From Carboxylicivirga fragile (lineage in GTDB: Bacteria; Bacteroidota; Bacteroidia; Bacteroidales; Marinilabiliaceae): DNA of 64,000 bases. Below, piece by piece: positions 1 through 64,000 of the stretch. The stretch lies in assembly GCA_025499625.1 (NCBI GenBank), contig JAFMVD010000030.1, forward strand, positions 1 through 64,000. Direction: 5' to 3'. Positions within the stretch are counted from its first letter, which is position 1, and each line of letters begins with the position of its first letter. The position numbers and the translations under genes were made by a program. Under the pieces are notes generated by a model. That model searched no databases. It saw only the letters and a program-made list of their open reading frames with translations, and was not told the origin of the DNA.

Positions 1-122
1 TAGTTCTTCGAATATTTGCCGTAGCATATAGAGAAGAGCCATTTGTGAAATTATCTTGCTAAAAACTTGTTTTTATCTTAGAATGCTCGATGAGCTAGCT
101 TACTTTTTGGACATCCTCTTTG

Positions 123-800
123 TTATTTCAAATAAAATGTCACACCAATGGCCATGGAAAGCGCCATATGAGGTTTTACGTAATCGGTTCTGATGGCTTC
201 TAATAAATAAGCATCAAAGGCAGATAATTCTACATACAGTCCAAAACCATTAAAATAGCGTCTATTTATATCCAACTTGAGCTCCCCTCCCACAAATGGT
301 GCAAAATGAACTTTATTTTGGAAATAGTACTTTTCAGGATAATAATCAGGTAAAGCCTTAAATGTATTATTTGTATTTCCCCAATTTATTGACAAGCCAA
401 GGTAAGCGTTAAAACAATTTAGAATCGGTTTCTTGGTGAGATAAAAGCTATTTTTTAACGAAATAGTTAATACAGAGTTTTTACTTCCGCCAAAATTTTC
501 ATTCAAATAACCAAAAAATAAAGCAGGCTGATACGTTGGTGTAATTTCATACCCAAAACCAATAGACATAAAACCAATGCCTCCCGCATATTGCAGTTTA
601 TACTGACTTGGAATAAACCAACGCCGTCGATAGCTTATTGTATCCTTATTTAAAACCGTTGTCCGTTCTTTATAAGCGCTCTGCAATGCCCTAGGCATAT
701 CGGCATACACTGCCCCATTGTTCATTTCGAGCTGAGCAAATAAACTATTTATTGGATATAGAAATAGCATTAGCACACTAAGCTTTAAGACCTGCTTCAT
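123..800 (-). CDS. Secreted outer-membrane-like protein of unknown function
   Basis: I do not recognise the family. From the ATG at position 800 the product is about 225 residues and begins with a signal peptide (MKQVLKL, a hydrophobic core, then a LFAQ cleavage region). The mature part is rich in aromatic residues and alternating polar/hydrophobic stretches and ends with a hydrophobic strand finishing in FYLK, which suggests a small outer-membrane beta-barrel or porin-like protein. The open frame extends upstream to a TTG at 827, but the ATG at 800 puts the signal peptide at the N-terminus and is preferred. It lies 35 bases after the metallophosphoesterase gene on the same strand, so the two are probably co-transcribed. 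The barrel assignment is inference from sequence texture only. Confidence 0.6.
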   Translation of the reverse strand: MKQVLKLSVLMLFLYPINSLFAQLEMNNGAVYADMPRALQSAYKERTTVLNKDTISYRRRWFIPSQYKLQYAGGIGFMSIGFGYEITPTYQPALFFGYLNENFGGSKNSVLTISLKNSFYLTKKPILNCFNAYLGLSINWGNTNNTFKALPDYYPEKYYFQNKVHFAPFVGGELKLDINRRYFNGFGLYVELSAFDAYLLEAIRTDYVKPHMALSMAIGVTFYLK

Positions 801-835
801 ATCTTTTGTGTTAAGGCGGTAATTCAAATGTAGAA

Positions 836-1648
836 TCAGTAGTGTATTCGATCAATCAGAATGGTATCGGCTTGGAAATCCAACGTTATTAACTCGTCGC
901 GAATACAACTAGGCACCGATAAATAATTAACATCACCATAAACTTGGGCATAATCATAACTATGACCGTGGCCATGAACTGATAAATCAATGCCACTTTC
1001 TTCTAACAAATAATTATAAAACAACTCATTGCCATAGGTGAACTGCTGATCCCAGGGCGGGATGTGTGAAAATGGAATCACATACTTGTTATCTTCGTCA
1101 TTTGCTATGGCCTTTTCGAACCATTCAAAATCTGGATCCTGTATGCTTTTCTCCCATACCACATCATCAAAAAACACAAACTTAACCCCCTTGTAAGTGA
1201 ATAGGAAGTTGGCTTCACCAAACATTTCAGTGTATATACTATAACCATTGCCCAAGCAATCGTGATTGCCAATAAGAGTAAATACAGGCACATTAATTCG
1301 ATTCACCAATTCGCTGTACCATTCAAACTCGCGTATGTTTGAACTCAGCGTAATGTCGCCTAAATGAATAATGAAATCTAAATCCTTACGAGTGTTTAAA
1401 TAGTCAATCTGCTTTTCAAGTTCATCATAATAGGTATGCGAATCGCTTATTAATCCAACCTTAAAAGATTCAAACGCCCTATTATCTACAAGCGCAAGCT
1501 TCTCAATACTCTTGACGTTTTGTTGTTTCCACTTCGCCTTAACAATGTTTTGATAGGGACTGTATTCGAATAAATAATCGCATGACGCAATTGTCATCAG
1601 TAGAATAAATGCTACAATACCGCCAATAAAAGTTCTTCTATTCTTCAT
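836..1648 (-). CDS. Lipoprotein calcineurin-like metallophosphoesterase
   Basis: The 270-residue product is a predicted lipoprotein with the lipobox Cys at residue 23 (TIASC), followed by a calcineurin-like phosphoesterase domain. All main metal-binding motifs are visible: D69-x-H71 (ISDSH), G97-D98 (HLGD), G127-N128-H129-D130, a later HIPP histidine, and HGHGH near residue 226. These ligate a dinuclear metal centre in this superfamily, so the protein should hydrolyse phosphoester bonds on the periplasmic side or at the cell surface. The substrate cannot be read from the sequence. A -7 promoter box lies about 45 bases upstream. The outer-membrane-like gene follows immediately, probably in the same transcript. 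Confidence 0.85.
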   Translation of the reverse strand: MKNRRTFIGGIVAFILLMTIASCDYLFEYSPYQNIVKAKWKQQNVKSIEKLALVDNRAFESFKVGLISDSHTYYDELEKQIDYLNTRKDLDFIIHLGDITLSSNIREFEWYSELVNRINVPVFTLIGNHDCLGNGYSIYTEMFGEANFLFTYKGVKFVFFDDVVWEKSIQDPDFEWFEKAIANDEDNKYVIPFSHIPPWDQQFTYGNELFYNYLLEESGIDLSVHGHGHSYDYAQVYGDVNYLSVPSCIRDELITLDFQADTILIDRIHY

Positions 1649-1692
1649 TTCATTAGGTGTTAAACTGCCAACTAAATTGACCAGCTTCCTTA

Positions 1693-1700
1693 CAAATGTA
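1693..1700 (-). promoter_or_regulatory. -7 box of the metallophosphoesterase gene
   Basis: On the minus strand this reads TACATTTG, a full match to the Bacteroidota -7 consensus TAnnTTTG, about 45 bases before the ATG. No good -33 TTG is seen at the usual spacing, so the call is tentative. Confidence 0.4.
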
Positions 1701-1910
1701 GAATGAACTAGAACTAACTTAGGGTTAAAAATGATGAACGAATAAAAACAAAGAATGAAGCATCAAAACAAGACCTTGAAGTGAAATAGCTTATTGCCGC
1801 ACGGATCAAATAGGCTTAGAATTCTCAAGATGTATGAAGAGCTCAATGCATTAAAATACCCGCTCAATGTGTCCAGATATCAACGCAATGCAGGCCTATA
1901 ATATCTCAAT

Positions 1911-1936
1911 AAAAAAGGCAGATCTTTCGATCTGCC
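1911..1936 (-). terminator. Intrinsic terminator of the carboxyltransferase operon
   Basis: GGCAGATC (1917-1924) pairs perfectly with GATCTGCC (1929-1936) around a 4-base loop, followed on the minus strand by six T residues. It lies 32 bases after the stop codon of the biotin-carrying subunit. Confidence 0.85.
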
Positions 1937-1968
1937 CTCATTCTTGGAGTATAATAAATTAAAGCTTA

Positions 1969-3876
1969 TTAAGCTTCTTTTGGCTCAATTACCATTATAA
2001 CATCACCTTTAGACACAGAGTCTCCTGAATCGTACTTAATTTCAGTTACAACACCATCAACCGCAGCATCAAGGTTATTCATCATTTTCATAGCTTCAAG
2101 CACAACAACAGTATCCCCAGCTTTCACCTCTTCACCAACTTTTTTCTTGAATTCAACAATCATTCCCGGGATTGGAGCAATCAAGCTACCAGTTGCCTCA
2201 ACTTCTTTGACACCACCTTTAGCTCTGCGAGCACGAGGTGCGCCTGCAGCCGCATTAGGGTCGTTGATTTCAACAGTGAATACTTCACCATCTACTTTAA
2301 CTTCCAACTCACGGGTTGCACCATTTCCACCTTTTGATGTCAATTCACCAGATAAAGCTTTACTAACCAATAGTTCCTCTTTCTCAACCTGCTCCATCGT
2401 CTTAGCCTGGAATTCAGCAGGAATTTCTTCCTTACCATACTTCCATTTCAAGAAACGTTTACCGGTTACAGGATATAAAGCACACAATACTTCGTCGTCA
2501 ATATCTTGAGTAAAGTCTTTGAACTCATCTTTAACTGCATCCATCTCTGGCTCTAGGATTGAACCCGGACGAACAGTAATAGGCTCTTCACCACGCGGAT
2601 AATCTTTCAAGGCTTTTTTCTGAACCTCAGGATTGATTGGATCAGTTGTTTTTCCATACAATCCGTAACAAAGGTCTTTTACCTCTTTGGTGATTTGTGC
2701 ATACTCTCCCTCGTGTGAGTCAAACAATACATTGTTCACAGTTTGAACACCAACAATTTGTGAAGTAGGTGTTACCAATGGAATGTTACCAAGATCCTTA
2801 CGTACCTTAGGTAATAAACGGAATACTTCAGGTAATTTATCCAAGGCATCCATTGCTTTCAGTTGGTTCACCAAGTTAGAAAGCATACCACCCGGTGTTT
2901 GGTGAAGCAATACATTAATATCGGTAGTTGCATACTTAGGATTATTATCCAAGTGCTTGTACTTAGGTATGTATTTCTCCATCTCGTCAGAGATAGCTGT
3001 AATTTTGTTGATGTCCATACCTGAATCGCGATTAGTACCTAATAACGACATGATTAATGGCTCAACAGCAGCATGAGAAGTACGGTAAGCATATGGCCCG
3101 ATACATGTATCAACAATATCAACACCTGCCTCGATTGCTTTGAAAATTGCCAAATCAGCCATACCCGATGTAAAGTGAGTATGTAGGTTCAATGGAATAT
3201 CAGTAAAGGTCTTGATTTCGCGAATCAAGTTATAGATATCGTAAGGGGCAATTAATCCGGCCATATCTTTAATACAGATCGAATCAACACCAAAGGCTAC
3301 TAATTCTTTTACTTTATTGATATAGTATTCCATGTTGTACACATCACCACCCAAACGAGGTTGGTTAAGCGTATAACAAACCACGCCTTGAAAATGCTTA
3401 TCGTTATCTTTAATAACCTTAGCTGCCGTTTCAAAGTTACGGTAGTCATTCAAGGCATCGAAACAACGGAAAATATCCATTCCGTTATCGATTGAGCGCT
3501 GAACAAATGCCTGTACCACATCATCGGCATAGTTACGGTAACCTACTACATTCTGCCCACGAAGCAACATCGAGAATGGTGTTTTTGGCATGTGTTTCTT
3601 CAAGGTGCGTAAACGCTCCCATGGATCCTCAGCCAAGAAACGGTGCATGGTATCAAATGTAGCACCACCCCATGTTTCAACCGCGTTGTAACCTGCGTTA
3701 TCAATCATTTCGGCAACTGGCAACATATCTTCGGTACGACCGCGAGTCGCAAATAAAGATTGGTGACCATCACGTAAACTAACATCATTTATTTTAATTG
3801 GGTTGGCTGCTTTTGGACGCTCGGCGCCAAACTCAAGCTTAGCCATCTCTAATACCCCGTGTTTATCGAAATTCAT
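1969..3876 (-). CDS. oadA: Pyruvate/oxaloacetate carboxyltransferase with fused biotin carrier (OadA/PycB family)
   Basis: The 635-residue protein has a pyruvate/oxaloacetate carboxyltransferase TIM barrel at about 25-300, with metal-binding D36 in SLRDGHQS, the CIKDMAG carboxylysine motif and the LHTHFTSG metal histidines. A conserved PYC/OADA domain follows at about 300-470, then an Ala/Arg linker near 555-570 and a C-terminal biotinyl domain with the acceptor K597 in EAMKMM. It transfers CO2 between biotin and pyruvate/oxaloacetate. Its length equals the 5S plus the 1.3S subunits of propionibacterial transcarboxylase. No biotin carboxylase and no membrane decarboxylase (OadB/MmdB) subunit is nearby, and the MmdA-type partner is in the same operon, so methylmalonyl-CoA:pyruvate transcarboxylase is the favoured role. 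An oxaloacetate decarboxylase alpha subunit is the alternative. The symbol is a family label. M11 could also be the start. Confidence 0.85.
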   Translation of the reverse strand: MNFDKHGVLEMAKLEFGAERPKAANPIKINDVSLRDGHQSLFATRGRTEDMLPVAEMIDNAGYNAVETWGGATFDTMHRFLAEDPWERLRTLKKHMPKTPFSMLLRGQNVVGYRNYADDVVQAFVQRSIDNGMDIFRCFDALNDYRNFETAAKVIKDNDKHFQGVVCYTLNQPRLGGDVYNMEYYINKVKELVAFGVDSICIKDMAGLIAPYDIYNLIREIKTFTDIPLNLHTHFTSGMADLAIFKAIEAGVDIVDTCIGPYAYRTSHAAVEPLIMSLLGTNRDSGMDINKITAISDEMEKYIPKYKHLDNNPKYATTDINVLLHQTPGGMLSNLVNQLKAMDALDKLPEVFRLLPKVRKDLGNIPLVTPTSQIVGVQTVNNVLFDSHEGEYAQITKEVKDLCYGLYGKTTDPINPEVQKKALKDYPRGEEPITVRPGSILEPEMDAVKDEFKDFTQDIDDEVLCALYPVTGKRFLKWKYGKEEIPAEFQAKTMEQVEKEELLVSKALSGELTSKGGNGATRELEVKVDGEVFTVEINDPNAAAGAPRARRAKGGVKEVEATGSLIAPIPGMIVEFKKKVGEEVKAGDTVVVLEAMKMMNNLDAAVDGVVTEIKYDSGDSVSKGDVIMVIEPKEA

Positions 3877-3950
3877 CTCTTTAATATTTTGTGGTTAAAG
3901 ATTAGAAACCTCTTTTTGATCTCTAATCTATTAATCTATCATCTAAAACT

Positions 3951-4136
3951 TTAAGCGCGAGAACGTAATAAGCGTCCACGACGCTGCACCAAAGCACGAT
4001 TACTCATCATTACTTCTTTACCTGCACTCGACCAAGCTTTAACATCTTTAACTTCGTTGTTTTTAGCCGCTTCCTGCTCCAGGTAATAAGCCACAGCTAT
4101 CATAGCTGCTTTTCTCTTCTTTTCTCTTGCTGTCAT
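3951..4136 (-). CDS. Small basic protein, possible MmdE/OadG-C-terminal-like accessory subunit
   Basis: This 61-residue basic protein lies between the two carboxyltransferase genes, 14 bases after the upstream one and 74 bases before the downstream one, so it is almost certainly translated from the operon. It has an N-terminal helix (AAMIAVAYYLEQE) and a C-terminal W-x2-AGK...MMSNR...VQRR segment. By eye this resembles the C-terminal cytoplasmic tail of OadG/MmdD-type subunits and the tiny epsilon subunit MmdE, which stabilise biotin-dependent decarboxylases. There is no transmembrane helix. An accessory or assembly role for the complex is inference from position and the weak motif resemblance. 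Confidence 0.6.
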   Translation of the reverse strand: MTAREKKRKAAMIAVAYYLEQEAAKNNEVKDVKAWSSAGKEVMMSNRALVQRRGRLLRSRA

Positions 4137-4149
4137 CGTACAATAATTT

Positions 4150-5706
4150 TTACAATGGAATATTTCCGTGCTTCTTAGGAGGCAATACCTCTGTTTTAGT
4201 CGACATTACTTCCATAGCGTCGATAAGGCGCTGCCTGGTTTCGCTTGGCAGAATAACATCATCAATATAACCGCGCTTAGCAGCTAAATAAGGCACATTA
4301 AATGCATCTTCGTATTCTTTGATTTTCTCATCAGCCATTGCCTGACGATCATCGGCTTCTGCAATTTGCTTGCGGTAAGTCGAAATTACTTCCACAGCAC
4401 CCTTAGCGCCCATAACAGCAATCTCTGCCGAAGGCCAAGCAAATACCATATCCGCACCTAAAGGTTTTGAACACATCGCTAAATATGCACCACCATAATC
4501 TTTACGCGTCACAACTGTAAATTTAGGCACAGTAGCTTCGGCATATGACCAAAGTAATTTAGCCCCGTGACGAATGATACCATCCCACTCTTGCTCAACT
4601 CCTGGCAAATAACCTGGTACATCTACAAAAGTGATCATCGGGATATTAAAGGCATCACAAGTACGCACAAATCGGCTGATTTTATCAGAGGCATCAATAT
4701 CTAAACATCCTGCCTGAATCATTGGCTGGTTAGCAATTATACCTACCGATCGGTTATTTAAATGTCCAAATCCAACTATTGCATTTTCAGCATAATGCTC
4801 GTGCGCCTGCATAAATTCACCATTATCAAGTACCGACTCAATAACCTTAACCATATCATACGGTACTTTTGAATCATCTGGAATGATGGTATCCAATTCA
4901 GGGCACATACGTGCAGGATCATCACCCATTGGTATCTGAGGGGCTTCTTCAAGGTTATTATTAGGTAAGAATTCTAATAATTCTTTGATTGCCTCTATTG
5001 TATCTTCGTCACTATCACATGCGAAGTGTGCATTTCCACTTTTACTGTTGTGAACCATTGCTCCACCAAGTTCTTCTAAAGTTGTTTCTTCACCAGTAAC
5101 CGTCTTAATTACATTTGGTCCCGTGATAAACATGTGACTTTGCTTCTTTACCATAAAGATAAAGTCAGTCATAGCTGGTGAATATACAGCTCCTCCGGCA
5201 CAAGGTCCCATGATTGCCGAAATTTGAGGTATAACACCCGATGCACGTGAATTACGCATAAAGATCTCTCCATATCCCTTCAAAGCATCCACTCCTTCTT
5301 CAACTCTGGCACCGCCTGAATCATTTAGTCCAACAACGGGTGCACCAGCTTTAACAGCTAAATCCATTATTTTACAGATCTTAGCTGCATGCATCTCACC
5401 AAGCGAACCACCACGTGCGGTAAAATCCTGGGAATAGGCAAAAACAGGACGTCCATGCACTAAACCGTGACCAACAATAACCCCATCAGACGGAACATTC
5501 ACTTTTTCCAATCCGAAATTTGTTGAGCGATGCTCCACAAACATATCCACTTCCCTAAAAGTTCCTTCATCAAAAAGAAGATCAATACGTTCACGAGCGG
5601 ATAGTTTGCCTTTTTCATGTTGCTTAGCAACTCTGGCTTCGCCACCCATTTTTTGAACCTCTTCTCTGCGTTTTTTAAGTAACTCTATTTTCTCAGATAC
5701 TTTCAT
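4150..5706 (-). CDS. mmdA: Methylmalonyl-CoA/propionyl-CoA carboxyltransferase (MmdA/PccB family)
   Basis: The 518-residue protein is a full-length acyl-CoA carboxyltransferase with two crotonase-like halves: an N-terminal half with ARERIDLLFDEG and DSGGARVEEG, a central MGPCAGGAVYSPA oxyanion loop, and a C-terminal half with FVDVPGYLPGVEQE and the MGAKGAVEVI loop. It moves carboxyl groups between biotin and propionyl-CoA/methylmalonyl-CoA. It matches the length of the 12S transcarboxylase subunit and of MmdA. It is first in the operon, with the small protein and the biotin-carrying pyruvate carboxyltransferase downstream. That pairing lets the cell convert methylmalonyl-CoA plus pyruvate to propionyl-CoA plus oxaloacetate, or the reverse, without free CO2 or ATP. 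The family is certain and the exact reaction is inferred from context. Confidence 0.88.
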   Translation of the reverse strand: MKVSEKIELLKKRREEVQKMGGEARVAKQHEKGKLSARERIDLLFDEGTFREVDMFVEHRSTNFGLEKVNVPSDGVIVGHGLVHGRPVFAYSQDFTARGGSLGEMHAAKICKIMDLAVKAGAPVVGLNDSGGARVEEGVDALKGYGEIFMRNSRASGVIPQISAIMGPCAGGAVYSPAMTDFIFMVKKQSHMFITGPNVIKTVTGEETTLEELGGAMVHNSKSGNAHFACDSDEDTIEAIKELLEFLPNNNLEEAPQIPMGDDPARMCPELDTIIPDDSKVPYDMVKVIESVLDNGEFMQAHEHYAENAIVGFGHLNNRSVGIIANQPMIQAGCLDIDASDKISRFVRTCDAFNIPMITFVDVPGYLPGVEQEWDGIIRHGAKLLWSYAEATVPKFTVVTRKDYGGAYLAMCSKPLGADMVFAWPSAEIAVMGAKGAVEVISTYRKQIAEADDRQAMADEKIKEYEDAFNVPYLAAKRGYIDDVILPSETRQRLIDAMEVMSTKTEVLPPKKHGNIPL

Positions 5707-6276
5707 AAATTCAGACGATTATTAATTACACCAAAATTTCTTTAATTGTATTTTCAGGTGTCAAAAATAGATAGTTGATTTGACTTTCAAATACCCTAAA
5801 TGTTAAAAATAGATAAGAAACAGACTATTATCCTTAAAAAATCGAAAATTATAGAAAAATTTCTTTAAATGAAGATATCCGTACTCGCTCTCCCTATCAC
5901 TTGAATACAAAAAGACCATACTTTCTAATTGAAACAAGGTAGAACATATACCCTCTTGCAATACATGTTAGTAGTGAACGGAGTCAGCATTCTTCAAAAA
6001 TTAATTTCCAAAACTTTAGGAGAAATACAAATGATTACCAACTGAATTTGTGTATTTTACAATGCAATACAGTGGTCATACATGATAAAATCGATTTTAT
6101 TTTTATTTATTTACATATATACCAAATTATATATTTAACTATTAATCAAGCACAAACAATTACGAATTGAAAGTACTTTTTATAAAAACGCATAAGAAGG
6201 TCACCCCATTTGGCAAAAAAGAGTGTCTTAGATGTAGATACCAAATTAAAAGCAAACTGTTATTAACGATACTATT
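5707..6276. other. Divergent intergenic region of 570 bases
   Basis: It separates the mmdA operon from the cysteine-synthase-like gene. The left end holds a good minus-strand promoter (5762-5791). From about 5800 to 6250 the DNA is strongly AT-rich and I found no convincing coding frame, tRNA or known riboswitch. Several TATATTT-like boxes at 6120-6190 could serve the rightward gene but none is decisive. Confidence 0.6.
5762..5791 (-). promoter_or_regulatory. Promoter of the mmdA operon
   Basis: On the minus strand a TTTG at 5791-5788 is followed after 18 bases by TATTTTTG at 5769-5762, a full match to the TAnnTTTG -7 box. The predicted leader is about 50 bases. The spacing is one base short of the usual 19-21. 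Confidence 0.6.
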
Positions 6277-7401
6277 ATGACAAAAAATCAAAACAAAAGA
6301 ATGAAAGGTCTCTCCACCTTAATTGGTAATACTCCCCTTTTGGCAATTGATTTTAAATACAAGGGCACAAATAGAACGATTTATGCTAAAGCAGAATACC
6401 TAAACCTAACTGGTAGCATAAAAGATCGCATGGCTTATCACATTTTGGATAAGGCTTATCAGAATGGTGACCTTAAAGAAGGTGATAGAATAATTGAAGC
6501 GACAAGTGGTAATACTGGCATAGCATTTTCCGGTGTAGGCAGAGCAATGGGGCATCCTGTTACGATATTCATGCCTAATTGGATGAGCGAAGAAAGGAAA
6601 AATCTTATTAAGAGTTACGGAGCCGATATTCGACTGGTAACACCAGAGGAAGGTGGATTCTTAGGCAGTATTGAAATGGCTACCAACCTGGCGAAAGATG
6701 ATGAACACACCTTTTTACCTTGTCAATTTACCAATACGGATAATTGTGATGCACATTACCACACAACAGGTCCTGAGTTGTTTTGGCAACTTAAGTTTCG
6801 TTCATTAACACCTGACGCATTTGTAGCTGGTGTGGGGACAGGAGGAACAGTAATGGGCGTTGGTAAATACTTAAAAGAACAGATTCCAGGGGTAAAAATT
6901 CATCCCCTTGAACCATCTAATTCACCAACCATGTCTACAGGCTACAAGGTAGGTAAACATCGCGTACAAGGTATTTCCGATGAATTTATTCCGTCAATAG
7001 TAAAACTAGATGAACTGGATGAGATTGTGGCTGTTGATGATGGTGACTCAATAATAATGGCACAAAAACTAAGCGCTGAACTAGGCTTGGGTGTAGGCAT
7101 TTCAAGTGGAGCTAATTTTCTTGGTGCCCTTAAAATTCAGGAAGAGCTCGGACCAGATGCAGTAGTTGTAACCGTTTTTGCGGATGACAACAAGAAATAC
7201 CTAAGTACTGATTTAATGAAAGAAGAAGCTCTTAAAGATGAATTTATGTCGGTAAATGTTGAGCTAGACAAATATGCAGCCTACAAGCGCGTATGCCACA
7301 CTTGCTGTGATCCTAGCGACTGTATGGAAAGCTGCTATAAGGATGACTCAAACACGTTTAAACTACCGCATTGCGCGAGAAGAGAACCTGCATCCGTTTA
7401 A
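6277..7401 (+). CDS. PLP-dependent cysteine-synthase-like enzyme with Cys-rich C-terminal tail
   Basis: The 374-residue protein belongs to the fold-type-II PLP family of O-acetylserine sulfhydrylase and cystathionine beta-synthase. K49 in TGSIKDR is the PLP Schiff-base lysine, N79 in TSGNTG contacts the cofactor, and a GTGGT phosphate-binding loop lies near residue 192. It should catalyse beta-replacement on an activated serine to make cysteine or a related amino acid. After the catalytic domain comes a tail absent from classic CysK/CysM, with six cysteines in 27 residues (340, 343, 344, 349, 353, 366). This spacing suggests a metal, Fe-S or redox-active site, but that is inference. It is a single gene, ended by a strong terminator. 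ATG codons lie at 6277 and at residue 9. Confidence 0.82.
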
Positions 7402-7440
7402 AAAGAAAGTTTTGTATTAGTTTGAATAAATAGTTTGAAG

Positions 7441-7476
7441 AGGCCTTCCAAATCTGCTGGAAGGCCTTTTTTTTTT
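7441..7476 (+). terminator. Strong intrinsic terminator of the cysteine-synthase-like gene
   Basis: AGGCCTTCCA (7441-7450) pairs perfectly with TGGAAGGCCT (7458-7467) over a 7-base loop, followed by a run of ten T residues. It overlaps the end of the convergent dgkA gene, so it separates the two transcripts. Confidence 0.92.
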
Positions 7477-7831
7477 AACTAAATAGCTTTGGAAAAAGTA
7501 TAATACTTGCAACCACTACCGCAAATATGGCTGTCATTAAAGTAGCAGCAGCACCAAGATCCTTAGCTCTTCCAATATTCTTATTCCGATCAGATGTAAT
7601 TTCATCAGCTAAATATTCGATAGCCGTATTAAATGACTCGGCCATAAACACCAGGCAAATACTTAAAGTAATCCACAACCATTCACTTGAACTAATATGT
7701 AGGATACTTGATATCACCACCACAATCACCGCAGCAATTAAATGTATTATGGCGTTTGTTTCCTTAAATAAGCAGACAAACCCTTTAAATGCATATCCAA
7801 AACTTTTTAATCGATTTACAAAAAAGGTCAT
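7475..7831 (-). CDS. dgkA: Diacylglycerol kinase / undecaprenol kinase (DgkA family)
   Basis: This 118-residue membrane protein has the size and layout of the DgkA family: an N-terminal amphipathic part (RLKSFGYAFKGF), three transmembrane helices at about 30-46, 50-66 and 95-115, and the catalytic signature ESFNTAIEYLADEI followed by KDLGAAA. Members use ATP to phosphorylate diacylglycerol or undecaprenol at the inner membrane, recycling lipid carriers. The sequence cannot tell which lipid is used. In Bacteroidota the Gram-positive-like undecaprenol kinase activity is plausible. It is monocistronic, and its 3' end abuts the terminator of the convergent gene. Confidence 0.9.
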   Translation of the reverse strand: MTFFVNRLKSFGYAFKGFVCLFKETNAIIHLIAAVIVVVISSILHISSSEWLWITLSICLVFMAESFNTAIEYLADEITSDRNKNIGRAKDLGAAATLMTAIFAVVVASIILFPKLFS

Positions 7832-7893
7832 AATGAATCAAATTAAGTTACTTCTCAAAGAAAACATCAAGGTAATAGAAATACACATATAAT

Positions 7894-7930
7894 AAAAAAG
7901 CTGGCAAACACAATAAATGCATTTGCCAGC
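7894..7930 (-). terminator. Intrinsic terminator of proC
   Basis: GCTGGCAAA (7900-7908) pairs with TTTGCCAGC (7922-7930) and is followed on the minus strand by six T residues, 27 bases after the proC stop codon. Confidence 0.88.
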
Positions 7931-7956
7931 CCAACTATTTGGAAAGTTATAGTTTT

Positions 7957-8763
7957 TTACGATTCTGTTTCCTGTATCTTATTATAACCAGCTACTACCC
8001 CTTGAATCAACGATGAACTGAAGCCTTCATGTTCCATTTTGTTTAGAGATTTAATTGTTACACCAAGAGGCGTTGTAACCTTATCAATCTCAGGTTCGGG
8101 GTGCGATTCATTCTCGATTATCAGTTTTGAAGCCCCCTTCATTATTTGGGCAGCCACATCCATTGATACTTTAGAGGAGAAACCAATCTCAATCCCCCCT
8201 TGTGATGCCGCACGTAAAAAACGCAAAGCAAAAGCAATGCCACACGATGCCAGTACAGTTGCAGCAGGCATTTGAGCTTCTGGAATAACCATTGTAGATC
8301 CAAGCTGATCAAATAGTTTAACCACTCTCTCTTTATAAGCCAAACCTTTAGGATTAAATGACAGAGCCGTCATCGATTCCTGGATAGCAATAGCTGTATT
8401 AGGCATGGCACGTATAATCGGCATGTCGCCCATAATAGATTCTAATTGCTCAAGCTTAACACCGGAAATAACAGAAATTAAAACATGCGAATCTTTAATG
8501 ATAGAATCCTTAATGTCATTTAAAAGAATCTCTGCTGCCGTTGGTTTAACAGCGATAATAACAATTTCGGCATTCTTAACAGCTGCATGGTTGTTTGTGG
8601 TAATGTTAAATCCATCCTCTTCATTAAGATGTTTGATCAAATCCAAATCAATATTGGTAATTGTGATTTGTGAAGCTTGCATCATACCGCTCTTAACCAA
8701 TCCTTTTGCAATGGACGAACCTAAGTTTCCGCCACCTAAAATGGCGATGTTGTTTGGTTTCAT
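7957..8763 (-). CDS. proC: Pyrroline-5-carboxylate reductase
   Basis: The 268-residue protein is a full-length P5C reductase: an N-terminal Rossmann fold with IAILGGGNLGSSIAKGL, AVKP at the cofactor site, IRAMPNTA in the middle, and a helical C-terminal dimerisation domain carrying a TTPLGVTIKSLNKME stretch in place of the usual (S/T)PGGTT active-site motif. It makes proline from pyrroline-5-carboxylate with NAD(P)H in the cytoplasm. The usual TSPGGTT here reads TTPLGVT, a small departure at the substrate-binding loop worth noting, although the rest of the enzyme is canonical. It is a single gene with its own -7 box and terminator. Confidence 0.9.
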   Translation of the reverse strand: MKPNNIAILGGGNLGSSIAKGLVKSGMMQASQITITNIDLDLIKHLNEEDGFNITTNNHAAVKNAEIVIIAVKPTAAEILLNDIKDSIIKDSHVLISVISGVKLEQLESIMGDMPIIRAMPNTAIAIQESMTALSFNPKGLAYKERVVKLFDQLGSTMVIPEAQMPAATVLASCGIAFALRFLRAASQGGIEIGFSSKVSMDVAAQIMKGASKLIIENESHPEPEIDKVTTPLGVTIKSLNKMEHEGFSSSLIQGVVAGYNKIQETES

Positions 8764-8797
8764 TTTTATAATGTATTTGTATAGCTTAAATATGCCA

Positions 8798-8805
8798 CAA
8801 AGCTA
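8798..8805 (-). promoter_or_regulatory. -7 box of proC
   Basis: The minus strand reads TAGCTTTG, a full TAnnTTTG match 35 bases before the ATG. The -33 element is not clear. Confidence 0.4.
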
Positions 8806-8899
8806 GAGAGCTTTTCAGAATAAAAATGAAACCTAATGGATGATATTTATCAGATAAGTTGACTTTATTTATCAGAAATCACAGTTGTTCAAATCACCT

Positions 8900-9688
8900 T
8901 TATCCCAATACTTTTTCTTCTTCTAAGGCTTTACGAGCAGCAATTGTGGCCGCCACAACCGATACTATGGACATAAATCCGGCAATGGAAACGCCTATTA
9001 ATGGAATCATTAAAATAAGTGCAAACACCAAACCATTGCCAATGGCTAAGCCTCTGTTTCTACGCATATACTTAACACTGGTTTTAACATCAAAACGACG
9101 TCGCTCAAAGGTGTAATCTAAAAAAGAAAAGCCATAAAAATAAGCCGATAGTAAAACCAACACTATGGCCGTAAAATAGCCTATAATAGGTATAAAACTA
9201 AGGACAAACAGAATAACGGTGAAGAACATTTCAACTACTAAATTTCGCATGGCCAAAATCATTCCCCTCCAAATATCTTTTACAAATTGTGCCATATTAA
9301 AAGGAATGTCACTCTGCGTTATGATACGCTCCGTTTTTTCCGATAAAAAAGCAAATACCGGCGACATCACTATTAATATTATATATCCCCCAACGTAGGC
9401 ATAAACAATAAAAAACAATAATCGCAACACAATCCATACAATCCATTTTATCGAGCCTGCCAAAACAGAAGCCCCCCAAAAATCCCATTCTTCCACTCCC
9501 ATCCAATCACTTAAATCGCTTACCAACACATCTCCCCATGATGCAATGGAGTAAAAACCTACGAAGAAAAATAAAACATTTAACAAAAATGGAAAGATAA
9601 AAAACCACCCTAAACCATTCTTAAATATAAAGGAGAACGCTTCACTATACGATTTTAAACCCAACTGAAATCCTCTACTATAATTCAT
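8900..9688 (-). CDS. EI24-domain (CysZ-like) integral membrane protein
   Basis: The 262-residue protein matches the EI24/DUF540 family by its start (GF..GLKSYSEAF.FI....L..F..P...N), four to five long hydrophobic helices, and a soluble FLDYTFERRRF segment near residue 190 that is typical of the family. The E. coli relative CysZ is a sulfate transporter. In Bacteroidota the substrate is unknown and no sulfate assimilation genes are adjacent, so no transport specificity is claimed. It is monocistronic and diverges from purB, with a -7 box at 9724-9731. Confidence 0.75.
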   Translation of the reverse strand: MNYSRGFQLGLKSYSEAFSFIFKNGLGWFFIFPFLLNVLFFFVGFYSIASWGDVLVSDLSDWMGVEEWDFWGASVLAGSIKWIVWIVLRLLFFIVYAYVGGYIILIVMSPVFAFLSEKTERIITQSDIPFNMAQFVKDIWRGMILAMRNLVVEMFFTVILFVLSFIPIIGYFTAIVLVLLSAYFYGFSFLDYTFERRRFDVKTSVKYMRRNRGLAIGNGLVFALILMIPLIGVSIAGFMSIVSVVAATIAARKALEEEKVLG

Positions 9689-9723
9689 TATTTTTTAACC
9701 TTATTGCATAAAACGAAGTAGAC

Positions 9724-9731
9724 CAAAACTA
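9724..9731 (-). promoter_or_regulatory. -7 box of the EI24 gene
   Basis: The minus strand reads TAGTTTTG, matching TAnnTTTG, 36 bases before the ATG. It stands back to back with the purB -7 box. Confidence 0.4.
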
Positions 9732-9752
9732 ATCTTTTCGATGAAAAATTAC

Positions 9753-9760
9753 TACTTTTG
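9753..9760 (+). promoter_or_regulatory. -7 box of purB, which fixes its start
   Basis: TACTTTTG matches TAnnTTTG. Transcription would begin near 9767, after the upstream GTG at 9763, so translation must use the ATG codons at 9787 or 9790. The -33 box is weak. Confidence 0.5.
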
Positions 9761-9789
9761 CAGTGCCAAAAAATCAAATAAATAAAATG

Positions 9790-11142
9790 ATGGATATTCA
9801 ATTACTGACTGCAATTTCTCCAATAGATGGAAGATACCGAAACAAGGTAGATGGCTTAGCGCTTTATTTTTCAGAGTACGCTTTAATACGTTATAGGGTA
9901 TTGGTTGAAGTTGAGTACTTTATTGCTTTATGTGAGCAACCATTGCCACAATTAGCCGATTTTGACAAAAACCTTTATGAAGACTTAAGAAAGATCTACA
10001 CAGATTTTCAGTTGGAAGATGCGGATAGAGTTAAAGAAATTGAAGCAGTAACTAACCACGATGTGAAAGCTGTTGAATATTTCATCAAGGAAAAATTTGA
10101 TGTACTTAAATTGGATAAGTACAAAGAGTTTATCCACTTTGGCTTAACATCACAAGATATCAATAACACAGCCGTTCCTTACTCATTAAGAGATGCTGTA
10201 CACGATGTATACTATCCACTGTTAGAAGAATTAATTCAGCAACTGGATGATCTTGCTACCGAGTGGAAAGACATTCCTATGTTAGCAAAAACACACGGAC
10301 AGCCAGCCTCTCCTACGCGTTTAGGAAAAGAGATGAAGGTATTTGTTGAGCGCCTTAACAAACAATTAGCTTTACTTAAGGGCGTACCTTGCTCGGCTAA
10401 ATTTGGTGGCGCTACAGGTAACTTTAACGCACACCATGTGGCTTACCCACAAATTGACTGGGTTGAATTTGGAAACAATTTCGTGAACAATACATTGAAA
10501 TTGGATCGTGAACAGATTACCACGCAGATTTCGAACTACGATAACATGGCTGCTACTTTTGATAACTTCAAACGTATCAATGTTATTCTTCTGGATTTAT
10601 CCCGTGATTTCTGGACTTATATTATGATGGAATACTTCAAGCAACGCATCAAAAAAGGTGAAGTTGGATCAAGTGCTATGCCACATAAAGTAAACCCAAT
10701 AGATTTTGAAAATGCCGAAGGAAACCTAGGTATTGCCAATTCAATTTTCTCACATCTGGCTGAAAAGTTACCTGTATCTCGCTTACAGCGTGATTTAACT
10801 GATTCAACAGTATTACGTAATATTGGTGTACCTATTGCTCACTCAATCATTTCTATCAGATCATTGGCAAAAGGTTTAGGCAAAATGCTTTTAAATGAAG
10901 ATGCCATTGCCAAAGACTTGGAAGATAACTGGGCAGTTGTAGCTGAGGCTATTCAAACCATTCTTCGAAGAGAAGCTTATCCTAATCCATACGAAGCCTT
11001 GAAAGAATTGACTCGTACCAACGAGCAAATTAATGCCAAGACTATGGGTAAGTTCATCGACGGTTTAGATGTATCAGATGCAGTTAAAGAAGAAATGCGT
11101 GCCATTTCACCACAGAGTTATACTGGTGTTTACAAAATGTAA
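9790..11142 (+). CDS. purB: Adenylosuccinate lyase
   Basis: From the ATG at 9790 the product is 450 residues beginning MDIQLLTAISPIDGRYR, the usual start of this family. It carries TSQDINNTA, KTHGQPASPT with the catalytic histidine, and the fumarase/aspartase signature SSAMPHKVNPIDFE with the flexible-loop catalytic serine. The enzyme cleaves adenylosuccinate to AMP and SAICAR to AICAR in purine synthesis. The frame is open to a GTG at 9763, but that codon precedes the predicted transcription start, and family alignment favours 9790 (or 9787). The gene is single and is followed by a hairpin terminator. Confidence 0.93.
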   Translation: MDIQLLTAISPIDGRYRNKVDGLALYFSEYALIRYRVLVEVEYFIALCEQPLPQLADFDKNLYEDLRKIYTDFQLEDADRVKEIEAVTNHDVKAVEYFIKEKFDVLKLDKYKEFIHFGLTSQDINNTAVPYSLRDAVHDVYYPLLEELIQQLDDLATEWKDIPMLAKTHGQPASPTRLGKEMKVFVERLNKQLALLKGVPCSAKFGGATGNFNAHHVAYPQIDWVEFGNNFVNNTLKLDREQITTQISNYDNMAATFDNFKRINVILLDLSRDFWTYIMMEYFKQRIKKGEVGSSAMPHKVNPIDFENAEGNLGIANSIFSHLAEKLPVSRLQRDLTDSTVLRNIGVPIAHSIISIRSLAKGLGKMLLNEDAIAKDLEDNWAVVAEAIQTILRREAYPNPYEALKELTRTNEQINAKTMGKFIDGLDVSDAVKEEMRAISPQSYTGVYKM

Positions 11143-11164
11143 AATCACATTTTTATCATATACT

Positions 11165-11195
11165 AAAGAGCTGCCTAATGGTAGCTCTTTTTATT
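11165..11195 (+). terminator. Intrinsic terminator of purB
   Basis: AAAGAGCTGCC (11165-11175) pairs with GGTAGCTCTTT (11180-11190) with one G-T wobble and a TAAT loop, followed by TTATTTTT. Confidence 0.85.
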
Positions 11196-11290
11196 TTTAC
11201 CGTTTTCATTCCAGACAGTATTTCAGACAACTCAAACCGGTATTGTCCTTATTCATTACCTGAGTCCACTTTCTAGCACAAATATTTCAG

Positions 11291-11298
11291 TATATTTG
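11291..11298 (+). promoter_or_regulatory. -7 box of the ABC exporter gene
   Basis: TATATTTG is a full TAnnTTTG match 21 bases before the ATG. A TTTC at 11270-11273 sits near the expected -33 position. Confidence 0.55.
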
Positions 11299-11319
11299 CG
11301 TGAATTGTAAATTATCAAA

Positions 11320-13143
11320 ATGAAAGATTTTATTAAAATATTAAAGCGATTTATTCCTCCATACAAAATAAATTTAGCATCAAGTATATTCTACAACATA
11401 TTGCATTCCATTTTTGCTGGTGTTGCCATGTTACTAATGATACCCGTATTAGAGGTATTGTTTGAAACAAGTAAACAAGTTGATAATTTAATGCCCTGGA
11501 CACTATCTAAGGATATCATACAGAACAACCTATATTATTATGTTACGCTCTTTAAGTTAAAATATGGCTTAACTGTTGTTATGCCTTTTATTGGAGCTTT
11601 ACTTTTAACTGCCACCATTTTTAAGGTTAGTTTTGCCTACTTATCATCCACTCAAATGGTTATTATTAGAAACGGAGTGGTTCGGGACATTAGAACTAAA
11701 ATATACAATAAACTCATGTCCTTACCTCTTGGTTTTTATTCCGAAGAACGAAAAGGAGATGTGATGGCGAGAACAACAGGAGATGTTAGCGAAGTAGAAG
11801 CTTCAATCATGTCTTCGATTGATATGTTTTTTAAAAATCCCATTATTATTATTACCTCTGTTGCTTTTCTCCTTGCAATTAGTTACCAACTTACAATTTT
11901 TGTATTTATTATGCTTCCAATTGCGGGTTTAATCATTGGTCGCACAGGAAAAGCTCTTAAACACAGCTCACGCCAAGGCCAGGCAAAAATAGGCGATATG
12001 CTCGGAATTATCGAAGAATCGCTTGGTGGTTTACGAATAATTAAAGCCTTCAACGCTGAGAAAAAAATGAAAAACAGGTTTGGGAATGAGGCCGAGAACT
12101 ATAGAAGGATAATGAACAAATTACAGAGAAGATATGTACTAGCACATCCCTTAAGTGAATTCCTTGGAACCATCGTAATGGTAGGATTAGTCTGGTTTGG
12201 AGCTTACATCATAAGCAATGAAAACACCACTCTTACAGGTGCGTCGTTCATGGCCTACATTGGAATTTTTTATCAAATTATCAATCCAGCAAAACAATTC
12301 TCAACTGCTTTTTTTAATATACAAAAAGGCTTAGCAGCCATGGAACGTATCGACAAGATTCTTCTTGCGAATAACAATATAAATGAACATGAAGGGGCTA
12401 AAACTTTATCCACAATAAATAAACTTATTGAATACCGCAAAGTAAGGTTCTCATACAACAACGAAGTAGATGTGCTCAAAGATGTGAGTCTAACTATTCC
12501 CCAAGGAAAAACGGTAGCACTGGTTGGTCAATCCGGAAGTGGAAAAACTACCTTTGTTGATTTACTCCCACGTTTTTACGATGTGCAAGGAGGGGGTATT
12601 TACATTGATGATATTAACATTAAAGACTTAAAGCTTTTCGACCTTCGAGAATTAATGGGTAATGTTAATCAGGACGCCATTTTATTTAACGACACCATTT
12701 ACAACAACATTACATTTGGAGTTGAAAATGCTACAGAAGAAGAGGTTATTAATGCGGCCAAGGTTGCCAATGCGCATGACTTTATTGAGGCAAGTGAAGA
12801 AGGATACTATACAAAAATTGGTGATAGAGGGGGCAAATTATCGGGTGGTCAACGCCAAAGATTGAGTATTGCACGCGCCATTTTAAAGAATCCTCCAATT
12901 CTGATTCTTGATGAAGCAACCTCAGCTTTAGATACAGAATCGGAGCGTCTGGTACAAGATGCCTTGGAGAACCTAATGAAGAATCGTACATCTTTGGTTA
13001 TTGCTCACCGTCTGTCTACTGTTCGTAACGCTGATTTAATTTGTGTATTCAACGAAGGTGAAATAGTAGAAACGGGTACTCATGATGAATTGATTAGCAA
13101 AGATGGCATTTATAAGAAATTACATTCTATGCAGATGAATTAA
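11320..13143 (+). CDS. MsbA-type ABC exporter (fused permease and ATPase)
   Basis: The 607-residue protein is a half-size type IV ABC exporter: six transmembrane helices in residues 15-325, then an ATPase domain with Walker A lysine K409 (GQSGSGKTT), signature LSGGQ at 507-511, Walker B D531 with catalytic E532 (ILDEATSALD), and the switch H563 (IAHRLST). It works as a homodimer in the inner membrane. The closest relatives by general pattern are the lipid A flippase MsbA and multidrug or lipid exporters. Substrate cannot be decided from sequence, and no lipid A genes adjoin it. It is monocistronic, with its own -7 box. Confidence 0.9.
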   Translation: MKDFIKILKRFIPPYKINLASSIFYNILHSIFAGVAMLLMIPVLEVLFETSKQVDNLMPWTLSKDIIQNNLYYYVTLFKLKYGLTVVMPFIGALLLTATIFKVSFAYLSSTQMVIIRNGVVRDIRTKIYNKLMSLPLGFYSEERKGDVMARTTGDVSEVEASIMSSIDMFFKNPIIIITSVAFLLAISYQLTIFVFIMLPIAGLIIGRTGKALKHSSRQGQAKIGDMLGIIEESLGGLRIIKAFNAEKKMKNRFGNEAENYRRIMNKLQRRYVLAHPLSEFLGTIVMVGLVWFGAYIISNENTTLTGASFMAYIGIFYQIINPAKQFSTAFFNIQKGLAAMERIDKILLANNNINEHEGAKTLSTINKLIEYRKVRFSYNNEVDVLKDVSLTIPQGKTVALVGQSGSGKTTFVDLLPRFYDVQGGGIYIDDINIKDLKLFDLRELMGNVNQDAILFNDTIYNNITFGVENATEEEVINAAKVANAHDFIEASEEGYYTKIGDRGGKLSGGQRQRLSIARAILKNPPILILDEATSALDTESERLVQDALENLMKNRTSLVIAHRLSTVRNADLICVFNEGEIVETGTHDELISKDGIYKKLHSMQMN

Positions 13144-13234
13144 TTTTAACGCCAATCATTGACTTTATTTCTTTTAACACTTATGTTGTAACCTTTTAGC
13201 AACTTTCGCATAAAAGAACAACAAAGAGAACGAT

Positions 13235-13876
13235 ATGGTGCTGAGAGATATTTTTATTTTAGTATTAAGCCTATTGCTTGCTACGCCTTTATTTTCACAA
13301 ACAAGGTCTTCTGATAAATCAAAAAAATACAATAAAGTAGGTAAGCTGAAAATCGACACCAGTTTTCAAGCTTCTTACTTGCAAGATTTCATGGTGCCTT
13401 TTAATCAATGTGAAGACTTAAAAGATTGTAGAATAAAAGTTAAAACCAAAAACCTAAAAACAACCATGGCTGCCAGGCCACACTTTTTTTCCTTATTTCT
13501 TGGCAAAAAAAATCGACGATACACCATATTAATAAACAAGAACGAAGAATTTAACGGGGTTCTTTTAAAAGATGTTCCTTCAGATGCAAGGGTTGGTTTA
13601 TTCGCTCATGAATTGATGCACATTCGCGATTATAATAGCAAAGGAGCAGCAGGTGTGATGCAACTAGGATTTCAATACTTATCCATAAAGGGCAAAACTA
13701 AAGTTGAACATCGAACTGATAGCTTAACCATCGCCGCTGGATTTGGGCAACAGTTATACGAATGGGCACATTACGTATTGCATGATTCAAATGCTTGCGA
13801 AGAGTATAAATCGTTCAAAGAAGAAGTTTACATGTCGCCAGTAAGAATCCTAGGCCAAATGGAGCAAAAACAGTAG
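13235..13876 (+). CDS. Secreted HExxH-motif protein, putative metalloprotease
   Basis: I do not recognise the family. The 213-residue product has a signal peptide (hydrophobic residues 4-20, cleavage after PLFSQ) and a zincin-like H125-E126-L-M-H129 motif inside GLFAHELMHIRDY, followed by the acidic E/H-rich region KVEHRTDSL. HExxH with a nearby third ligand is the usual zinc site of metallopeptidases, so it may be a small periplasmic or secreted protease. Two cysteines at about 59 and 65 could form a disulfide. The region around the motif lacks full similarity to a family I can name, so catalytic activity is inference. It follows the exporter by 91 bases on the same strand. Confidence 0.65.
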   Translation: MVLRDIFILVLSLLLATPLFSQTRSSDKSKKYNKVGKLKIDTSFQASYLQDFMVPFNQCEDLKDCRIKVKTKNLKTTMAARPHFFSLFLGKKNRRYTILINKNEEFNGVLLKDVPSDARVGLFAHELMHIRDYNSKGAAGVMQLGFQYLSIKGKTKVEHRTDSLTIAAGFGQQLYEWAHYVLHDSNACEEYKSFKEEVYMSPVRILGQMEQKQ

Positions 13877-13906
13877 AAAAAACACACGCTGTATACGTGT
13901 AAATTC

Positions 13907-13939
13907 AAAAAAGGGAATTATCCCTTAAGAATAATTCCC
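13907..13939 (-). terminator. Intrinsic terminator of the SulP gene
   Basis: GGGAATTAT (13913-13921) pairs with ATAATTCCC (13931-13939) and is followed on the minus strand by CCTTTTTTG. It sits between the two convergent genes. Confidence 0.8.
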
Positions 13940-13968
13940 GATATATCAATTAGTTTTTCACTCTTGAG

Positions 13969-15507
13969 CTAAGCATCATAAACAACCATAAACTTACGTT
14001 TATCCTGGTCAATAGAAATATCAATTTTTGCGGTTGCAAGTATATCCTTACATCCTTTCGAAAGATTGACAAACGAAATTTCTTTATTCTGCACTTGGTA
14101 TCTCTCATTAAGCTTACGAATCGCCTCAATTCCACTTTGATCAACAACTCTGCTACTTTCAAAATCCACAATTATTCTATCCGGATCTTTTTTCGCATCA
14201 AAAATTTCAGCAAATGATGCCGTAGAACCAAAGAACAACGGACCGTGAATATCGTAGTGCAATATACCGTTTTCATCGGTACGTCGACGAGCATGAATAC
14301 CAATGGCATGATCCCAAGCAAAAGACAAAGCTGAAAGAACCACTCCAATAGCAACAGCTAAAGCTAAATTATGGAATACAACTGTAACTACAGCAACAAT
14401 AATCATGATAAGGAAATCGGCCAATGGCGTCTTTTTAAACTGTTTTAAACTAGACCATTCAAAAGTACCATAAGCCACCATAAACATTACCCCAATAAGT
14501 GCTGCTACAGGTATTAGTTCAATAACCGGCGACAAAAACATGATAAATACTAATAAGGTAATTGCAGCAACTAATCCTGATAAACGGCCACGAGCTCCAG
14601 AATTAATATTAATCATACTTTGTCCAATCATTGCACAGCCTCCCATGCTTCCAAAGAAACCAGAGATACAGTTTGCCATACCTTGAGCCATACTCTCTCT
14701 ATTACCACTTCCTCGCGAATCTGTCCGCTCATCAATAATGGTAAGTGTTAATAAACTTTCGATTAAACCTACACCAGCAACACTAATAGCTGGTAATAAG
14801 ATAATTTTTAATGTTCCCATACTGAACAGTTCAGGGGGATAATCTGTGAAGATAGAAGGCAAACCGCCTTGCATAGATTTTCCCTTAAGCAGGTTGATAA
14901 CAGTTGGCGTTTCAATTCCTGGAATAAATGATATTGCAGCGATTGCCACAATAGCAACTAATGCCGACGGAATGGCTTTTGTAAAACGAGGTAAAATTAC
15001 CATTATAGCAATGGTTAATGCTACTAAAGCAAATAACATATATAATTTAGATCCCGTATAATACTCAAATACGCCAGTAACATCAGTTCCAAACATTGCA
15101 AATTGCGAAGCAAAAATTACAATGGCTAGTCCATTCACAAAACCAAGCATAACCGAATGCGGAACTAAACGAATAAATTTACCTAAGCGAAGGGCACCAA
15201 CAGCTAGCTGTATCAGTCCACCCAAAATAATAGTTGGATACAAGTAGGCTTCACCATATTGATGTACTGTTGCGGCTACAACAACAGCAATTGCACCTGT
15301 GGCTCCTGAAATCATGCCTGGTCGTCCACCTAACAAAGAAGTGAAAAAGCCCATTATACAGGCTGCATATAATCCAATAAGCGGATCAACACCTGCTATA
15401 AAAGAAAATGCTATTGCCTCAGGAACAAGCGCAATTGCAACAGTAATTCCTGATAATAACTCAGTTTTAATACTTGAACCGTAGGTAAGTTCTTTAATAA
15501 AAGCCAT
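13969..15507 (-). CDS. SulP/SLC26-family anion transporter with STAS domain
   Basis: The 512-residue protein has the SulP pattern: an N-terminal helix pair with ALVPEAIAFSFIAGV and PLIGLYAA, GGRPGMISGATGA on the second repeat motif, 10-12 further transmembrane segments to about residue 400, and a cytoplasmic STAS domain at 410-512 with the FESSRVVDQSGIEAI signature. It moves anions such as sulfate, bicarbonate or dicarboxylates across the inner membrane. No carbonic anhydrase or sulfur assimilation gene is adjacent, so the substrate is open. The 118-base leader and a -7 box at 15632-15639 suggest it is transcribed alone, and a terminator follows. Confidence 0.9.
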   Translation of the reverse strand: MAFIKELTYGSSIKTELLSGITVAIALVPEAIAFSFIAGVDPLIGLYAACIMGFFTSLLGGRPGMISGATGAIAVVVAATVHQYGEAYLYPTIILGGLIQLAVGALRLGKFIRLVPHSVMLGFVNGLAIVIFASQFAMFGTDVTGVFEYYTGSKLYMLFALVALTIAIMVILPRFTKAIPSALVAIVAIAAISFIPGIETPTVINLLKGKSMQGGLPSIFTDYPPELFSMGTLKIILLPAISVAGVGLIESLLTLTIIDERTDSRGSGNRESMAQGMANCISGFFGSMGGCAMIGQSMININSGARGRLSGLVAAITLLVFIMFLSPVIELIPVAALIGVMFMVAYGTFEWSSLKQFKKTPLADFLIMIIVAVVTVVFHNLALAVAIGVVLSALSFAWDHAIGIHARRRTDENGILHYDIHGPLFFGSTASFAEIFDAKKDPDRIIVDFESSRVVDQSGIEAIRKLNERYQVQNKEISFVNLSKGCKDILATAKIDISIDQDKRKFMVVYDA

Positions 15508-15631
15508 CTATATTATTATTTAAAATTTACACAATACAACCCTAATGCTCAAAAGAGCATCATCAACAATTTATAAAATGTGGGGATTTCATTGTCACTA
15601 ATGACAATACATAGGGATTTTTTAGCGAGTG

Positions 15632-15639
15632 CAAAAGTA
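15632..15639 (-). promoter_or_regulatory. -7 box of the SulP gene
   Basis: The minus strand reads TACTTTTG, matching TAnnTTTG, about 125 bases before the ATG. No -33 match is evident. Confidence 0.35.
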
Positions 15640-15739
15640 TAAAAATAAATCACTAATGCCTAACATTCATAGAAATAGATCGGTTCAAATAATAAGGCAC
15701 ATTAAACAAAGCCAATTAATTGACAGTCATTTAATAAAA

Positions 15740-15769
15740 TTAAATGCCCCACATTAGCAGGGCATTTAA
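15740..15769 (-). terminator. Terminator of the giant-protein gene
   Basis: TTAAATGCCC (15740-15749) pairs with GGGCATTTAA (15760-15769), a 10-bp stem six bases beyond the stop codon. The following minus-strand tract is T-rich but interrupted. Confidence 0.65.
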
Positions 15770-15774
15770 TTAAA

Positions 15775-18700
15775 CTATTTTTTATTTCCACCGGATGACT
15801 TTTTATCCGGAATAGTAGTTTTCTTTACAGAAGCCTTAGATTTATTAGAAACAGCCTTTTCTTTTCTTCGCTCTAGTTCCTTCAACACAGCATACTTTGC
15901 AGCAGCAATGGTTTCACGATTAACCTTTTCAGTTATTCTTCCCTTAAGCAAGTCATCGAATTCGATGTACTCGCCCATGAGTAACAGTTGAGTAATCATG
16001 TTATTAACCATCGTTTCTTGTGCATAACCAACAGCTTGATACAGTTGATCGGCCCCATCCATAAATTCTTCTGCAAATTCAGGATAATTAGGTAAACTCA
16101 TCAGCTCGTTGCAGGTTTCTCCAAAACTACTTAATTCGATATTTAAGTTTGGCGTAACCAGAAGTGGACTAAATGCCTCTTTCTTATTCTTTGGCTCATA
16201 CATATTAACCCCTGCCAAATCGACAGCCACACTTGGATCATCCATACGTACAAATTCAGCTTTCATCATCTTATCCAGTTGATACAGATAAAAGTTGTAT
16301 CGCCATATTTCATTACTACTTCTACCATTGGTGAAAATATGCGCATAATGCTCACGAACCGATTGTCGCACTTTGTTTTTGCTTTCGTTCATCTCAGAAG
16401 ATCCAGCTCTTAAATCCTGAATTAAATCAGTAAGTGCTTCAGCCGCTTTTTGAGGACCGGTAATTTCCTTACCCTTCTTCCCTATTTCGGTAGAGACAAT
16501 GCCACACTGCACTTTTCGTCCGGCACCTAACCTATCTTCACCGCCACTCAATACATCGGTTAAATAGTAACGCGACTCAACCTGACCTTCCTGTGCTATA
16601 AATGGCTGACCAGCAGGTGTACTTGCCAAGGCATCAAACATCTGCCCAAACACATTTCGATTGATAACAACATGTAATGTCTCACTTTCATCAGAAGCTT
16701 TCACTTCGGCAACAAAGCGATTTTTAACAATGTCGAAATTAACCTTTATGATATTCACAGCTTCATTATTGTACTCAAATGACTTACCAACAAATATCTG
16801 ATTTACCACCTGCTCAATGTCTATTTTATCCATCATCTTATACGATGAGGCTAAATAGTACACTCTCTCGCTTGGCACATATTCCCAATCCAACACATCA
16901 TCGAGATAATTGCCATGCTTTGCCAGAACATCCACAATGTTTTTATCTGCTGTGTAGCGATGGAATGTACGCTGGAAATTTGGACCATCCTGACTGGTCG
17001 CCTTCTCCTTACGTTCACCATGCGAATCGATGTACATCATGAAATTCTCAGGATTATCTACTCTTGTAATTCCTGCTTCTTCCTTGCTGTAGTTATGAGC
17101 TGTAAGAATGATATCTATTTTATATGGCATCTGAATTTCGCACAAACCACTTACCGTGCTACGCGAATTTAAATCGGTAACGTTACTATCGGCACTACTC
17201 TCAAATAAGTATTTATAGTATTTAATGAAATCTGGGTCAAAATCGGTTACACGCGAGAAATCACCAACTTCGGTACCAAAACCGTAGATATTTCCTTGCT
17301 TATCGCGGAATACATGGAACATATCACCCGCAATCATTTTGATGGAACGAACCCCTGGTAAATTTTGCTTCAACCATTTTAGAATTAAGGCCGCAATCAT
17401 CTCTGACTTACCTACTCCGCTATCACCATCTATTTCAACCACAAATATACTTCCATCCTCCAACTCAACAGCGAATAGTGAGCCATGCTTAGGAATACCA
17501 CCCATCTCCTTCACCTTTTCATTAATCATGGTCAAGCGTGGTTTCTTCACATCGCCAAAGTAATCAGCCTCCTTTTTCAAAGGTGTCACTAAAGTTTTGA
17601 TGCTGCCGTTTGGCCCCTTAATATCAAAGAAGCCAACCTGAGGGAAAGAAATTACTTTTTCAGGCGCTCCCAAGAACAATAGTACATCTGGTTGAAAGTT
17701 CTGCGCCTCCTGTAACGAAATATCCTTGTATTGCATCAAACGGAAATTATCCGTCATGTATTTGATATAACCTTTCTGGAAAACAAACATTTCCTTAACC
17801 GCACCGTGTTGCAATATTTTACATCGATAATCATCCGGATCCATATTGGCCACAAATTGCGCCAAACGACGTTCAAAGAATTTCGAACTAGGCTTGGTAC
17901 TTAAAGCTTTGATGTAATTATTCTTCGAATTACCATCATTCATTTCCATCAAATACTCCGAAACTTCCTCAGAACGATCAATCTTATGGAAAGGATATTC
18001 GCGCTTTTTAGCATCGGTAACAATACGTGTATGTAATTGTATTGGCTGTTCAACTGAAACAACTCCACACTTGGTCATCAGTTCATTGATCCATTTCAAC
18101 GATCCATTTTCAAAAGTCTCAAGCGTTTGATCCTGCATCTCGAAGTGACGATAAAGAGACACTCCATGCTGAATCATTTCGTTAACACTTGAATTCTGAC
18201 GGCTAAAATGAATCTCCACCACCTTTATTAAGGTGTGTGCATATCGTTGATAATAATCGGTTCCCTTCGAAAGATTTTGAACCCCAACAATAAAATTAAC
18301 AACCTTCCGGGTTACCTCATTTAACTTCTCTTGCGATACTTTAATATCCTTTTTACGAATAATGTAGTTCATGATATCGTCAATCTCCTGAGGCAATATC
18401 TCCGTCAAAAGATTCTCAGTTATCATCTTCAATTCATCATCGCTTGTGGCATCAATCTTAGCTTGTAAATATTTAAGCTTTTCAAGAGCATGACGATAGA
18501 ATGAATTTTCATGCTGCAACAGGTAGACGTACAAGACCCTCTCAGGCATCGATAAATCTTCTGACAGAACACGCTTCTTAACCGTATCAATCAATATTCC
18601 AATGGAACGAGGAAGTATTTCAATATTTACATATTCTTCATCCTGACGTAAACCTTCAAAAAACTCTAACAAGAACTTCTCAAGATCCAGCTCATTAACA

Positions 18701-21700
18701 TTAAGGCCAGTAACCTCGGTAAACATAGCACAAGTAGTCTCTACAATCTCCTTTCTACTTGGCTCAATGCTTGGCTGCTCAAACGGCAAGTTAAAATGCA
18801 AAAGAATCTCTTGAATATGTTTCTTAAGCACCACATTCACACCTTCCAAACGCGCCACATCCATGTGGTAATCGCCGCTGGCTTTCAAAGTCAATATTTT
18901 CATCTTTGCATCAGAGAATAACAAGCGCTCCATTTCGATGAGAATTTCACGCATTGTGTTTTTCTCCTCCGGATCATCCAATACAAAGTGGTTCGGATGG
19001 AAACTCTTCTTATTATGAATGTATTTTAGGATGGTAGCCTTACTATATCGTGAGGCCACAATATTAAAATTCAAGTGCTTTATCTGAGGAATGCGCTTGT
19101 GAATTTGCGGCAAGAGGTTTTCGTATATTTTCGTAAAGGCCGAACTACGTATAAACTCTTCCACATTTCTGCAATCACCCACATCGCCAGAAAACTCAAT
19201 TACCGAATTTTCGGAATCCCCAATTGTAGTAACCGTAACTCCGCTAACCTGAGGCGAAGCATGATACAAGGATCGGTTCTCATTTATCTTTAAGGAAACG
19301 TTTACCTTTTTATTAACATCCCTGATATCCTTGTAATCTTCAAATAAGCTAGACAAATATTGCTTGTCAGCCTTAGTAGCAAACATTTGATGCAATACAG
19401 TCTCACTCTCAATTTCCTTTGAAGTGGTCTTTCGCACTTCTTTAAAAGCTAACCAATTAGTCAAATAGATAATTAAGGCTGTACGAATTTCCTTTTCAAA
19501 TATCTCGTAACTCAATGGAGAACCATCTAAATAACCTCCCAAAGAAAAACGCACCACTCCTGTTCGATACGGCAATACAGATATCCCTTTCTTGACAGCG
19601 ATAATCTTCGAGAACTCTTCTAAATCATTAAATGTTCCGAAATTATGGAAGTGTAAATTAAACAAATAACTGCCGTCAGAATCGAGCACGGAAACATCAG
19701 CTATGGCCAACTCATTCAGTACTTCAGAAGCCACTTTTTTAGCAATCTTCAAACGTACATTTGACTCAGTGCGGAAATTTTTATTAATCCTAAACCGATT
19801 AAGTCCTTTTACCAACTCTTTGTGATAATAAACAAAGAATGGCACCTCCTTGTATTTAAAATCATCAGGCAAACCAAGAATATCTAACTTAGCCAGAGCC
19901 ACCAATTCATCTAATAAATACAAGTGCAAAGGACTGCCTTCAAATTGACTTAATGGCTGCAACACCGATTTTGAGTGACTTGCTTTCTCTGTTGCACGCA
20001 CCACAATAAACTGTTCAATCAACTCTTTGATCTTACTGCGAGATGCACTTTTGGGCAATTCAGACTCCATGGCATCCTTCAGCTTCTTTGCACGAATTCC
20101 AATATCTAATACACTATTCAAGAAATATAAGGAACTAGAATTTCCTTTAGCGGAGGTATTGCGTTGTTTTGCAAACTTGATAACATCAGCCATTTCCGGC
20201 GTAGCCACTATAGCTCCCAAACGATCGCCCGAGGCTGCTAAATTCTTAGTTGTTGATAGCGATGAAACAACACGAATTTTAGAATATACATTTTCGTTAT
20301 TTAACACATAGCGAGATATACTCCGCCACTTAGGCATTTCACTTCCACTCGTCTTAACACTATCGGTATAGGCCTCATCTAACAACAGGGTAATTTTACT
20401 GTTGTTTACGAATTTCAAAAAGTTGATCAGACTCTCTTTGTTGAAATCTGAAAAGCCAGTTGGGTTCGAAGGATCGTTGATGATTATCGTCGTATTTTCA
20501 CAGAAACGATCCCATAAATTACCACTTGCATCAAATAATTGAAGCGTATTTTTTATGCGTCCTAATTTTGCATGAATACGTTCATAGTCGATTCGCTGAT
20601 CATCAAGATTTTCAATTTCAATATCGAATGGGTTAATTGAAAAATCTTCGTCAGAAAACAAATCAGTATATTCCCATGCCAATACTTTATTGTAAATAAT
20701 GTAAGGCTTTGGACTTCTGTCTTTAAAGAACAGAAGGTCACGAATAATCATCTGAACATCATCTGCTATCGACGTTTTTTCAAGATTACCCAAATCACTA
20801 ATAAACCCTTTCAGTATCTCTTGCTCTTCCTTGCTCTTGTTTTGATAATCCTTAAACACCCCCAGATCAATCAATACATTTCGGAATCGACCTTTGTTGT
20901 CCGACTCGTTATCAACCTTGGTAATGTACTTCTGATAAGTTTCCATAAACAAATTCACACCAAAATTCTTATGAAAATGGTTGTGAAGCGTACGCTTATA
21001 ATTATCAGGAATAAAATTAATAATGGTTTTGCAGCGCGTTTGAATCTCTTGCTTGAGAGGCTTTAATTCACGTTGTTGCAAATACTCTCCATAAGTGCGC
21101 AATTGATTTCTACCACCGCCTTCAAGAATCGTCGCTATTTTTAAGTTAGGATTACTTGAATAAAAATATTGACATAACTTCTGCTCAAAACCTTCAATCA
21201 ACACTTTATTCTGTTGATTACGCGCCTTCTCATCAACCGTATTCTGAATGAATACAATAAAATCGCGCAATTTCTGAAGCGAATATCGATCCTTTAATAT
21301 CTGACGAGTAAACCCATCAAATTTAAATAGGTTGGTATTTTTAACAACATCATCAGTTTCTCCTAATTGCTCTTGTTTTAATTCTTTAAGTTCCGAATTG
21401 TATTCCTCTACCTTTTTCTCAAGTAAATCTTTGAATTCGGCAAGATACTTGGTGTTTACATTTTCAAGAATCAAGCGCAAGTTAAGCTGAGTATTAGCTG
21501 GAGAACCCAATTTCTTGGTATGAACTTTATTAAGCGTATTTATAATACCATTGTGAAAACTAAAAACCAGGCAAGTGTTGGAAGCTATTGATTCTGGCGA
21601 ATCATCCACAATTACCAAACGCGAAAGCATAGGAAACCATTTGGATCCCGCAAACATGTTTTTACGCATGTGTTTCACCTTCACAGCAAATACACTTGAA

Positions 21701-22488
21701 GAGTCTTCAAGCATTAATTGAAATAAATCTTCGCCTTTTACATTCTCAACAACCTTTACACAATCACGACCAAAAACATCACCCTTTAATAAATCAATAG
21801 CAACATCTGAATTACCAGAAACCACCGTGCGAATCAGACCATTTAGGCCTTTAAAGTTAACTGCCCACTCCGTTCGGTGAAGAAAGTTATCCTTTTCGGC
21901 TTTAGTTGTATAATGCGTACTTTGGTTAATCATTTGTTCCAGGGTATCCATGAGGTAGTTCCAATGCGCCTCATCAATATCTCCAATTACGCCAATCACA
22001 TCACGAAAACGCCTTAGATCCTGAAGTAAATCACCCACCACAACCTTTGATACAAAATTGATGGTTTGATCAGTAACAGGTGGCGTACCAACCGAAAAAT
22101 CGTGTACTTTCAAAAGGCTAGATAACCATTTTTTCTGTTGTTTATCAAGCATATCGGCATCGATAAAACCAGCAACTTTTTGGTTAAACTTACGCTTAAG
22201 CGAGTTATAAACAAAAGCCTTTGAATCCTCGTGTGGAAACAGCATCAGTGACACATCTACATAAGATGGAATCTCTTCACGAAACTTCAATAAGTACTTT
22301 TGAATCTCAGCCTGTTGACGAGCCGGATCATTCGGTTCCTCATGGCACAATTTCACAAATGATTTAAGATTGTCAAAAATGAAATTGGGGAGTAAAACTT
22401 CTGCCCTTTCGCCCAATGCGGCATAAAGGTCGATAAATTCGCGTGCTTCCTTTCTAAGAAAGGCTTTGGGAACACCTTCTAATTGCAT
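15775..22488 (-). CDS. Giant 2,237-residue fusion: PLP aminotransferase-like domain plus PEPCK/HPr-kinase-like domain
   Basis: One uninterrupted frame with no signal peptide or membrane helix, so it is probably cytoplasmic. Residues 1 to about 600 are helical and unrecognised. Residues about 620-1020 look like a fold-type-I PLP enzyme: NDPSNPTG at 671-678, D704 in LLLDEAY, Schiff-base K748 in STTKN, R756 in ASGDRLG, and R980 in VVRFSLGG at the substrate-carboxylate position. About 1020-1600 is unrecognised. Near 1668-1800 is a P-loop resembling HPr kinase and ATP-PEPCK: H1668, GDSGVGKSE with K1694, D1722 in IAGDM, R1776 in LNSRST and DIILTAH. The C-terminus is Lys/Ser-rich. The key residues of both domains are present, which favours activity. 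The substrate is unknown, and assignments are by eye. It is monocistronic. Confidence 0.8.
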   Translation of the reverse strand: MQLEGVPKAFLRKEAREFIDLYAALGERAEVLLPNFIFDNLKSFVKLCHEEPNDPARQQAEIQKYLLKFREEIPSYVDVSLMLFPHEDSKAFVYNSLKRKFNQKVAGFIDADMLDKQQKKWLSSLLKVHDFSVGTPPVTDQTINFVSKVVVGDLLQDLRRFRDVIGVIGDIDEAHWNYLMDTLEQMINQSTHYTTKAEKDNFLHRTEWAVNFKGLNGLIRTVVSGNSDVAIDLLKGDVFGRDCVKVVENVKGEDLFQLMLEDSSSVFAVKVKHMRKNMFAGSKWFPMLSRLVIVDDSPESIASNTCLVFSFHNGIINTLNKVHTKKLGSPANTQLNLRLILENVNTKYLAEFKDLLEKKVEEYNSELKELKQEQLGETDDVVKNTNLFKFDGFTRQILKDRYSLQKLRDFIVFIQNTVDEKARNQQNKVLIEGFEQKLCQYFYSSNPNLKIATILEGGGRNQLRTYGEYLQQRELKPLKQEIQTRCKTIINFIPDNYKRTLHNHFHKNFGVNLFMETYQKYITKVDNESDNKGRFRNVLIDLGVFKDYQNKSKEEQEILKGFISDLGNLEKTSIADDVQMIIRDLLFFKDRSPKPYIIYNKVLAWEYTDLFSDEDFSINPFDIEIENLDDQRIDYERIHAKLGRIKNTLQLFDASGNLWDRFCENTTIIINDPSNPTGFSDFNKESLINFLKFVNNSKITLLLDEAYTDSVKTSGSEMPKWRSISRYVLNNENVYSKIRVVSSLSTTKNLAASGDRLGAIVATPEMADVIKFAKQRNTSAKGNSSSLYFLNSVLDIGIRAKKLKDAMESELPKSASRSKIKELIEQFIVVRATEKASHSKSVLQPLSQFEGSPLHLYLLDELVALAKLDILGLPDDFKYKEVPFFVYYHKELVKGLNRFRINKNFRTESNVRLKIAKKVASEVLNELAIADVSVLDSDGSYLFNLHFHNFGTFNDLEEFSKIIAVKKGISVLPYRTGVVRFSLGGYLDGSPLSYEIFEKEIRTALIIYLTNWLAFKEVRKTTSKEIESETVLHQMFATKADKQYLSSLFEDYKDIRDVNKKVNVSLKINENRSLYHASPQVSGVTVTTIGDSENSVIEFSGDVGDCRNVEEFIRSSAFTKIYENLLPQIHKRIPQIKHLNFNIVASRYSKATILKYIHNKKSFHPNHFVLDDPEEKNTMREILIEMERLLFSDAKMKILTLKASGDYHMDVARLEGVNVVLKKHIQEILLHFNLPFEQPSIEPSRKEIVETTCAMFTEVTGLNVNELDLEKFLLEFFEGLRQDEEYVNIEILPRSIGILIDTVKKRVLSEDLSMPERVLYVYLLQHENSFYRHALEKLKYLQAKIDATSDDELKMITENLLTEILPQEIDDIMNYIIRKKDIKVSQEKLNEVTRKVVNFIVGVQNLSKGTDYYQRYAHTLIKVVEIHFSRQNSSVNEMIQHGVSLYRHFEMQDQTLETFENGSLKWINELMTKCGVVSVEQPIQLHTRIVTDAKKREYPFHKIDRSEEVSEYLMEMNDGNSKNNYIKALSTKPSSKFFERRLAQFVANMDPDDYRCKILQHGAVKEMFVFQKGYIKYMTDNFRLMQYKDISLQEAQNFQPDVLLFLGAPEKVISFPQVGFFDIKGPNGSIKTLVTPLKKEADYFGDVKKPRLTMINEKVKEMGGIPKHGSLFAVELEDGSIFVVEIDGDSGVGKSEMIAALILKWLKQNLPGVRSIKMIAGDMFHVFRDKQGNIYGFGTEVGDFSRVTDFDPDFIKYYKYLFESSADSNVTDLNSRSTVSGLCEIQMPYKIDIILTAHNYSKEEAGITRVDNPENFMMYIDSHGERKEKATSQDGPNFQRTFHRYTADKNIVDVLAKHGNYLDDVLDWEYVPSERVYYLASSYKMMDKIDIEQVVNQIFVGKSFEYNNEAVNIIKVNFDIVKNRFVAEVKASDESETLHVVINRNVFGQMFDALASTPAGQPFIAQEGQVESRYYLTDVLSGGEDRLGAGRKVQCGIVSTEIGKKGKEITGPQKAAEALTDLIQDLRAGSSEMNESKNKVRQSVREHYAHIFTNGRSSNEIWRYNFYLYQLDKMMKAEFVRMDDPSVAVDLAGVNMYEPKNKKEAFSPLLVTPNLNIELSSFGETCNELMSLPNYPEFAEEFMDGADQLYQAVGYAQETMVNNMITQLLLMGEYIEFDDLLKGRITEKVNRETIAAAKYAVLKELERRKEKAVSNKSKASVKKTTIPDKKSSGGNKK

Positions 22489-22595
22489 GATTTTAGATTA
22501 ATGTTAAAATATTAATTTCCTTAATTAATAATCATCAAAAAGCTGTTGTTGGATGCGATTCAAAACAAAACCGAAGCGTTGCTTATAAAATCGTT

Positions 22596-22603
22596 CAAAT
22601 ATA
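22596..22603 (-). promoter_or_regulatory. -7 box of the giant-protein gene
   Basis: The minus strand reads TATATTTG, a full TAnnTTTG match about 108 bases before the ATG. The -33 element is not obvious. Confidence 0.45.
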
Positions 22604-22680
22604 AAAACATTACTTACATATCCACATGATATCCATTATAAATGTAATAATTAGAAAATTATTCTATTTTAAAAACACAC

Positions 22681-22708
22681 AAAAAAAGCAGCTCTGTTAA
22701 AGAGCTGC
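22681..22708 (-). terminator. Intrinsic terminator of the S46 peptidase operon
   Basis: GCAGCTCT (22688-22695) pairs perfectly with AGAGCTGC (22701-22708) over a 5-base loop, followed on the minus strand by seven T residues. It lies 54 bases after the peptidase stop. Confidence 0.88.
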
Positions 22709-22761
22709 CTTTGAAATATCATTTATCAATTATTCTTAACAAAGAAATTTACATTCATTTA

Positions 22762-24921
22762 TTATTCAACAATTGTCATTTCGTCTAATAAATAACCTGC
22801 TCCCGCAAACTTGTCGACAATAAATAATACGTAGCGAATATCCAAAGAGATATTACGACACTGATCAGGGTTGAACATGAGATCGCTCATTACGCCTTCC
22901 CAGGCACGATCAAAGTTAATTCCTATTAAATGCCCTTCTGCATTCAAAACAGGACTACCCGAATTTCCACCTGTGGTATGATTAGTTGCAGCAAAACAAA
23001 CAGGTACAGAACCATCCACTTCGTAACGACCATAATCCTTGTTCTTATACAATTCTTTCAATTTCGCCGGAACCCTGTAATCGTAGATATCAGGATTATC
23101 TTTTTCCATGATACCTTCAAGGCTAGTTGAATGCTTATAATAAACTGCATCTCGAGCTGTATATCCTTTTACCTGTCCGTAAGATACGCGTAAAGTAAAA
23201 TTCGCATCAGGATAAAATACTTTATCTGACTCAAATTTCATCTGAGCAGCCATATAATCTTTATTCAACACAGCTAATTCACTTCGGTATTTATTAAGTT
23301 GAGGATACACCTTATCTGTATACACTGTTTCAAAACTATTATTCAGAACATAAGCAGGGTCTTTCTCTAAAGCCTTAATTGATTTGCTTGAGAAATTGTT
23401 AATGAAATCCAGCACAAGATCCTTATCATCAAATATGGATTTTTTATACAGATAATCAACATACTTCTCTACATTACCTTTGTATTTACTATTAATCAAT
23501 GTATAGATTTCTGGTTGGAAAGCCTTATCAATATTACTTGCATACATACCTAGTAGTTGAGCAGAAATCTCCTTATCTAGTGGTTTATAATAGTCCTTAA
23601 AGAATCGTTCCGCTCTTTCGACTAGTTTAGCTTTTACAGCATTAGCTGCATCTTCGTTAACTTCTTCTCCTTCATAGATAGCTTTTAAAGCTTCCATCTG
23701 ACTTGCCAGGTAAACTAGCTCCATACCATTTGAACGAATCATCTCACGATAATAACCGTATGTCAGATTGTAATTGGCATAATCCTTATAAATGCTTTTA
23801 TATTTACTTAACAAGTCAACATATTCAGGTGCCTTAACCTTAGCCCATTTCACAAAGGCTTCTTCTTGCTTTTGCTTTTTATTAATGGCATCAAGAATTT
23901 CTAATCCGCGATTTTCGCCAATCCAGCGTTTCCAGCTATTGGAGATCCGTGCATTCTTAGCAGCATACTTAATACGTACTGCAGGGTCTGCTTCCTGGTA
24001 GCGATTCATTATATTTAACTTCTCAGTTCGTACATCAATCAACTTAGGATTAACTGTTTCTGTTAACATTTCAAGGTGGTACGATGGTACATATTGATAA
24101 GTGCTACCTGGATATCCAAATACCATTGTAAAGTCACCCTCTTGCACGCCTTTCATCGAAACAGAAAAATGTTTACCTGGCTTATAAGGCACATTGTCTG
24201 CAGAATATTCAGCGGGTTTATTGTCCTTATCGGCATAGATGCGAAACATTGAGAAATCACCAGTATGACGAGGCCACATCCAGTTATCAGTATCACCACC
24301 AAACTTACCTATGGCTGAAGGAGGAGCTCCAACCAAGCGCACATCTTTGTAGATTTCATTAACAAACAAAAAGTACTGATTGCCATGGAAAAATGGCTTT
24401 AAAACGGCTTTATAGTGTGTGTCTTTTACAGCCTCTTCTTTAATTGCTTTGATATTAGCCGCTATAACTTTATTGCGCTCCTTGTCTTCCATACCTTCAG
24501 TTGTACCTTCCAGTACCGCATCAGTAACATCATCCATGCGCTTTAAGAAAGTTACAGATAAACCAGGGTTAACCAATTCTTCTTCTTGCGACATTGCCCA
24601 AAAACCATTGGTCAAATAATCATTCTCAACCGAACTATGATATTGTATTTGTCCATAGCCACAGTGGTGGTTGGTAACAATTAATCCTTTGTCAGAAATC
24701 AACTCACCTGTACATCCTCGACCAAAAATTACCACCGCATCTTTCAAACATGCTTGGTTTACACTATACACATCTTCCGCAGTCAATTTAAAACCCATTT
24801 CCTGCATCTGCTCTATGTTATATTTCTGCAATAACATAGGAATCCACATACCTTCGTCGGCACGCGATTGTATTTGAATAATCGTTAGAGCAATAATGCT
24901 CAATACTAATTTTCTAATCAT
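22762..24921 (-). CDS. dpp11: S46-family dipeptidyl peptidase, DPP11-type (Asp/Glu-specific)
   Basis: The 719-residue protein has a signal peptide and the full S46 layout: N-terminal beta-barrel with catalytic His in TNHHCGYG (H85), the Asp region GGDTDNWMWPRHTGDF, a long helical domain at about 290-570, and catalytic S654 in TGGNSGSPV. S46 enzymes remove dipeptides from peptides in the periplasm. R672 in INFDRAWEG sits 18 residues after the serine, at the place where Arg673 gives Porphyromonas DPP11 its preference for Asp/Glu at P1, whereas DPP7 has Gly. DPP11-type specificity is therefore likely but remains inference. It is last in the KdsC-UbiA-Maf cluster, 19 bases after maf. Confidence 0.9.
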   Translation of the reverse strand: MIRKLVLSIIALTIIQIQSRADEGMWIPMLLQKYNIEQMQEMGFKLTAEDVYSVNQACLKDAVVIFGRGCTGELISDKGLIVTNHHCGYGQIQYHSSVENDYLTNGFWAMSQEEELVNPGLSVTFLKRMDDVTDAVLEGTTEGMEDKERNKVIAANIKAIKEEAVKDTHYKAVLKPFFHGNQYFLFVNEIYKDVRLVGAPPSAIGKFGGDTDNWMWPRHTGDFSMFRIYADKDNKPAEYSADNVPYKPGKHFSVSMKGVQEGDFTMVFGYPGSTYQYVPSYHLEMLTETVNPKLIDVRTEKLNIMNRYQEADPAVRIKYAAKNARISNSWKRWIGENRGLEILDAINKKQKQEEAFVKWAKVKAPEYVDLLSKYKSIYKDYANYNLTYGYYREMIRSNGMELVYLASQMEALKAIYEGEEVNEDAANAVKAKLVERAERFFKDYYKPLDKEISAQLLGMYASNIDKAFQPEIYTLINSKYKGNVEKYVDYLYKKSIFDDKDLVLDFINNFSSKSIKALEKDPAYVLNNSFETVYTDKVYPQLNKYRSELAVLNKDYMAAQMKFESDKVFYPDANFTLRVSYGQVKGYTARDAVYYKHSTSLEGIMEKDNPDIYDYRVPAKLKELYKNKDYGRYEVDGSVPVCFAATNHTTGGNSGSPVLNAEGHLIGINFDRAWEGVMSDLMFNPDQCRNISLDIRYVLFIVDKFAGAGYLLDEMTIVE

Positions 24922-24940
24922 TTTGTTGACTATTTATGTA

Positions 24941-25516
24941 TTAAAAATTTTGTAATTCCTGATATAATTTCTGAACTGGTAAACCAACCACATTAAAGTA
25001 AGAACCTTCAATACGCTCAATACCAACCATTCCAATCCATTCTTGAATTCCGTAAGCACCGGCCTTATCAAACGGTTTGTAATTGCATATATAATGATTG
25101 ATTTCATCATCTGTTAAGGCCTTAAAAAAGACTTTTGTAGAAACTGAAAAACAATATTGTTTTTGTGATGAGCTTAAGGCAACTCCAGTAATTACCTCAT
25201 GCTCGTTATTTGATAATGTCTGAAGCATCCTGAAAGCATCGGCCGTATCAATTGGTTTACCAAGAATTTTTCCATTACATACTACAATGGTATCGGCAGT
25301 AATAACAATGGTTTCATCATTCTTCAACTCCTCTGCATATGCTTTAGCTTTATGTTGCGCTAAAAACTCAGGCACCTCATCACTCGGCATTTCTTGGGGA
25401 TACACTTCGTCCACATCCGGCTTAACCAGCACTTCAAAAGGTATATCTAACTGCTTCAACAACTCTTGTCTTCTTGGCGATTGAGATGCCAAGATTAACT
25501 TACGATTTAATACCAT
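24941..25516 (-). CDS. maf: Maf-type nucleoside triphosphate pyrophosphatase
   Basis: The 191-residue protein begins LILASQSPRRQELL, the nucleotide-binding signature of Maf, and carries TADTIV with the catalytic aspartate region, GKP, and the KPFDKAGAYGIQ block. Maf proteins hydrolyse non-canonical or surplus nucleotides (dTTP, UTP and modified forms) to monophosphates and are linked to septum control. The length and the conserved YGIQ place it in the dTTP/UTP subgroup, although exact specificity is inferred. It follows the UbiA-family gene by 109 bases and precedes the peptidase gene by 19 bases, a close linkage that suggests co-transcription. Confidence 0.9.
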   Translation of the reverse strand: MVLNRKLILASQSPRRQELLKQLDIPFEVLVKPDVDEVYPQEMPSDEVPEFLAQHKAKAYAEELKNDETIVITADTIVVCNGKILGKPIDTADAFRMLQTLSNNEHEVITGVALSSSQKQYCFSVSTKVFFKALTDDEINHYICNYKPFDKAGAYGIQEWIGMVGIERIEGSYFNVVGLPVQKLYQELQNF

Positions 25517-25625
25517 TTATTATTATTCTCACGAGTTAAGCCAACAAATATATAAGAAAAGAAATTTTAAGACACTGACATCAATATGCTTTGCGACATA
25601 AAATTAAAATAAACAAATTGATAGT

Positions 25626-26570
25626 TTAGGCAAAATATTGACCTGCCAACAATAAGAACATGATACCCAATAACATTACTAATTTGCTAATACGACTCAC
25701 CCAGTGGTAATCTTTACTAGTTTTAGCGCGATACCAAAGAAATAGCAATATAAGATGTGGCAAAGTAAAACCAACTATAAAGTAGACTTTCACATAAGGA
25801 ATTTCCCGAATTTCAGGAATTAAGAAATAAATTATCCATAAAATGAATAATGATGCCAACTCCATAAGAAAAACAAAAGCCTTTGTTAAAGGCATACCCA
25901 AAGCGATTGGCAGAGTCCTACAACCTACAGCTTTATCTCCTTTCAAATCTTCAGCATCTTTTATTATTTCACGCGTTAGGTTAGTTATGAAAGCAAATAA
26001 GGCAAAGCCCATTGCCCAAAACCACGCCGTTGAACACGCTTGCGTTTGCAATACCTGAACGCCATGGACACGCGATAACATAGCAAACTCAATGGACACA
26101 ACCAGTAATGCAACAAGCGCAGTTAACATTGAAATAATTAAATTTCCAATTAACACGTGACGTTTAAAAGTTGTACTATAATACCAAAGTGTAATCGGTA
26201 CTGCCAGATATATGAGTGCGTACACTTCTTTGCGAGCCACATAGGCCAAAAAGAAACCGATGAGAATTCCAGTAATTGAAAGCACAACGTGTAAAAATAG
26301 GGCTACTCGTCGTTTAATGACCTTCCCTACCAACACCTTTTCTGGTCGATTAATTCGATCAATTCGTATATCGAAATAATCATTAATAATGTAACCCGAA
26401 GCAGCCAATAAAACAGTAGATACAACCAATAGAATAAATCGAAAATCACTTAATACAGGCTGAAGCCCATAATGCTCAAGGATTGGAATCAACAGAGCAT
26501 AGCGCAGCATAAATTGCAACAATGCAATGATCAACAAATTCTTATATCGTATCAGTCGTAAATAGGCCAT
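25626..26570 (-). CDS. UbiA-family prenyltransferase (geranylgeranylglycerol-phosphate transferase-like)
   Basis: The 314-residue membrane protein has about nine transmembrane helices and the two Asp-rich motifs of UbiA enzymes: NDYFDIRIDRINRPEK near residue 63 and DAEDLKGDKAVG near 210. These bind Mg-diphosphate and carry out prenyl transfer. Bacteroidota members are often labelled geranylgeranylglycerol-phosphate geranylgeranyltransferase, but the acceptor here is not shown. Gene order KdsC-UbiA-Maf suggests a conserved cell-envelope cluster. It lies 56 bases after kdsC. Menaquinone (MenA) or other lipid-linked roles are alternatives. Confidence 0.8.
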   Translation of the reverse strand: MAYLRLIRYKNLLIIALLQFMLRYALLIPILEHYGLQPVLSDFRFILLVVSTVLLAASGYIINDYFDIRIDRINRPEKVLVGKVIKRRVALFLHVVLSITGILIGFFLAYVARKEVYALIYLAVPITLWYYSTTFKRHVLIGNLIISMLTALVALLVVSIEFAMLSRVHGVQVLQTQACSTAWFWAMGFALFAFITNLTREIIKDAEDLKGDKAVGCRTLPIALGMPLTKAFVFLMELASLFILWIIYFLIPEIREIPYVKVYFIVGFTLPHLILLFLWYRAKTSKDYHWVSRISKLVMLLGIMFLLLAGQYFA

Positions 26571-26626
26571 ATTTCACTCAGTATATTAGACCTTGAAAAT
26601 ACCTATTAAAATTGAATTGACCAATG

Positions 26627-27142
26627 CTACCAAATATAATCAAGTGCCCACTTGCCATGTGCGCGTAACACTTGTTCCATTACATCGCGAACAGCGCCCT
26701 CACCACCTTTACGGTCAGAAATATATTTACAAAGCGATTTGATTTCTTCAACAGCGTCAGCAGGACATGTTGGAATACCCACTCGTTTCATTACCGGGTA
26801 ATCTGGTAAATCATCACCCATGTATAGTACCTCGTAGGCTTTTAAGCCTTGATCCTCTGCCCATTTCTCAAAAACAGGCCACTTATCCGAAATGCCCAAA
26901 TATACATTCTGCACACCAAGTCCTTCGTAACGTTTACGAACAGCATCAGTTGTTCCACCGGAAATAATAGCAACAGGATACCCTAATTTTACAGCCAATT
27001 GCAGAGCAAATCCATCCTTGATATTAGCTGTACGCATTGGCTCTCCACTTACATGCATGGGTATCATTTGTGATGATAACACACCATCCACATCAAAGGC
27101 AAATGCCTTTACTTTCATCAAGTCTTCTTTAAAATTGCTCAT
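26627..27142 (-). CDS. kdsC: 3-deoxy-D-manno-octulosonate 8-phosphate phosphatase
   Basis: The 171-residue protein is a cap-less HAD phosphatase of the KdsC type: nucleophile D17 and D19 in FAFDVDGVLSS, the ISGG threonine/serine motif, and MGDDLPDYPVM for the metal aspartates, ending with the C-terminal AVRDVMEQVLRAHGKW. It removes phosphate from KDO-8-P in lipopolysaccharide core synthesis. The length and the GDDxPDxPVM motif are typical. It heads the cluster with the UbiA-family, Maf and DPP11 genes. The product is soluble and probably tetrameric. Confidence 0.9.
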   Translation of the reverse strand: MSNFKEDLMKVKAFAFDVDGVLSSQMIPMHVSGEPMRTANIKDGFALQLAVKLGYPVAIISGGTTDAVRKRYEGLGVQNVYLGISDKWPVFEKWAEDQGLKAYEVLYMGDDLPDYPVMKRVGIPTCPADAVEEIKSLCKYISDRKGGEGAVRDVMEQVLRAHGKWALDYIW

Positions 27143-27311
27143 TGTATATTTTATTTGCTGCGAATATAGTTAATTAGATTGTTAGTCCCCGTAATCATCG
27201 GGATTTGTCAGAAGGCAGTAGTTTATTAGTGTTAATTGAAGTTCAATCACCTATAAGCAAAATTATAAAAAAAACTACTGACTTCTGGCTAATTACCAAC
27301 AAACTACTAAA

Positions 27312-27776
27312 TTAAGTATGATCAAGAATTATTTTCCATTCACCATCAATATTCTTCCAGACCAAGGAAAAGTAACCATCTGCATCTCCTATTTCACGTG
27401 TTAAGTGATACTTCCCAATAAGCAACACACAATCATCGGCCAACATATTAAAATGCTCAAAGGTATATTTAAGTTCACCAATTGCGGCTGCATCAGGATA
27501 CCCTTTCTTGTAATTCTTTAGTGTTTGCTCCCAGCCATTGGTTACCTTATTAATGCCCATAAACAGCATCGAATCCGATTTCCAGTAAACCTGCATATAA
27601 CCTTCAAAATCACCTTTGTTCCAACAGTGGCGAGACGCTTCCATTTGCACCAGTATATTTTCTTTTACTTCTTTTGGAGGCTCACTAATTACTTTGTTAT
27701 GATCCTGCTCATTGCATTGACAGGATGAAAATACAATTACAAAGCTTAATAGGAATAATTTCTGAAGATAACGCAT
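27312..27776 (-). CDS. DUF4440/SnoaL-like lipoprotein
   Basis: The 154-residue protein has a lipoprotein signal with Cys19 (IVFSSC) and a C-terminal NTF2-like fold recognisable from HCWNKGDFEGYMQVYWKSD and from DGYFSLVWKNIDGEWKI, matching DUF4440/SnoaL-like proteins. Such domains often bind small ligands or act as polyketide-cyclase-like enzymes, but in secreted lipoproteins the job is unknown. No neighbour gives a clue, since the kdsC cluster and the IMPACT gene are on either side with separate transcription. The lipobox anchors it to the inner or outer membrane. Confidence 0.75.
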   Translation of the reverse strand: MRYLQKLFLLSFVIVFSSCQCNEQDHNKVISEPPKEVKENILVQMEASRHCWNKGDFEGYMQVYWKSDSMLFMGINKVTNGWEQTLKNYKKGYPDAAAIGELKYTFEHFNMLADDCVLLIGKYHLTREIGDADGYFSLVWKNIDGEWKIILDHT

Positions 27777-27875
27777 ATGTGTTTTTTAATGATTCAGGAT
27801 AAAAATACAACCCACTCACTTAATTCACAATTAAGCTGAGAAAGATCATATATTCGAAAAAGCAAGTGTTTGGCC

Positions 27876-27906
27876 TTGGGATGCACTCAGCTTTTTGTTA
27901 CATTCG
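27876..27906 (+). promoter_or_regulatory. Promoter of the IMPACT gene
   Basis: A TTG at 27876-27878 is followed after 20 bases by TACATTCG (27899-27906), one mismatch from TAnnTTTG. The leader would be about 18 bases. Confidence 0.45.
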
Positions 27907-27930
27907 ACTTCTTGATTAGAAATAAAGTGA

Positions 27931-28545
27931 ATGACTCAAATTGATTTATATAAAACGCTGGACAAACCATCGGAGGGTATATACAAGGAAAAGGGTAGTA
28001 AATTTATCGCCTATGCCTATCCTGTTTTTACCGAAGACGAAATAAAAGCCCACATTGCAGATTTAAAGAAACAATACTACGATGCCCGCCACCATTGTTA
28101 TGCCTGGCAATTGGGTGCCGATGGCAAATTATTTAGGGCCAACGACGATGGCGAACCATCTGGTACAGCTGGTAAACCAATACATGGGCAAATACGTTCG
28201 CATGAGTTAAGTAATATTCTTATTGTTATTATACGGTACTTTGGCGGAACCAAACTTGGTACAAGCGGCCTCATCAGGGCCTATAGAGAAGCATCAATAG
28301 ATGCCATAAACAATGGTAATATAATTGAACGAACGGTTGATGATGTTTACCGTCTCGAATTTGATTATGGTGTTATGAATGATATCATGAAGATAATGAA
28401 AGAGGAAGCTCCAAACATCATTCGGCAGGATTTTGACTTACGATGTAGTATTGAATGGAGTTGCCGTCAGCAAAATGTCGAAAGAATAAATGCTCGACTT
28501 ACTAAGCTTGAGTCGGTCAATATTGAATTTCTTCGCACCACTTAA
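27931..28545 (+). CDS. YigZ/IMPACT-family protein
   Basis: The 204-residue protein has the UPF0029/IMPACT N-terminal domain, shown by KEKGSKFIAYAYPV, HHCYAWQLG, NDDGEPSGTAGKPI and VIIRYFGGTKLGTSGLIRAY, with a small ferredoxin-like C-terminal domain. YigZ-type proteins are thought to act in translation or protein quality control by analogy with eukaryotic IMPACT, which antagonises GCN2 activation, but the bacterial role is not settled. The gene stands alone with its own promoter. Confidence 0.9.
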   Translation: MTQIDLYKTLDKPSEGIYKEKGSKFIAYAYPVFTEDEIKAHIADLKKQYYDARHHCYAWQLGADGKLFRANDDGEPSGTAGKPIHGQIRSHELSNILIVIIRYFGGTKLGTSGLIRAYREASIDAINNGNIIERTVDDVYRLEFDYGVMNDIMKIMKEEAPNIIRQDFDLRCSIEWSCRQQNVERINARLTKLESVNIEFLRTT

Positions 28546-28664
28546 TTTAATATCTTATCAAACCGATATTCAATAAGGACTTTAGAAAAATAGCTCAATT
28601 GATATAAAACAGGTAATATTTTGCAATATCCTTGTATATTGCTCTCATTAACTGTAGATAAACC

Positions 28665-30023
28665 ATGATTAACATTTACCTAATTTCCACACTTGTAGGA
28701 AGCCTGTTATTGGCTACCTTACTTTTAATGATTGTTACCTCTTTTTACGAAGAACGACCTAAAGCTGCCAAAAAGGCAATACTAAGCTTACCAATAGCAC
28801 TAATATACATCGGCTTACCTTTTCTAAATCAGCCATACACATCCTATCTTTTATACTTCATTAATATCCCATTAATCATTTTTTCCTGCTACCTTTTTCT
28901 ACCATCTTTTTTATTTAAAAAGAAAAAAGAAACAATAGCTATGGGGCAAATGGACGAGCGCAATATCATGTTTGCGCGAAAAGAATTAAAGCCGGAAACA
29001 GAAAGGTTCGACGACTATTATAAAGAATTTCCAGAGCATAAAGCAAGTGATGATGAGTTCAGAAAATTACCCGGTCTGCTGGGCCCAACATCTCGTTTCT
29101 CAAATCAACTTGCTTATTCGGCAACTGATTCTATTTTTAAAACGGTTGATGTTCTTCATCCCTTGGTTGATGGAGAAATTGCAGAGAAAAAAACGGATAT
29201 TTCAGAAGAAAAACATGCTGAGTTTATCCAATCATGGCTAAAACATTCTGGTGCACTATCATCTGGTTTTACAACTACAAAAGATTATCATTGGTACACA
29301 ACTGGTGGACGTGGTGACAGATATGGAATTAAGATTGATCCACAACATACTATTGCCATTGCATTTACAGTAGAAATGGATCAGAAGATGGTTGAAGCAG
29401 CACCACAAAGCTCCATTATAATGGAATCGGCCACGCGTTATTTACATGCTGGAATTATTGCCACACAATTGGCCGATTTTATTCGTCAGAATGGTTATGA
29501 AGCACGGGCGCACATCGATGGTAATTATCAGGTTGTGGCTCCATTGGTTGCTCGTGATGCCGGTTTAGGAGAAATTGGCCGAATGGGATTGTTAATGACA
29601 CCGAGCCATGGTCCACGTGTACGCGTGGGTGTAGTTACCACCAACATGCCTTTACCTATTAGCAAAAGAAATTTTGACGATAGCATGGAAGACTTTTGCG
29701 ACAAGTGTAAAAAGTGTGCAACCAACTGCCCGGCCAATGCCATCTCAGAAGATGCTAAAAAAGAAATCAACAATGTGGAGCGCTGGCAAATTAACTCGGA
29801 GGCTTGTTTTAAATACTGGTGCACAGCTGGTACAGATTGTGGTCGCTGCATGGCTACATGTCCCTACTCCCACCCCAATAACTTACTGCATAAAATGGTT
29901 AGATGGTCGATTAAATCTTTTCCTAACTTTAGGTATTGGGCTGTAAAAATGGATGATTATTTTTATGGTAAAAAAACAACAGTTGGTAAATTACCTGCCT
30001 GGCTATCGTATAAGAATAATTAA
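28665..30023 (+). CDS. Membrane-anchored reductive-dehalogenase-like iron-sulfur protein
   Basis: The 452-residue protein has three N-terminal transmembrane helices (about 3-27, 36-55, 59-85), then a corrinoid-enzyme-like domain with the RDase stretches RAHIDGNYQ and AGLGEIGRMGLLMTP. Two 4Fe-4S clusters follow: C345, C348, C351, C355 (CX2CX2CX3CP) and C381/C386, C392, C395, C399 (ending CX2CX3CP), the spacing of respiratory RdhA. It lacks the Tat signal of respiratory RdhA and the C-terminal reductase of catabolic ones. The helices could do the anchoring job of the separate RdhB protein. GRMG rather than GWIGK argues against a QueG epoxyqueuosine reductase. The electron donor and substrate are unknown. 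Its stop overlaps that of the convergent acetyltransferase. Confidence 0.75.
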   Translation: MINIYLISTLVGSLLLATLLLMIVTSFYEERPKAAKKAILSLPIALIYIGLPFLNQPYTSYLLYFINIPLIIFSCYLFLPSFLFKKKKETIAMGQMDERNIMFARKELKPETERFDDYYKEFPEHKASDDEFRKLPGLLGPTSRFSNQLAYSATDSIFKTVDVLHPLVDGEIAEKKTDISEEKHAEFIQSWLKHSGALSSGFTTTKDYHWYTTGGRGDRYGIKIDPQHTIAIAFTVEMDQKMVEAAPQSSIIMESATRYLHAGIIATQLADFIRQNGYEARAHIDGNYQVVAPLVARDAGLGEIGRMGLLMTPSHGPRVRVGVVTTNMPLPISKRNFDDSMEDFCDKCKKCATNCPANAISEDAKKEINNVERWQINSEACFKYWCTAGTDCGRCMATCPYSHPNNLLHKMVRWSIKSFPNFRYWAVKMDDYFYGKKTTVGKLPAWLSYKNN

Positions 30024-30571
30024 GAAATTCGTCGTTGTTTCACCTTGCTAGCTGGATTTCCTCGATATATAAAATTAGCATCTAAATCATTAGAAGCGAT
30101 GCTATGCACTGATAAAATTGACTGATTGTGACAGGTCACTCCGCCTGTCACCATACTTTTGGCGCCCAACCAAACACCATCCTCAAGTATTATTGGAGCA
30201 ACCATTAAATCGAAAGTTTCACTTTTATAATCATGATTCCCAATCAAGAGCATTGCTTCTTGCGATAGGCAGCAATTAGACCCAATCGTTACCTTATCAA
30301 GGTTGTCGATCCATACTTTCTCACCAATCCAGGTATAATTACCAATGGTTAGATTCCATGGGTATTTAATATTCACCGAAGGCTTTATTACCACACCCTT
30401 TCCAATTCTTGCTCCAAACAATCTTAACAACCTTACCTTTAAACCTGAAAAAGGGTTAAGTGGATTGATGAAAAAAAGTGCATTAGTTACAAACCATGCA
30501 GTCCGTTTCAAAGCACCTGCTCCTTCGTTGAACCAACTATTATTATATCTTGATAAATCTACTTGCGACAT
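30020..30571 (-). CDS. WcaF-type left-handed-beta-helix acetyltransferase
   Basis: The 183-residue protein has the hexapeptide-repeat pattern of WcaF/NodL-like acetyltransferases: an N-terminal DLSRYNNSWFNEGAGALKR, the loop FGARIGKGVVIKPSVNIKYPWNL, NHDYKS with the catalytic histidine, and the final YRGNPASKVK. It probably O-acetylates a sugar of an exopolysaccharide or glycan in the cytoplasm, but no glycosyltransferase cluster is adjacent, so the acceptor is unknown. It converges on the RDase-like gene and shares four bases of stop codon (TTAA). Confidence 0.85.
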   Translation of the reverse strand: MSQVDLSRYNNSWFNEGAGALKRTAWFVTNALFFINPLNPFSGLKVRLLRLFGARIGKGVVIKPSVNIKYPWNLTIGNYTWIGEKVWIDNLDKVTIGSNCCLSQEAMLLIGNHDYKSETFDLMVAPIILEDGVWLGAKSMVTGGVTCHNQSILSVHSIASNDLDANFIYRGNPASKVKQRRIS

Positions 30572-30789
30572 GAACTCTTATTGGTATTTAAACTCTAATG
30601 TAAATATAAATTGCTTTTAAAAAACAAAAAGACCACGAATTCCACAAATTAACACAAATTGTTCCGCTCGGCGGAACACAAAATCTGTATAATCATTGTA
30701 ATCTGTGATTAAAAAATAATATTGTAAATATTAAATCCTTAAAGGCTATACCCTTCACAATTACATCCTCTTTTAACTATCAATAAAGA

Positions 30790-30812
30790 ATGGGCTACAA
30801 ATTGCAGCCCAT
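30790..30812 (-). terminator. Possible terminator of maeB
   Basis: ATGGGCT (30790-30796) pairs with AGCCCAT (30806-30812) about 35 bases after the maeB stop. The minus-strand tract beyond is only moderately T-rich. Confidence 0.5.
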
Positions 30813-30844
30813 TTCATACATCTAAATATAATTTAAATCACTAA

Positions 30845-33130
30845 TTATAGCTGAACCATCGTATCGTCTTTGGTTTGCGCATCAACCACCGTTATGGCTG
30901 CCATATCGACTATTTCACGCACACTACTCTGCATTTGAAGTACATGAATAGGCTTTTTAATACCAAGAAGAATAGGTCCAATGATCTCAACCTGTCCCAA
31001 TTGTTGCATCATTTTGTAGGCAATATTACCAGCACTCAAACTTGGGAACACAATTGTATTCACATCGCGCTTACCCAATTTTGAAAATGGAAATTTCTTA
31101 TTTCTTAATTCAGCATTAAAGGCATAATTAGCTTGCATTTCTCCATCCACAGCCAAATCTGGATAATTCTGATGTAGATATTCTACTGCCTTCCGCACTC
31201 TTAAAGGACTTCCAATACGTGTTGAACCAAAGTTAGAGTATGAAACTAATGCAACAACTGGATCAATGTTAAACTTCCGTACTTCGTTGGCAGTTAACAG
31301 AGTTGTATCAGCTAAAGTACGTGATGATGGCTGACCATTTACGGTAGTATCTGCAAAAAAGTAAGGACCATTCTTCGTCATCACAATATACATACCTGCA
31401 ATGTGATTCAGCGTATTATTGGAGCCAACTATCTGAATGGCAGGTTTAATTGTATCAACATACTTATTAGCAAATCCACCTAAAAAGCCATCAGCTTCTC
31501 CCGACTCTACCATCATAATACCAAAATGGTTTCGATCATTCATCTTACGACAGGCATCTTCCATATTCAAACCCTTACGCATGCGCTTCTCAAATAACAA
31601 CTTAGCATAGCGCTCACGACGCTCGGCTTGCTCCTTTTCTTTTACATCAATAATTTGAAGATCAGAAATATCAATCTGATTCTCCTCAGCAATTTTAACA
31701 ATATTGGTTCTATCCCCTAATAAGATAGGAATAGCAATACCTTCGTTACGAACTACGTCAACAGCCTTCAGCACTTTAAAATGATCAGCATCACAGAATA
31801 TAATGCGCTTTGGATCCGACTTGGCTTTTACACGCACATCACGCACCAATTTATTATAGGTACCCATGCGTTTTTCTAACTCAATCTTATAGGCATCCCA
31901 ATCTTTTATTTCCTGACGCGCCACACCCGTTTCGATGGCTGATTTAGCAACAGCAGGAGCGACTACCGTAATTAAACGTGGATCAACCGGTTTAGGTATT
32001 AAGTAGTCTTTACCAAACATTAAGTTCTGACTCTTATAGGCGGCATTTACTTTATCAGGCACATCTTCTTTTGCTAATTCAGCTAAAGCATAAACAGCCG
32101 CCTTTTTCATATCCTCGGTAATTGCCTTGGCCCTAACATCTAATGCGCCTCTGAAAATAAATGGAAAACCTAATACATTATTAATCTGGTTCGGATAATC
32201 AGAACGACCAGTAGCCATAATTACATCCTCGCGAGCAGCTATAGCATCTTCATAGCTTATTTCAGGAACAGGATTAGCCAAAGCAAAAACAATAGGATCG
32301 TTATTCATTGAACGTACCATTTCTTTGGTAAGAATGTTACCCTTCGATAATCCTAAAAACACATCAGCTCCATTGATTACTTCTTCCAAGGTACTTAGGT
32401 CACTTTCTTGTGCAAACTCAACTTTATATTTATTAAGATCCGTACGTTTGGTAGTCATCAAACCCTTACTGTCCAACATGTATACATTTTTAGGATCAGC
32501 TCCTAAACTCATGTACAATTTAGTACACATAATGGCAGATGCACCAGCCCCATTTACAACAATTTTAACTTTAGTAATATCTTTACCAACTACGTCAAGC
32601 GCATTAATTAAACCTGCTGCTGAAATAATAGCCGTACCATGTTGGTCATCATGAAATACTGGAATATCTAATTCTTCTTGCAAACGCCTTTCAACTTCAA
32701 AGCACTCAGGAGCCTTAATATCTTCCAGGTTAATACCTCCAAAGGTTGGAGCAATGGCTTTGATAATCTTTACTAATTCGTCAACATTCGTCTCATCAAC
32801 TTCAATGTCGAACACATCAACATCGGCGAAAACTTTAAATAATAATCCTTTACCTTCCATCACTGGTTTTCCAGCAAGTGCTCCAATATTTCCAAGACCA
32901 AGTACGGCTGTACCATTAGAAATGACACCAACTAAATTACCTTTTGCCGTATAACGATAAGCGTCTTCAGGGTTCTTCTCTATTTCGAGGCAGGGCTCTG
33001 CCACTCCAGGCGAATACGCCAATGATAAATCTAGCTGAGTACTGTAGGGTTTGGTTGGGACTACTTCAATTTTTCCCGGCTTACCATTTTCATGATAATC
33101 AAGGGCATCTTGTTTTGTGAATGAGGCCAT
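30845..33130 (-). CDS. maeB: NADP-dependent malic enzyme (MaeB) with phosphotransacetylase-like domain
   Basis: The 761-residue protein matches MaeB in length and layout: a malic enzyme N-terminal domain with YSPGVAEPC and the Tyr/Lys catalytic region, VFHDDQHGTAI for the metal site, a Rossmann domain with VVNGAGASAI, and a C-terminal phosphate-acetyltransferase-like regulatory domain (about 430-761) with VEIIGPILLGIKKPIHVLQ. It decarboxylates malate to pyruvate with NADP+. In E. coli the PTA-like part senses acetyl-CoA and probably does so here. Together with the transcarboxylase it links C4 acids and pyruvate. Confidence 0.93.
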   Translation of the reverse strand: MASFTKQDALDYHENGKPGKIEVVPTKPYSTQLDLSLAYSPGVAEPCLEIEKNPEDAYRYTAKGNLVGVISNGTAVLGLGNIGALAGKPVMEGKGLLFKVFADVDVFDIEVDETNVDELVKIIKAIAPTFGGINLEDIKAPECFEVERRLQEELDIPVFHDDQHGTAIISAAGLINALDVVGKDITKVKIVVNGAGASAIMCTKLYMSLGADPKNVYMLDSKGLMTTKRTDLNKYKVEFAQESDLSTLEEVINGADVFLGLSKGNILTKEMVRSMNNDPIVFALANPVPEISYEDAIAAREDVIMATGRSDYPNQINNVLGFPFIFRGALDVRAKAITEDMKKAAVYALAELAKEDVPDKVNAAYKSQNLMFGKDYLIPKPVDPRLITVVAPAVAKSAIETGVARQEIKDWDAYKIELEKRMGTYNKLVRDVRVKAKSDPKRIIFCDADHFKVLKAVDVVRNEGIAIPILLGDRTNIVKIAEENQIDISDLQIIDVKEKEQAERRERYAKLLFEKRMRKGLNMEDACRKMNDRNHFGIMMVESGEADGFLGGFANKYVDTIKPAIQIVGSNNTLNHIAGMYIVMTKNGPYFFADTTVNGQPSSRTLADTTLLTANEVRKFNIDPVVALVSYSNFGSTRIGSPLRVRKAVEYLHQNYPDLAVDGEMQANYAFNAELRNKKFPFSKLGKRDVNTIVFPSLSAGNIAYKMMQQLGQVEIIGPILLGIKKPIHVLQMQSSVREIVDMAAITVVDAQTKDDTMVQL

Positions 33131-33372
33131 AACACTTTTAATTTTGGTTAATTTATTGGTTAATGTACCAACAAAGGTCTAGATAGTTTTTTTTATATAA
33201 AGTGACTTTTATCGCAAATAATCAAATTTGCAAGTATTTTCAATAAGCAATTTAAGCATAAGAAATACCATTTTCCATCTTTTACACAGAAAGAAATCAC
33301 ACCTAATAAGAAAAAAAAATGCTTATAATTGTTCATTCGAAAAATCAAGAACTCAAAAACAAAAGATAAACA

Positions 33373-34542
33373 ATGCAATCATTAATAGGTCCCAATCAGC
33401 ATTTCGTAGTACTAACAGTGGTATTCGCCGCTGCCGCTTTTGGCATATGGTCGGAACATAAAAAATGGTTTGGTAAAATATCTGGCATATTGGTTACCAT
33501 GATATCTATGTCGCTACTTGCTATGGCTGGTGTAGTGCCAGTTGGTTCGGGCACCGAGGTATCTGTTCCGGTGTACGATATGGTTTTCACCTACTTTGTG
33601 CCCATTTCAATTCCCTTATTACTAATCAGTTCTAACATCACTAAAATAATAAAGGAAAGTGGTAAATTATTAATCGCATTCGTCATTGGTGCCATAGGGG
33701 TAGTTATTGGCTGCTTTATAGCCTATTATATTATTGATCTCGGAGAGGACTCAGGAAATACAGCTGGTGTAATAGCGGCGACTTTGGTAGGCGGAAGTAT
33801 CAACTTTGTAGCTACCGGAGAAGTCCTTAATTTTAGCACCAACCCTTATTTCTCGGCAACCATCGCTGTTGACAATTTTGTTGCTAATCTGTATATCCTA
33901 TTTCTATTTTTGGTTCCTGCACTTGGTTTCCTAAAGCGTTTTTTCAAACCTCAAGAATCAAATACTAAAACTGAAAATACCGTAATTGAAGGAGAAAAAG
34001 AAACCAAAATAACGATGGAACGGTTTGCCATTGTGCTTTTAATTGCGGTAGGCATAGCTGCTTTAGGAAAATTCATTGCCCCTTATCTACAGGAGGCTCT
34101 CAACACGCCTCTAAACCTAAGCATCCTCATAATTACCGTTTTATCATTACTACTAGCTAATTTATTTCCAAAAAAATTACAATTGCTCGAGAACACTTCT
34201 TTTTCGATTGGCTTGTGGTTGATGTATGCCTTTTTAGCGGTGATAGGTGCCTCAACCAATCTTCAGGAAGTACTTAAGGTAGGTCCAAACTTATTCCTTT
34301 TTTACATGATCATTATGGTGTTTCATTTCACATTCCTGTTGGGAACCGCAAAACTATTTAAACTGAATATGTTTGAAGTTATCATATCTTCGGCAGCCAA
34401 TATTATGGGGCCATCGGTTGCTGCACCCATGGCAGCCTCATTGGGGCAAAAGAAAATGGTAACACCAGCTATATTGGTAGGTATACTTGGCTATGTAATT
34501 GGAACCTTTATAGGTGTTAGTATAGCCATTGCTTTAACGTAA
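33373..34542 (+). CDS. DUF819-family integral membrane protein
   Basis: The 389-residue protein has about ten transmembrane helices with DUF819 (YjcL-like) hallmarks: PLLLISSNI, LVGGSINFVATGE and SSAANIMGPSVAAPMAA near the C-terminus. Both glycine/asparagine-rich blocks resemble half-helix breaks of transporters, and a cytoplasmic loop near residues 195-215 is charged. The family is uncharacterised and sits by fold similarity among sodium-coupled symporters, which suggests transport, but that is inference. It is divergent from maeB, on the opposite strand, and has a bidirectional terminator shared with the SusCD locus. Confidence 0.75.
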   Translation: MQSLIGPNQHFVVLTVVFAAAAFGIWSEHKKWFGKISGILVTMISMSLLAMAGVVPVGSGTEVSVPVYDMVFTYFVPISIPLLLISSNITKIIKESGKLLIAFVIGAIGVVIGCFIAYYIIDLGEDSGNTAGVIAATLVGGSINFVATGEVLNFSTNPYFSATIAVDNFVANLYILFLFLVPALGFLKRFFKPQESNTKTENTVIEGEKETKITMERFAIVLLIAVGIAALGKFIAPYLQEALNTPLNLSILIITVLSLLLANLFPKKLQLLENTSFSIGLWLMYAFLAVIGASTNLQEVLKVGPNLFLFYMIIMVFHFTFLLGTAKLFKLNMFEVIISSAANIMGPSVAAPMAASLGQKKMVTPAILVGILGYVIGTFIGVSIAIALT

Positions 34543-34550
34543 AATAAAAG

Positions 34551-34582
34551 AAAGAGGGATCTCTCGTTAGAAATCCCTCTTT
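34551..34582. terminator. Bidirectional terminator between DUF819 and SusD genes
   Basis: AAAGAGGGAT (34551-34560) pairs with ATCCCTCTTT (34573-34582). The minus-strand side is followed by TCTTTTATTTT, so it ends the SusCD transcript best. The plus side has only a short T tract. Confidence 0.7.
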
Positions 34583-34645
34583 GCAAATAATCTTACTATT
34601 TGTTTAAACCTTTAGTCCTAATTTATTAAATAGTAACACCTAATT

Positions 34646-36178
34646 TTATTTAATATCCCACCATAGGCGAGTTTCATATTCATCAGAACCTCCATTTAAC
34701 ATATCAGCAGCAGCTTTAACATTAGCTTCATTGATAATCCACTCTCTTGATGAAAATTTCAAGCGCATTGGAATGTCTGCTTCGGTTTTTCCCGTAGGAA
34801 CATTAAAAGTTGGCGAATCTAAGCGACGTGCTTCAGCCCAAGCTTCTCCACCTTGAAGAAATAAAGCAATCCACTTTTCACGACCAATTCGTTCTAACTT
34901 AGCATCAAGTCCAGTAACTTGATCTAAGTCAACACTCGGAAGTGCTAAATATGTATCGATATCAGTTTGTACATCCTCAATCTCTAAGAAATCAGCATAA
35001 TATTGTACACTTGATTGAATCGCATTATTATAATGTGTTGTGGCATCACCAGTATTAGGATAGTTACGCAAGGCAGCTTCTGACAAAAAGAATTCTACCT
35101 CAGCATGATCAATAAAAATTCCAGGAAGATCTTCAGGTCCACCACCATACCAATAACCATTATTCTTATAATTCTTAAAAGCAATCAAATCATAATTAAT
35201 ATTCGCATATCTCCACCACGTACCTGTCTCACCGTATGGTAAACCTGAATAATACCATGGGCCACCAAAGTACATATATATGCGAGGATCATCATTACCA
35301 GCCATAATATCATAAATCGTGTTACTGGCAACAACTCCTGGAGTCCATCCATCTAATACATTTTCGAAAAACATATTAGCAGATGGAGAATCTTTATATT
35401 TTAACATGGCGTTTTCATCATTAGAATCTATAACTCCACCATTAGCTGGATCAATTGCCATCGCAACATATTGACGTGATAACGTTTCATCAACATCAGA
35501 AACACGCATAGCTAAACGTAAAAGCATTGAATTAGCAAACTTTCTCCAAGCAGTTATATCACCACCATATATTAGGTCCTGTGATCCTAAAGCCATATTA
35601 ATTTCAGGATTTGAAACGCCAGTTACTGCGCTAGATAATTGTGTTAATAATGACACATAAATATCTCGTTGACTGTCGTAAGCTGGCGTTGGATCGTTCT
35701 GAAGATCAAAGCCATTTGAATAGGTTGCAGGCCCATTAACATCTGTGATATTTTGCATACAAAAAGCCTCAAGTGTCATAAGAATCAAATTCCACCCCTC
35801 TTTTTGTTCTTTTGAAAAAACCTCTTCATCGGCTTCATCAATCATACTATTCATTTCACGAATATTGGCAATTGCCATATAAAACTCACCAATATTACGA
35901 TCCAACATTCCGTCACGAAACTTATAATTACTTTCCTCTGCGTATGAAGGCTGTGAAAAATGCTGACATAATACACCCGTTACAATATCGTTAACATCAT
36001 TATTAAAATAATGATTCATTGCGATGGATTGAGCTGTAGGTAATAAGTATTTTGGATGAACGACCTTTGTACTTTTGGTATTATCATTTATCGTCTCAAA
36101 ATCTTGAGTACAGCTAAACAAGCCTAAGAGCATGAAAGCAACTACCAAGTTTTTAATGTTTATATATTGTTTCATCAT
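34646..36178 (-). CDS. SusD/RagB-family nutrient-binding lipoprotein
   Basis: The 510-residue protein is a lipoprotein (lipobox Cys23, LGLFSC) with the SusD-like_2 pattern: DFETINDNTKSTKVVHPKYLLPTAQ near the start, TPR-like helices, and the C-terminal REKWIALFLQGGEAWAEARR. SusD lipoproteins form the lid of a SusC TonB-dependent channel on the cell surface. No glycoside hydrolase is nearby, whereas DPP4 lies next to the regulators, so an oligopeptide ligand, as in RagAB, is a reasonable hypothesis rather than a demonstrated one. It follows susC by 95 bases in the same operon. Confidence 0.88.
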   Translation of the reverse strand: MMKQYINIKNLVVAFMLLGLFSCTQDFETINDNTKSTKVVHPKYLLPTAQSIAMNHYFNNDVNDIVTGVLCQHFSQPSYAEESNYKFRDGMLDRNIGEFYMAIANIREMNSMIDEADEEVFSKEQKEGWNLILMTLEAFCMQNITDVNGPATYSNGFDLQNDPTPAYDSQRDIYVSLLTQLSSAVTGVSNPEINMALGSQDLIYGGDITAWRKFANSMLLRLAMRVSDVDETLSRQYVAMAIDPANGGVIDSNDENAMLKYKDSPSANMFFENVLDGWTPGVVASNTIYDIMAGNDDPRIYMYFGGPWYYSGLPYGETGTWWRYANINYDLIAFKNYKNNGYWYGGGPEDLPGIFIDHAEVEFFLSEAALRNYPNTGDATTHYNNAIQSSVQYYADFLEIEDVQTDIDTYLALPSVDLDQVTGLDAKLERIGREKWIALFLQGGEAWAEARRLDSPTFNVPTGKTEADIPMRLKFSSREWIINEANVKAAADMLNGGSDEYETRLWWDIK

Positions 36179-36273
36179 GTTAATTTTATTTTTTTTGAAT
36201 TCACTGTTATTTAAAATTATACTAACAGGGATTTCCTTTATATCTCTATGTTTTAAACTTTCTGAATCAGAGA

Positions 36274-39200
36274 TTAAAATCCTATTTTCAAATTAAAAGC
36301 AAATGTGCGTGAAGTAGGCATAGTTCCTATATCCAGCCCTTGCACATTACCCGAACCATACGTTAACTCAGGATCAATATGATCAATATTACGATGTAAG
36401 ATTGCCAGGTTACGACCACTAACTCCAAGTGATAAATTACTCAAACGTAATTTTGAACAAAAAGCCTGTGGTACTGAATATGATAAACTCACCTCACGAA
36501 GCTTAACGTACGAAGCATCAAATACAGAAGCCGCTTCAGGATTATTTCCAGAGTCCGCTGCATCCTTAATTGTTACACGCATATCATTAGGTGTACCATC
36601 AGCTTTAACACCAGCTACTATTACACCACCAGAAGTATTATCATCTGTCAATGGATCACGTTTGGGATTACCCAAATCATTTAATCCAACAGTATTCTCA
36701 AGAATACCAGTTTGTGTTCCCCAATAATCTGTTAGCGAGAATAAGCTACCACCTTGTTTAATATCAATTAAAGCGCTTAACGACCAAGCTTTATATTGGA
36801 AGCTATTATTAATACCTGCTCTCCAGTCCGGAGCTACTTTGCCTAATATCTGGTTGTCGTCTGATTGCATATAAAAACCATCTTCATCAACCATTTTGTT
36901 ACCATTCTCATCGTATACAAAATCAGTTCCGACCAACACAGGATATGGCTGTCCTACGCGGGCTGCAACAGCTACGTGATTACTATTTAATACATGAGAA
37001 TCAATTCCTGGAGCCAATGATTTAATTTCATCCTCATATTGCGAGAATGTAATATTCATAGTCCAATTAAAATTATTAGTACGTACAGGCACAGCGAACA
37101 TATCCATTTCGTATCCCCACACATCGCGTTGTCCAGCATTCATATACTGCGAATAATATCCAGTTCCTACACTTACTGACCCTGGAATTATCTGGTCCTT
37201 TGTTACTTTATTAAAATAGCTAAAATCCAAACCTAAACGATTATTTAAAACTTTTAAGTCAAATCCTAACTCCCATGAGTCTGACATTTCAGGCCTCAAC
37301 TCTGGGTTGTTCTTTGTTGATCGACGACCATATCTAAAGGTATCTTCACCATTAAAATTACCATAGTTATAATAAGTATCGTAAGTACTTGCGAAAGGAG
37401 CATCGTTACCTACACGAGCCCAGTTTGCACGTAACTTGGCAAAACTTAACCATGAGGCATCAACCGCCTCACTAACAATCCAACTTCCCGAAACACTTGG
37501 GTAGAAGTATGAATTATTGGCATCAGGCAAGGTACTTGACCAATCGTTACGCATACTTAGATCTAAATAATACTGGTTTTTATAACCGATTGAAGCTGTC
37601 CCAAAAACACTATTAACACGGCGTCCCCACTTTCCATCAGTAGCTCCAATTTCAGGACTTCGACTATTGTGAATTGTGTACAGGTCATCTATTTCGATTC
37701 CATTGGCAGTATTAACGCCTAAAGTTTCATTGGTGTTATCGCGACGACTTGTCCCTAACATTGCTGTTACATTTAGATCGCCGAAGGTTTTGTTGAAATT
37801 CAACATAGCGTCATAGTTACGCTCTGTTGCTATTTTCATATACTTACTGTAGTAACTCTGAGCAAATGAACCATTTGCTATACGTGTCTCAATCTGAAAA
37901 TCGTAATGATCTAAAGTAGCTCGCCCTAAAACACTTAACCAATCGGTTATCTTATAATCGACTTGCCAGCTACCAATTGTACGATTACGCTCATCTTCTG
38001 GGTAGTTTTTATTAACCATCCAATAAGGATTATCCCAATAATTTGGGGTTGCGTTATCCCAACCTTGTCTATTCCAGGTTTTCTGTTCTCCATTATCTGA
38101 TCGAGCATAATTAGCCAATCTTTCATAGTCAACATTGGTTTGCATCCACATACCAGCTGATGCCATAAACGAACGAGCCGTTTTCCAGTCATAACCTGTA
38201 CCTGGACGGTTCTTTGCCTTAGTGTTAGTCCATGAACCATTAACAGTTGTAGACAAACGATCAGTTAGTTCTAATGTACCATTAAACTGAAATGTATTAC
38301 GAATCAATTCTGAATTAGGTACTGTTCCTGCTTGGTTCATATTGGTATATGATGCACGGAAATTACCTTTGTCATAGGCTCCGTCCAAGGCAACATTATT
38401 GTTATACATAACACCTGTTTCGAAAAAGGCTTCAGGACCATTTTCCGCAGCTTTCCATGAACGAGGAGTTAAATAATTTGCCTCATCACTTGGATCAAAC
38501 GCATCCCAATGTAATACCTTTACCGAAGGATCGAACTTTGGTCCCCATGACTCATCTGTTCCATAATCAACCAATTGATATTCGGTACCATTTATCTCCT
38601 GAGTATCAAACGAACCACTCGTTCCATTATCCCAGTCCCAGCCACCGCCACCATACTCTCGTTGGTAGGTTGGTAAAGTTGCTTTATTAATCTTCTCAAA
38701 AGTTACACTTGAGTTAATTGAAACTCCAACACGGTCTTTTGACGAACCTTTTTTGGTGGTGATTAAAATTACTCCATTAGCACCGCGACTACCATAAAGA
38801 GCAGTTGCAGAAGCACCTTTTAATACCGAAATATCAGCAATATCATTTGGGTTGATATCCGAAGCCATGTTACCAAAATCATAACCACCTGCGCCTCTAT
38901 TAGTTTCACCAGAATTAACAGATGCATTAGAGACTGGGATACCATCAATTACATAAAGTGCCTGGTTACTACCAGTTATACTTGAACCACCACGTATAAC
39001 AGCATTGGTTGAACCACCCATGTTACCCGAAGCAGTAATATTAACACCGGCAACACGACCGGATAATGCTGAAGTAAAGTTGGTTGATTGAACTTTAGTT
39101 AATTCTTCACCAGCTACTTTCGAAACAGCATAACCAAGTGATTTTTCTTCACGTTTAATACCAAGAGCAGTTACAATAACCTCATCAATACTTTCGGTAT

Positions 39201-39834
39201 CAGCAATTAATGTTACATCAATTACTGTTTTTCCATCAACAGCAACATCTTGTTTTTTATATCCAATAAATGAGAATGTTACAGTAGCATTGGAAGAACT
39301 TAATTGGATATCAAATTTTCCATCTAAGTCGGTAATTACACCATTGGTTGGATTTGATTTCTCAAATACATTTACCCCTGGAATTACTTCTCCATTTGAA
39401 TCAGTAACGACCCCTTGCAAACGAACTTCTTGCTGTTGCTGTGTATTTACCACCTGAGGATTCATGCTACTTGGCGATAAGATTATTTGTTTGTCCATCA
39501 AAATATAATCCACATCGTCCTGATCAAACACTTGATCAAGAATATCAACTATCTTTTGTTCCTTTGCCTGAACATCAACTTTTCTTTCAACATCAACTAA
39601 CTGATTGTTGTACACAAAAAAGAATTCAGAATTTTCTTCGATTTCAAGTAGCACTTCTTTAACCAATGCATCTTTCATCTCTACCGTTACTCTGGCATTC
39701 TGTGAATACGAACTGGAAGCAAGTGCGTTAAAACCGGCTAAGATTAATAAACCTAGAGTTAATCGCATAGTGAGAGTTAGTTTTCTGAGAAAAAACCATG
39801 AAGGACTTTTTCTCAAGTTGCCAATTTTTTTCAT
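36274..39834 (-). CDS. SusC/RagA TonB-dependent outer-membrane transporter with STN domain
   Basis: From the ATG at 39834 the protein is 1,186 residues. The open frame runs on to a GTG at 39912, but that would precede the signal peptide and begins inside a hairpin. After the signal peptide come an STN domain (about 45-115), a CarboxypepD_reg-like domain (LQGVVTDSNGEVIPGVNV through FIGYKKQDV), a DEVIVTALG TonB box, the plug (SALSGRVAGV, AVIRGGSSI, VLKGASATALYGSRGANGVI) and a 22-strand barrel ending at FNLKIGF. The STN domain relays ligand binding to the FecR anti-sigma factor. It takes up an unknown nutrient across the outer membrane together with the SusD lipoprotein. Confidence 0.92.
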   Translation of the reverse strand: MKKIGNLRKSPSWFFLRKLTLTMRLTLGLLILAGFNALASSSYSQNARVTVEMKDALVKEVLLEIEENSEFFFVYNNQLVDVERKVDVQAKEQKIVDILDQVFDQDDVDYILMDKQIILSPSSMNPQVVNTQQQQEVRLQGVVTDSNGEVIPGVNVFEKSNPTNGVITDLDGKFDIQLSSSNATVTFSFIGYKKQDVAVDGKTVIDVTLIADTESIDEVIVTALGIKREEKSLGYAVSKVAGEELTKVQSTNFTSALSGRVAGVNITASGNMGGSTNAVIRGGSSITGSNQALYVIDGIPVSNASVNSGETNRGAGGYDFGNMASDINPNDIADISVLKGASATALYGSRGANGVILITTKKGSSKDRVGVSINSSVTFEKINKATLPTYQREYGGGGWDWDNGTSGSFDTQEINGTEYQLVDYGTDESWGPKFDPSVKVLHWDAFDPSDEANYLTPRSWKAAENGPEAFFETGVMYNNNVALDGAYDKGNFRASYTNMNQAGTVPNSELIRNTFQFNGTLELTDRLSTTVNGSWTNTKAKNRPGTGYDWKTARSFMASAGMWMQTNVDYERLANYARSDNGEQKTWNRQGWDNATPNYWDNPYWMVNKNYPEDERNRTIGSWQVDYKITDWLSVLGRATLDHYDFQIETRIANGSFAQSYYSKYMKIATERNYDAMLNFNKTFGDLNVTAMLGTSRRDNTNETLGVNTANGIEIDDLYTIHNSRSPEIGATDGKWGRRVNSVFGTASIGYKNQYYLDLSMRNDWSSTLPDANNSYFYPSVSGSWIVSEAVDASWLSFAKLRANWARVGNDAPFASTYDTYYNYGNFNGEDTFRYGRRSTKNNPELRPEMSDSWELGFDLKVLNNRLGLDFSYFNKVTKDQIIPGSVSVGTGYYSQYMNAGQRDVWGYEMDMFAVPVRTNNFNWTMNITFSQYEDEIKSLAPGIDSHVLNSNHVAVAARVGQPYPVLVGTDFVYDENGNKMVDEDGFYMQSDDNQILGKVAPDWRAGINNSFQYKAWSLSALIDIKQGGSLFSLTDYWGTQTGILENTVGLNDLGNPKRDPLTDDNTSGGVIVAGVKADGTPNDMRVTIKDAADSGNNPEAASVFDASYVKLREVSLSYSVPQAFCSKLRLSNLSLGVSGRNLAILHRNIDHIDPELTYGSGNVQGLDIGTMPTSRTFAFNLKIGF

Positions 39835-39868
39835 AAATTTGTATTGTTTAAATGAAACTTTAAATATT

Positions 39869-39927
39869 GCCTGTCTCCAAACAGGCTTATTAACAGGAAA
39901 GTGCTCCAACACTTTCCTGTTTTTTTA
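39869..39927. repeat. Two stacked hairpins in the FecR-SusC gap
   Basis: A 6-bp stem (GCCTGT 39869-39874 / ACAGGC 39881-39886) and a perfect 12-bp stem (39892-39903 / 39910-39921) follow one another, and both have the loop CTCCAA on the plus strand. The T run lies on the plus-strand side, so for the leftward transcript the larger hairpin does not look like an ordinary terminator. They lie in the leader of susC, after the FecR stop. Confidence 0.7.
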
Positions 39928-40944
39928 TTTTATTATTACTTCACGTTTATTAAAAGATCCGTCCGCTCTTTTAGTTCCTTGTTTAATTTCATACTGTATT
40001 GGTGATGAGGTTACCAATATTTTTAAAAACTGATCCAGGGTTTCGTACATAAAAGTACCGGTTATGCGATACTGAAGTACTTTATTATTTGAGATAGAAT
40101 AGTTCACATTATATCGTCTTGCCATACGTCTTAAAACAGAATCAAAAGGTTCATCAACGCACACCATCTTACCATCCTTCCAGGCTGCAAAGCGCTCAAT
40201 ATGTACATCCTTATTTAAATATAATTTGTTAGCACTCTTGATAAAACGCCCATACTGATTCGGAACAATTGAAGACAGTTCCTTCATTTTGCCATCCTTG
40301 TATTGACCAAGCACTACACTACCTTCTAATAAGGCAACAGAAACTTCCGGATCATTGTTATAAGCTGAAACGTTAAATGTGGTTCCTAATACTTTAACGT
40401 CAATGCCATTTGTATTTACAATAAACGGTTTCAATTTATTCTGATGCACCTCAAAGAGTGCTTCTCCGCTTAACTCGACATGCCTCTGTCCTCCTTTAAA
40501 AGTGGAAGGGTATTTTATTTCGGTACCTGAATTTAACCACACTTTTGAACCATCAGGTAACACTAATTCACTTTGCACTCCATATGGTACTTTCATCGAT
40601 AACATGGTTCCTGATGATGCTTGTGTTTGAATCATCTTATACCCTAACAATAACAATAAAGGGAGAAGTAGAATTGCCGCAGCTTTTGAAAAACTCTTGT
40701 AAAACTTGAAAAAAGGTGAAACAGTTGGCTCCTTAAGATTTATTTCATGATGTATCTTATGCAGTACAGCATCAAAATCTTTATGCTTACAATCTATCTT
40801 ACTTTCTGAGCTGGCAACCCAGTGTTGCCTCATAAGCTCTTTCAACTGATTTGAGTTATTGCTATCACGTAAGATTTGAAGCACCTCTTTCAATTCTTCC
40901 TTCGAACAATTACCGTGTATATATTTATTTAAAACTTCCTTCAT
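39925..40944 (-). CDS. FecR-family anti-sigma factor
   Basis: The 339-residue protein has an N-terminal cytoplasmic part with helices that bind sigma (NKYIHGNCSKEELKEV), a transmembrane helix near 88-104 (AAAILLLPLLLLLGYKM), a periplasmic FecR domain with VLPDGSKVWLNSGTEIKYP and GTTFNVSAY, and a C-terminal DUF4974-like domain (EPFDSVLRRMARRYNVN). It holds the ECF sigma at the membrane until the SusC STN domain signals. It lies between the sigma and susC genes in the usual order. Confidence 0.9.
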   Translation of the reverse strand: MKEVLNKYIHGNCSKEELKEVLQILRDSNNSNQLKELMRQHWVASSESKIDCKHKDFDAVLHKIHHEINLKEPTVSPFFKFYKSFSKAAAILLLPLLLLLGYKMIQTQASSGTMLSMKVPYGVQSELVLPDGSKVWLNSGTEIKYPSTFKGGQRHVELSGEALFEVHQNKLKPFIVNTNGIDVKVLGTTFNVSAYNNDPEVSVALLEGSVVLGQYKDGKMKELSSIVPNQYGRFIKSANKLYLNKDVHIERFAAWKDGKMVCVDEPFDSVLRRMARRYNVNYSISNNKVLQYRITGTFMYETLDQFLKILVTSSPIQYEIKQGTKRADGSFNKREVIIK

Positions 40945-41123
40945 ATTTCGATATCTATAGGTAATAACGATTTAATGATGCATTCCCCCCAATGCTTTTT
41001 TGCTTTTTTTTACAAAAATTCACACCTGCGGGCACAAAACAACTACAAAGCACTCACTATCTGCCAACTACAGACCGCACTCAAAAACAATAAAATGGAT
41101 TTATCTCAAAAATTAGATAACAA

Positions 41124-41702
41124 CTATACTATAAATAGATAATAAAACAAGGTACTGAGAACACCTGATTGCCCAAGGTGCTCCCTAAGAAAGGATAATG
41201 CCAATGTCATATGGTTCTCAACTGTTTTCTCTGAAATACCCTTAATTTCAGCTATTTCTTTATTGCTTAAACCTTTTTTACGGCTTAGAATAAATATTTC
41301 ACGACGTTTCTCTGGTAATTGAGGTATGAGTGCTTCGTACTTTTCTTGCAGAAAATCAAAATCAGATAACTCTTCAGCACCACTATTGTTTGACATTGTA
41401 ACGCTTCCAAGGTAGCTCAAGTATTTCTTTTCGGTAGAACGTTTTCGAAATAAAGATAGAATGGCATTTTTAGTAACAGTAAAAATTAATGCATCTAAGC
41501 GGGTATCATCCTTTAAGGTTTTGCGTGATTCCCACAGTTTAATAAACGCTTCCTGAACAATATCCATGGCATCATCCTCATCTTTCAAATAAGACAAGGC
41601 AAAACCATAAATACGCTCGTGATACATGCCATAAACGGTATCCAGAGATTTTTTATTACCGCTGCGCAAACCATCACAAAGAATTTCGTTATTAACAACC
41701 AT
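41124..41702 (-). CDS. ECF sigma factor
   Basis: The 192-residue protein has sigma-70 region 2 (YGFALSYLKDEDDAMDIVQEAFIKLWESR) and region 4 with a helix-turn-helix (LSRKKGLSNKEIAEIKGISEKTVENH), typical of group IV sigma factors of Bacteroidota paired with FecR. It should direct RNA polymerase to the SusCD operon on ligand signal. The FecR gene follows after 179 bases. Confidence 0.92.
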   Translation of the reverse strand: MVVNNEILCDGLRSGNKKSLDTVYGMYHERIYGFALSYLKDEDDAMDIVQEAFIKLWESRKTLKDDTRLDALIFTVTKNAILSLFRKRSTEKKYLSYLGSVTMSNNSGAEELSDFDFLQEKYEALIPQLPEKRREIFILSRKKGLSNKEIAEIKGISEKTVENHMTLALSFLREHLGQSGVLSTLFYYLFIV

Positions 41703-41788
41703 GATTTTAAAATTATCCTTCCAGAGACTTTTTTAATTGTTTGCCGACAAGCAACTGGATTTGCAATATTAACAATTTTTAAGAAACA

Positions 41789-41796
41789 CAAAAATA
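41789..41796 (-). promoter_or_regulatory. -7 box of the ECF sigma gene
   Basis: The minus strand reads TATTTTTG, matching TAnnTTTG, about 87 bases before the ATG. The -33 element is unclear. Confidence 0.35.
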
Positions 41797-41853
41797 ATAT
41801 GTGTCAACTTTTCCTCCTTCTTTCAAATTGTTCATTATTTACACTGAAAATAA

Positions 41854-41886
41854 ATAACCCCAAGCGAATATATCACTTGGGGTTAT
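41854..41886 (-). terminator. Terminator of the DPP4 gene
   Basis: AACCCCAAG (41856-41864) pairs with CTTGGGGTT (41876-41884), extendable by two A-T pairs on each side. The minus-strand tract that follows reads TTTATTTT. Confidence 0.7.
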
Positions 41887-41913
41887 AAAATATCGTTAAA
41901 CGACTTTCTTTTC

Positions 41914-44100
41914 CTATAAATTACGGAAAAGGTAATCAGCTTTCATCTTATATAAATGTGGGCGAACGTTGCCACCATAAATACTATGATTACGGTTTGG
42001 ATAAGCAAACATATCAAATTGTTTGCCTGCCTGAACCAAACGATCAACATATTCCATCACATTCTGAAAATGTACATTATCATCGGCTGTACCATGAATT
42101 AAAAACAAGCGCCCAGTTAAATTATCCACGTGATTAATTGGACTATTGTCGTCGTACCCTTTGGCATTTTCCTGTGGACGACGCATGTAACGTTCGGTAT
42201 AAACTGAATCGTAATAACGCCAGTTTGTTACCGGAGCAACCGCAATTCCAACCTTAAATACATCTGATTTACTCAAGCAAAGCGACGACATAAATCCACC
42301 ATAACTCCACCCCCATATACCAATACGTGAAGCATCAACATAACTTAATCCGCCGAGGTATTTAGCAGCCTCAATCTGATCATCAGACTCTAATTTACCA
42401 AGGTTCATATAAGTAGCTTTCCGGAAAGCTTCACCTCGGGCACCAGTGCCACGTGCATCAACACAAGCTACCATGTAATCATTGGCTGCCAAATATTGCT
42501 CCCAACCTATTCCCCAACGATCCATTACTTGCTGAGAATTGGGGCCGCTATACTGTGTCATCAAAACCGGATATTCCTTATTGGCATCAAAATTTAGCGG
42601 CTTCACCATCCAACCGTTCAACTCAACTCCTTCAGAAGTGGTAAACGAAAAGAATTCCTTAGGACTAATGGCCATTCCATCTACTGTCGCTTTTAAATCT
42701 TTATTATCCTCCAATACACGAATTTGCTTACCTGTACCGTCGTGAAGTGTCACTAAAGTAGGTGTAGTGGTATTTGAAAAGTAATTGATATAATATTTAA
42801 AGCCTTTACTAAAAGTCGCTCTATTAGAACCTTCAAGTGTTGAAAACAACTTCTTCTTTTTTCCATCGGCTCTTACAGCATACACCTCACGTTGCATGGG
42901 AGATTTAGCCGCTGCCTGGTAATAGAACAAACGGGTTTTAGAATTATAACCTAAATAATCTGTAACATCCCACTCGCCCTTTGTAATCTGAGCTACTTCA
43001 GCGCCAGCCATAGTATACATGTAAATGTGGTTGAAACCATCCATTTCTCCCACATAAACAAAATGTTTGGCATCGTCTAAAAACTGCAGATTATCCAGTA
43101 CATCTTGCTCAATGTAAAACTCGTTACGATCGGTAAAAATGGTATTACAAACTCCCGAGGCAGTATTAGCAATCATTAAATCCAATTGATTTTGGTGGCG
43201 ATTCATTTTGATGACACCTAACTTTCCTTCAGTTTTTGTAAATCGAACCCGTGGAATATAGATATCTGTTTCGGTTCCGATATTCATGGTTTTAGTGGTA
43301 CGATTTTTAATATTAAAAACGTGAACGCTAACAATCGAATTATCCTCTCCGGCCTTTGGGTATTTAAAACGTTGCTGATCGGGGTATAATTTATTTTCCT
43401 CTCTATTGGGGAACGAAGCCTGATAAACCGGAAATGAAAACTCTTTCACTTTCGACTCATCCGAGCGCACAAAAGCTATTTCTTTACTATCAATCGACCA
43501 ATCGTAAGCCTTGCTATTGCCAAATTCTTCTTCGTACACCCAATCGCTCATACCATTAATAATAGCATTGTATTCACCATCTTTGGTAATTGCACTTTCG
43601 GTTCCAAACTTAAGTTTTTTCAGAAATAAATCATTATCACGAACAAATGCTACCATTTCACCGTTCGGAGAAAAAGACGCAACTTGCTGTTTACCATTTT
43701 CTGACAAGGGTGTTAATTCCTTATGTTCCAAATCATACACATAATAATCTGCCTTAAACGAATGACGATATACTCTTTCACTATTGGTATAAAACAAAAC
43801 CTTTGATTCATCGGCGTTAAGTTCATAACCTTGAATACGTTCAACCGGACAATCTTCTACCGTAGATAAATCAAGAATTGTAGCCACTTTATCACCCGAT
43901 GAATACTTGTACTTTTCAATCCGAGTTCCTTGTTCCAAAGTAGTAAAATGAACACCATCGTTCATTGAACTAAGCCCATAAACCGATTTTGCATAGAAGG
44001 TTCCCAAAGAGGTTACATCTTCGAGTGATACGGTTTTCTTTTGTGCATGCATTGTCATTGGTAACACCAATAACACCATGATATAAAATAACTTTTGCAT
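41914..44100 (-). CDS. dpp4: Dipeptidyl peptidase IV, family S9
   Basis: The 728-residue protein has a signal peptide (cleavage after MHAQ), an N-terminal beta-propeller at about 40-470 with the double-Glu motif YEEEF that holds the peptide N-terminus, and an alpha/beta-hydrolase domain with S599 in GWSYGGF, an Asp in HGTADDNVH and a His in NRNHSIYGG. It releases X-Pro dipeptides in the periplasm. It lies upstream of the sigma-FecR-SusCD locus but has its own promoter and terminator. With the S46 enzyme it completes a broad dipeptide-release set. Confidence 0.93.
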   Translation of the reverse strand: MQKLFYIMVLLVLPMTMHAQKKTVSLEDVTSLGTFYAKSVYGLSSMNDGVHFTTLEQGTRIEKYKYSSGDKVATILDLSTVEDCPVERIQGYELNADESKVLFYTNSERVYRHSFKADYYVYDLEHKELTPLSENGKQQVASFSPNGEMVAFVRDNDLFLKKLKFGTESAITKDGEYNAIINGMSDWVYEEEFGNSKAYDWSIDSKEIAFVRSDESKVKEFSFPVYQASFPNREENKLYPDQQRFKYPKAGEDNSIVSVHVFNIKNRTTKTMNIGTETDIYIPRVRFTKTEGKLGVIKMNRHQNQLDLMIANTASGVCNTIFTDRNEFYIEQDVLDNLQFLDDAKHFVYVGEMDGFNHIYMYTMAGAEVAQITKGEWDVTDYLGYNSKTRLFYYQAAAKSPMQREVYAVRADGKKKKLFSTLEGSNRATFSKGFKYYINYFSNTTTPTLVTLHDGTGKQIRVLEDNKDLKATVDGMAISPKEFFSFTTSEGVELNGWMVKPLNFDANKEYPVLMTQYSGPNSQQVMDRWGIGWEQYLAANDYMVACVDARGTGARGEAFRKATYMNLGKLESDDQIEAAKYLGGLSYVDASRIGIWGWSYGGFMSSLCLSKSDVFKVGIAVAPVTNWRYYDSVYTERYMRRPQENAKGYDDNSPINHVDNLTGRLFLIHGTADDNVHFQNVMEYVDRLVQAGKQFDMFAYPNRNHSIYGGNVRPHLYKMKADYLFRNL

Positions 44101-44142
44101 ATAATAAGTGTTTTAATTTCTAGCTATAAAAGTAACAGAGTT

Positions 44143-44174
44143 CAAAGCTAAAACAAATGCTGGTGACAAAACAA
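44143..44174 (-). promoter_or_regulatory. Promoter of the DPP4 gene
   Basis: On the minus strand a TTG at 44174-44172 is followed after 21 bases by TAGCTTTG at 44150-44143, a full match to the Bacteroidota promoter. The leader is about 36 bases. Confidence 0.6.
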
Positions 44175-44315
44175 TGGCAAATGACAGTATTTCATTTTTT
44201 TGTATCCCGCATTGAAAAACAAGGCATAAAAGTATTATTTACACTTATACATTAAGGTATTTCAAGAAAAGAGATTAATTTAGCAGATCTATTAAAAACA
44301 ACATAAAATCACACT

Positions 44316-45590
44316 ATGACTGCTAAGGGACACCCCAAAGCTATTACTCGATTATTGCTACACCTTCATCCTAAAAAAGTGAATGTTCAAGCCATTAAAT
44401 TTAACCGCACTTTTGGCTTGGGTGGCATAGCTGCACTTTTATTCGTTTTACTTTTCATTAGCGGAATGTTACTGCGTTTTGCCTATGTACCTTCCGTAAA
44501 AGGTGCTTACGACTCAATCGTTGACCTTCAGGAAAACATCTTGTTTGGCTCAATACTGCGAAATCTTCATTATTGGAGTGGCATGCTATTAGTAGTGGTT
44601 TCATTCCTTCATGTATTAAGGGTTTTTTATTCGCAATCCATCTATCATGAGCGACGTAAAAACTGGCTATATGGCTTAATCATTATGTTTTTGGTAGTTT
44701 TCTCCAATTTCACTGGTTATCTCTTACCTTGGGATCAATTGGCTTTTTGGGCTGTCACCATCATGACCAATATGCTTAGCTACATTCCTTTTATTGGTGA
44801 CGCTTTGGCTGATATGGTAAGAGGTGGAAATGAAGTTAGCGAAACAACCTTACTGCGCTTCTATCATTTTCATACAGGCTTATTACCTTTATTGATGGCA
44901 TTTCTTCTTTCCGTTCATTTTTGGTTGGTACGTAAATCAAAAGGCGTAACTGTTCAGAAAATGGAAGAAAAACAAATGGTAGATACCAATCCTAATCTGA
45001 TATACAAAGAAATATTTACCGCGCTCATTGTGATTGTGGCACTTCTCTTGTTTTCAATGCTTGTGAATGCTCCACTACTGGAAAAAGCAAATCCATTAAT
45101 TAGTCCAAATCCAAGCAAAGCGCCCTGGTATTTTATGGGTTTTCAAGAATTACTTTTACACATCCATCCGGGTTTCGGAATATTTGTAATACCCGTATTG
45201 GTAACTACTTTCTTCATTTACATTCCTAACATCAAATATCCGAATTTAAATGTGGGGCAATGGTTTAATTCTGAGAAAGGAAAAAAGCTAACTATCCTTT
45301 CACTTATCTTTTCCTTAGTATTAACCATTGCGGTTATTCTAACAAGTGAGTTCTTTTTAGATTTACGCAATTGGATGCCAAACATTCCAGTTCTGATTAG
45401 TACTGGTCTCTTATTACTTTTACTCTACTTTATTCCAGCAGCAGCTTTTCTTTTCTACCTAAAATCGAACCAAAAAGCTGAGAAGATTGATTTAGTAATG
45501 GCCTTATTCACAATTATAATAACAGCATACATCGTGATGACAATAATAGGAAGTTTATTCAGAGGTGAAGGAATGCATCTTTTTGCTTAA
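44316..45590 (+). CDS. Cytochrome b subunit of a bc-type complex
   Basis: The 424-residue membrane protein matches cytochrome b/b6 plus the C-terminal subunit IV-like part: haem histidines in LHYWSG and FLHVLRV on helix II, and in FYHFHTG and SVHFW on helix IV, and APWYFMG in place of the PEWY quinol-oxidation motif. The C-terminal third has four further helices. It oxidises quinol, probably menaquinol, and hands electrons to the Rieske protein encoded 12 bases downstream. It is the first gene of a three-gene operon. Confidence 0.88.
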   Translation: MTAKGHPKAITRLLLHLHPKKVNVQAIKFNRTFGLGGIAALLFVLLFISGMLLRFAYVPSVKGAYDSIVDLQENILFGSILRNLHYWSGMLLVVVSFLHVLRVFYSQSIYHERRKNWLYGLIIMFLVVFSNFTGYLLPWDQLAFWAVTIMTNMLSYIPFIGDALADMVRGGNEVSETTLLRFYHFHTGLLPLLMAFLLSVHFWLVRKSKGVTVQKMEEKQMVDTNPNLIYKEIFTALIVIVALLLFSMLVNAPLLEKANPLISPNPSKAPWYFMGFQELLLHIHPGFGIFVIPVLVTTFFIYIPNIKYPNLNVGQWFNSEKGKKLTILSLIFSLVLTIAVILTSEFFLDLRNWMPNIPVLISTGLLLLLLYFIPAAAFLFYLKSNQKAEKIDLVMALFTIIITAYIVMTIIGSLFRGEGMHLFA

Positions 45591-45602
45591 TGTGAGAGAA
45601 TT

Positions 45603-46079
45603 ATGGTTTTTAAGAAAATAAAATTTAATCGTCGTACATTTATAAAGAGAGCCATTTACGCGGCTCTTTCAATCGAGGTACTCTATGTATTTACCAGATT
45701 ATTAAATAAGAATAATCAATCGGATAAGGAAAATGGACTGTATGACGCAGGCAACATCAACTTTTTTGAGAATGATAAGGTATACCCCTTCAGCAAAGGT
45801 CATTTCTATTTATCACGATTTAAAGATGGTGGTTTATTAGCTATCTCAACCAAGTGTACACATTTAGGCTGCACCATTCAATTCAATAATAACAAAGATA
45901 AATTTGTTTGTCCATGTCACGCATCGGCCTTTACAAAAAATGGTGAAGTACTATCGCCACCGGCTACTCGTGCCCTTGATATTTACCCGATTACTATTAT
46001 TGACAATAAGGTAATGGTAAATACCAGTAAAGCCATAAGAAGAAATAAATACGATGCGTCGCAATTAACATATGTATAA
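45603..46079 (+). CDS. Rieske iron-sulfur protein
   Basis: The 158-residue protein has an N-terminal basic tail and one membrane anchor helix (AIYAALSIEVLYVFTRLL), then a Rieske domain with C85-T-H87-L-G-C90 and C103-P-C105-H106. C85, H87, C103 and H106 bind the 2Fe-2S cluster, and C90/C105 form the structural disulfide. It accepts electrons from cytochrome b and would pass them to a c-type cytochrome. It lies between cytochrome b and the octaheme gene, with the downstream ATG following directly after its stop codon. Confidence 0.92.
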   Translation: MVFKKIKFNRRTFIKRAIYAALSIEVLYVFTRLLNKNNQSDKENGLYDAGNINFFENDKVYPFSKGHFYLSRFKDGGLLAISTKCTHLGCTIQFNNNKDKFVCPCHASAFTKNGEVLSPPATRALDIYPITIIDNKVMVNTSKAIRRNKYDASQLTYV

Positions 46080-48389
46080 ATGATGGATACCCAAAAATAT
46101 TCCAAGGCATCAAGCATTCTACTCATTGTGGTTATTTTGCTTCTACCAGCTTATTTGTTGATAAAGACTTATGGCGTACATGGTGAGGAGAATGCAAGCG
46201 TAGAGCCACAGTTTACCGGAAAAGAGAGTTGTGTGGAATGTCACCTCACAGAATACAATGATTGGATGGGTTCGCACCACGAACGTGCCATGGATTATGC
46301 CACAGAAACAACAGTTCTTGGCGATTTTAACAACGTGGAATTTGAAGCATTGGGAATGACGCACAAATTCTTTATGCAGGACGGTAAATTCATGGTTAAT
46401 ACCGACGGAGCTGATGGTACAATGCAAGATTTTGAAATAAAATTTGTATTTGGCGTAACACCACTTCAGCAGTACCTGGTAGAATTTGAAGGTGGGCGAC
46501 TGCAAACCTTGGCTCTTACTTGGAACTGTTTGAAAAATGAATGGTATCATATGGCTGCCCATGTTTATGAAGGACAAAATATTGAGCATGGCAATTGGTT
46601 GCATTGGACCAATCAGGCTCAAAACTGGAACAGTATGTGTGCCGATTGCCATTCAACCAACCTCATAAAAGGATACGATCATAAAACTGATACCTATAAT
46701 ACAACTTGGTCAGAAATAAATGTAAGTTGCGAAGCTTGCCATGGCCCAGGATCAGAGCACTTGGCTTGGGCTGATTTACCCGACTATGCGCGAGAAGATA
46801 TCGAGAATTACGGACTTGTTGTGAAAACCAGTGGAATTGATCACGTACAGTATGTGAATAATTGCGTACGTTGCCATTCACGACGTTCTTCCTTACAGGA
46901 TTTTGACCATTCCAGCGAAAGTATTTACGATCATGTTATTCCTAACCTGCCAGAACATCCAACCTGGCACATTGATGGCCAAATTCAGGACGAGGATTAC
47001 GTGTACGCCTCATTTATCCAAAGTAAAATGTACATGAAAGAGGTACAATGCAACGATTGCCATAATGTACACAGTGGTAAACTATTGTATGGTACTGATT
47101 ATAATAAACTGTGTGCCCAATGCCATGTATCCGATATTTACGATAGTCCTACACATCATTTTCATAAGGAAGCAGGTATGCCTGGCAAAAGTGTGATTTC
47201 AGATTCGAACATAGAAATGGAGGTAGGCTCAGGCACGCTTTGCATCAATTGTCATATGCACGGTCAGTTATATATGGGGGTAGATTATCGTCGCGATCAT
47301 AGTTTCCGTATTCCTCGACCAGATATGTCGATTAAATACGGCACACCAAATGCCTGTAATCAATGTCATACCAACGAAAGTAATGAATGGTCGGAAAAAC
47401 ATATTACGAATTGGTTTGGAAAGAGTCGTCGCTTTCATTTTGCAGAAGCTTTTTCTGGCGCAGTAAACGAAAACGTAGTGGCCGTAGATCAATTACAGGA
47501 CATTGCCAAAAATGAATTGTATCCTCCAAGCATCCGTGGATTAGCACTTCAACACATGGGTACCTTTTTTCAGGATTCACTCAGAACAATTGTTGATGAC
47601 TATACTTCTAACCTCGATCCTACAATTCGTTTGGCAGCCATACGTGCTAATCAAGTGGTTGAGCCTTCTGACATCCAACGCTTATTACCATTATTAAACG
47701 ATGAAACCAAGGCTGTAAGAACCGAAGCGGCACGTTTGTTATCTACTGTTGGTTTAGATCAAATACCAGACAATTATAAAGGTATTTATGAAAAAGTGTA
47801 CAAAGAGTATGAAAACATACTGATCTATAGTTCTGATTTCCCAATAGGTAAATTTAATTTAGCCAACCTATATTACAATAGCGGCAAAAATGAATTGGCT
47901 GAAGAGTTTTACATCAAAGCCTTAAAACAGGATGAAGAACTACATTTTGTAAAACTTAACTTGGCCTACCTGTATAATCGAATTGGTAAAAATGACAAGG
48001 CTTCATTACTGTTTGATGATTATTTGAAACATGAACCAAATGATGGTCAAGCTTTGTACTCATATGGCTTGTTGCTATCTGAAATGCAAAAATACGATGA
48101 ATCGCTTGAAACATTATTAAAAGCTAACAGAGCGCAACCTGATCGACCACGGGTTGCTCACAACATAGCTATGATGTATGATTTTAAAGGTGATAAGACA
48201 AAAGCTGAATCATATTTGAAAAAAGAAATGAATTTAGTTAATGATTATAATGGAAAAGCAGAGTTATTACGCTTTTATCTCACTAACCAAATGCAATCAA
48301 AAGCCTTGAATCATGCACTTGAAATGCAGAAAGAATTTCCAAATATTGATGAGTTAAATCAAGTAATCAGACAGTTACAAGGGCAATAA
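46080..48389 (+). CDS. Octaheme cytochrome c with HEAT-like and TPR repeats
   Basis: The 769-residue protein has a signal anchor (SSILLIVVILLLPAYLLI) and exactly eight CxxCH motifs, starting with C51: CVECH, CADCH, CEACH, CVRCH, CNDCH, CAQCH, CINCH and CNQCH. They resemble the cytochrome c554-like, TPR-containing proteins of other anaerobes. After residue about 450 the haem region gives way to HEAT-like repeats (PSIRGLALQHM, PTIRLAAIRAN, KAVRTEAARLL), then TPRs to the end. It should sit on the periplasmic side and take electrons from the Rieske protein. A separate dissimilatory enzyme role cannot be excluded. It is third in the operon and is followed by a terminator. Confidence 0.88.
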   Translation: MMDTQKYSKASSILLIVVILLLPAYLLIKTYGVHGEENASVEPQFTGKESCVECHLTEYNDWMGSHHERAMDYATETTVLGDFNNVEFEALGMTHKFFMQDGKFMVNTDGADGTMQDFEIKFVFGVTPLQQYLVEFEGGRLQTLALTWNCLKNEWYHMAAHVYEGQNIEHGNWLHWTNQAQNWNSMCADCHSTNLIKGYDHKTDTYNTTWSEINVSCEACHGPGSEHLAWADLPDYAREDIENYGLVVKTSGIDHVQYVNNCVRCHSRRSSLQDFDHSSESIYDHVIPNLPEHPTWHIDGQIQDEDYVYASFIQSKMYMKEVQCNDCHNVHSGKLLYGTDYNKLCAQCHVSDIYDSPTHHFHKEAGMPGKSVISDSNIEMEVGSGTLCINCHMHGQLYMGVDYRRDHSFRIPRPDMSIKYGTPNACNQCHTNESNEWSEKHITNWFGKSRRFHFAEAFSGAVNENVVAVDQLQDIAKNELYPPSIRGLALQHMGTFFQDSLRTIVDDYTSNLDPTIRLAAIRANQVVEPSDIQRLLPLLNDETKAVRTEAARLLSTVGLDQIPDNYKGIYEKVYKEYENILIYSSDFPIGKFNLANLYYNSGKNELAEEFYIKALKQDEELHFVKLNLAYLYNRIGKNDKASLLFDDYLKHEPNDGQALYSYGLLLSEMQKYDESLETLLKANRAQPDRPRVAHNIAMMYDFKGDKTKAESYLKKEMNLVNDYNGKAELLRFYLTNQMQSKALNHALEMQKEFPNIDELNQVIRQLQGQ

Positions 48390-48410
48390 TACAAATCCTT
48401 TAAGAGATAA

Positions 48411-48457
48411 AAATCCCATCTTTCTTACAGTTGAGAAGATGGGATTTTATTTTTTTA
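48411..48457. terminator. Bidirectional terminator after the bc-octaheme operon
   Basis: AAATCCCATCTT (48411-48422) pairs perfectly with AAGATGGGATTT (48436-48447), followed on the plus strand by TTTTATTTTTTT. The opposite strand is also T-rich, so it serves the converging FadL gene too. Confidence 0.88.
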
Positions 48458-49702
48458 GAATGTAAAACTAAGTTCTATCTCTGTTACATTCATACCAATT
48501 TCAATAGTCTGAGCTGGATCTAAAGGATTCTGGCCTTTTACCGTATTGTTTAGGCCATGAGTCAAGGCAAAATTTACAGCTTTACCTTCAGTCCCGATGT
48601 TTTTGGTTAAACCCAAGGTAAGGTGTGTTTCATTTACGGCGGGAGCCAATATATTAAACATCACTTCCGATTCAGGAATAGGTTGCTTACCATATGCGCC
48701 ACCAACCCTAAAAATCCATGCTTCATTCGCCTCGTATTCTGCACCCAGTTTAAAAATGGTCATATCTTCCCATCCAAAACCCGGACCATCATCAGTACCC
48801 AACAAGTTACCTTCCATCAATTTAGATAGTGGGCTACCAATTGATTTAACCGAACTATAATATATTTGTTGCACGTCGAATAGCAATCGCAATTTATTTG
48901 ACAATTCATAATTTAAACCAACGGTCCAATTGGCAGGCGTATCAAATCCTCCTTCTTCGGCAAACAAACCCGCATATTCTTTAAGTTTACTGGCATATAA
49001 ACGTGACTGAAAGGTAGCACCAACATGAAATCCTGTTGCTATTTCGCCCATATAACCAATTTTAAAACCAAAACCTAAATTAGTATCAGTACCATTACCT
49101 GATAGCTTTTCGGCATTTGATGACATACCGCCTGCCCCAAAGGTTGCCAATCCATCGGCTTTAAACATCTGATATGAAATAATTGCCGATAAACCAATAC
49201 CGTGTTTTTCTCCCAACTTCATCGAGTATGTTGGGTTTGCCATTAATTGAGTTAAATTAACTCCGGTGGTTTCACTCGTTGGATCATGAAAGGTTGCTGT
49301 AGGATAATTTGTACTAAGCCCCCCACCATAAATAGATATACCAAAGGCACTTTTTTCATTTATTTGCCAGTTGGCTCCAAGTGATGGAACAAATATCACT
49401 TTTGAGTCACTCGTTACAGTTCCTGGTATCAGACTAAAAGCCGGTGGTCCTGAAGGTGCTCCAGCAATGGTGTATTCACGATCTGGCAGGAAGATTCCGG
49501 CAGCAATACTGTATTGCTTTCCTAAAAATGCATTACCTGCCGGATTACCACCGATAATTGACGTACGATAATACGCAACTCCAGTTCCGCCAAGCCCTTT
49601 ACTGATTGTTCCATGTCCCAGCATGAAATAACCATCGGTAGCATTCATTTCAACCGAACTTAATAATCCCAGTACTAATAGGATAATTGAAATCTTTTTC
49701 AT
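48455..49702 (-). CDS. FadL/OmpP1-family outer-membrane hydrophobic-compound porin
   Basis: The 415-residue protein has a signal peptide (MKKISIILLVLGLLSSVEMNA) and the FadL hallmarks: TDGYFMLGHGTISKGLGGTGVAY, GGNPAGNAFL with the NPA motif, and a C-terminal aromatic residue (ELSFTF) of a 14-strand barrel. FadL proteins take up long-chain fatty acids or aromatic hydrocarbons across the outer membrane. No fatty acid oxidation genes are nearby, so the ligand is unknown. It has the octaheme terminator at its 3' end. Confidence 0.85.
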   Translation of the reverse strand: MKKISIILLVLGLLSSVEMNATDGYFMLGHGTISKGLGGTGVAYYRTSIIGGNPAGNAFLGKQYSIAAGIFLPDREYTIAGAPSGPPAFSLIPGTVTSDSKVIFVPSLGANWQINEKSAFGISIYGGGLSTNYPTATFHDPTSETTGVNLTQLMANPTYSMKLGEKHGIGLSAIISYQMFKADGLATFGAGGMSSNAEKLSGNGTDTNLGFGFKIGYMGEIATGFHVGATFQSRLYASKLKEYAGLFAEEGGFDTPANWTVGLNYELSNKLRLLFDVQQIYYSSVKSIGSPLSKLMEGNLLGTDDGPGFGWEDMTIFKLGAEYEANEAWIFRVGGAYGKQPIPESEVMFNILAPAVNETHLTLGLTKNIGTEGKAVNFALTHGLNNTVKGQNPLDPAQTIEIGMNVTEIELSFTF

Positions 49703-49909
49703 TTGAATAGATTTGAATAATTAATATACAATTAGTACTGTCAACATTGCTTGTAATGAGTATAAATATACTATTTAATACGGACGAATTATAAAGATTT
49801 AGTACAATAACAAAAAAACATTTATCAATACTGCTCATTAGATTCCAATTACCAAGGAATAATGTAAAGTTGCATGTCCATAAAACATACAACTATTCAC
49901 GCATAGCTA

Positions 49910-51244
49910 TTAAGAAGTAATAACTTCATTAAATACTATTCCGTAAGACTGCAATTCCTTAAGTATTGGTTCATATAATTCTTTGTTTGTCGGAATATGC
50001 ACACCTATTTGTGTTATTTTTCCCTGAAGATAGAGTTTAACAGCTATTGCTAAAGGCAAACCGACCGTTTTGGCCATGGCTGTATTTACACTATTTTGCC
50101 CTTCAACAACCAATGATGAAGTTAAGCAAGTATCATTAGAATCTCCATCAAGCCTATAAATGAACTTGTGCCACATCACAACCATATCTTTATCCTCCTC
50201 TTGCAACAACCACTTTTCAGTCAATAATTTTTCAAGCACTTGTGCCGGAGTGGCGCTTTTTAAGCCAATTGGTTCATCTTCAAAAATACCTAACCACTCT
50301 AAACGATGTATAATATCCGAATCCTGATCGATATGCATGGCTCGATACAATTTAGTTTCCACCGAATCGGAAGGGTGATAATACAAAAACGAGTTCACGA
50401 AATCACGATAGGTCATTCCTTCCAAATGATCCATCACGTAAGAATCATCAGTCATACCTAATTGAACGAAAACATTCCATGCCCGACAAAAACCAGTGCG
50501 GCGAAGTGTACCTCGATAAACTGTTGGAACATTTTCGAGGTGATAGCGGTCGATGTATTTTAGTGAATCTCGATTAGCATAGCCTTCGAACTTGCCATAA
50601 TCTTCAATCTCGATTAATTCAGTTCGCCTAAATAATCGGTTGTATGGAATATACTTGTACTTACCTTCCTGAATAAACTTAGCGGTGCCACCTTGTCCTG
50701 CCACAACCACATTACGTGGATTCCACGAGAACTTGTAATGCCATGGATTATTGTCCGATTCTGGAGCTACCAATCCTCCCGTAAATGATTCAAACGCTTT
50801 TAGTTCATGCCCATCTTCTTTAAGCCGATCCAAAACCTGCATGGCTGACATATGATCGATACCAGGATCTAAACCCATCTCATTCAGAAATAATAAACCT
50901 TTAGCTTTGATTTCTGTTTCCATGGATTTAATCTCGTCCGACTCATAGGATGCTGTAAACAAGGATACACTCTTCGCTAAACAAACTTTTGCTACAATGG
51001 GGTGTAAACTAGCAGGTAATAAAGAAACAACAATATCACTAAGCACCACTTCATTATCGAGTTGTTCTTGATTAAATAGGTCAAATTTAAGCACTCGGGT
51101 TGATGATAAAATTTGGCCTTCTAATTGTTTTATTTCCTTATCGGCAACTGAAATGCGCCAGTCATTATCACCTGCGTGGGTTTCCAGATAATTAATTAAG
51201 GCAATGGCTGAACGCCCAGCTCCTATAATGAGAATATTCTTCAT
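49910..51244 (-). CDS. Saccharopine dehydrogenase, glutamate-forming (LYS9-like)
   Basis: The 444-residue protein has an N-terminal Rossmann domain with IIGAGRSAIALINYL, then a saccharopine reductase domain shown by FLNEMGLDPGIDHMSAM, SFTGGLVAPESDNNPWHYKFSWNPRNVV and YRGTLRRTGFCRAW. It splits saccharopine to alpha-aminoadipate semialdehyde and glutamate with NAD(P)+. It lies 51 bases after the lysine-ketoglutarate-reductase-like gene. Together with the upstream ALDH7 enzyme, the operon encodes the saccharopine route from lysine to alpha-aminoadipate. The reverse (biosynthetic) direction is less likely because homocitrate-pathway genes are absent. Confidence 0.9.
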   Translation of the reverse strand: MKNILIIGAGRSAIALINYLETHAGDNDWRISVADKEIKQLEGQILSSTRVLKFDLFNQEQLDNEVVLSDIVVSLLPASLHPIVAKVCLAKSVSLFTASYESDEIKSMETEIKAKGLLFLNEMGLDPGIDHMSAMQVLDRLKEDGHELKAFESFTGGLVAPESDNNPWHYKFSWNPRNVVVAGQGGTAKFIQEGKYKYIPYNRLFRRTELIEIEDYGKFEGYANRDSLKYIDRYHLENVPTVYRGTLRRTGFCRAWNVFVQLGMTDDSYVMDHLEGMTYRDFVNSFLYYHPSDSVETKLYRAMHIDQDSDIIHRLEWLGIFEDEPIGLKSATPAQVLEKLLTEKWLLQEEDKDMVVMWHKFIYRLDGDSNDTCLTSSLVVEGQNSVNTAMAKTVGLPLAIAVKLYLQGKITQIGVHIPTNKELYEPILKELQSYGIVFNEVITS

Positions 51245-51295
51245 ACTACCCTTTTCTCTATTTTACGTTTGGTTTAATAATAGTAATGCTCACTC

Positions 51296-52498
51296 TTAGG
51301 AATTAGCGTAATCCTGCAAATACTTAAAACGCTCTTTTAATTGACCGCCTTCTGCAATTGTAGCCCGCTCAATTACCCTCTCTCTATCACCTTTAATGAT
51401 AAAATCCAGAACACGATTATTTAGATGATTACCAAATTCGCGCGAAGCATCTTTGGGCAATCCACTAGGTAAATTATCCACGGCCATTACCGTGATGTTT
51501 TTCTTATTCGAAAAGGCAGGCTCTTCCATACCCGTAGTAGGATTATAGTCGTAGTTCATATCATCCAACTTAGTTGCTCGAATGGTAGATGGAATGGAAC
51601 CATTTATATCGCATGTGATATCGGCTACAACTTCAATATTAAAATCAGCTTGTTGCATATCGTTTAAACTAAACAATACAGGTGCGTTTGGATCCCAGTA
51701 AGCTGCTGAAATCAATAGATTAGTCATGGGATAAAAACGCTTGAAACTGCCTTTATACTCAGTTGGGTTTTTAAAGAAATGTTGAATATCAAACTTTAAC
51801 CCTTTCTTGTTAACATTGTAATCTCCCGAAGAAAGCTGCACATAACAAGGCTCGTCGTAGGTATTATTCAAATAGTCGTTAATTGACAAGCGCCGGATAG
51901 CCAACTCTTCCAATACTTCAAGTACACCATTGGCAACACGTCCTGTACCCGTTAGCAAGAGCTTCACATTAGGAAGTTTTACCTTCTTAACTTCCCGAAG
52001 CATTTCAAGTTTATCTTCGCATTGCTCTACTGGTTTCAATTGGTAGAGCTGATGCCGTAAGCCATAGGTAGCAAAAGCATTGTATGCCCCCACAAGACCA
52101 GCATACCTTCCAAATCCTATCAATCTCGCCCCATTCGAATCCTGTAATAATTCAATATCTATTAAACGAATATTTCGATCAAGAACAGTCTTTAATAAAA
52201 GACTGTTTTGAGGTTGTTTTTTTATGGTGTGCGAAAAAAACATATATGATTTCTCTGGTAATAGGTCATCCACTAATACTTCTTTTACTCCCAGAAAAAG
52301 ATCACAAGAACTGATATCGGCTTTCACAGTTATACCATTATCGATGTACTCCTCATCGCTAAAACAACGTTCCACACTACTTTGCACTTCGATGCTCAAC
52401 TTAGGATACATATTCAACAAGGTTTTACACTGCCTTGGACTGAGCGGTACCCGCTTATCGGCTGGCTGCTTTCCTTCTCTGAGAATTCCTATCTTCAT
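51296..52498 (-). CDS. Lysine-ketoglutarate reductase / saccharopine dehydrogenase, lysine-forming (LYS1-like)
   Basis: The 400-residue protein belongs to the alanine dehydrogenase/PNT N-terminal family: KIGILREGKQPADKRVPLSPRQC at the start, GVKEVLVDDLLPEKSYMFFSHT, and a Rossmann motif LLLTGTGRVANGVLEVLE. The C-terminal part has VVADITCDINGSIPST. It condenses lysine with 2-oxoglutarate to saccharopine. The neighbours supply the next two steps. A MITE-like repeat lies between it and the upstream ALDH7 gene. Confidence 0.88.
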   Translation of the reverse strand: MKIGILREGKQPADKRVPLSPRQCKTLLNMYPKLSIEVQSSVERCFSDEEYIDNGITVKADISSCDLFLGVKEVLVDDLLPEKSYMFFSHTIKKQPQNSLLLKTVLDRNIRLIDIELLQDSNGARLIGFGRYAGLVGAYNAFATYGLRHQLYQLKPVEQCEDKLEMLREVKKVKLPNVKLLLTGTGRVANGVLEVLEELAIRRLSINDYLNNTYDEPCYVQLSSGDYNVNKKGLKFDIQHFFKNPTEYKGSFKRFYPMTNLLISAAYWDPNAPVLFSLNDMQQADFNIEVVADITCDINGSIPSTIRATKLDDMNYDYNPTTGMEEPAFSNKKNITVMAVDNLPSGLPKDASREFGNHLNNRVLDFIIKGDRERVIERATIAEGGQLKERFKYLQDYANS

Positions 52499-52570
52499 AA
52501 TTAAGAGTTGTTGTTTGATGATAAACTGCTATAGATATAACAGTGTAGTCCAATAAATATTGAATAGCTT

Positions 52571-52757
52571 AGTAATGAGCATATCCAAAAACAACTTTGG
52601 TAGCTATTCACTGAGCGATTACTGAGCTTGCCGAAGTATGTCGAAGTGATTATCTAGTAAAAATCAGCATTGTCAATTTTTCATCTCGATTCACCCTTCG
52701 ACAGGCTCAGGGATCATCTCAATGATCGAACTTTGTTTATGGATATGCTCATTTACT
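52571..52757. repeat. MITE-like nested inverted repeat within the lysine operon
   Basis: Terminal inverted repeats of about 30 bases at 52571-52600 and 52727-52757 share ATGAGCATATCCA perfectly and differ at a few other positions. Inside are a second, imperfect inverted pair (CTGAGCTTGCCGAAG 52622-52636 / CTTCGACAGGCTCAG 52696-52710) and a GATCAT/ATGATC hairpin (52712-52727). It has no coding frame and fits a non-autonomous mobile element or a REP-like element of Bacteroidota. Confidence 0.7.
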
Positions 52758-52764
52758 ACAACCT

Positions 52765-54303
52765 TTATATGTTAAACTCAATCCCTTGAGCCAAGGGCAA
52801 TTCTGTACTGAAGTTAATGGTGTTAGTCTGACGACGCATGTAGGCCTTCCAGGCATCTGAGCCAGACTCACGTCCACCACCTGTATCTTTTTCACCTCCA
52901 AAGGCACCGCCTATCTCGGCACCTGATGTACCAATATTAACGTTGGCAATGCCACAGTCCGAACCTTCGTGTGATAAAAAACGTTCTGTCTCTAACATAT
53001 TTCGCGAAAAAATTGCCGAAGATAATCCCTGAGGAACTGCATTGTGTAAGTCAATGGCCTCATCCATGTCCTTGTATTTGATTAAATAAAGTAAAGGCGC
53101 AAATGTTTCTTCTTGCACAATCTCGTAATGATTTTCGGCCTCGGCAATACAAGGTTGCACATAACACCCCGACTCATAACCTTCACCTTCAAGTACATCA
53201 CCTCCATAAATTATTTTACCACCTTGCTCTTTTACTTTTTCAATGGAATTGCGAAAATCTTTCACTGCTGCTTTATCAATAAGTGGCCCTACAAGGGTTT
53301 TACTATCCAAGGGATGCCCAATACTAACGGACTTATAGGCTGCTATTAATTTGGTCTTCATCGTTTCGTAAATAGACTCGTGCATGATAATGCGTCGCGT
53401 TGATGTACAACGCTGACCACAAGTACCAACAGCACCAAATACAATGGCGCGTAATGCCATTTCCTGATCAGCTTCGGGCGTAACAATAATTGCATTATTC
53501 CCACCTAATTCAAGAATATGTCGACCTAGGCGCTCACCAACTAATTTACCGACTTTCTTACCAATCCAGGTAGACCCGGTAAACGAGATTAATGGAATAT
53601 TTTTATCCGTTAACATATCGTCAGCCAAATACTTCGAACTGGTAGCTACCAGACTTAGAACACCTTCTTGAATATTATTACGCTTCAATACATTTTCAAC
53701 GATTTTATGAACCGCCACCGCACACAACATTACTTTCGACGATGGTTTCCAAACAACCACATCGCCACAAACCAATGCCAACATTGCGTTCCAGGCCCAA
53801 ACAGCTACGGGGAAGTTAAAGGCGGAAACAACTCCAACTATACCTAAAGGATGGTACTGATCATACATACGATGCCGCACTCGCTCAGAATGTGTGGTAA
53901 TACCATATAGTTGACGCGACTGCCCAACCGCAAAATCACATATATCAATCATCTCCTGAACCTCGCCCAATCCTTCCTGGTAGATTTTTCCCATTTCGTA
54001 AGAAACAATCTTACCTAATGGTTCTTTGTATTTACGCAATTCATCTCCCAATTGACGAACCAATTCTCCACGAACCGGAGCAGGTACCATTCGCCATTCT
54101 TTAAAAGCTCCTTTAGCCTTTTCAATTACCTCTTTGTAATCCGAATTGAGAGCCTGTTGCACCCCTCCAATTTCTTTACCATCGGCAGGGGAAAAACTTG
54201 TTAGTATATCACCTGTGGTATTCTTCCATTCTGTTCCTGTACAAATACCAGGGTTAACTTTATCAATTCCAATTTCTTTCAGTGCATCTTCTATACCGTA
54301 CAT
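52765..54303 (-). CDS. Alpha-aminoadipate semialdehyde dehydrogenase (ALDH7 family)
   Basis: The 512-residue protein is an aldehyde dehydrogenase of the antiquitin/ALDH7 type: FNFPVAVWAWNAMLALVCGDVVVWKPSS, FTGSTWIGKKVG, LELGGNNAI with the base glutamate, nucleophile C299 in GTCGQRCTSTRR, and the ALDH7-typical end GGAFGGEKDTGGGRESGSDAWK. It oxidises alpha-aminoadipate semialdehyde to alpha-aminoadipate with NAD+. Its place directly upstream of both saccharopine genes supports that substrate rather than a general aldehyde. Confidence 0.92.
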   Translation of the reverse strand: MYGIEDALKEIGIDKVNPGICTGTEWKNTTGDILTSFSPADGKEIGGVQQALNSDYKEVIEKAKGAFKEWRMVPAPVRGELVRQLGDELRKYKEPLGKIVSYEMGKIYQEGLGEVQEMIDICDFAVGQSRQLYGITTHSERVRHRMYDQYHPLGIVGVVSAFNFPVAVWAWNAMLALVCGDVVVWKPSSKVMLCAVAVHKIVENVLKRNNIQEGVLSLVATSSKYLADDMLTDKNIPLISFTGSTWIGKKVGKLVGERLGRHILELGGNNAIIVTPEADQEMALRAIVFGAVGTCGQRCTSTRRIIMHESIYETMKTKLIAAYKSVSIGHPLDSKTLVGPLIDKAAVKDFRNSIEKVKEQGGKIIYGGDVLEGEGYESGCYVQPCIAEAENHYEIVQEETFAPLLYLIKYKDMDEAIDLHNAVPQGLSSAIFSRNMLETERFLSHEGSDCGIANVNIGTSGAEIGGAFGGEKDTGGGRESGSDAWKAYMRRQTNTINFSTELPLAQGIEFNI

Positions 54304-54496
54304 TGTTATTTTTTTTTAATATTTATTCCATATCAATTTAGCATGCCATGCGATCAATCAAAAACTTTAATTATCATTTCAATATACCGTTAATAATAAC
54401 AACAAGCCAAAGTTATATTTGTTTTAAATATAACTTATATGGAGTTTTTTGTTAGAATCTTAACTTAATATTTTACATCTTTTGCTATTAAGCATA

Positions 54497-54526
54497 TTGC
54501 TCACTGCGGGTACTTAACTATATTTG
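54497..54526 (+). promoter_or_regulatory. Promoter of the DUF3820 gene
   Basis: TTG at 54497-54499 is followed after 19 bases by TATATTTG (54519-54526), an ideal Bacteroidota promoter. The ATG is 18 bases beyond the -7 box. Confidence 0.75.
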
Positions 54527-54543
54527 TTGTCAAACTAATTTTA

Positions 54544-54756
54544 ATGAATCCAAAAATTCTTGAACAACTGACTCAAATGCGCATGCCATTTGGAAAATAC
54601 AAAGGACGAATACTTTGCGATCTTCCTGAACCCTACTTGGTATGGTTCCATAACAAAGGCTTTCCCGAAAACCAATTGGGTATGCTACTTCACACTTTGT
54701 ACGAAATAAAGCTTAATGGGCTGGAGTATTTATTGAAGCCTTTGCGGAGGTTATGA
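54544..54756 (+). CDS. DUF3820 small protein
   Basis: The 70-residue protein has the DUF3820 pattern from end to end: MPFGKYKGR, LCDLPEPYLVWFHNKGFP, LGMLLHTLYEIKLNGLEYLLKPL. The function is unknown. The family has been labelled a putative quorum-sensing-regulated virulence factor, a name that should not be trusted here. It has its own near-consensus promoter and stands alone. Confidence 0.88.
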   Translation: MNPKILEQLTQMRMPFGKYKGRILCDLPEPYLVWFHNKGFPENQLGMLLHTLYEIKLNGLEYLLKPLRRL

Positions 54757-54812
54757 TTGTTTTTAATAATGAGGATAACACGAAAATAGAACCCACTGAA
54801 AAATGAACGTAA

Positions 54813-54828
54813 TAAACGTATACGTTTA
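54813..54828. repeat. 16-bp perfect palindrome
   Basis: TAAACGTATACGTTTA is identical on both strands. It could be an operator for a dimeric regulator, but it is 57 bases downstream of the DUF3820 stop, and no promoter is near it. Confidence 0.6.
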
Positions 54829-55005
54829 GCCAAGCTATGAATAGCGCTTATAATCTACCTATTCCAAGATACTTTAGTTGATATGAACATATTAAACCGC
54901 TATGCGGAATATGATAATGCAAATAACCATTGTGGTGCTACAATCTTAAATCGCCTACGGCGAATTGATCCTTAATCGTTGCTTCTCAATTTGTCAACTG
55001 TGAAG

Positions 55006-55167
55006 GCCAACCTGCAATCTCTATAATACAATCTGCTATCCCGAAAGCTCATTTCGCTGAGGCTGCAGCTCAATCTGCAATCCAGACATTACAATTCTTT
55101 AACTCTGGTGCTCAATTCGTAATCTCCATATTACAATTCGCGAACTCTGGAGCTCCACCTGCGATGG
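55006..55167. repeat. 42-bp tandem repeat array, degenerate
   Basis: Two copies at 55068-55109 and 55110-55151 share ATTACAATTC...AACTCTGG, and a partial copy starts at 55152, giving an exact 42-base period. A more diverged copy begins near 55006 with a 20-base insertion after it. It is not a CRISPR array, because the units have no spacers. Confidence 0.7.
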
Positions 55168-55226
55168 CTTGTAGGTAAATCTTCAATTTTGAGCCCCACA
55201 ATGCTAAAACTTATAAGGACTAGGCA

Positions 55227-55271
55227 ATAAAAAAGAGATAACAGCCAATACGTATCAGCCATTATCTCTTT
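55227..55271 (-). terminator. Terminator of the DUF3078 gene
   Basis: AAAGAGATAA (55232-55241) pairs perfectly with TTATCTCTTT (55262-55271) over a 20-base loop, with an A-rich tract upstream on the plus strand that gives T residues on the minus strand. Confidence 0.7.
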
Positions 55272-55292
55272 CCTTTCTATCTTATTTAATTA

Positions 55293-56180
55293 CTAGTTTC
55301 CGAACTTATAACTTAGTCCAAAGCCAAATAATTGTTTAAACTGAACCTGTGGCCCTTTATCATTTCCATCCGGATCGATGTAAGAGATGTCGTCGTCGTA
55401 AATCATGTTGAATGAAGCAATAGCGCTTAACCACTCATTCACTTTCATATTAAAAACAAGCTCCCAGTCAACATCCACGTTCTGCGGCTTATCACCCAGA
55501 TTAGAGAATAAATCTAAACGAGTGGCTAAATCAACATTCTTAACCAAATTGGCTTTTTTAGCCGTTACTTTAACTAAGGCACCATATTCTGCACGGTAAT
55601 TCTTACCTGGGTCTACACCGAATGCTCCTGCGTCTGCCAGATTCTGATCTAATACAAAAGTGGTTTTGTTAGTTAATGGAGAAAGATACAAAGAGAAATT
55701 ATCCGATGGTTTATAATCCATACCTAGGGATAAGTTCAAGTAGGCAGGCGACATAAATTCTGATATCTTATTAGTGTTTTCTGGTGGATCACTGTATCCG
55801 TAATCGAATTGGGTTTTAAAATCCAAAAGACCTGAATAGAACCAATGCTTACCTGCAGAATAACCGTATTTAGATACGATGTATATTTTATCTTCCGTCT
55901 TGAAAGGATTATCTGAACCTTGTTTGGTCATACCATAACCAAGGTCGATAATGTTATCCCAATTAACCTTTTCCTTTTTATAGTTAAAATAGCTATTAAT
56001 CAAGAAGGTTCCTGCCATGGAATTTTTACCCCCAGCAGCCCAATTAGTTAAAGAAACCTGGTTAAAAGTTAGGGAAGTCGTTCCGCCCACTTTCCAGTTT
56101 TTAATCGTGTCTGTTTTGGCATCCTGTGCAAAAGCTGTGATCGCTGAAAAACACAGCAATGTCAATGCTAATTTCTTCAT
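55293..56180 (-). CDS. DUF3078 outer-membrane protein
   Basis: From the ATG at 56180 the protein is 295 residues with a signal peptide (MKKLALTLLCFSAITAFAQ). The open frame extends to a TTG at 56228, but that would bury the signal. The mature part matches DUF3078: NWKVGGTTSLTFNQVSLTNWAAGGKNSMAG, IDLGYGMTKQG and a C-terminal FGFGLSYKFGN. It is a Bacteroidota-specific, probably beta-barrel, protein of unknown function. It is monocistronic with its own terminator. Confidence 0.88.
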   Translation of the reverse strand: MKKLALTLLCFSAITAFAQDAKTDTIKNWKVGGTTSLTFNQVSLTNWAAGGKNSMAGTFLINSYFNYKKEKVNWDNIIDLGYGMTKQGSDNPFKTEDKIYIVSKYGYSAGKHWFYSGLLDFKTQFDYGYSDPPENTNKISEFMSPAYLNLSLGMDYKPSDNFSLYLSPLTNKTTFVLDQNLADAGAFGVDPGKNYRAEYGALVKVTAKKANLVKNVDLATRLDLFSNLGDKPQNVDVDWELVFNMKVNEWLSAIASFNMIYDDDISYIDPDGNDKGPQVQFKQLFGFGLSYKFGN

Positions 56181-56314
56181 AAGATAGGTGTGTATAAATA
56201 AAACAATAGATCGATAGATTATAGACAATAGATATGAGATTTATTTACAAAACTCTAAAAAAATCAGAACAACAATCTCAACACCCCTTTTCCACAATAC
56301 ACCAACGAACTACT

Positions 56315-56351
56315 AAAAAAATAGTTTGCTCCGTTAAAAGCGGAGCAAACT
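56315..56351 (-). terminator. Terminator of the mscS gene
   Basis: AGTTTGCTCCG (56323-56333) pairs perfectly with CGGAGCAAACT (56341-56351) over a 7-base loop, followed on the minus strand by TATTTTTT. Confidence 0.9.
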
Positions 56352-56380
56352 TAGTAAATCATTCTTAATTTAAGCTCTTT

Positions 56381-57205
56381 TTAATCTTCTTTAATCAAGT
56401 GCACATCGCGCTGAGGGAAAGGAATCGAAATACCTTGCTTGTCAAATTCTTTCTTCACAAATTCCATCATAAAGAAATAAACATCCCAATAATCTTCGGC
56501 ATTGGCCCATACACGAGTCACCAAATTTACAGAACTATCACCATGCTCTACTACACCAATAAAGGCTTCTGGATCCTTTAAAATTTTATCATGACGCGAA
56601 ATAACTTCTTTTATTACATCTCGTGCTTTATCAATATCATCACCATAACCAATACCAAAAGTAAAATCAACACGACGGGTAGGTTGGGTTGAATAATTAG
56701 TCATTGCACCGGTTGACAAGCCGCCATTAGGAATGATAACGGTTTTGTTATCAACTGTAGTTAATATGGTATTGAAAATTTGAATCTCCTTTACAACGCC
56801 CATGTAACCTTGCGCTTCAACAAAATCGCCCACTTTAAACGGGCGCAGAATCAATAATATAACGCCTCCTGCAAAATTCTGAAGTGTACCAGATAAAGCC
56901 ATACCAACAGCCAAACCTGCAGCACCCATAACTGCAATAAACGATGTCATATTAACACCCATATAGGTAATAACACTAATTACCAATAATACCTTTAATG
57001 TAACGCTAATAAGGCTTACTAAAAAAGGAATCAAGGTAATATCCACATTACGAGCCTGGAGTAACTTTTTGAAACCTTTCACCATGGCACTTATTACCCA
57101 AAGTCCAAGAACGAGAATTATTAAACCGATCAGGAACTTTGTTCCATAGGTTAATACTAAAGATTGGATGTTTTCCACATCAAATGTAAATCCAAAAATT
57201 TCCAT
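56381..57205 (-). CDS. mscS: Small-conductance mechanosensitive channel
   Basis: The 274-residue protein has three transmembrane helices and the MscS core: the pore-lining helix with VMGAAGLAVGMALSGTLQNFAGG, then PFKVGDFVEAQG, IPNGGLSTGAMTNYS and the C-terminal cytoplasmic cage. It opens under membrane tension to release solutes in osmotic downshock. It stands alone with its own terminator. Confidence 0.93.
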   Translation of the reverse strand: MEIFGFTFDVENIQSLVLTYGTKFLIGLIILVLGLWVISAMVKGFKKLLQARNVDITLIPFLVSLISVTLKVLLVISVITYMGVNMTSFIAVMGAAGLAVGMALSGTLQNFAGGVILLILRPFKVGDFVEAQGYMGVVKEIQIFNTILTTVDNKTVIIPNGGLSTGAMTNYSTQPTRRVDFTFGIGYGDDIDKARDVIKEVISRHDKILKDPEAFIGVVEHGDSSVNLVTRVWANAEDYWDVYFFMMEFVKKEFDKQGISIPFPQRDVHLIKED

Positions 57206-57349
57206 ATTTATAAGTTAAGTTTGAAATGAATTTCTATGTCATAAACCAATTTGAATTTGAATTGTTCATGCTTACAAGCTGCAAATTAAAACAAAAGAAA
57301 TTCAATATCAATTCGAAATAATTACCTTCGCGGCTTTAAAGGCAAAAAT

Positions 57350-57958
57350 ATGATTCGAAACACATCTAGTTTACTCGAAATAATAGTTTCAACACCAAAT
57401 ATAAAAGCCATCATCTGCGATATGGATGGTACATTAGTTGACACGCTACCTGCTCATTACGAAGCCTGGCTAAAAGCATGTGCTCCTTATAATGTTAATT
57501 TTAGCATGGATTATTTTCAGAAATTAACAGGTCGTCCGGCAGTTGAATTAGCAAAGGATATTATAAGCAAATATAATCTTCCGATTGAGGCAGAGGAATT
57601 GGTTCGCATTAAAAATGCTTATGTCAGTGAAAAACTGGATAAAGTAGAAGTGATTCAATCAGTTTTTGAGGTGATTCAACATTTCCATGGCAAACTTCCA
57701 ATGACAGTTGGAACAGGCGCTCGAGAAGATATGGCAACTGGCATATTAGAAGCTACTAAACTGCGTCAGTATTTTGATGCTGTTGTGACATCGGACAATG
57801 TTAGCAACTATAAACCTCATCCTGAAACTTTTCTGAAAGGTGCAGCACACGTAGGAGTAAAACCGGAAAACTGTTTAGTGCTTGAAGATGGAGATTTAGG
57901 TATTGATGCTGCCAAATCAGCGGGTATGATGGTGATTGACGTTAAACCTTTTTATTAA
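57350..57958 (+). CDS. HAD-family phosphatase, beta-phosphoglucomutase-like
   Basis: The 202-residue protein is a HAD hydrolase with a small cap: DMDGTLVDTLPAHYEAW, the GTGARE motif II serine/threonine, and YKPHPETFLKGA, LVLEDGDLGIDAAKSAGM for motif IV. It looks like a beta-phosphoglucomutase or phosphatase of the YqaB type that acts on a sugar phosphate. The substrate is unknown. It is followed by the TRIC-type gene 39 bases on. Confidence 0.87.
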   Translation: MIRNTSSLLEIIVSTPNIKAIICDMDGTLVDTLPAHYEAWLKACAPYNVNFSMDYFQKLTGRPAVELAKDIISKYNLPIEAEELVRIKNAYVSEKLDKVEVIQSVFEVIQHFHGKLPMTVGTGAREDMATGILEATKLRQYFDAVVTSDNVSNYKPHPETFLKGAAHVGVKPENCLVLEDGDLGIDAAKSAGMMVIDVKPFY

Positions 57959-57997
57959 ATCATTGTATAAGCCTACAGGTTTTTAATAGAATGTGTG

Positions 57998-58618
57998 ATG
58001 GACTTAATGCTACTCTTTGATTATATTGGTACCATGGTGTTTGCCATTAGTGGAACGCTTACGGCTGCTCAGAAAAAGTTAGATATTTTTGGAGCCATAT
58101 TCATTGGGTTTGTTACAGCCATTGGTGGTGGTACAGTTCGCGATATGATGCTAGGCAACACACCTGTATCATGGATTCAATCTACCGACTATTTCTTTGT
58201 TATTCTGTTTGGAATAATCATTACAGTGATTTTTAAGAAAGCCGTATTAAAATGGCGCAACACACTCTTTTTGTTTGATACCATCGGTATAGGTGTATTT
58301 ACTGTTTTGGGTCTTGAAAAAGCATTATCCTTTGGAATTGATGCGCCCATAGCAGTAATTATGGGCCTTTCTTCAGCTGTAGTAGGTGGTATTATTCGTG
58401 ACACCTTATGTAATGAAGTGCCACTTATTTTTCATCGTGAGATATATGCCACCGCCTGTATTGCAGGTGCCATCGTTTATTTAATATTAGCACATTTAGG
58501 TGTTGCGCCTGAAATATATAATTGGGTTACTGTAGCAACCATTATATGTATAAGAATAATAGTGGTGCGTTTTAAACTAACCATGCCCACCCTCAGCCTC
58601 ACTGATAAAATCAATTAA
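57998..58618 (+). CDS. TRIC/UPF0126-family cation channel-like membrane protein
   Basis: The 206-residue protein has seven transmembrane helices in two repeats, each with the UPF0126 signature: GGGTVRDMMLGNTP and GGIIRDTLCNEVP. Bacterial TRIC homologues are trimeric K+/cation channels. The start at ATG 57998 is preferred over the GTG at 57995. Its stop codon overlaps that of the convergent helicase gene in a shared TTAA. Confidence 0.88.
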   Translation: MDLMLLFDYIGTMVFAISGTLTAAQKKLDIFGAIFIGFVTAIGGGTVRDMMLGNTPVSWIQSTDYFFVILFGIIITVIFKKAVLKWRNTLFLFDTIGIGVFTVLGLEKALSFGIDAPIAVIMGLSSAVVGGIIRDTLCNEVPLIFHREIYATACIAGAIVYLILAHLGVAPEIYNWVTVATIICIRIIVVRFKLTMPTLSLTDKIN

Positions 58619-60624
58619 CCTTCTTCCTCGTAGCCCAGGTTGTCGGCAATATCTTTAAATTCCTGAGCCTTTTCATTGTCGCCTAATTTAAAGCAGGCTT
58701 CACTCAGGTAAAAATAAGCTTCGGCACTATTCCGACGAATATTACTGGCGGCTAACAAATCATTATAGGCACCTTCGTAGTTTTTAAGAAATAAACGGTT
58801 ACAACCGCGGTTAAATAAAACAGGATATGAGCGTCGCTTTATTTTATGAGCCTTAGTATAATCACTTTCAGCAGATAAAAAATCACCAAGCTCGGTATGT
58901 AAACTAGCACGACGCAATAAAGCATCCATGAACTTAGGACTTAACTTTAATGCTTTGTCGAGGTTAGCCATTGCTGAACGTGTATCCTTATACTTCACAA
59001 TACACTCATTGGCCATTAAAAAGTACTCACGCGCAAATTCCTCAACATTGTCCTGCTGTCGTTTCAACTCTTCATTAAGATCCGAAATCTTATTTTCAAG
59101 ACGTGTTATTTTCGAAAGCTTTATACCAATCAAACGTTGAACCGACTCCACAGATAAGGACTCTTGCTTATCGTTAGCATCCACAAAATCAGAAACAGCC
59201 TCGGTAAACTTCCCTTTCTGAAACTTTTTCATGGCGGCTAAATACAAATCATGCGCTTCAGCCTTATTTAATTCCTTTTCAATAAGCACCTTGTTATTGG
59301 CAGTTTTCGAAAATTCAACAACTTCTTTTTTAACGATTACATCGCGCTCGCTAATTGGTGTTTTTAGCACGATACCATCTAAAGAGCGACAACGGCTCAG
59401 TGCCACGTACAATTGTCCACCAGCGAAAGCGCCTCCCGAAAAATCGAGCATCACCTTATCAAAAGTTAAACCTTGACTCTTATGAACCGTTATTGCCCAG
59501 GCCAATTTTAAAGGATATTGTGAGAATGAACCTAGCTCCTCTTCGATGATGCGATTGTTTTTCTCGTCGTACTTATAACGGATGTTTCGCCACACCTCCT
59601 TCTCAACAAAGAACATCTCATCATTCTCAAGGCGAACATGAATACCATCTTCATCCATTTCTTCAATTCGCCCCAGACTACCGTTGTACCAACGCTTTTC
59701 CATGTCGTTTTTCACAAACATTACCTGAGCGTTCTCCTTAAGCACAAGGCTCTTTAATGTTGGCAAGGCCGACTCGGGAAACTCACCTGAAATTTTTCCT
59801 TCAAACTCATATTCCTCTCCCTCCAACTCCTCTAACTTGGTATCGTTGATGTAATCAACCGTATCGCGACGAGTAGCAAGTGTAATAAAGAAATCGTCAA
59901 CAGCACTTTGAAACTGAGGATTTAATCGCTCATTTATAGCCAGCATATCCTGACGACCAGCTTGTTTTAGTCGCACCCGATCCAAAAGATTAACAAAGGT
60001 AGAATCCTTTTGACGGTATACCTTTTTTAATTCAATCTGCACCATTGGTATTTTCTGAAATACCCGCGCCGAAAAGAAATAAGGTGTTTTGTAAAAGCGA
60101 CGTAGTATCTGCCAATCATCTCGTTTCACCACCGGTTCGAGCTGAAAGGCATCACCAACCATGAGTAATTGCTTGCCTCCAAAAGGCAAATTCATATTTT
60201 TAGTATATACACGCAGCACCCTATCGATAAAATCAAGTATATCACCCCGAACCATCGATACCTCATCAATAATCAGAAGCTCCATTTCTTCAATCAATTG
60301 CTTATGTGCTTTGCGGTATTTTAAAAAATCAAAGATGCGCCCTTTTGTTGTTGATAAATCAGGATCATCGGGCAAAATAGGTCGGAAAGGCACCTTAAAA
60401 AAAGAGTGAATAGTAACCCCACCAGCATTGATGGCTGCTATACCGGTTGGCGCCACAACCACCAACTTTTTATGGGTATGTTGGCATATGTATCTTAAAA
60501 AAGTGGACTTACCTGTACCTGCTCGTCCCGTTAAAAAAACTGACGAATTGGTGTACTGAATTAGCTTTAAAGCATCCTGAAACTCATCATTATCCGTATC
60601 AATTACTTCAGGCTCTATATTCAT
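58615..60624 (-). CDS. PIF1-type SF1 helicase with C-terminal TPRs
   Basis: The 669-residue protein has a PIF1/RecD-like ATPase: Walker A K39 (GRAGTGKST), VVAPTGIAA, LLIIDEVSM, GDAFQLEPV, a 2B-type insertion, VHKSQGLTFDKV and YVALSRCRS. After about 450 it carries a coiled coil (KLSKITRLENKISDLNEEL) and three to four TPRs (ANLDKALKLSPKFM, DYTKAHKIK, DLLAASNIRR). The combination of a DNA or RNA helicase with TPRs is unusual but recurs in Bacteroidota. It starts 3 bases after the stop of the upstream TPR gene, so the two are translationally linked. Confidence 0.9.
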   Translation of the reverse strand: MNIEPEVIDTDNDEFQDALKLIQYTNSSVFLTGRAGTGKSTFLRYICQHTHKKLVVVAPTGIAAINAGGVTIHSFFKVPFRPILPDDPDLSTTKGRIFDFLKYRKAHKQLIEEMELLIIDEVSMVRGDILDFIDRVLRVYTKNMNLPFGGKQLLMVGDAFQLEPVVKRDDWQILRRFYKTPYFFSARVFQKIPMVQIELKKVYRQKDSTFVNLLDRVRLKQAGRQDMLAINERLNPQFQSAVDDFFITLATRRDTVDYINDTKLEELEGEEYEFEGKISGEFPESALPTLKSLVLKENAQVMFVKNDMEKRWYNGSLGRIEEMDEDGIHVRLENDEMFFVEKEVWRNIRYKYDEKNNRIIEEELGSFSQYPLKLAWAITVHKSQGLTFDKVMLDFSGGAFAGGQLYVALSRCRSLDGIVLKTPISERDVIVKKEVVEFSKTANNKVLIEKELNKAEAHDLYLAAMKKFQKGKFTEAVSDFVDANDKQESLSVESVQRLIGIKLSKITRLENKISDLNEELKRQQDNVEEFAREYFLMANECIVKYKDTRSAMANLDKALKLSPKFMDALLRRASLHTELGDFLSAESDYTKAHKIKRRSYPVLFNRGCNRLFLKNYEGAYNDLLAASNIRRNSAEAYFYLSEACFKLGDNEKAQEFKDIADNLGYEEEG

Positions 60625-60627
60625 ACA

Positions 60628-62766
60628 TTACTCCTTATCAACTGCTTCGTTTGATGCTGTTTTTTCAACACCGTACCTCTTTATTACATTGTAAGCTTTA
60701 TACATACCTAACTCACCAGCCTTACTTAAATCAGATGTTCCTCTTGCTTCCTGATCGAGGTAAATCAAAGTTAATCCCCTATTGAAAAAGGCTTCCGAGA
60801 AATCAGGATTCAACTCAATAGCTTTACTAAAATCTTCAACCCCTTGTAAAAAGTTTTTCTTCAAACAATTTAGTATACCACGATTGTAGTAAGCAAATTC
60901 AAATTTAGGCGAAAGTTCGATAACGCGGTTTAGATCGTCTAATATCAAATCATAATCCACAATATACTCAACCTCTTTGTCAACAGGTGCCTTATTATTG
61001 GATGTCGTTTTAATCTTCAATGGTCCTTGAAGCGAGATATTATTATTTTGCGTTTTTTCTTCTTCCAACGATCGTATTACTTCCACCATCTGATAACGAC
61101 AATAGGCGCGATTAAATAATGCAAGTACATTATCGGGTTGCTTCTTAATCATAGCATCAAAATCGGCCAATGCATTTGAATAGTTTACCACTACACCGTA
61201 CAATACACCTCTTACCAAAAGTATTTCCTCATCTATATCTTCATCGTTCAGCTCTTCACTAATTCCGTTAATTGAGTTGAACAATTGTACAGCTGCTCTA
61301 CCATCCGCCTCAATTTCACGATTGGTAATCTTAAGTTTACGTGTATATAAATTTTTATTATTGAATGCCTCTACCTCCGATTCATAATAACTTGGGCGAC
61401 TTATTACCGTATCGGCCGAAAAGAAAGACAAACCAAAAACAGGTTCCAAATCAATGAATATATTTCGATTCTGAACTTTACCACGTATCGTCTTAAATTC
61501 ATCTTCCGCTTCATCTTGTTCTTTAAAGTCATCAAGTACTGCTAACTTATTATAATTACGTATATCTTTATCAGTCTTTTTACGTGTAGCCTTCTTCCCT
61601 TTTTCCTTTTTATCCTTATCTTTTTCATCCGACTTTTGGGAATTATTACTCGCTAAATCATCATTCGCTCGTTTATCCTGATCCAACTTATAGGCTGTCT
61701 GATAATCAAGACGAGCACTATTTTCCTGACCTAACTTTTGTTTTGCTATGGCACGATTATAATAGGCTGGCCCAAACTTTGGATAATTATCTACTATGAT
61801 GTTCAAATCAGCTAAAGCTTGACGATTCTGCCCCAATTGCAGCATTATTAAGGCGCGATTAAAGAGTGTCAATAAATCATCTGGATTCAGCGCCAAAACA
61901 CGGGAAAAATCTTCGACAGCTCGATTTAAATCACCTACTTGCGCGCGCAATAAACCACGGTTATTATAGGCCATTGCATTTCGTGGCTCCATCTCAATTA
62001 CTGTTTCAAAATCACTCATTGTACCCTTTAAGTCATCCAATTGATAACGAATACTACCACGAATCATATAATATTGAGCCACATCTGATTTGAGTTCAAT
62101 AACCTTGTTATAATCCGCCAAAGCCTCCTCGTATTTACCCATATGATAATACAGAAAACCACGTGAAGCAAAACCCTCAGACATATATGGGTTTAATTTT
62201 ACAACTGTCGAAAAATCAGCTAATGCACCAATTGTATCCTTGGCATTGACTTTAGTAGATCCACGACTCAAGTAGGCACTCAACATTTTAGGATCTTTCT
62301 CAAGGATGATATCATAATCATCAATGGCCGCCTCATAATCCTTCATCGCAGACTTACTTTGACCACGATTAATTAATAGATTAATGTTATCAGGATCAAC
62401 TTTAAGCCCACTGGTATAATCTTTTATAGCAAGTTCATGCTCTTTTTTACGACTCAGAATTATACCACGCACATTATAAGCATCTACCAGAAATGGATTT
62501 TGACTTAAAGCTGTATTCAAATCTGATTCAGCTCCTACATAATCTTCGAGATAATACTTTGATAGTCCCCGGTAAAAATAGGGCGTTGAAAGGTAAGGCT
62601 TTACCCTTATCACCTTATTAAAATACTGAATAGCTAGTACATAATCTTCGAAATACAAAGCGTTTTTACCAATGGTAAGCATACGGTCTGTATTTATTTG
62701 GGCTTCCACTTTTGCCCCCGCTAAACTAACTAATAATAAAAGTGTTACTATATATTTTTGAATCAT
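60628..62766 (-). CDS. Secreted TPR-repeat protein
   Basis: The 712-residue protein has a signal peptide (MIQKYIVTLLLLVSLAGAKVEAQ) and about ten TPRs in the first half (for example AIQYFNKVIRVKPY, AIKDYTSGLKVDPD, ALADYNKVIELKSD), a Lys/Asp-rich charged linker near 380-400, a degenerate middle part, and three more TPRs near the end. TPR arrays mediate protein-protein contacts, so it is probably a periplasmic scaffold. It is odd that it is operonic with a cytoplasmic helicase. Its function is unknown. Confidence 0.85.
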   Translation of the reverse strand: MIQKYIVTLLLLVSLAGAKVEAQINTDRMLTIGKNALYFEDYVLAIQYFNKVIRVKPYLSTPYFYRGLSKYYLEDYVGAESDLNTALSQNPFLVDAYNVRGIILSRKKEHELAIKDYTSGLKVDPDNINLLINRGQSKSAMKDYEAAIDDYDIILEKDPKMLSAYLSRGSTKVNAKDTIGALADFSTVVKLNPYMSEGFASRGFLYYHMGKYEEALADYNKVIELKSDVAQYYMIRGSIRYQLDDLKGTMSDFETVIEMEPRNAMAYNNRGLLRAQVGDLNRAVEDFSRVLALNPDDLLTLFNRALIMLQLGQNRQALADLNIIVDNYPKFGPAYYNRAIAKQKLGQENSARLDYQTAYKLDQDKRANDDLASNNSQKSDEKDKDKKEKGKKATRKKTDKDIRNYNKLAVLDDFKEQDEAEDEFKTIRGKVQNRNIFIDLEPVFGLSFFSADTVISRPSYYESEVEAFNNKNLYTRKLKITNREIEADGRAAVQLFNSINGISEELNDEDIDEEILLVRGVLYGVVVNYSNALADFDAMIKKQPDNVLALFNRAYCRYQMVEVIRSLEEEKTQNNNISLQGPLKIKTTSNNKAPVDKEVEYIVDYDLILDDLNRVIELSPKFEFAYYNRGILNCLKKNFLQGVEDFSKAIELNPDFSEAFFNRGLTLIYLDQEARGTSDLSKAGELGMYKAYNVIKRYGVEKTASNEAVDKE

Positions 62767-62805
62767 GAATAAACGCGTCTCTTTCTTAATCTATTTCAAT
62801 ATCGA

Positions 62806-62813
62806 CAAATATA
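62806..62813 (-). promoter_or_regulatory. -7 box of the TPR-helicase operon
   Basis: The minus strand reads TATATTTG, a full TAnnTTTG match 40 bases before the ATG. The -33 element is not clear. Confidence 0.45.
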
Positions 62814-62888
62814 ACTATTTATAAACAGGTGCTACTTCATTTAAGTTTAAACTTATTAAAGCCCAAACAGCATTACAAAAATCGTACC

Positions 62889-64000
62889 CTACCTTCGAAA
62901 ATCTATTTCAAGTTCCGACACGTTGTTTTTGTTATCTCGTACATACACCAATAATGAATGCTCACCTTTAAGTATCTGTGGCATCTGTTTGAATTGCCCT
63001 ATTAACCTACTTCTCTTAGCATCGTATTCAAACAAAACCCATTTCCCATCAATGAAACATTCGTATTTAGCAATGCCACTTAAGTTATCCGATATGGTCA
63101 CTTCAATACTTTGACGTGAAGCGTAGTTGTAGGCAGCAGGTGGCTTTCGCATCTTTATTTTTGGAGCAATGGTATCAATACCTAGTGAGAGTCTACCAAA
63201 ATTTCTTGTTGACATACGAACGTAACCGTTATCGAAACTACCACCACGTGAGTAAGTTTTACCGGAACCAGTATAACCCAATAATAATAACTTATCCTTT
63301 CTATCCAACAATGAGTCGGGAACTGCAATGCCAATTTTCATAAACTTATGCAAAGGTATGTGCTCATCACCAATTGTGTAAACTGGCGATAAAGTTTCCT
63401 TTATCGAATCATCCCGATGAACCAACAAATCAATATCTTCATAAAAAGTCTTAGCGGATATTTCAAGTTTCAAACCCAAAGTATCCATTGTATAGGATTT
63501 AGCATATTGCAAGCGTTTTACTTCAGCGGTATAATCCGATTTATAAGTTTTTGCGGCCTCTCCCTGAAGAGTAAAAGTCATGATAGATGTATTTCCCGAA
63601 AAATCTTTTATCACATACTTCATTAGCTTCTGTTCACCTTCATTCACCTTAACCGAATAGGTATTTTTCTTTTTATAAATACTCAAACGGTTATTTGGCA
63701 ATACATAACTTCGCTGTATTACCTTCCCAGTTCTTCTTTTTTCATCATAATCGATGTGTGCATTTAAATACCGTGTTTCAGCAAAGCTAAAGGCATCGAT
63801 ATACGAATGATAAACCAAAGTATCATTGGCAAATAACTCAATGGATGTAACACCACATTTGCGCCAGCTATCCGATAAATAATCCAATACTTGAACACCA
63901 ATCCCGATCTCTCCATTTGCTTTAAACACTTTCTGACCTTTAGGATGAAAGACGCCATCATAATGAACTACAGGAACATATTTTGACTTATTAGCACCCA
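62889..64000 (-). CDS. C-terminal part of a probable M23-family metallopeptidase (cut by window edge)
   Basis: The frame has no stop to the right edge, and the last GTG at 63929 is internal, so the gene continues outside. The visible 370 residues contain VTSIELFANDTLVYHSYIDAFSFAETRYLNAHIDYDEK, LPNNRLSIY and a late Ig-like domain (SIEVTISDNLSGIAKYECFIDGKW). By recall this matches the region that follows the LytM domain in Bacteroidota M23 peptidases. The catalytic domain lies outside the window, so the assignment is moderate. Confidence 0.6.
   Translation of the reverse strand, partial: GANKSKYVPVVHYDGVFHPKGQKVFKANGEIGIGVQVLDYLSDSWRKCGVTSIELFANDTLVYHSYIDAFSFAETRYLNAHIDYDEKRRTGKVIQRSYVLPNNRLSIYKKKNTYSVKVNEGEQKLMKYVIKDFSGNTSIMTFTLQGEAAKTYKSDYTAEVKRLQYAKSYTMDTLGLKLEISAKTFYEDIDLLVHRDDSIKETLSPVYTIGDEHIPLHKFMKIGIAVPDSLLDRKDKLLLLGYTGSGKTYSRGGSFDNGYVRMSTRNFGRLSLGIDTIAPKIKMRKPPAAYNYASRQSIEVTISDNLSGIAKYECFIDGKWVLFEYDAKRSRLIGQFKQMPQILKGEHSLLVYVRDNKNNVSELEIDFRR

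Follow-up and report, generated by a model that had tools for sequence, protein, structure and literature searches.

The window analysed here (the whole stretch of 64,000 nucleotides) encodes a giant two-enzyme protein of 2,237 amino acids on its minus strand (15775..22488), in which an N-half fold-type I pyridoxal phosphate (PLP) enzyme, a C-half domain resembling phosphoenolpyruvate carboxykinase (PEPCK) and two family-specific blocks form one unbroken, conserved chain. The frame opens with ATG and closes with a stop codon at 15775-15777; its length and coordinates agree with an earlier note on this DNA, which gave no strand. That note also claimed two enzyme folds in a single chain, and both are supported by Pfam, Foldseek, motif alignment and conservation; the residues it named (N675, D704, K748, R980, H1668 and K1694) lie at the positions it gave and are each identical in 50/50 sequences. 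We read the giant, with a probability of roughly 40%, as a two-step enzyme that converts an amino acid, probably aspartate, to oxaloacetate and then to phosphoenolpyruvate (PEP), or runs the reverse. A search of the literature for the fusion or its homologues found no published description. A precedent for fusing an aminotransferase domain to a second enzyme that it supplies is the Mycoplasma penetrans methionyl-tRNA synthetase with an appended aminotransferase domain, where the partner is the synthetase rather than a PEPCK-like domain (PMC7694997).

A frame matching over more than 2,000 residues is present in 49/57 related loci, with 50-84% identity and few gaps. The remaining eight loci (L031, L032, L041, L042, L045, L050, L051 and L057) are cut or broken, and the full alignment omits them; it includes the window copy among its 50 sequences, and in it L009 lacks the first 133 residues. 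Relatives kept at <93% identity numbered 39, of which alignment A1 took 38, A2 took 39, and A3 and A4 took 30. Across five relatives compared, pN was 0.07-0.21 in all four blocks and pS was saturated. The blocks always occur together in the genomes searched, for which 2 to 9 candidates were scored per genome. Presence of the giant is patchy across genomes.

The PLP domain spans residues 441-1060 (19309..21168, minus strand; N-terminal limit placed by inference) and is defined by Pfam, Foldseek and PDB profile matches, the last covering residues 668-803 and, weakly, 902-998. Aminotran_1_2 (PF00155) matches the window copy at residues 616-785 (20134..20643, minus strand) with an E-value of 3.2e-12 and 46.8 bits against a curated cut-off of 19.7, covers profile positions 114-252 of 361, and is found in 39/39 members of alignment A1 (E ≤ 0.01). 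The AlphaFold model of the N half has a pLDDT of 83.1 and a pTM of 0.83, and Foldseek returned 282 matches at E ≤ 0.001 (best 7.8e-7), and every one of the best 50 is a fold-type I PLP enzyme. By profile, the best solved relatives are the 1-aminocyclopropane-1-carboxylate (ACC) synthases 1iax, 1b8g and 1m4n. K748 (20245..20247, minus strand), the predicted PLP Schiff-base lysine, aligns with the lysine in the S-L-S-K motif of 1iax, which we take to be the Schiff-base residue of that enzyme; D704, N675 and Y707 also align with 1iax, and all four are identical in 50/50 sequences. The Aminotran_1_2 match further contains S745 and R756, and for the invariant R980 the counterpart is V-R-L-S of 1o4s, by a weak profile match (domain i-Evalue 3.2). 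K748, D704, N675, Y707 and R980 correspond to the Schiff-base Lys, the Asp, Asn and Tyr that contact the PLP ring, and the carboxylate-binding Arg; the predicted PLP-binding residues are kept. The domain shares its fold and its N-D-Y-K-R set of PLP and substrate residues with class I/II aminotransferases, which are typically ~400 amino acids long, and differs from them in sitting within a 2,237-residue chain. One PHROGs family of unknown function also covers the PLP part (E 6.6e-9).

The PEPCK-like domain occupies residues about 1451-2030 (16399..18138, minus strand; limits approximate), as delimited by Foldseek and by hhalign to stand-alone relatives. In a three-way motif alignment of 7/50 giants, 6 stand-alone proteins and 6/21 ATP-PEPCKs, YFGDVKK at residues 1643-1649 (17542..17562, minus strand) is the counterpart of the ATP-PEPCK motif Y-G-G-E-M-K-K, and GDSGVGKSE at residues 1688-1696 (17401..17427, minus strand) forms the P-loop. 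The aligned positions Y1643, K1648-K1649, H1668, S1690, K1694, D1722 and N1774-x-R1776, as well as S1695, are identical in 50/50 giants. The K-K pair, the His, the P-loop Ser and Lys, the second Asp and N-x-R are the metal and phosphate ligands of PEPCK, and on this alignment the C-terminal domain keeps the predicted metal- and phosphate-binding residues. R1488 is likewise identical in 50/50, and the N-terminal part of PEPCK carries an oxaloacetate-binding Arg; the alignment between that part and the region around R1488 is not reliable. The giant departs from the PEPCK families in being fused, in matching no family model, in ending its P-loop with S-E rather than T-T, and at two positions: Gly1721 replaces the first Asp and breaks the D-D pair of ATP-PEPCK, and Arg1746 replaces the Lys that follows G-G-C-Y-A.

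The likeness to ATP-PEPCK (PF01293) lies in these shared motifs (Y-x-G-x-x-K-K, His, P-loop, Asp and N-x-R), and that to GTP-PEPCK (PF00821) lies in the predicted fold: Foldseek with the C-half model gave 62 matches at E ≤ 0.001 (best 1.0e-4), and the best 50 of these are all PEPCKs of the GTP type. TM-scores are low (0.22-0.25 of target), and part of the model is poor (pLDDT 74 overall and <50 across most of 1742-1834). At E ≤ 0.1, the PEPCK-like part of the window copy has no Pfam match; no PEPCK model in Pfam (window copy, E ≤ 1; 40 A2 members, E ≤ 0.1) or NCBIfam was matched, and the PF01293 score was not reached. The PEPCK likeness rests on Foldseek and on profile comparison through the stand-alone proteins as an intermediate. 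A direct profile comparison with ATP-PEPCK, with PEPCK frames >600 residues trimmed to the last 545, gave a weak match (hhalign probability 20.5%, E 0.0011, as one comparison). Sequence matches in the PDB to the C-half or stand-alone profile were to YfbR, an OST subunit, pentatricopeptide proteins and PilU, none of which was taken as real. PPi-dependent PEPCK, a protein of about 1,100 amino acids, was absent from these PDB matches and from the best 50 of the 62 Foldseek matches.

The closest relatives found for residues 1549-1831 (hhalign 99.6%, E 1e-23) are stand-alone proteins of ~578 amino acids, present in 10/393 genomes of the order, which also match weakly at about 1953-2025 (42%, E 2.7e-4). 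The hhalign comparison with the giant used 11/13 stand-alones, and the profile comparison that also took in ATP-PEPCK used 6/8; L073 and L076 were missed by the motif filter and are included in alignment A5 of the stand-alones. These proteins differ from the giant in having a single domain and an intact D-D pair. PEPCK_ATP was matched by 7/8 of them at E ≤ 0.1 (best 2.1e-5), and the PF01293 cut-off was reached by 0/3 with bit scores. One protein of this type, AYP99509.1 from a Limosilactobacillus fermentum plasmid, is annotated as phosphoenolpyruvate carboxykinase. Among eight stand-alone loci (L060 and L070-L076), the adjacent gene encodes PEP carboxylase in two and a DeoC/LacD-type aldolase in two. 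In none of the 393 genomes, for each of which up to 3 candidates were scored, were a stand-alone protein and the giant found together. Ordinary PEPCK_ATP is missing from 8/10 stand-alone genomes versus 32/198 in the order survey, and the stand-alone proteins could account for PEP formation from oxaloacetate in some bacteria of the order that lack canonical PEPCK.

The giant keeps the PEPCK residues K-K, His, Asp and N-x-R, and its stand-alone relatives occur chiefly in genomes that lack canonical PEPCK. Both observations suggest that oxaloacetate, and not an amino acid, undergoes decarboxylating phosphorylation. The PLP domain would turn an amino acid into a keto acid by transamination, the likeliest pair being aspartate and oxaloacetate; the oxaloacetate would then be decarboxylated and phosphorylated to PEP by the PEPCK-like domain, with ATP, GTP or PPi as phosphoryl donor; both steps may run backwards, from PEP and CO2 through oxaloacetate to aspartate. 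The earlier suggestion that the chain phosphorylates and then transforms an amino acid or a keto acid, or acts on a carrier, survives for the keto acid, with oxaloacetate as the candidate, and is not favoured for an amino acid phosphorylated first. If the two-step reading is right, this natural fusion would connect the nitrogen of amino acids with the PEP-oxaloacetate node, a single molecule may convert aspartate or another amino acid into a central sugar-making intermediate, and the PEPCK family would gain a very divergent branch.

Another reading, which we consider unlikely, is that the C-terminal domain is a kinase of some other small molecule (an amino acid, a keto acid other than oxaloacetate, or a carrier), whose product the PLP domain transforms, as in the decarboxylation of phospho-threonine for cobamides. 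The giant's P-loop, GDSGxGKSE with H-G before it, resembles that of HPr kinase in addition to that of PEPCK, and Hpr_kinase_C is matched by 8/40 A2 members (E ≤ 0.1, best 0.0018), beside generic weak P-loop matches to NACHT (14/40) and nSTAND3 (9/40); the window copy itself has no match to PF07475 at E ≤ 0.1. CobD threonine-phosphate decarboxylase matches the PLP part at 4.9e-8, on par with its other NCBIfam matches; however, all of these are generic and far under their cut-offs, and the giant keeps K-K and N-x-R, which are not known to be part of HPr kinase. The same P-loop and Hpr_kinase_C matches would suit a protein kinase/phosphorylase of the HPr(Ser) type (PF07475) whose target is the attached PLP domain or a partner, making a self-regulated aminotransferase, and a second metabolic gene is not conserved next door. 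We regard this as improbable, given that the best 50 of the 62 Foldseek matches are PEPCKs and that K1648-K1649 is invariant.

The two remaining blocks were described in the earlier note as matching nothing known, and indeed no convincing family match was obtained and both occur only in giants among the genomes searched. The N-terminal block, helical and alpha-beta in the AlphaFold model, comprises residues 1-440 (21169..22488, minus strand); profile A3 matched it in 2/296 genomes of the phylum, both within giant frames. The middle block, an alpha/beta part and a helical bundle at residues 1061-1450 (18139..19308, minus strand), was matched by profile A4 in 14/198 genomes of the order, 14/14 within giant frames. 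No stand-alone N-terminal block (296 genomes) or middle block (198 genomes) was found, and ~830 conserved residues (1-440 and 1060-1450) have no relatives outside the giant in the genomes searched. In 7/39 members, FapA was matched around residues 313-377 (best E 0.00019), over a long helix of the model; these matches were taken as chance. The C-terminal tail, residues about 2031-2237 (15778..16398, minus strand), is mostly helical, with a variable and partly gapped end. In the proposed two-step enzyme, the role of these extra blocks would be to tether one active site to the other, to regulate the two, or both. A bolder and more doubtful version is a single-chain aspartate-to-PEP (or PEP-to-aspartate) machine that passes oxaloacetate between sites across these previously unseen scaffold blocks, as a private PEP-oxaloacetate branch beside ordinary PEPCK; channelling of this kind is a testable hypothesis.

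Ordinary PEPCK_ATP is present in 22/25 giant-bearing genomes of the order, which speaks against the giant as its simple replacement. The family survey detected PEPCK_ATP in 21/22 giant genomes versus 20/38 others (Fisher p 0.0005, uncorrected for kinship), and the order survey in 12/14 versus 154/184 (p 1.0, no association). The presence of canonical PEPCK in most giant genomes, the two changed PEPCK positions and the ~830 residues in two blocks without relatives in the genomes searched would also fit a protein with a regulatory or structural role, where ligands (PLP, PEP or a nucleotide) are sensed by either enzyme fold, or by both, but not turned over. This reading seems improbable: apart from the two changes, every catalytic position checked is the same in 50/50 sequences, an identity that binding alone would hardly need.

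Gene neighbourhoods agree with the earlier remark that no neighbour explains the giant, as neighbours are common to close relatives at most; none is shared beyond these in the related loci, several of which are too short to show flanks, and an operon-based function was rejected on these grounds. A defence role was considered on three marginal PADLOC matches (best E 0.0034) and set aside. A mobile or phage origin is likewise unsupported, with nothing in viral contigs (pattern scan) or phages, and the plasmid search yielded one partial match, to residues 1564-1750.

The giant gene occupies 15775-22488 on the minus strand and reads as one unbroken frame of 2,237 residues, as claimed in the earlier note, and frame 1 of the plus strand contains stops throughout. 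Its product is a real, conserved two-enzyme protein, built from divergent representatives of known folds in an architecture that appears new. Homologues already described with a known role, which the earlier note had named as grounds for rejection, were looked for in the open literature, and no description of an aminotransferase-PEPCK fusion was found in the titles and abstract openings of the papers listed or, under the terms used, in passages of PMC8100219. The gene is probably a single-gene unit, judging from its flanks, because 267 bases separate it from one same-strand neighbour, of the sulfate-permease family (13969-15507), and 273 bases from the other, which encodes an S46 peptidase (22762-24921). 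Consistent with the claim that no neighbour explains the giant, no flanking family is widely common; the next most frequent adjoining family occurs in 10 of the 58 sources, although flanks are missing from several that are too short. Within ~14 kb of the gene lie a carboxylase-domain/biotin protein (1969-3876), a carboxyl transferase (4150-5706) and a malic enzyme-phosphotransacetylase fusion (30845-33130), all three of which may act near the pyruvate/oxaloacetate node, and their proximity may be coincidence.

The PLP aminotransferase-like domain proposed for the N half was upheld by sequence and structural comparison. Aminotran_1_2 matches residues 617-784 of the window copy (Pfam, E 3.2e-12) and is found in all 39 members of an alignment of giants. 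The N-half AlphaFold model has pLDDT 83.1 and pTM 0.83, and the best 50 of its 282 Foldseek matches at E<=0.001 are all fold-type I PLP enzymes. Among solved structures, the N-half profile matched ACC synthases across residues 668-803 (E 3.6e-5 to 0.0043). A weak match to an aspartate aminotransferase spans 666-768 and 902-998, with E 0.0069 for the whole sequence and i-Evalues of 6.6 and 3.2 for the two domains. In profile alignments to solved structures, N675, D704, Y707 and K748 align with the usual PLP-enzyme residues and R980 does so less surely; we take all five to have the standard functional roles. pLDDT falls below 50 at 500-527, 708-721 and 837-847; because the first of these stretches is strongly conserved and the second partly so, they may be ordered only within a dimer.

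The C half has no convincing family match in Pfam or NCBIfam, and among 40 aligned giants weak P-loop matches were to NACHT (14), nSTAND3 (9) and Hpr_kinase_C (8). The link to PEPCK came through a plasmid search, which returned a Limosilactobacillus stand-alone protein annotated as phosphoenolpyruvate carboxykinase, and an order survey, which added further ~578-residue stand-alones. In profile comparisons, with E-values that refer to a single pairwise comparison and not a library search, giants matched stand-alones at E about 1e-23, stand-alones matched ATP-PEPCK at E about 1e-5 (probability 81-84%), and giants matched ATP-PEPCK directly only weakly (E 0.0011, probability 20.5%). Three-way alignment showed Y-x-G-x-x-K-K, H, the P-loop, D and N-x-R to be common to all three, with Gly1721 and Arg1746 as departures of the giant from ATP-PEPCK; each of these residues is identical in 50/50 giants, and the catalytic roles of the motif residues are presumably those of PEPCK. 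Foldseek, independent of the profiles, gave PEPCKs as the matches listed (best E 1.0e-4, low TM-scores) for a C-half model that is only fair (pLDDT 73.9, pTM 0.63). Together with the profile chain and shared motifs, this supports the PEPCK side of the PEPCK/HPr-kinase-like domain proposed in the earlier note.

Stand-alones occur in 10 of 393 order genomes (loci L070-L076 and L108-L112), five of which carry two or three copies, and in none of 25 giant-bearing genomes, an overlap this small being expected by chance too. The ordinary family, PEPCK_ATP, is missing from 8/10 stand-alone genomes versus 32/198 in the order survey, the eight belonging to just three families (f66, f128 and f151). Within the 198-genome set it is missing from 4/5 genomes with a stand-alone versus 28/193 others (Fisher p 0.0026, kinship ignored). 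In genus g219, G373 and G712 encode the stand-alone without PEPCK_ATP, and G458 encodes PEPCK_ATP without the stand-alone. At two of eight loci read (L070 and L071) a PEP carboxylase gene (PF00311, >1,070 bits) adjoins the stand-alone, at two (L072 and L074) a DeoC/LacD-type aldolase, and at the other four neither. PEPCK_ATP absence and these neighbours suggest, short of proof, that the stand-alone branch can carry out the PEPCK reaction.

Replacement of PEPCK by the giant is not supported, PEPCK_ATP being present in 22/25 giant-bearing genomes of the order and 21/22 of the family; the window's genome also has it. Because most giant-bearing genomes keep PEPCK_ATP, the giant contributes something extra. 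PEPCK forms an enol intermediate from oxaloacetate that is phosphorylated with ATP, GTP or PPi (PMC10441589). A linked aminotransferase would be the obvious addition, aspartate and oxaloacetate being one transamination apart; this putative link, proposed from the two folds, is testable chemistry.

A peptide-pattern scan of genome contigs gave 57 related loci, 49 with a frame matching >2,000 query residues at 49.7-83.6% identity to the window giant: 17 at 71-84%, mostly labelled Marinilabiliaceae or genera thereof, a group of seven (57-59%) whose labels are Rikenellaceae, Alistipes or Odoribacter, and the remaining 25 at 50-55%. To judge by such record labels, the order surveyed is Bacteroidales. 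Two MAG records bear labels from other phyla, Chlorobiota (L003, 77%) and Calditrichaceae (L020, 53%), that may be wrong. Whole-genome searches found the giant in 22/60 genomes of the family, 14/198 of the order (where 21 had any match, five being stand-alone only and two ordinary aminotransferase only) and 2/296 of the phylum. Within its own genus it occurs in 2/9 genomes, the two being 82% identical to each other, which suggests loss or transfer. Profiles of residues 1-440 (2/296 genomes) and 1060-1450 (14/198 genomes) matched only giants. Among five relatives compared, all four blocks are under constraint at the sequence level, because pN is 0.07-0.21 while pS is saturated at 0.79-0.94. Assembly error or decay affects three loci: the gene lies in three frames in a Geofilum rubicundum draft (L041, 153-6882), in two frames at L009 (7002-13965), and without two internal stretches at a MAG locus (L045, 555-6329).
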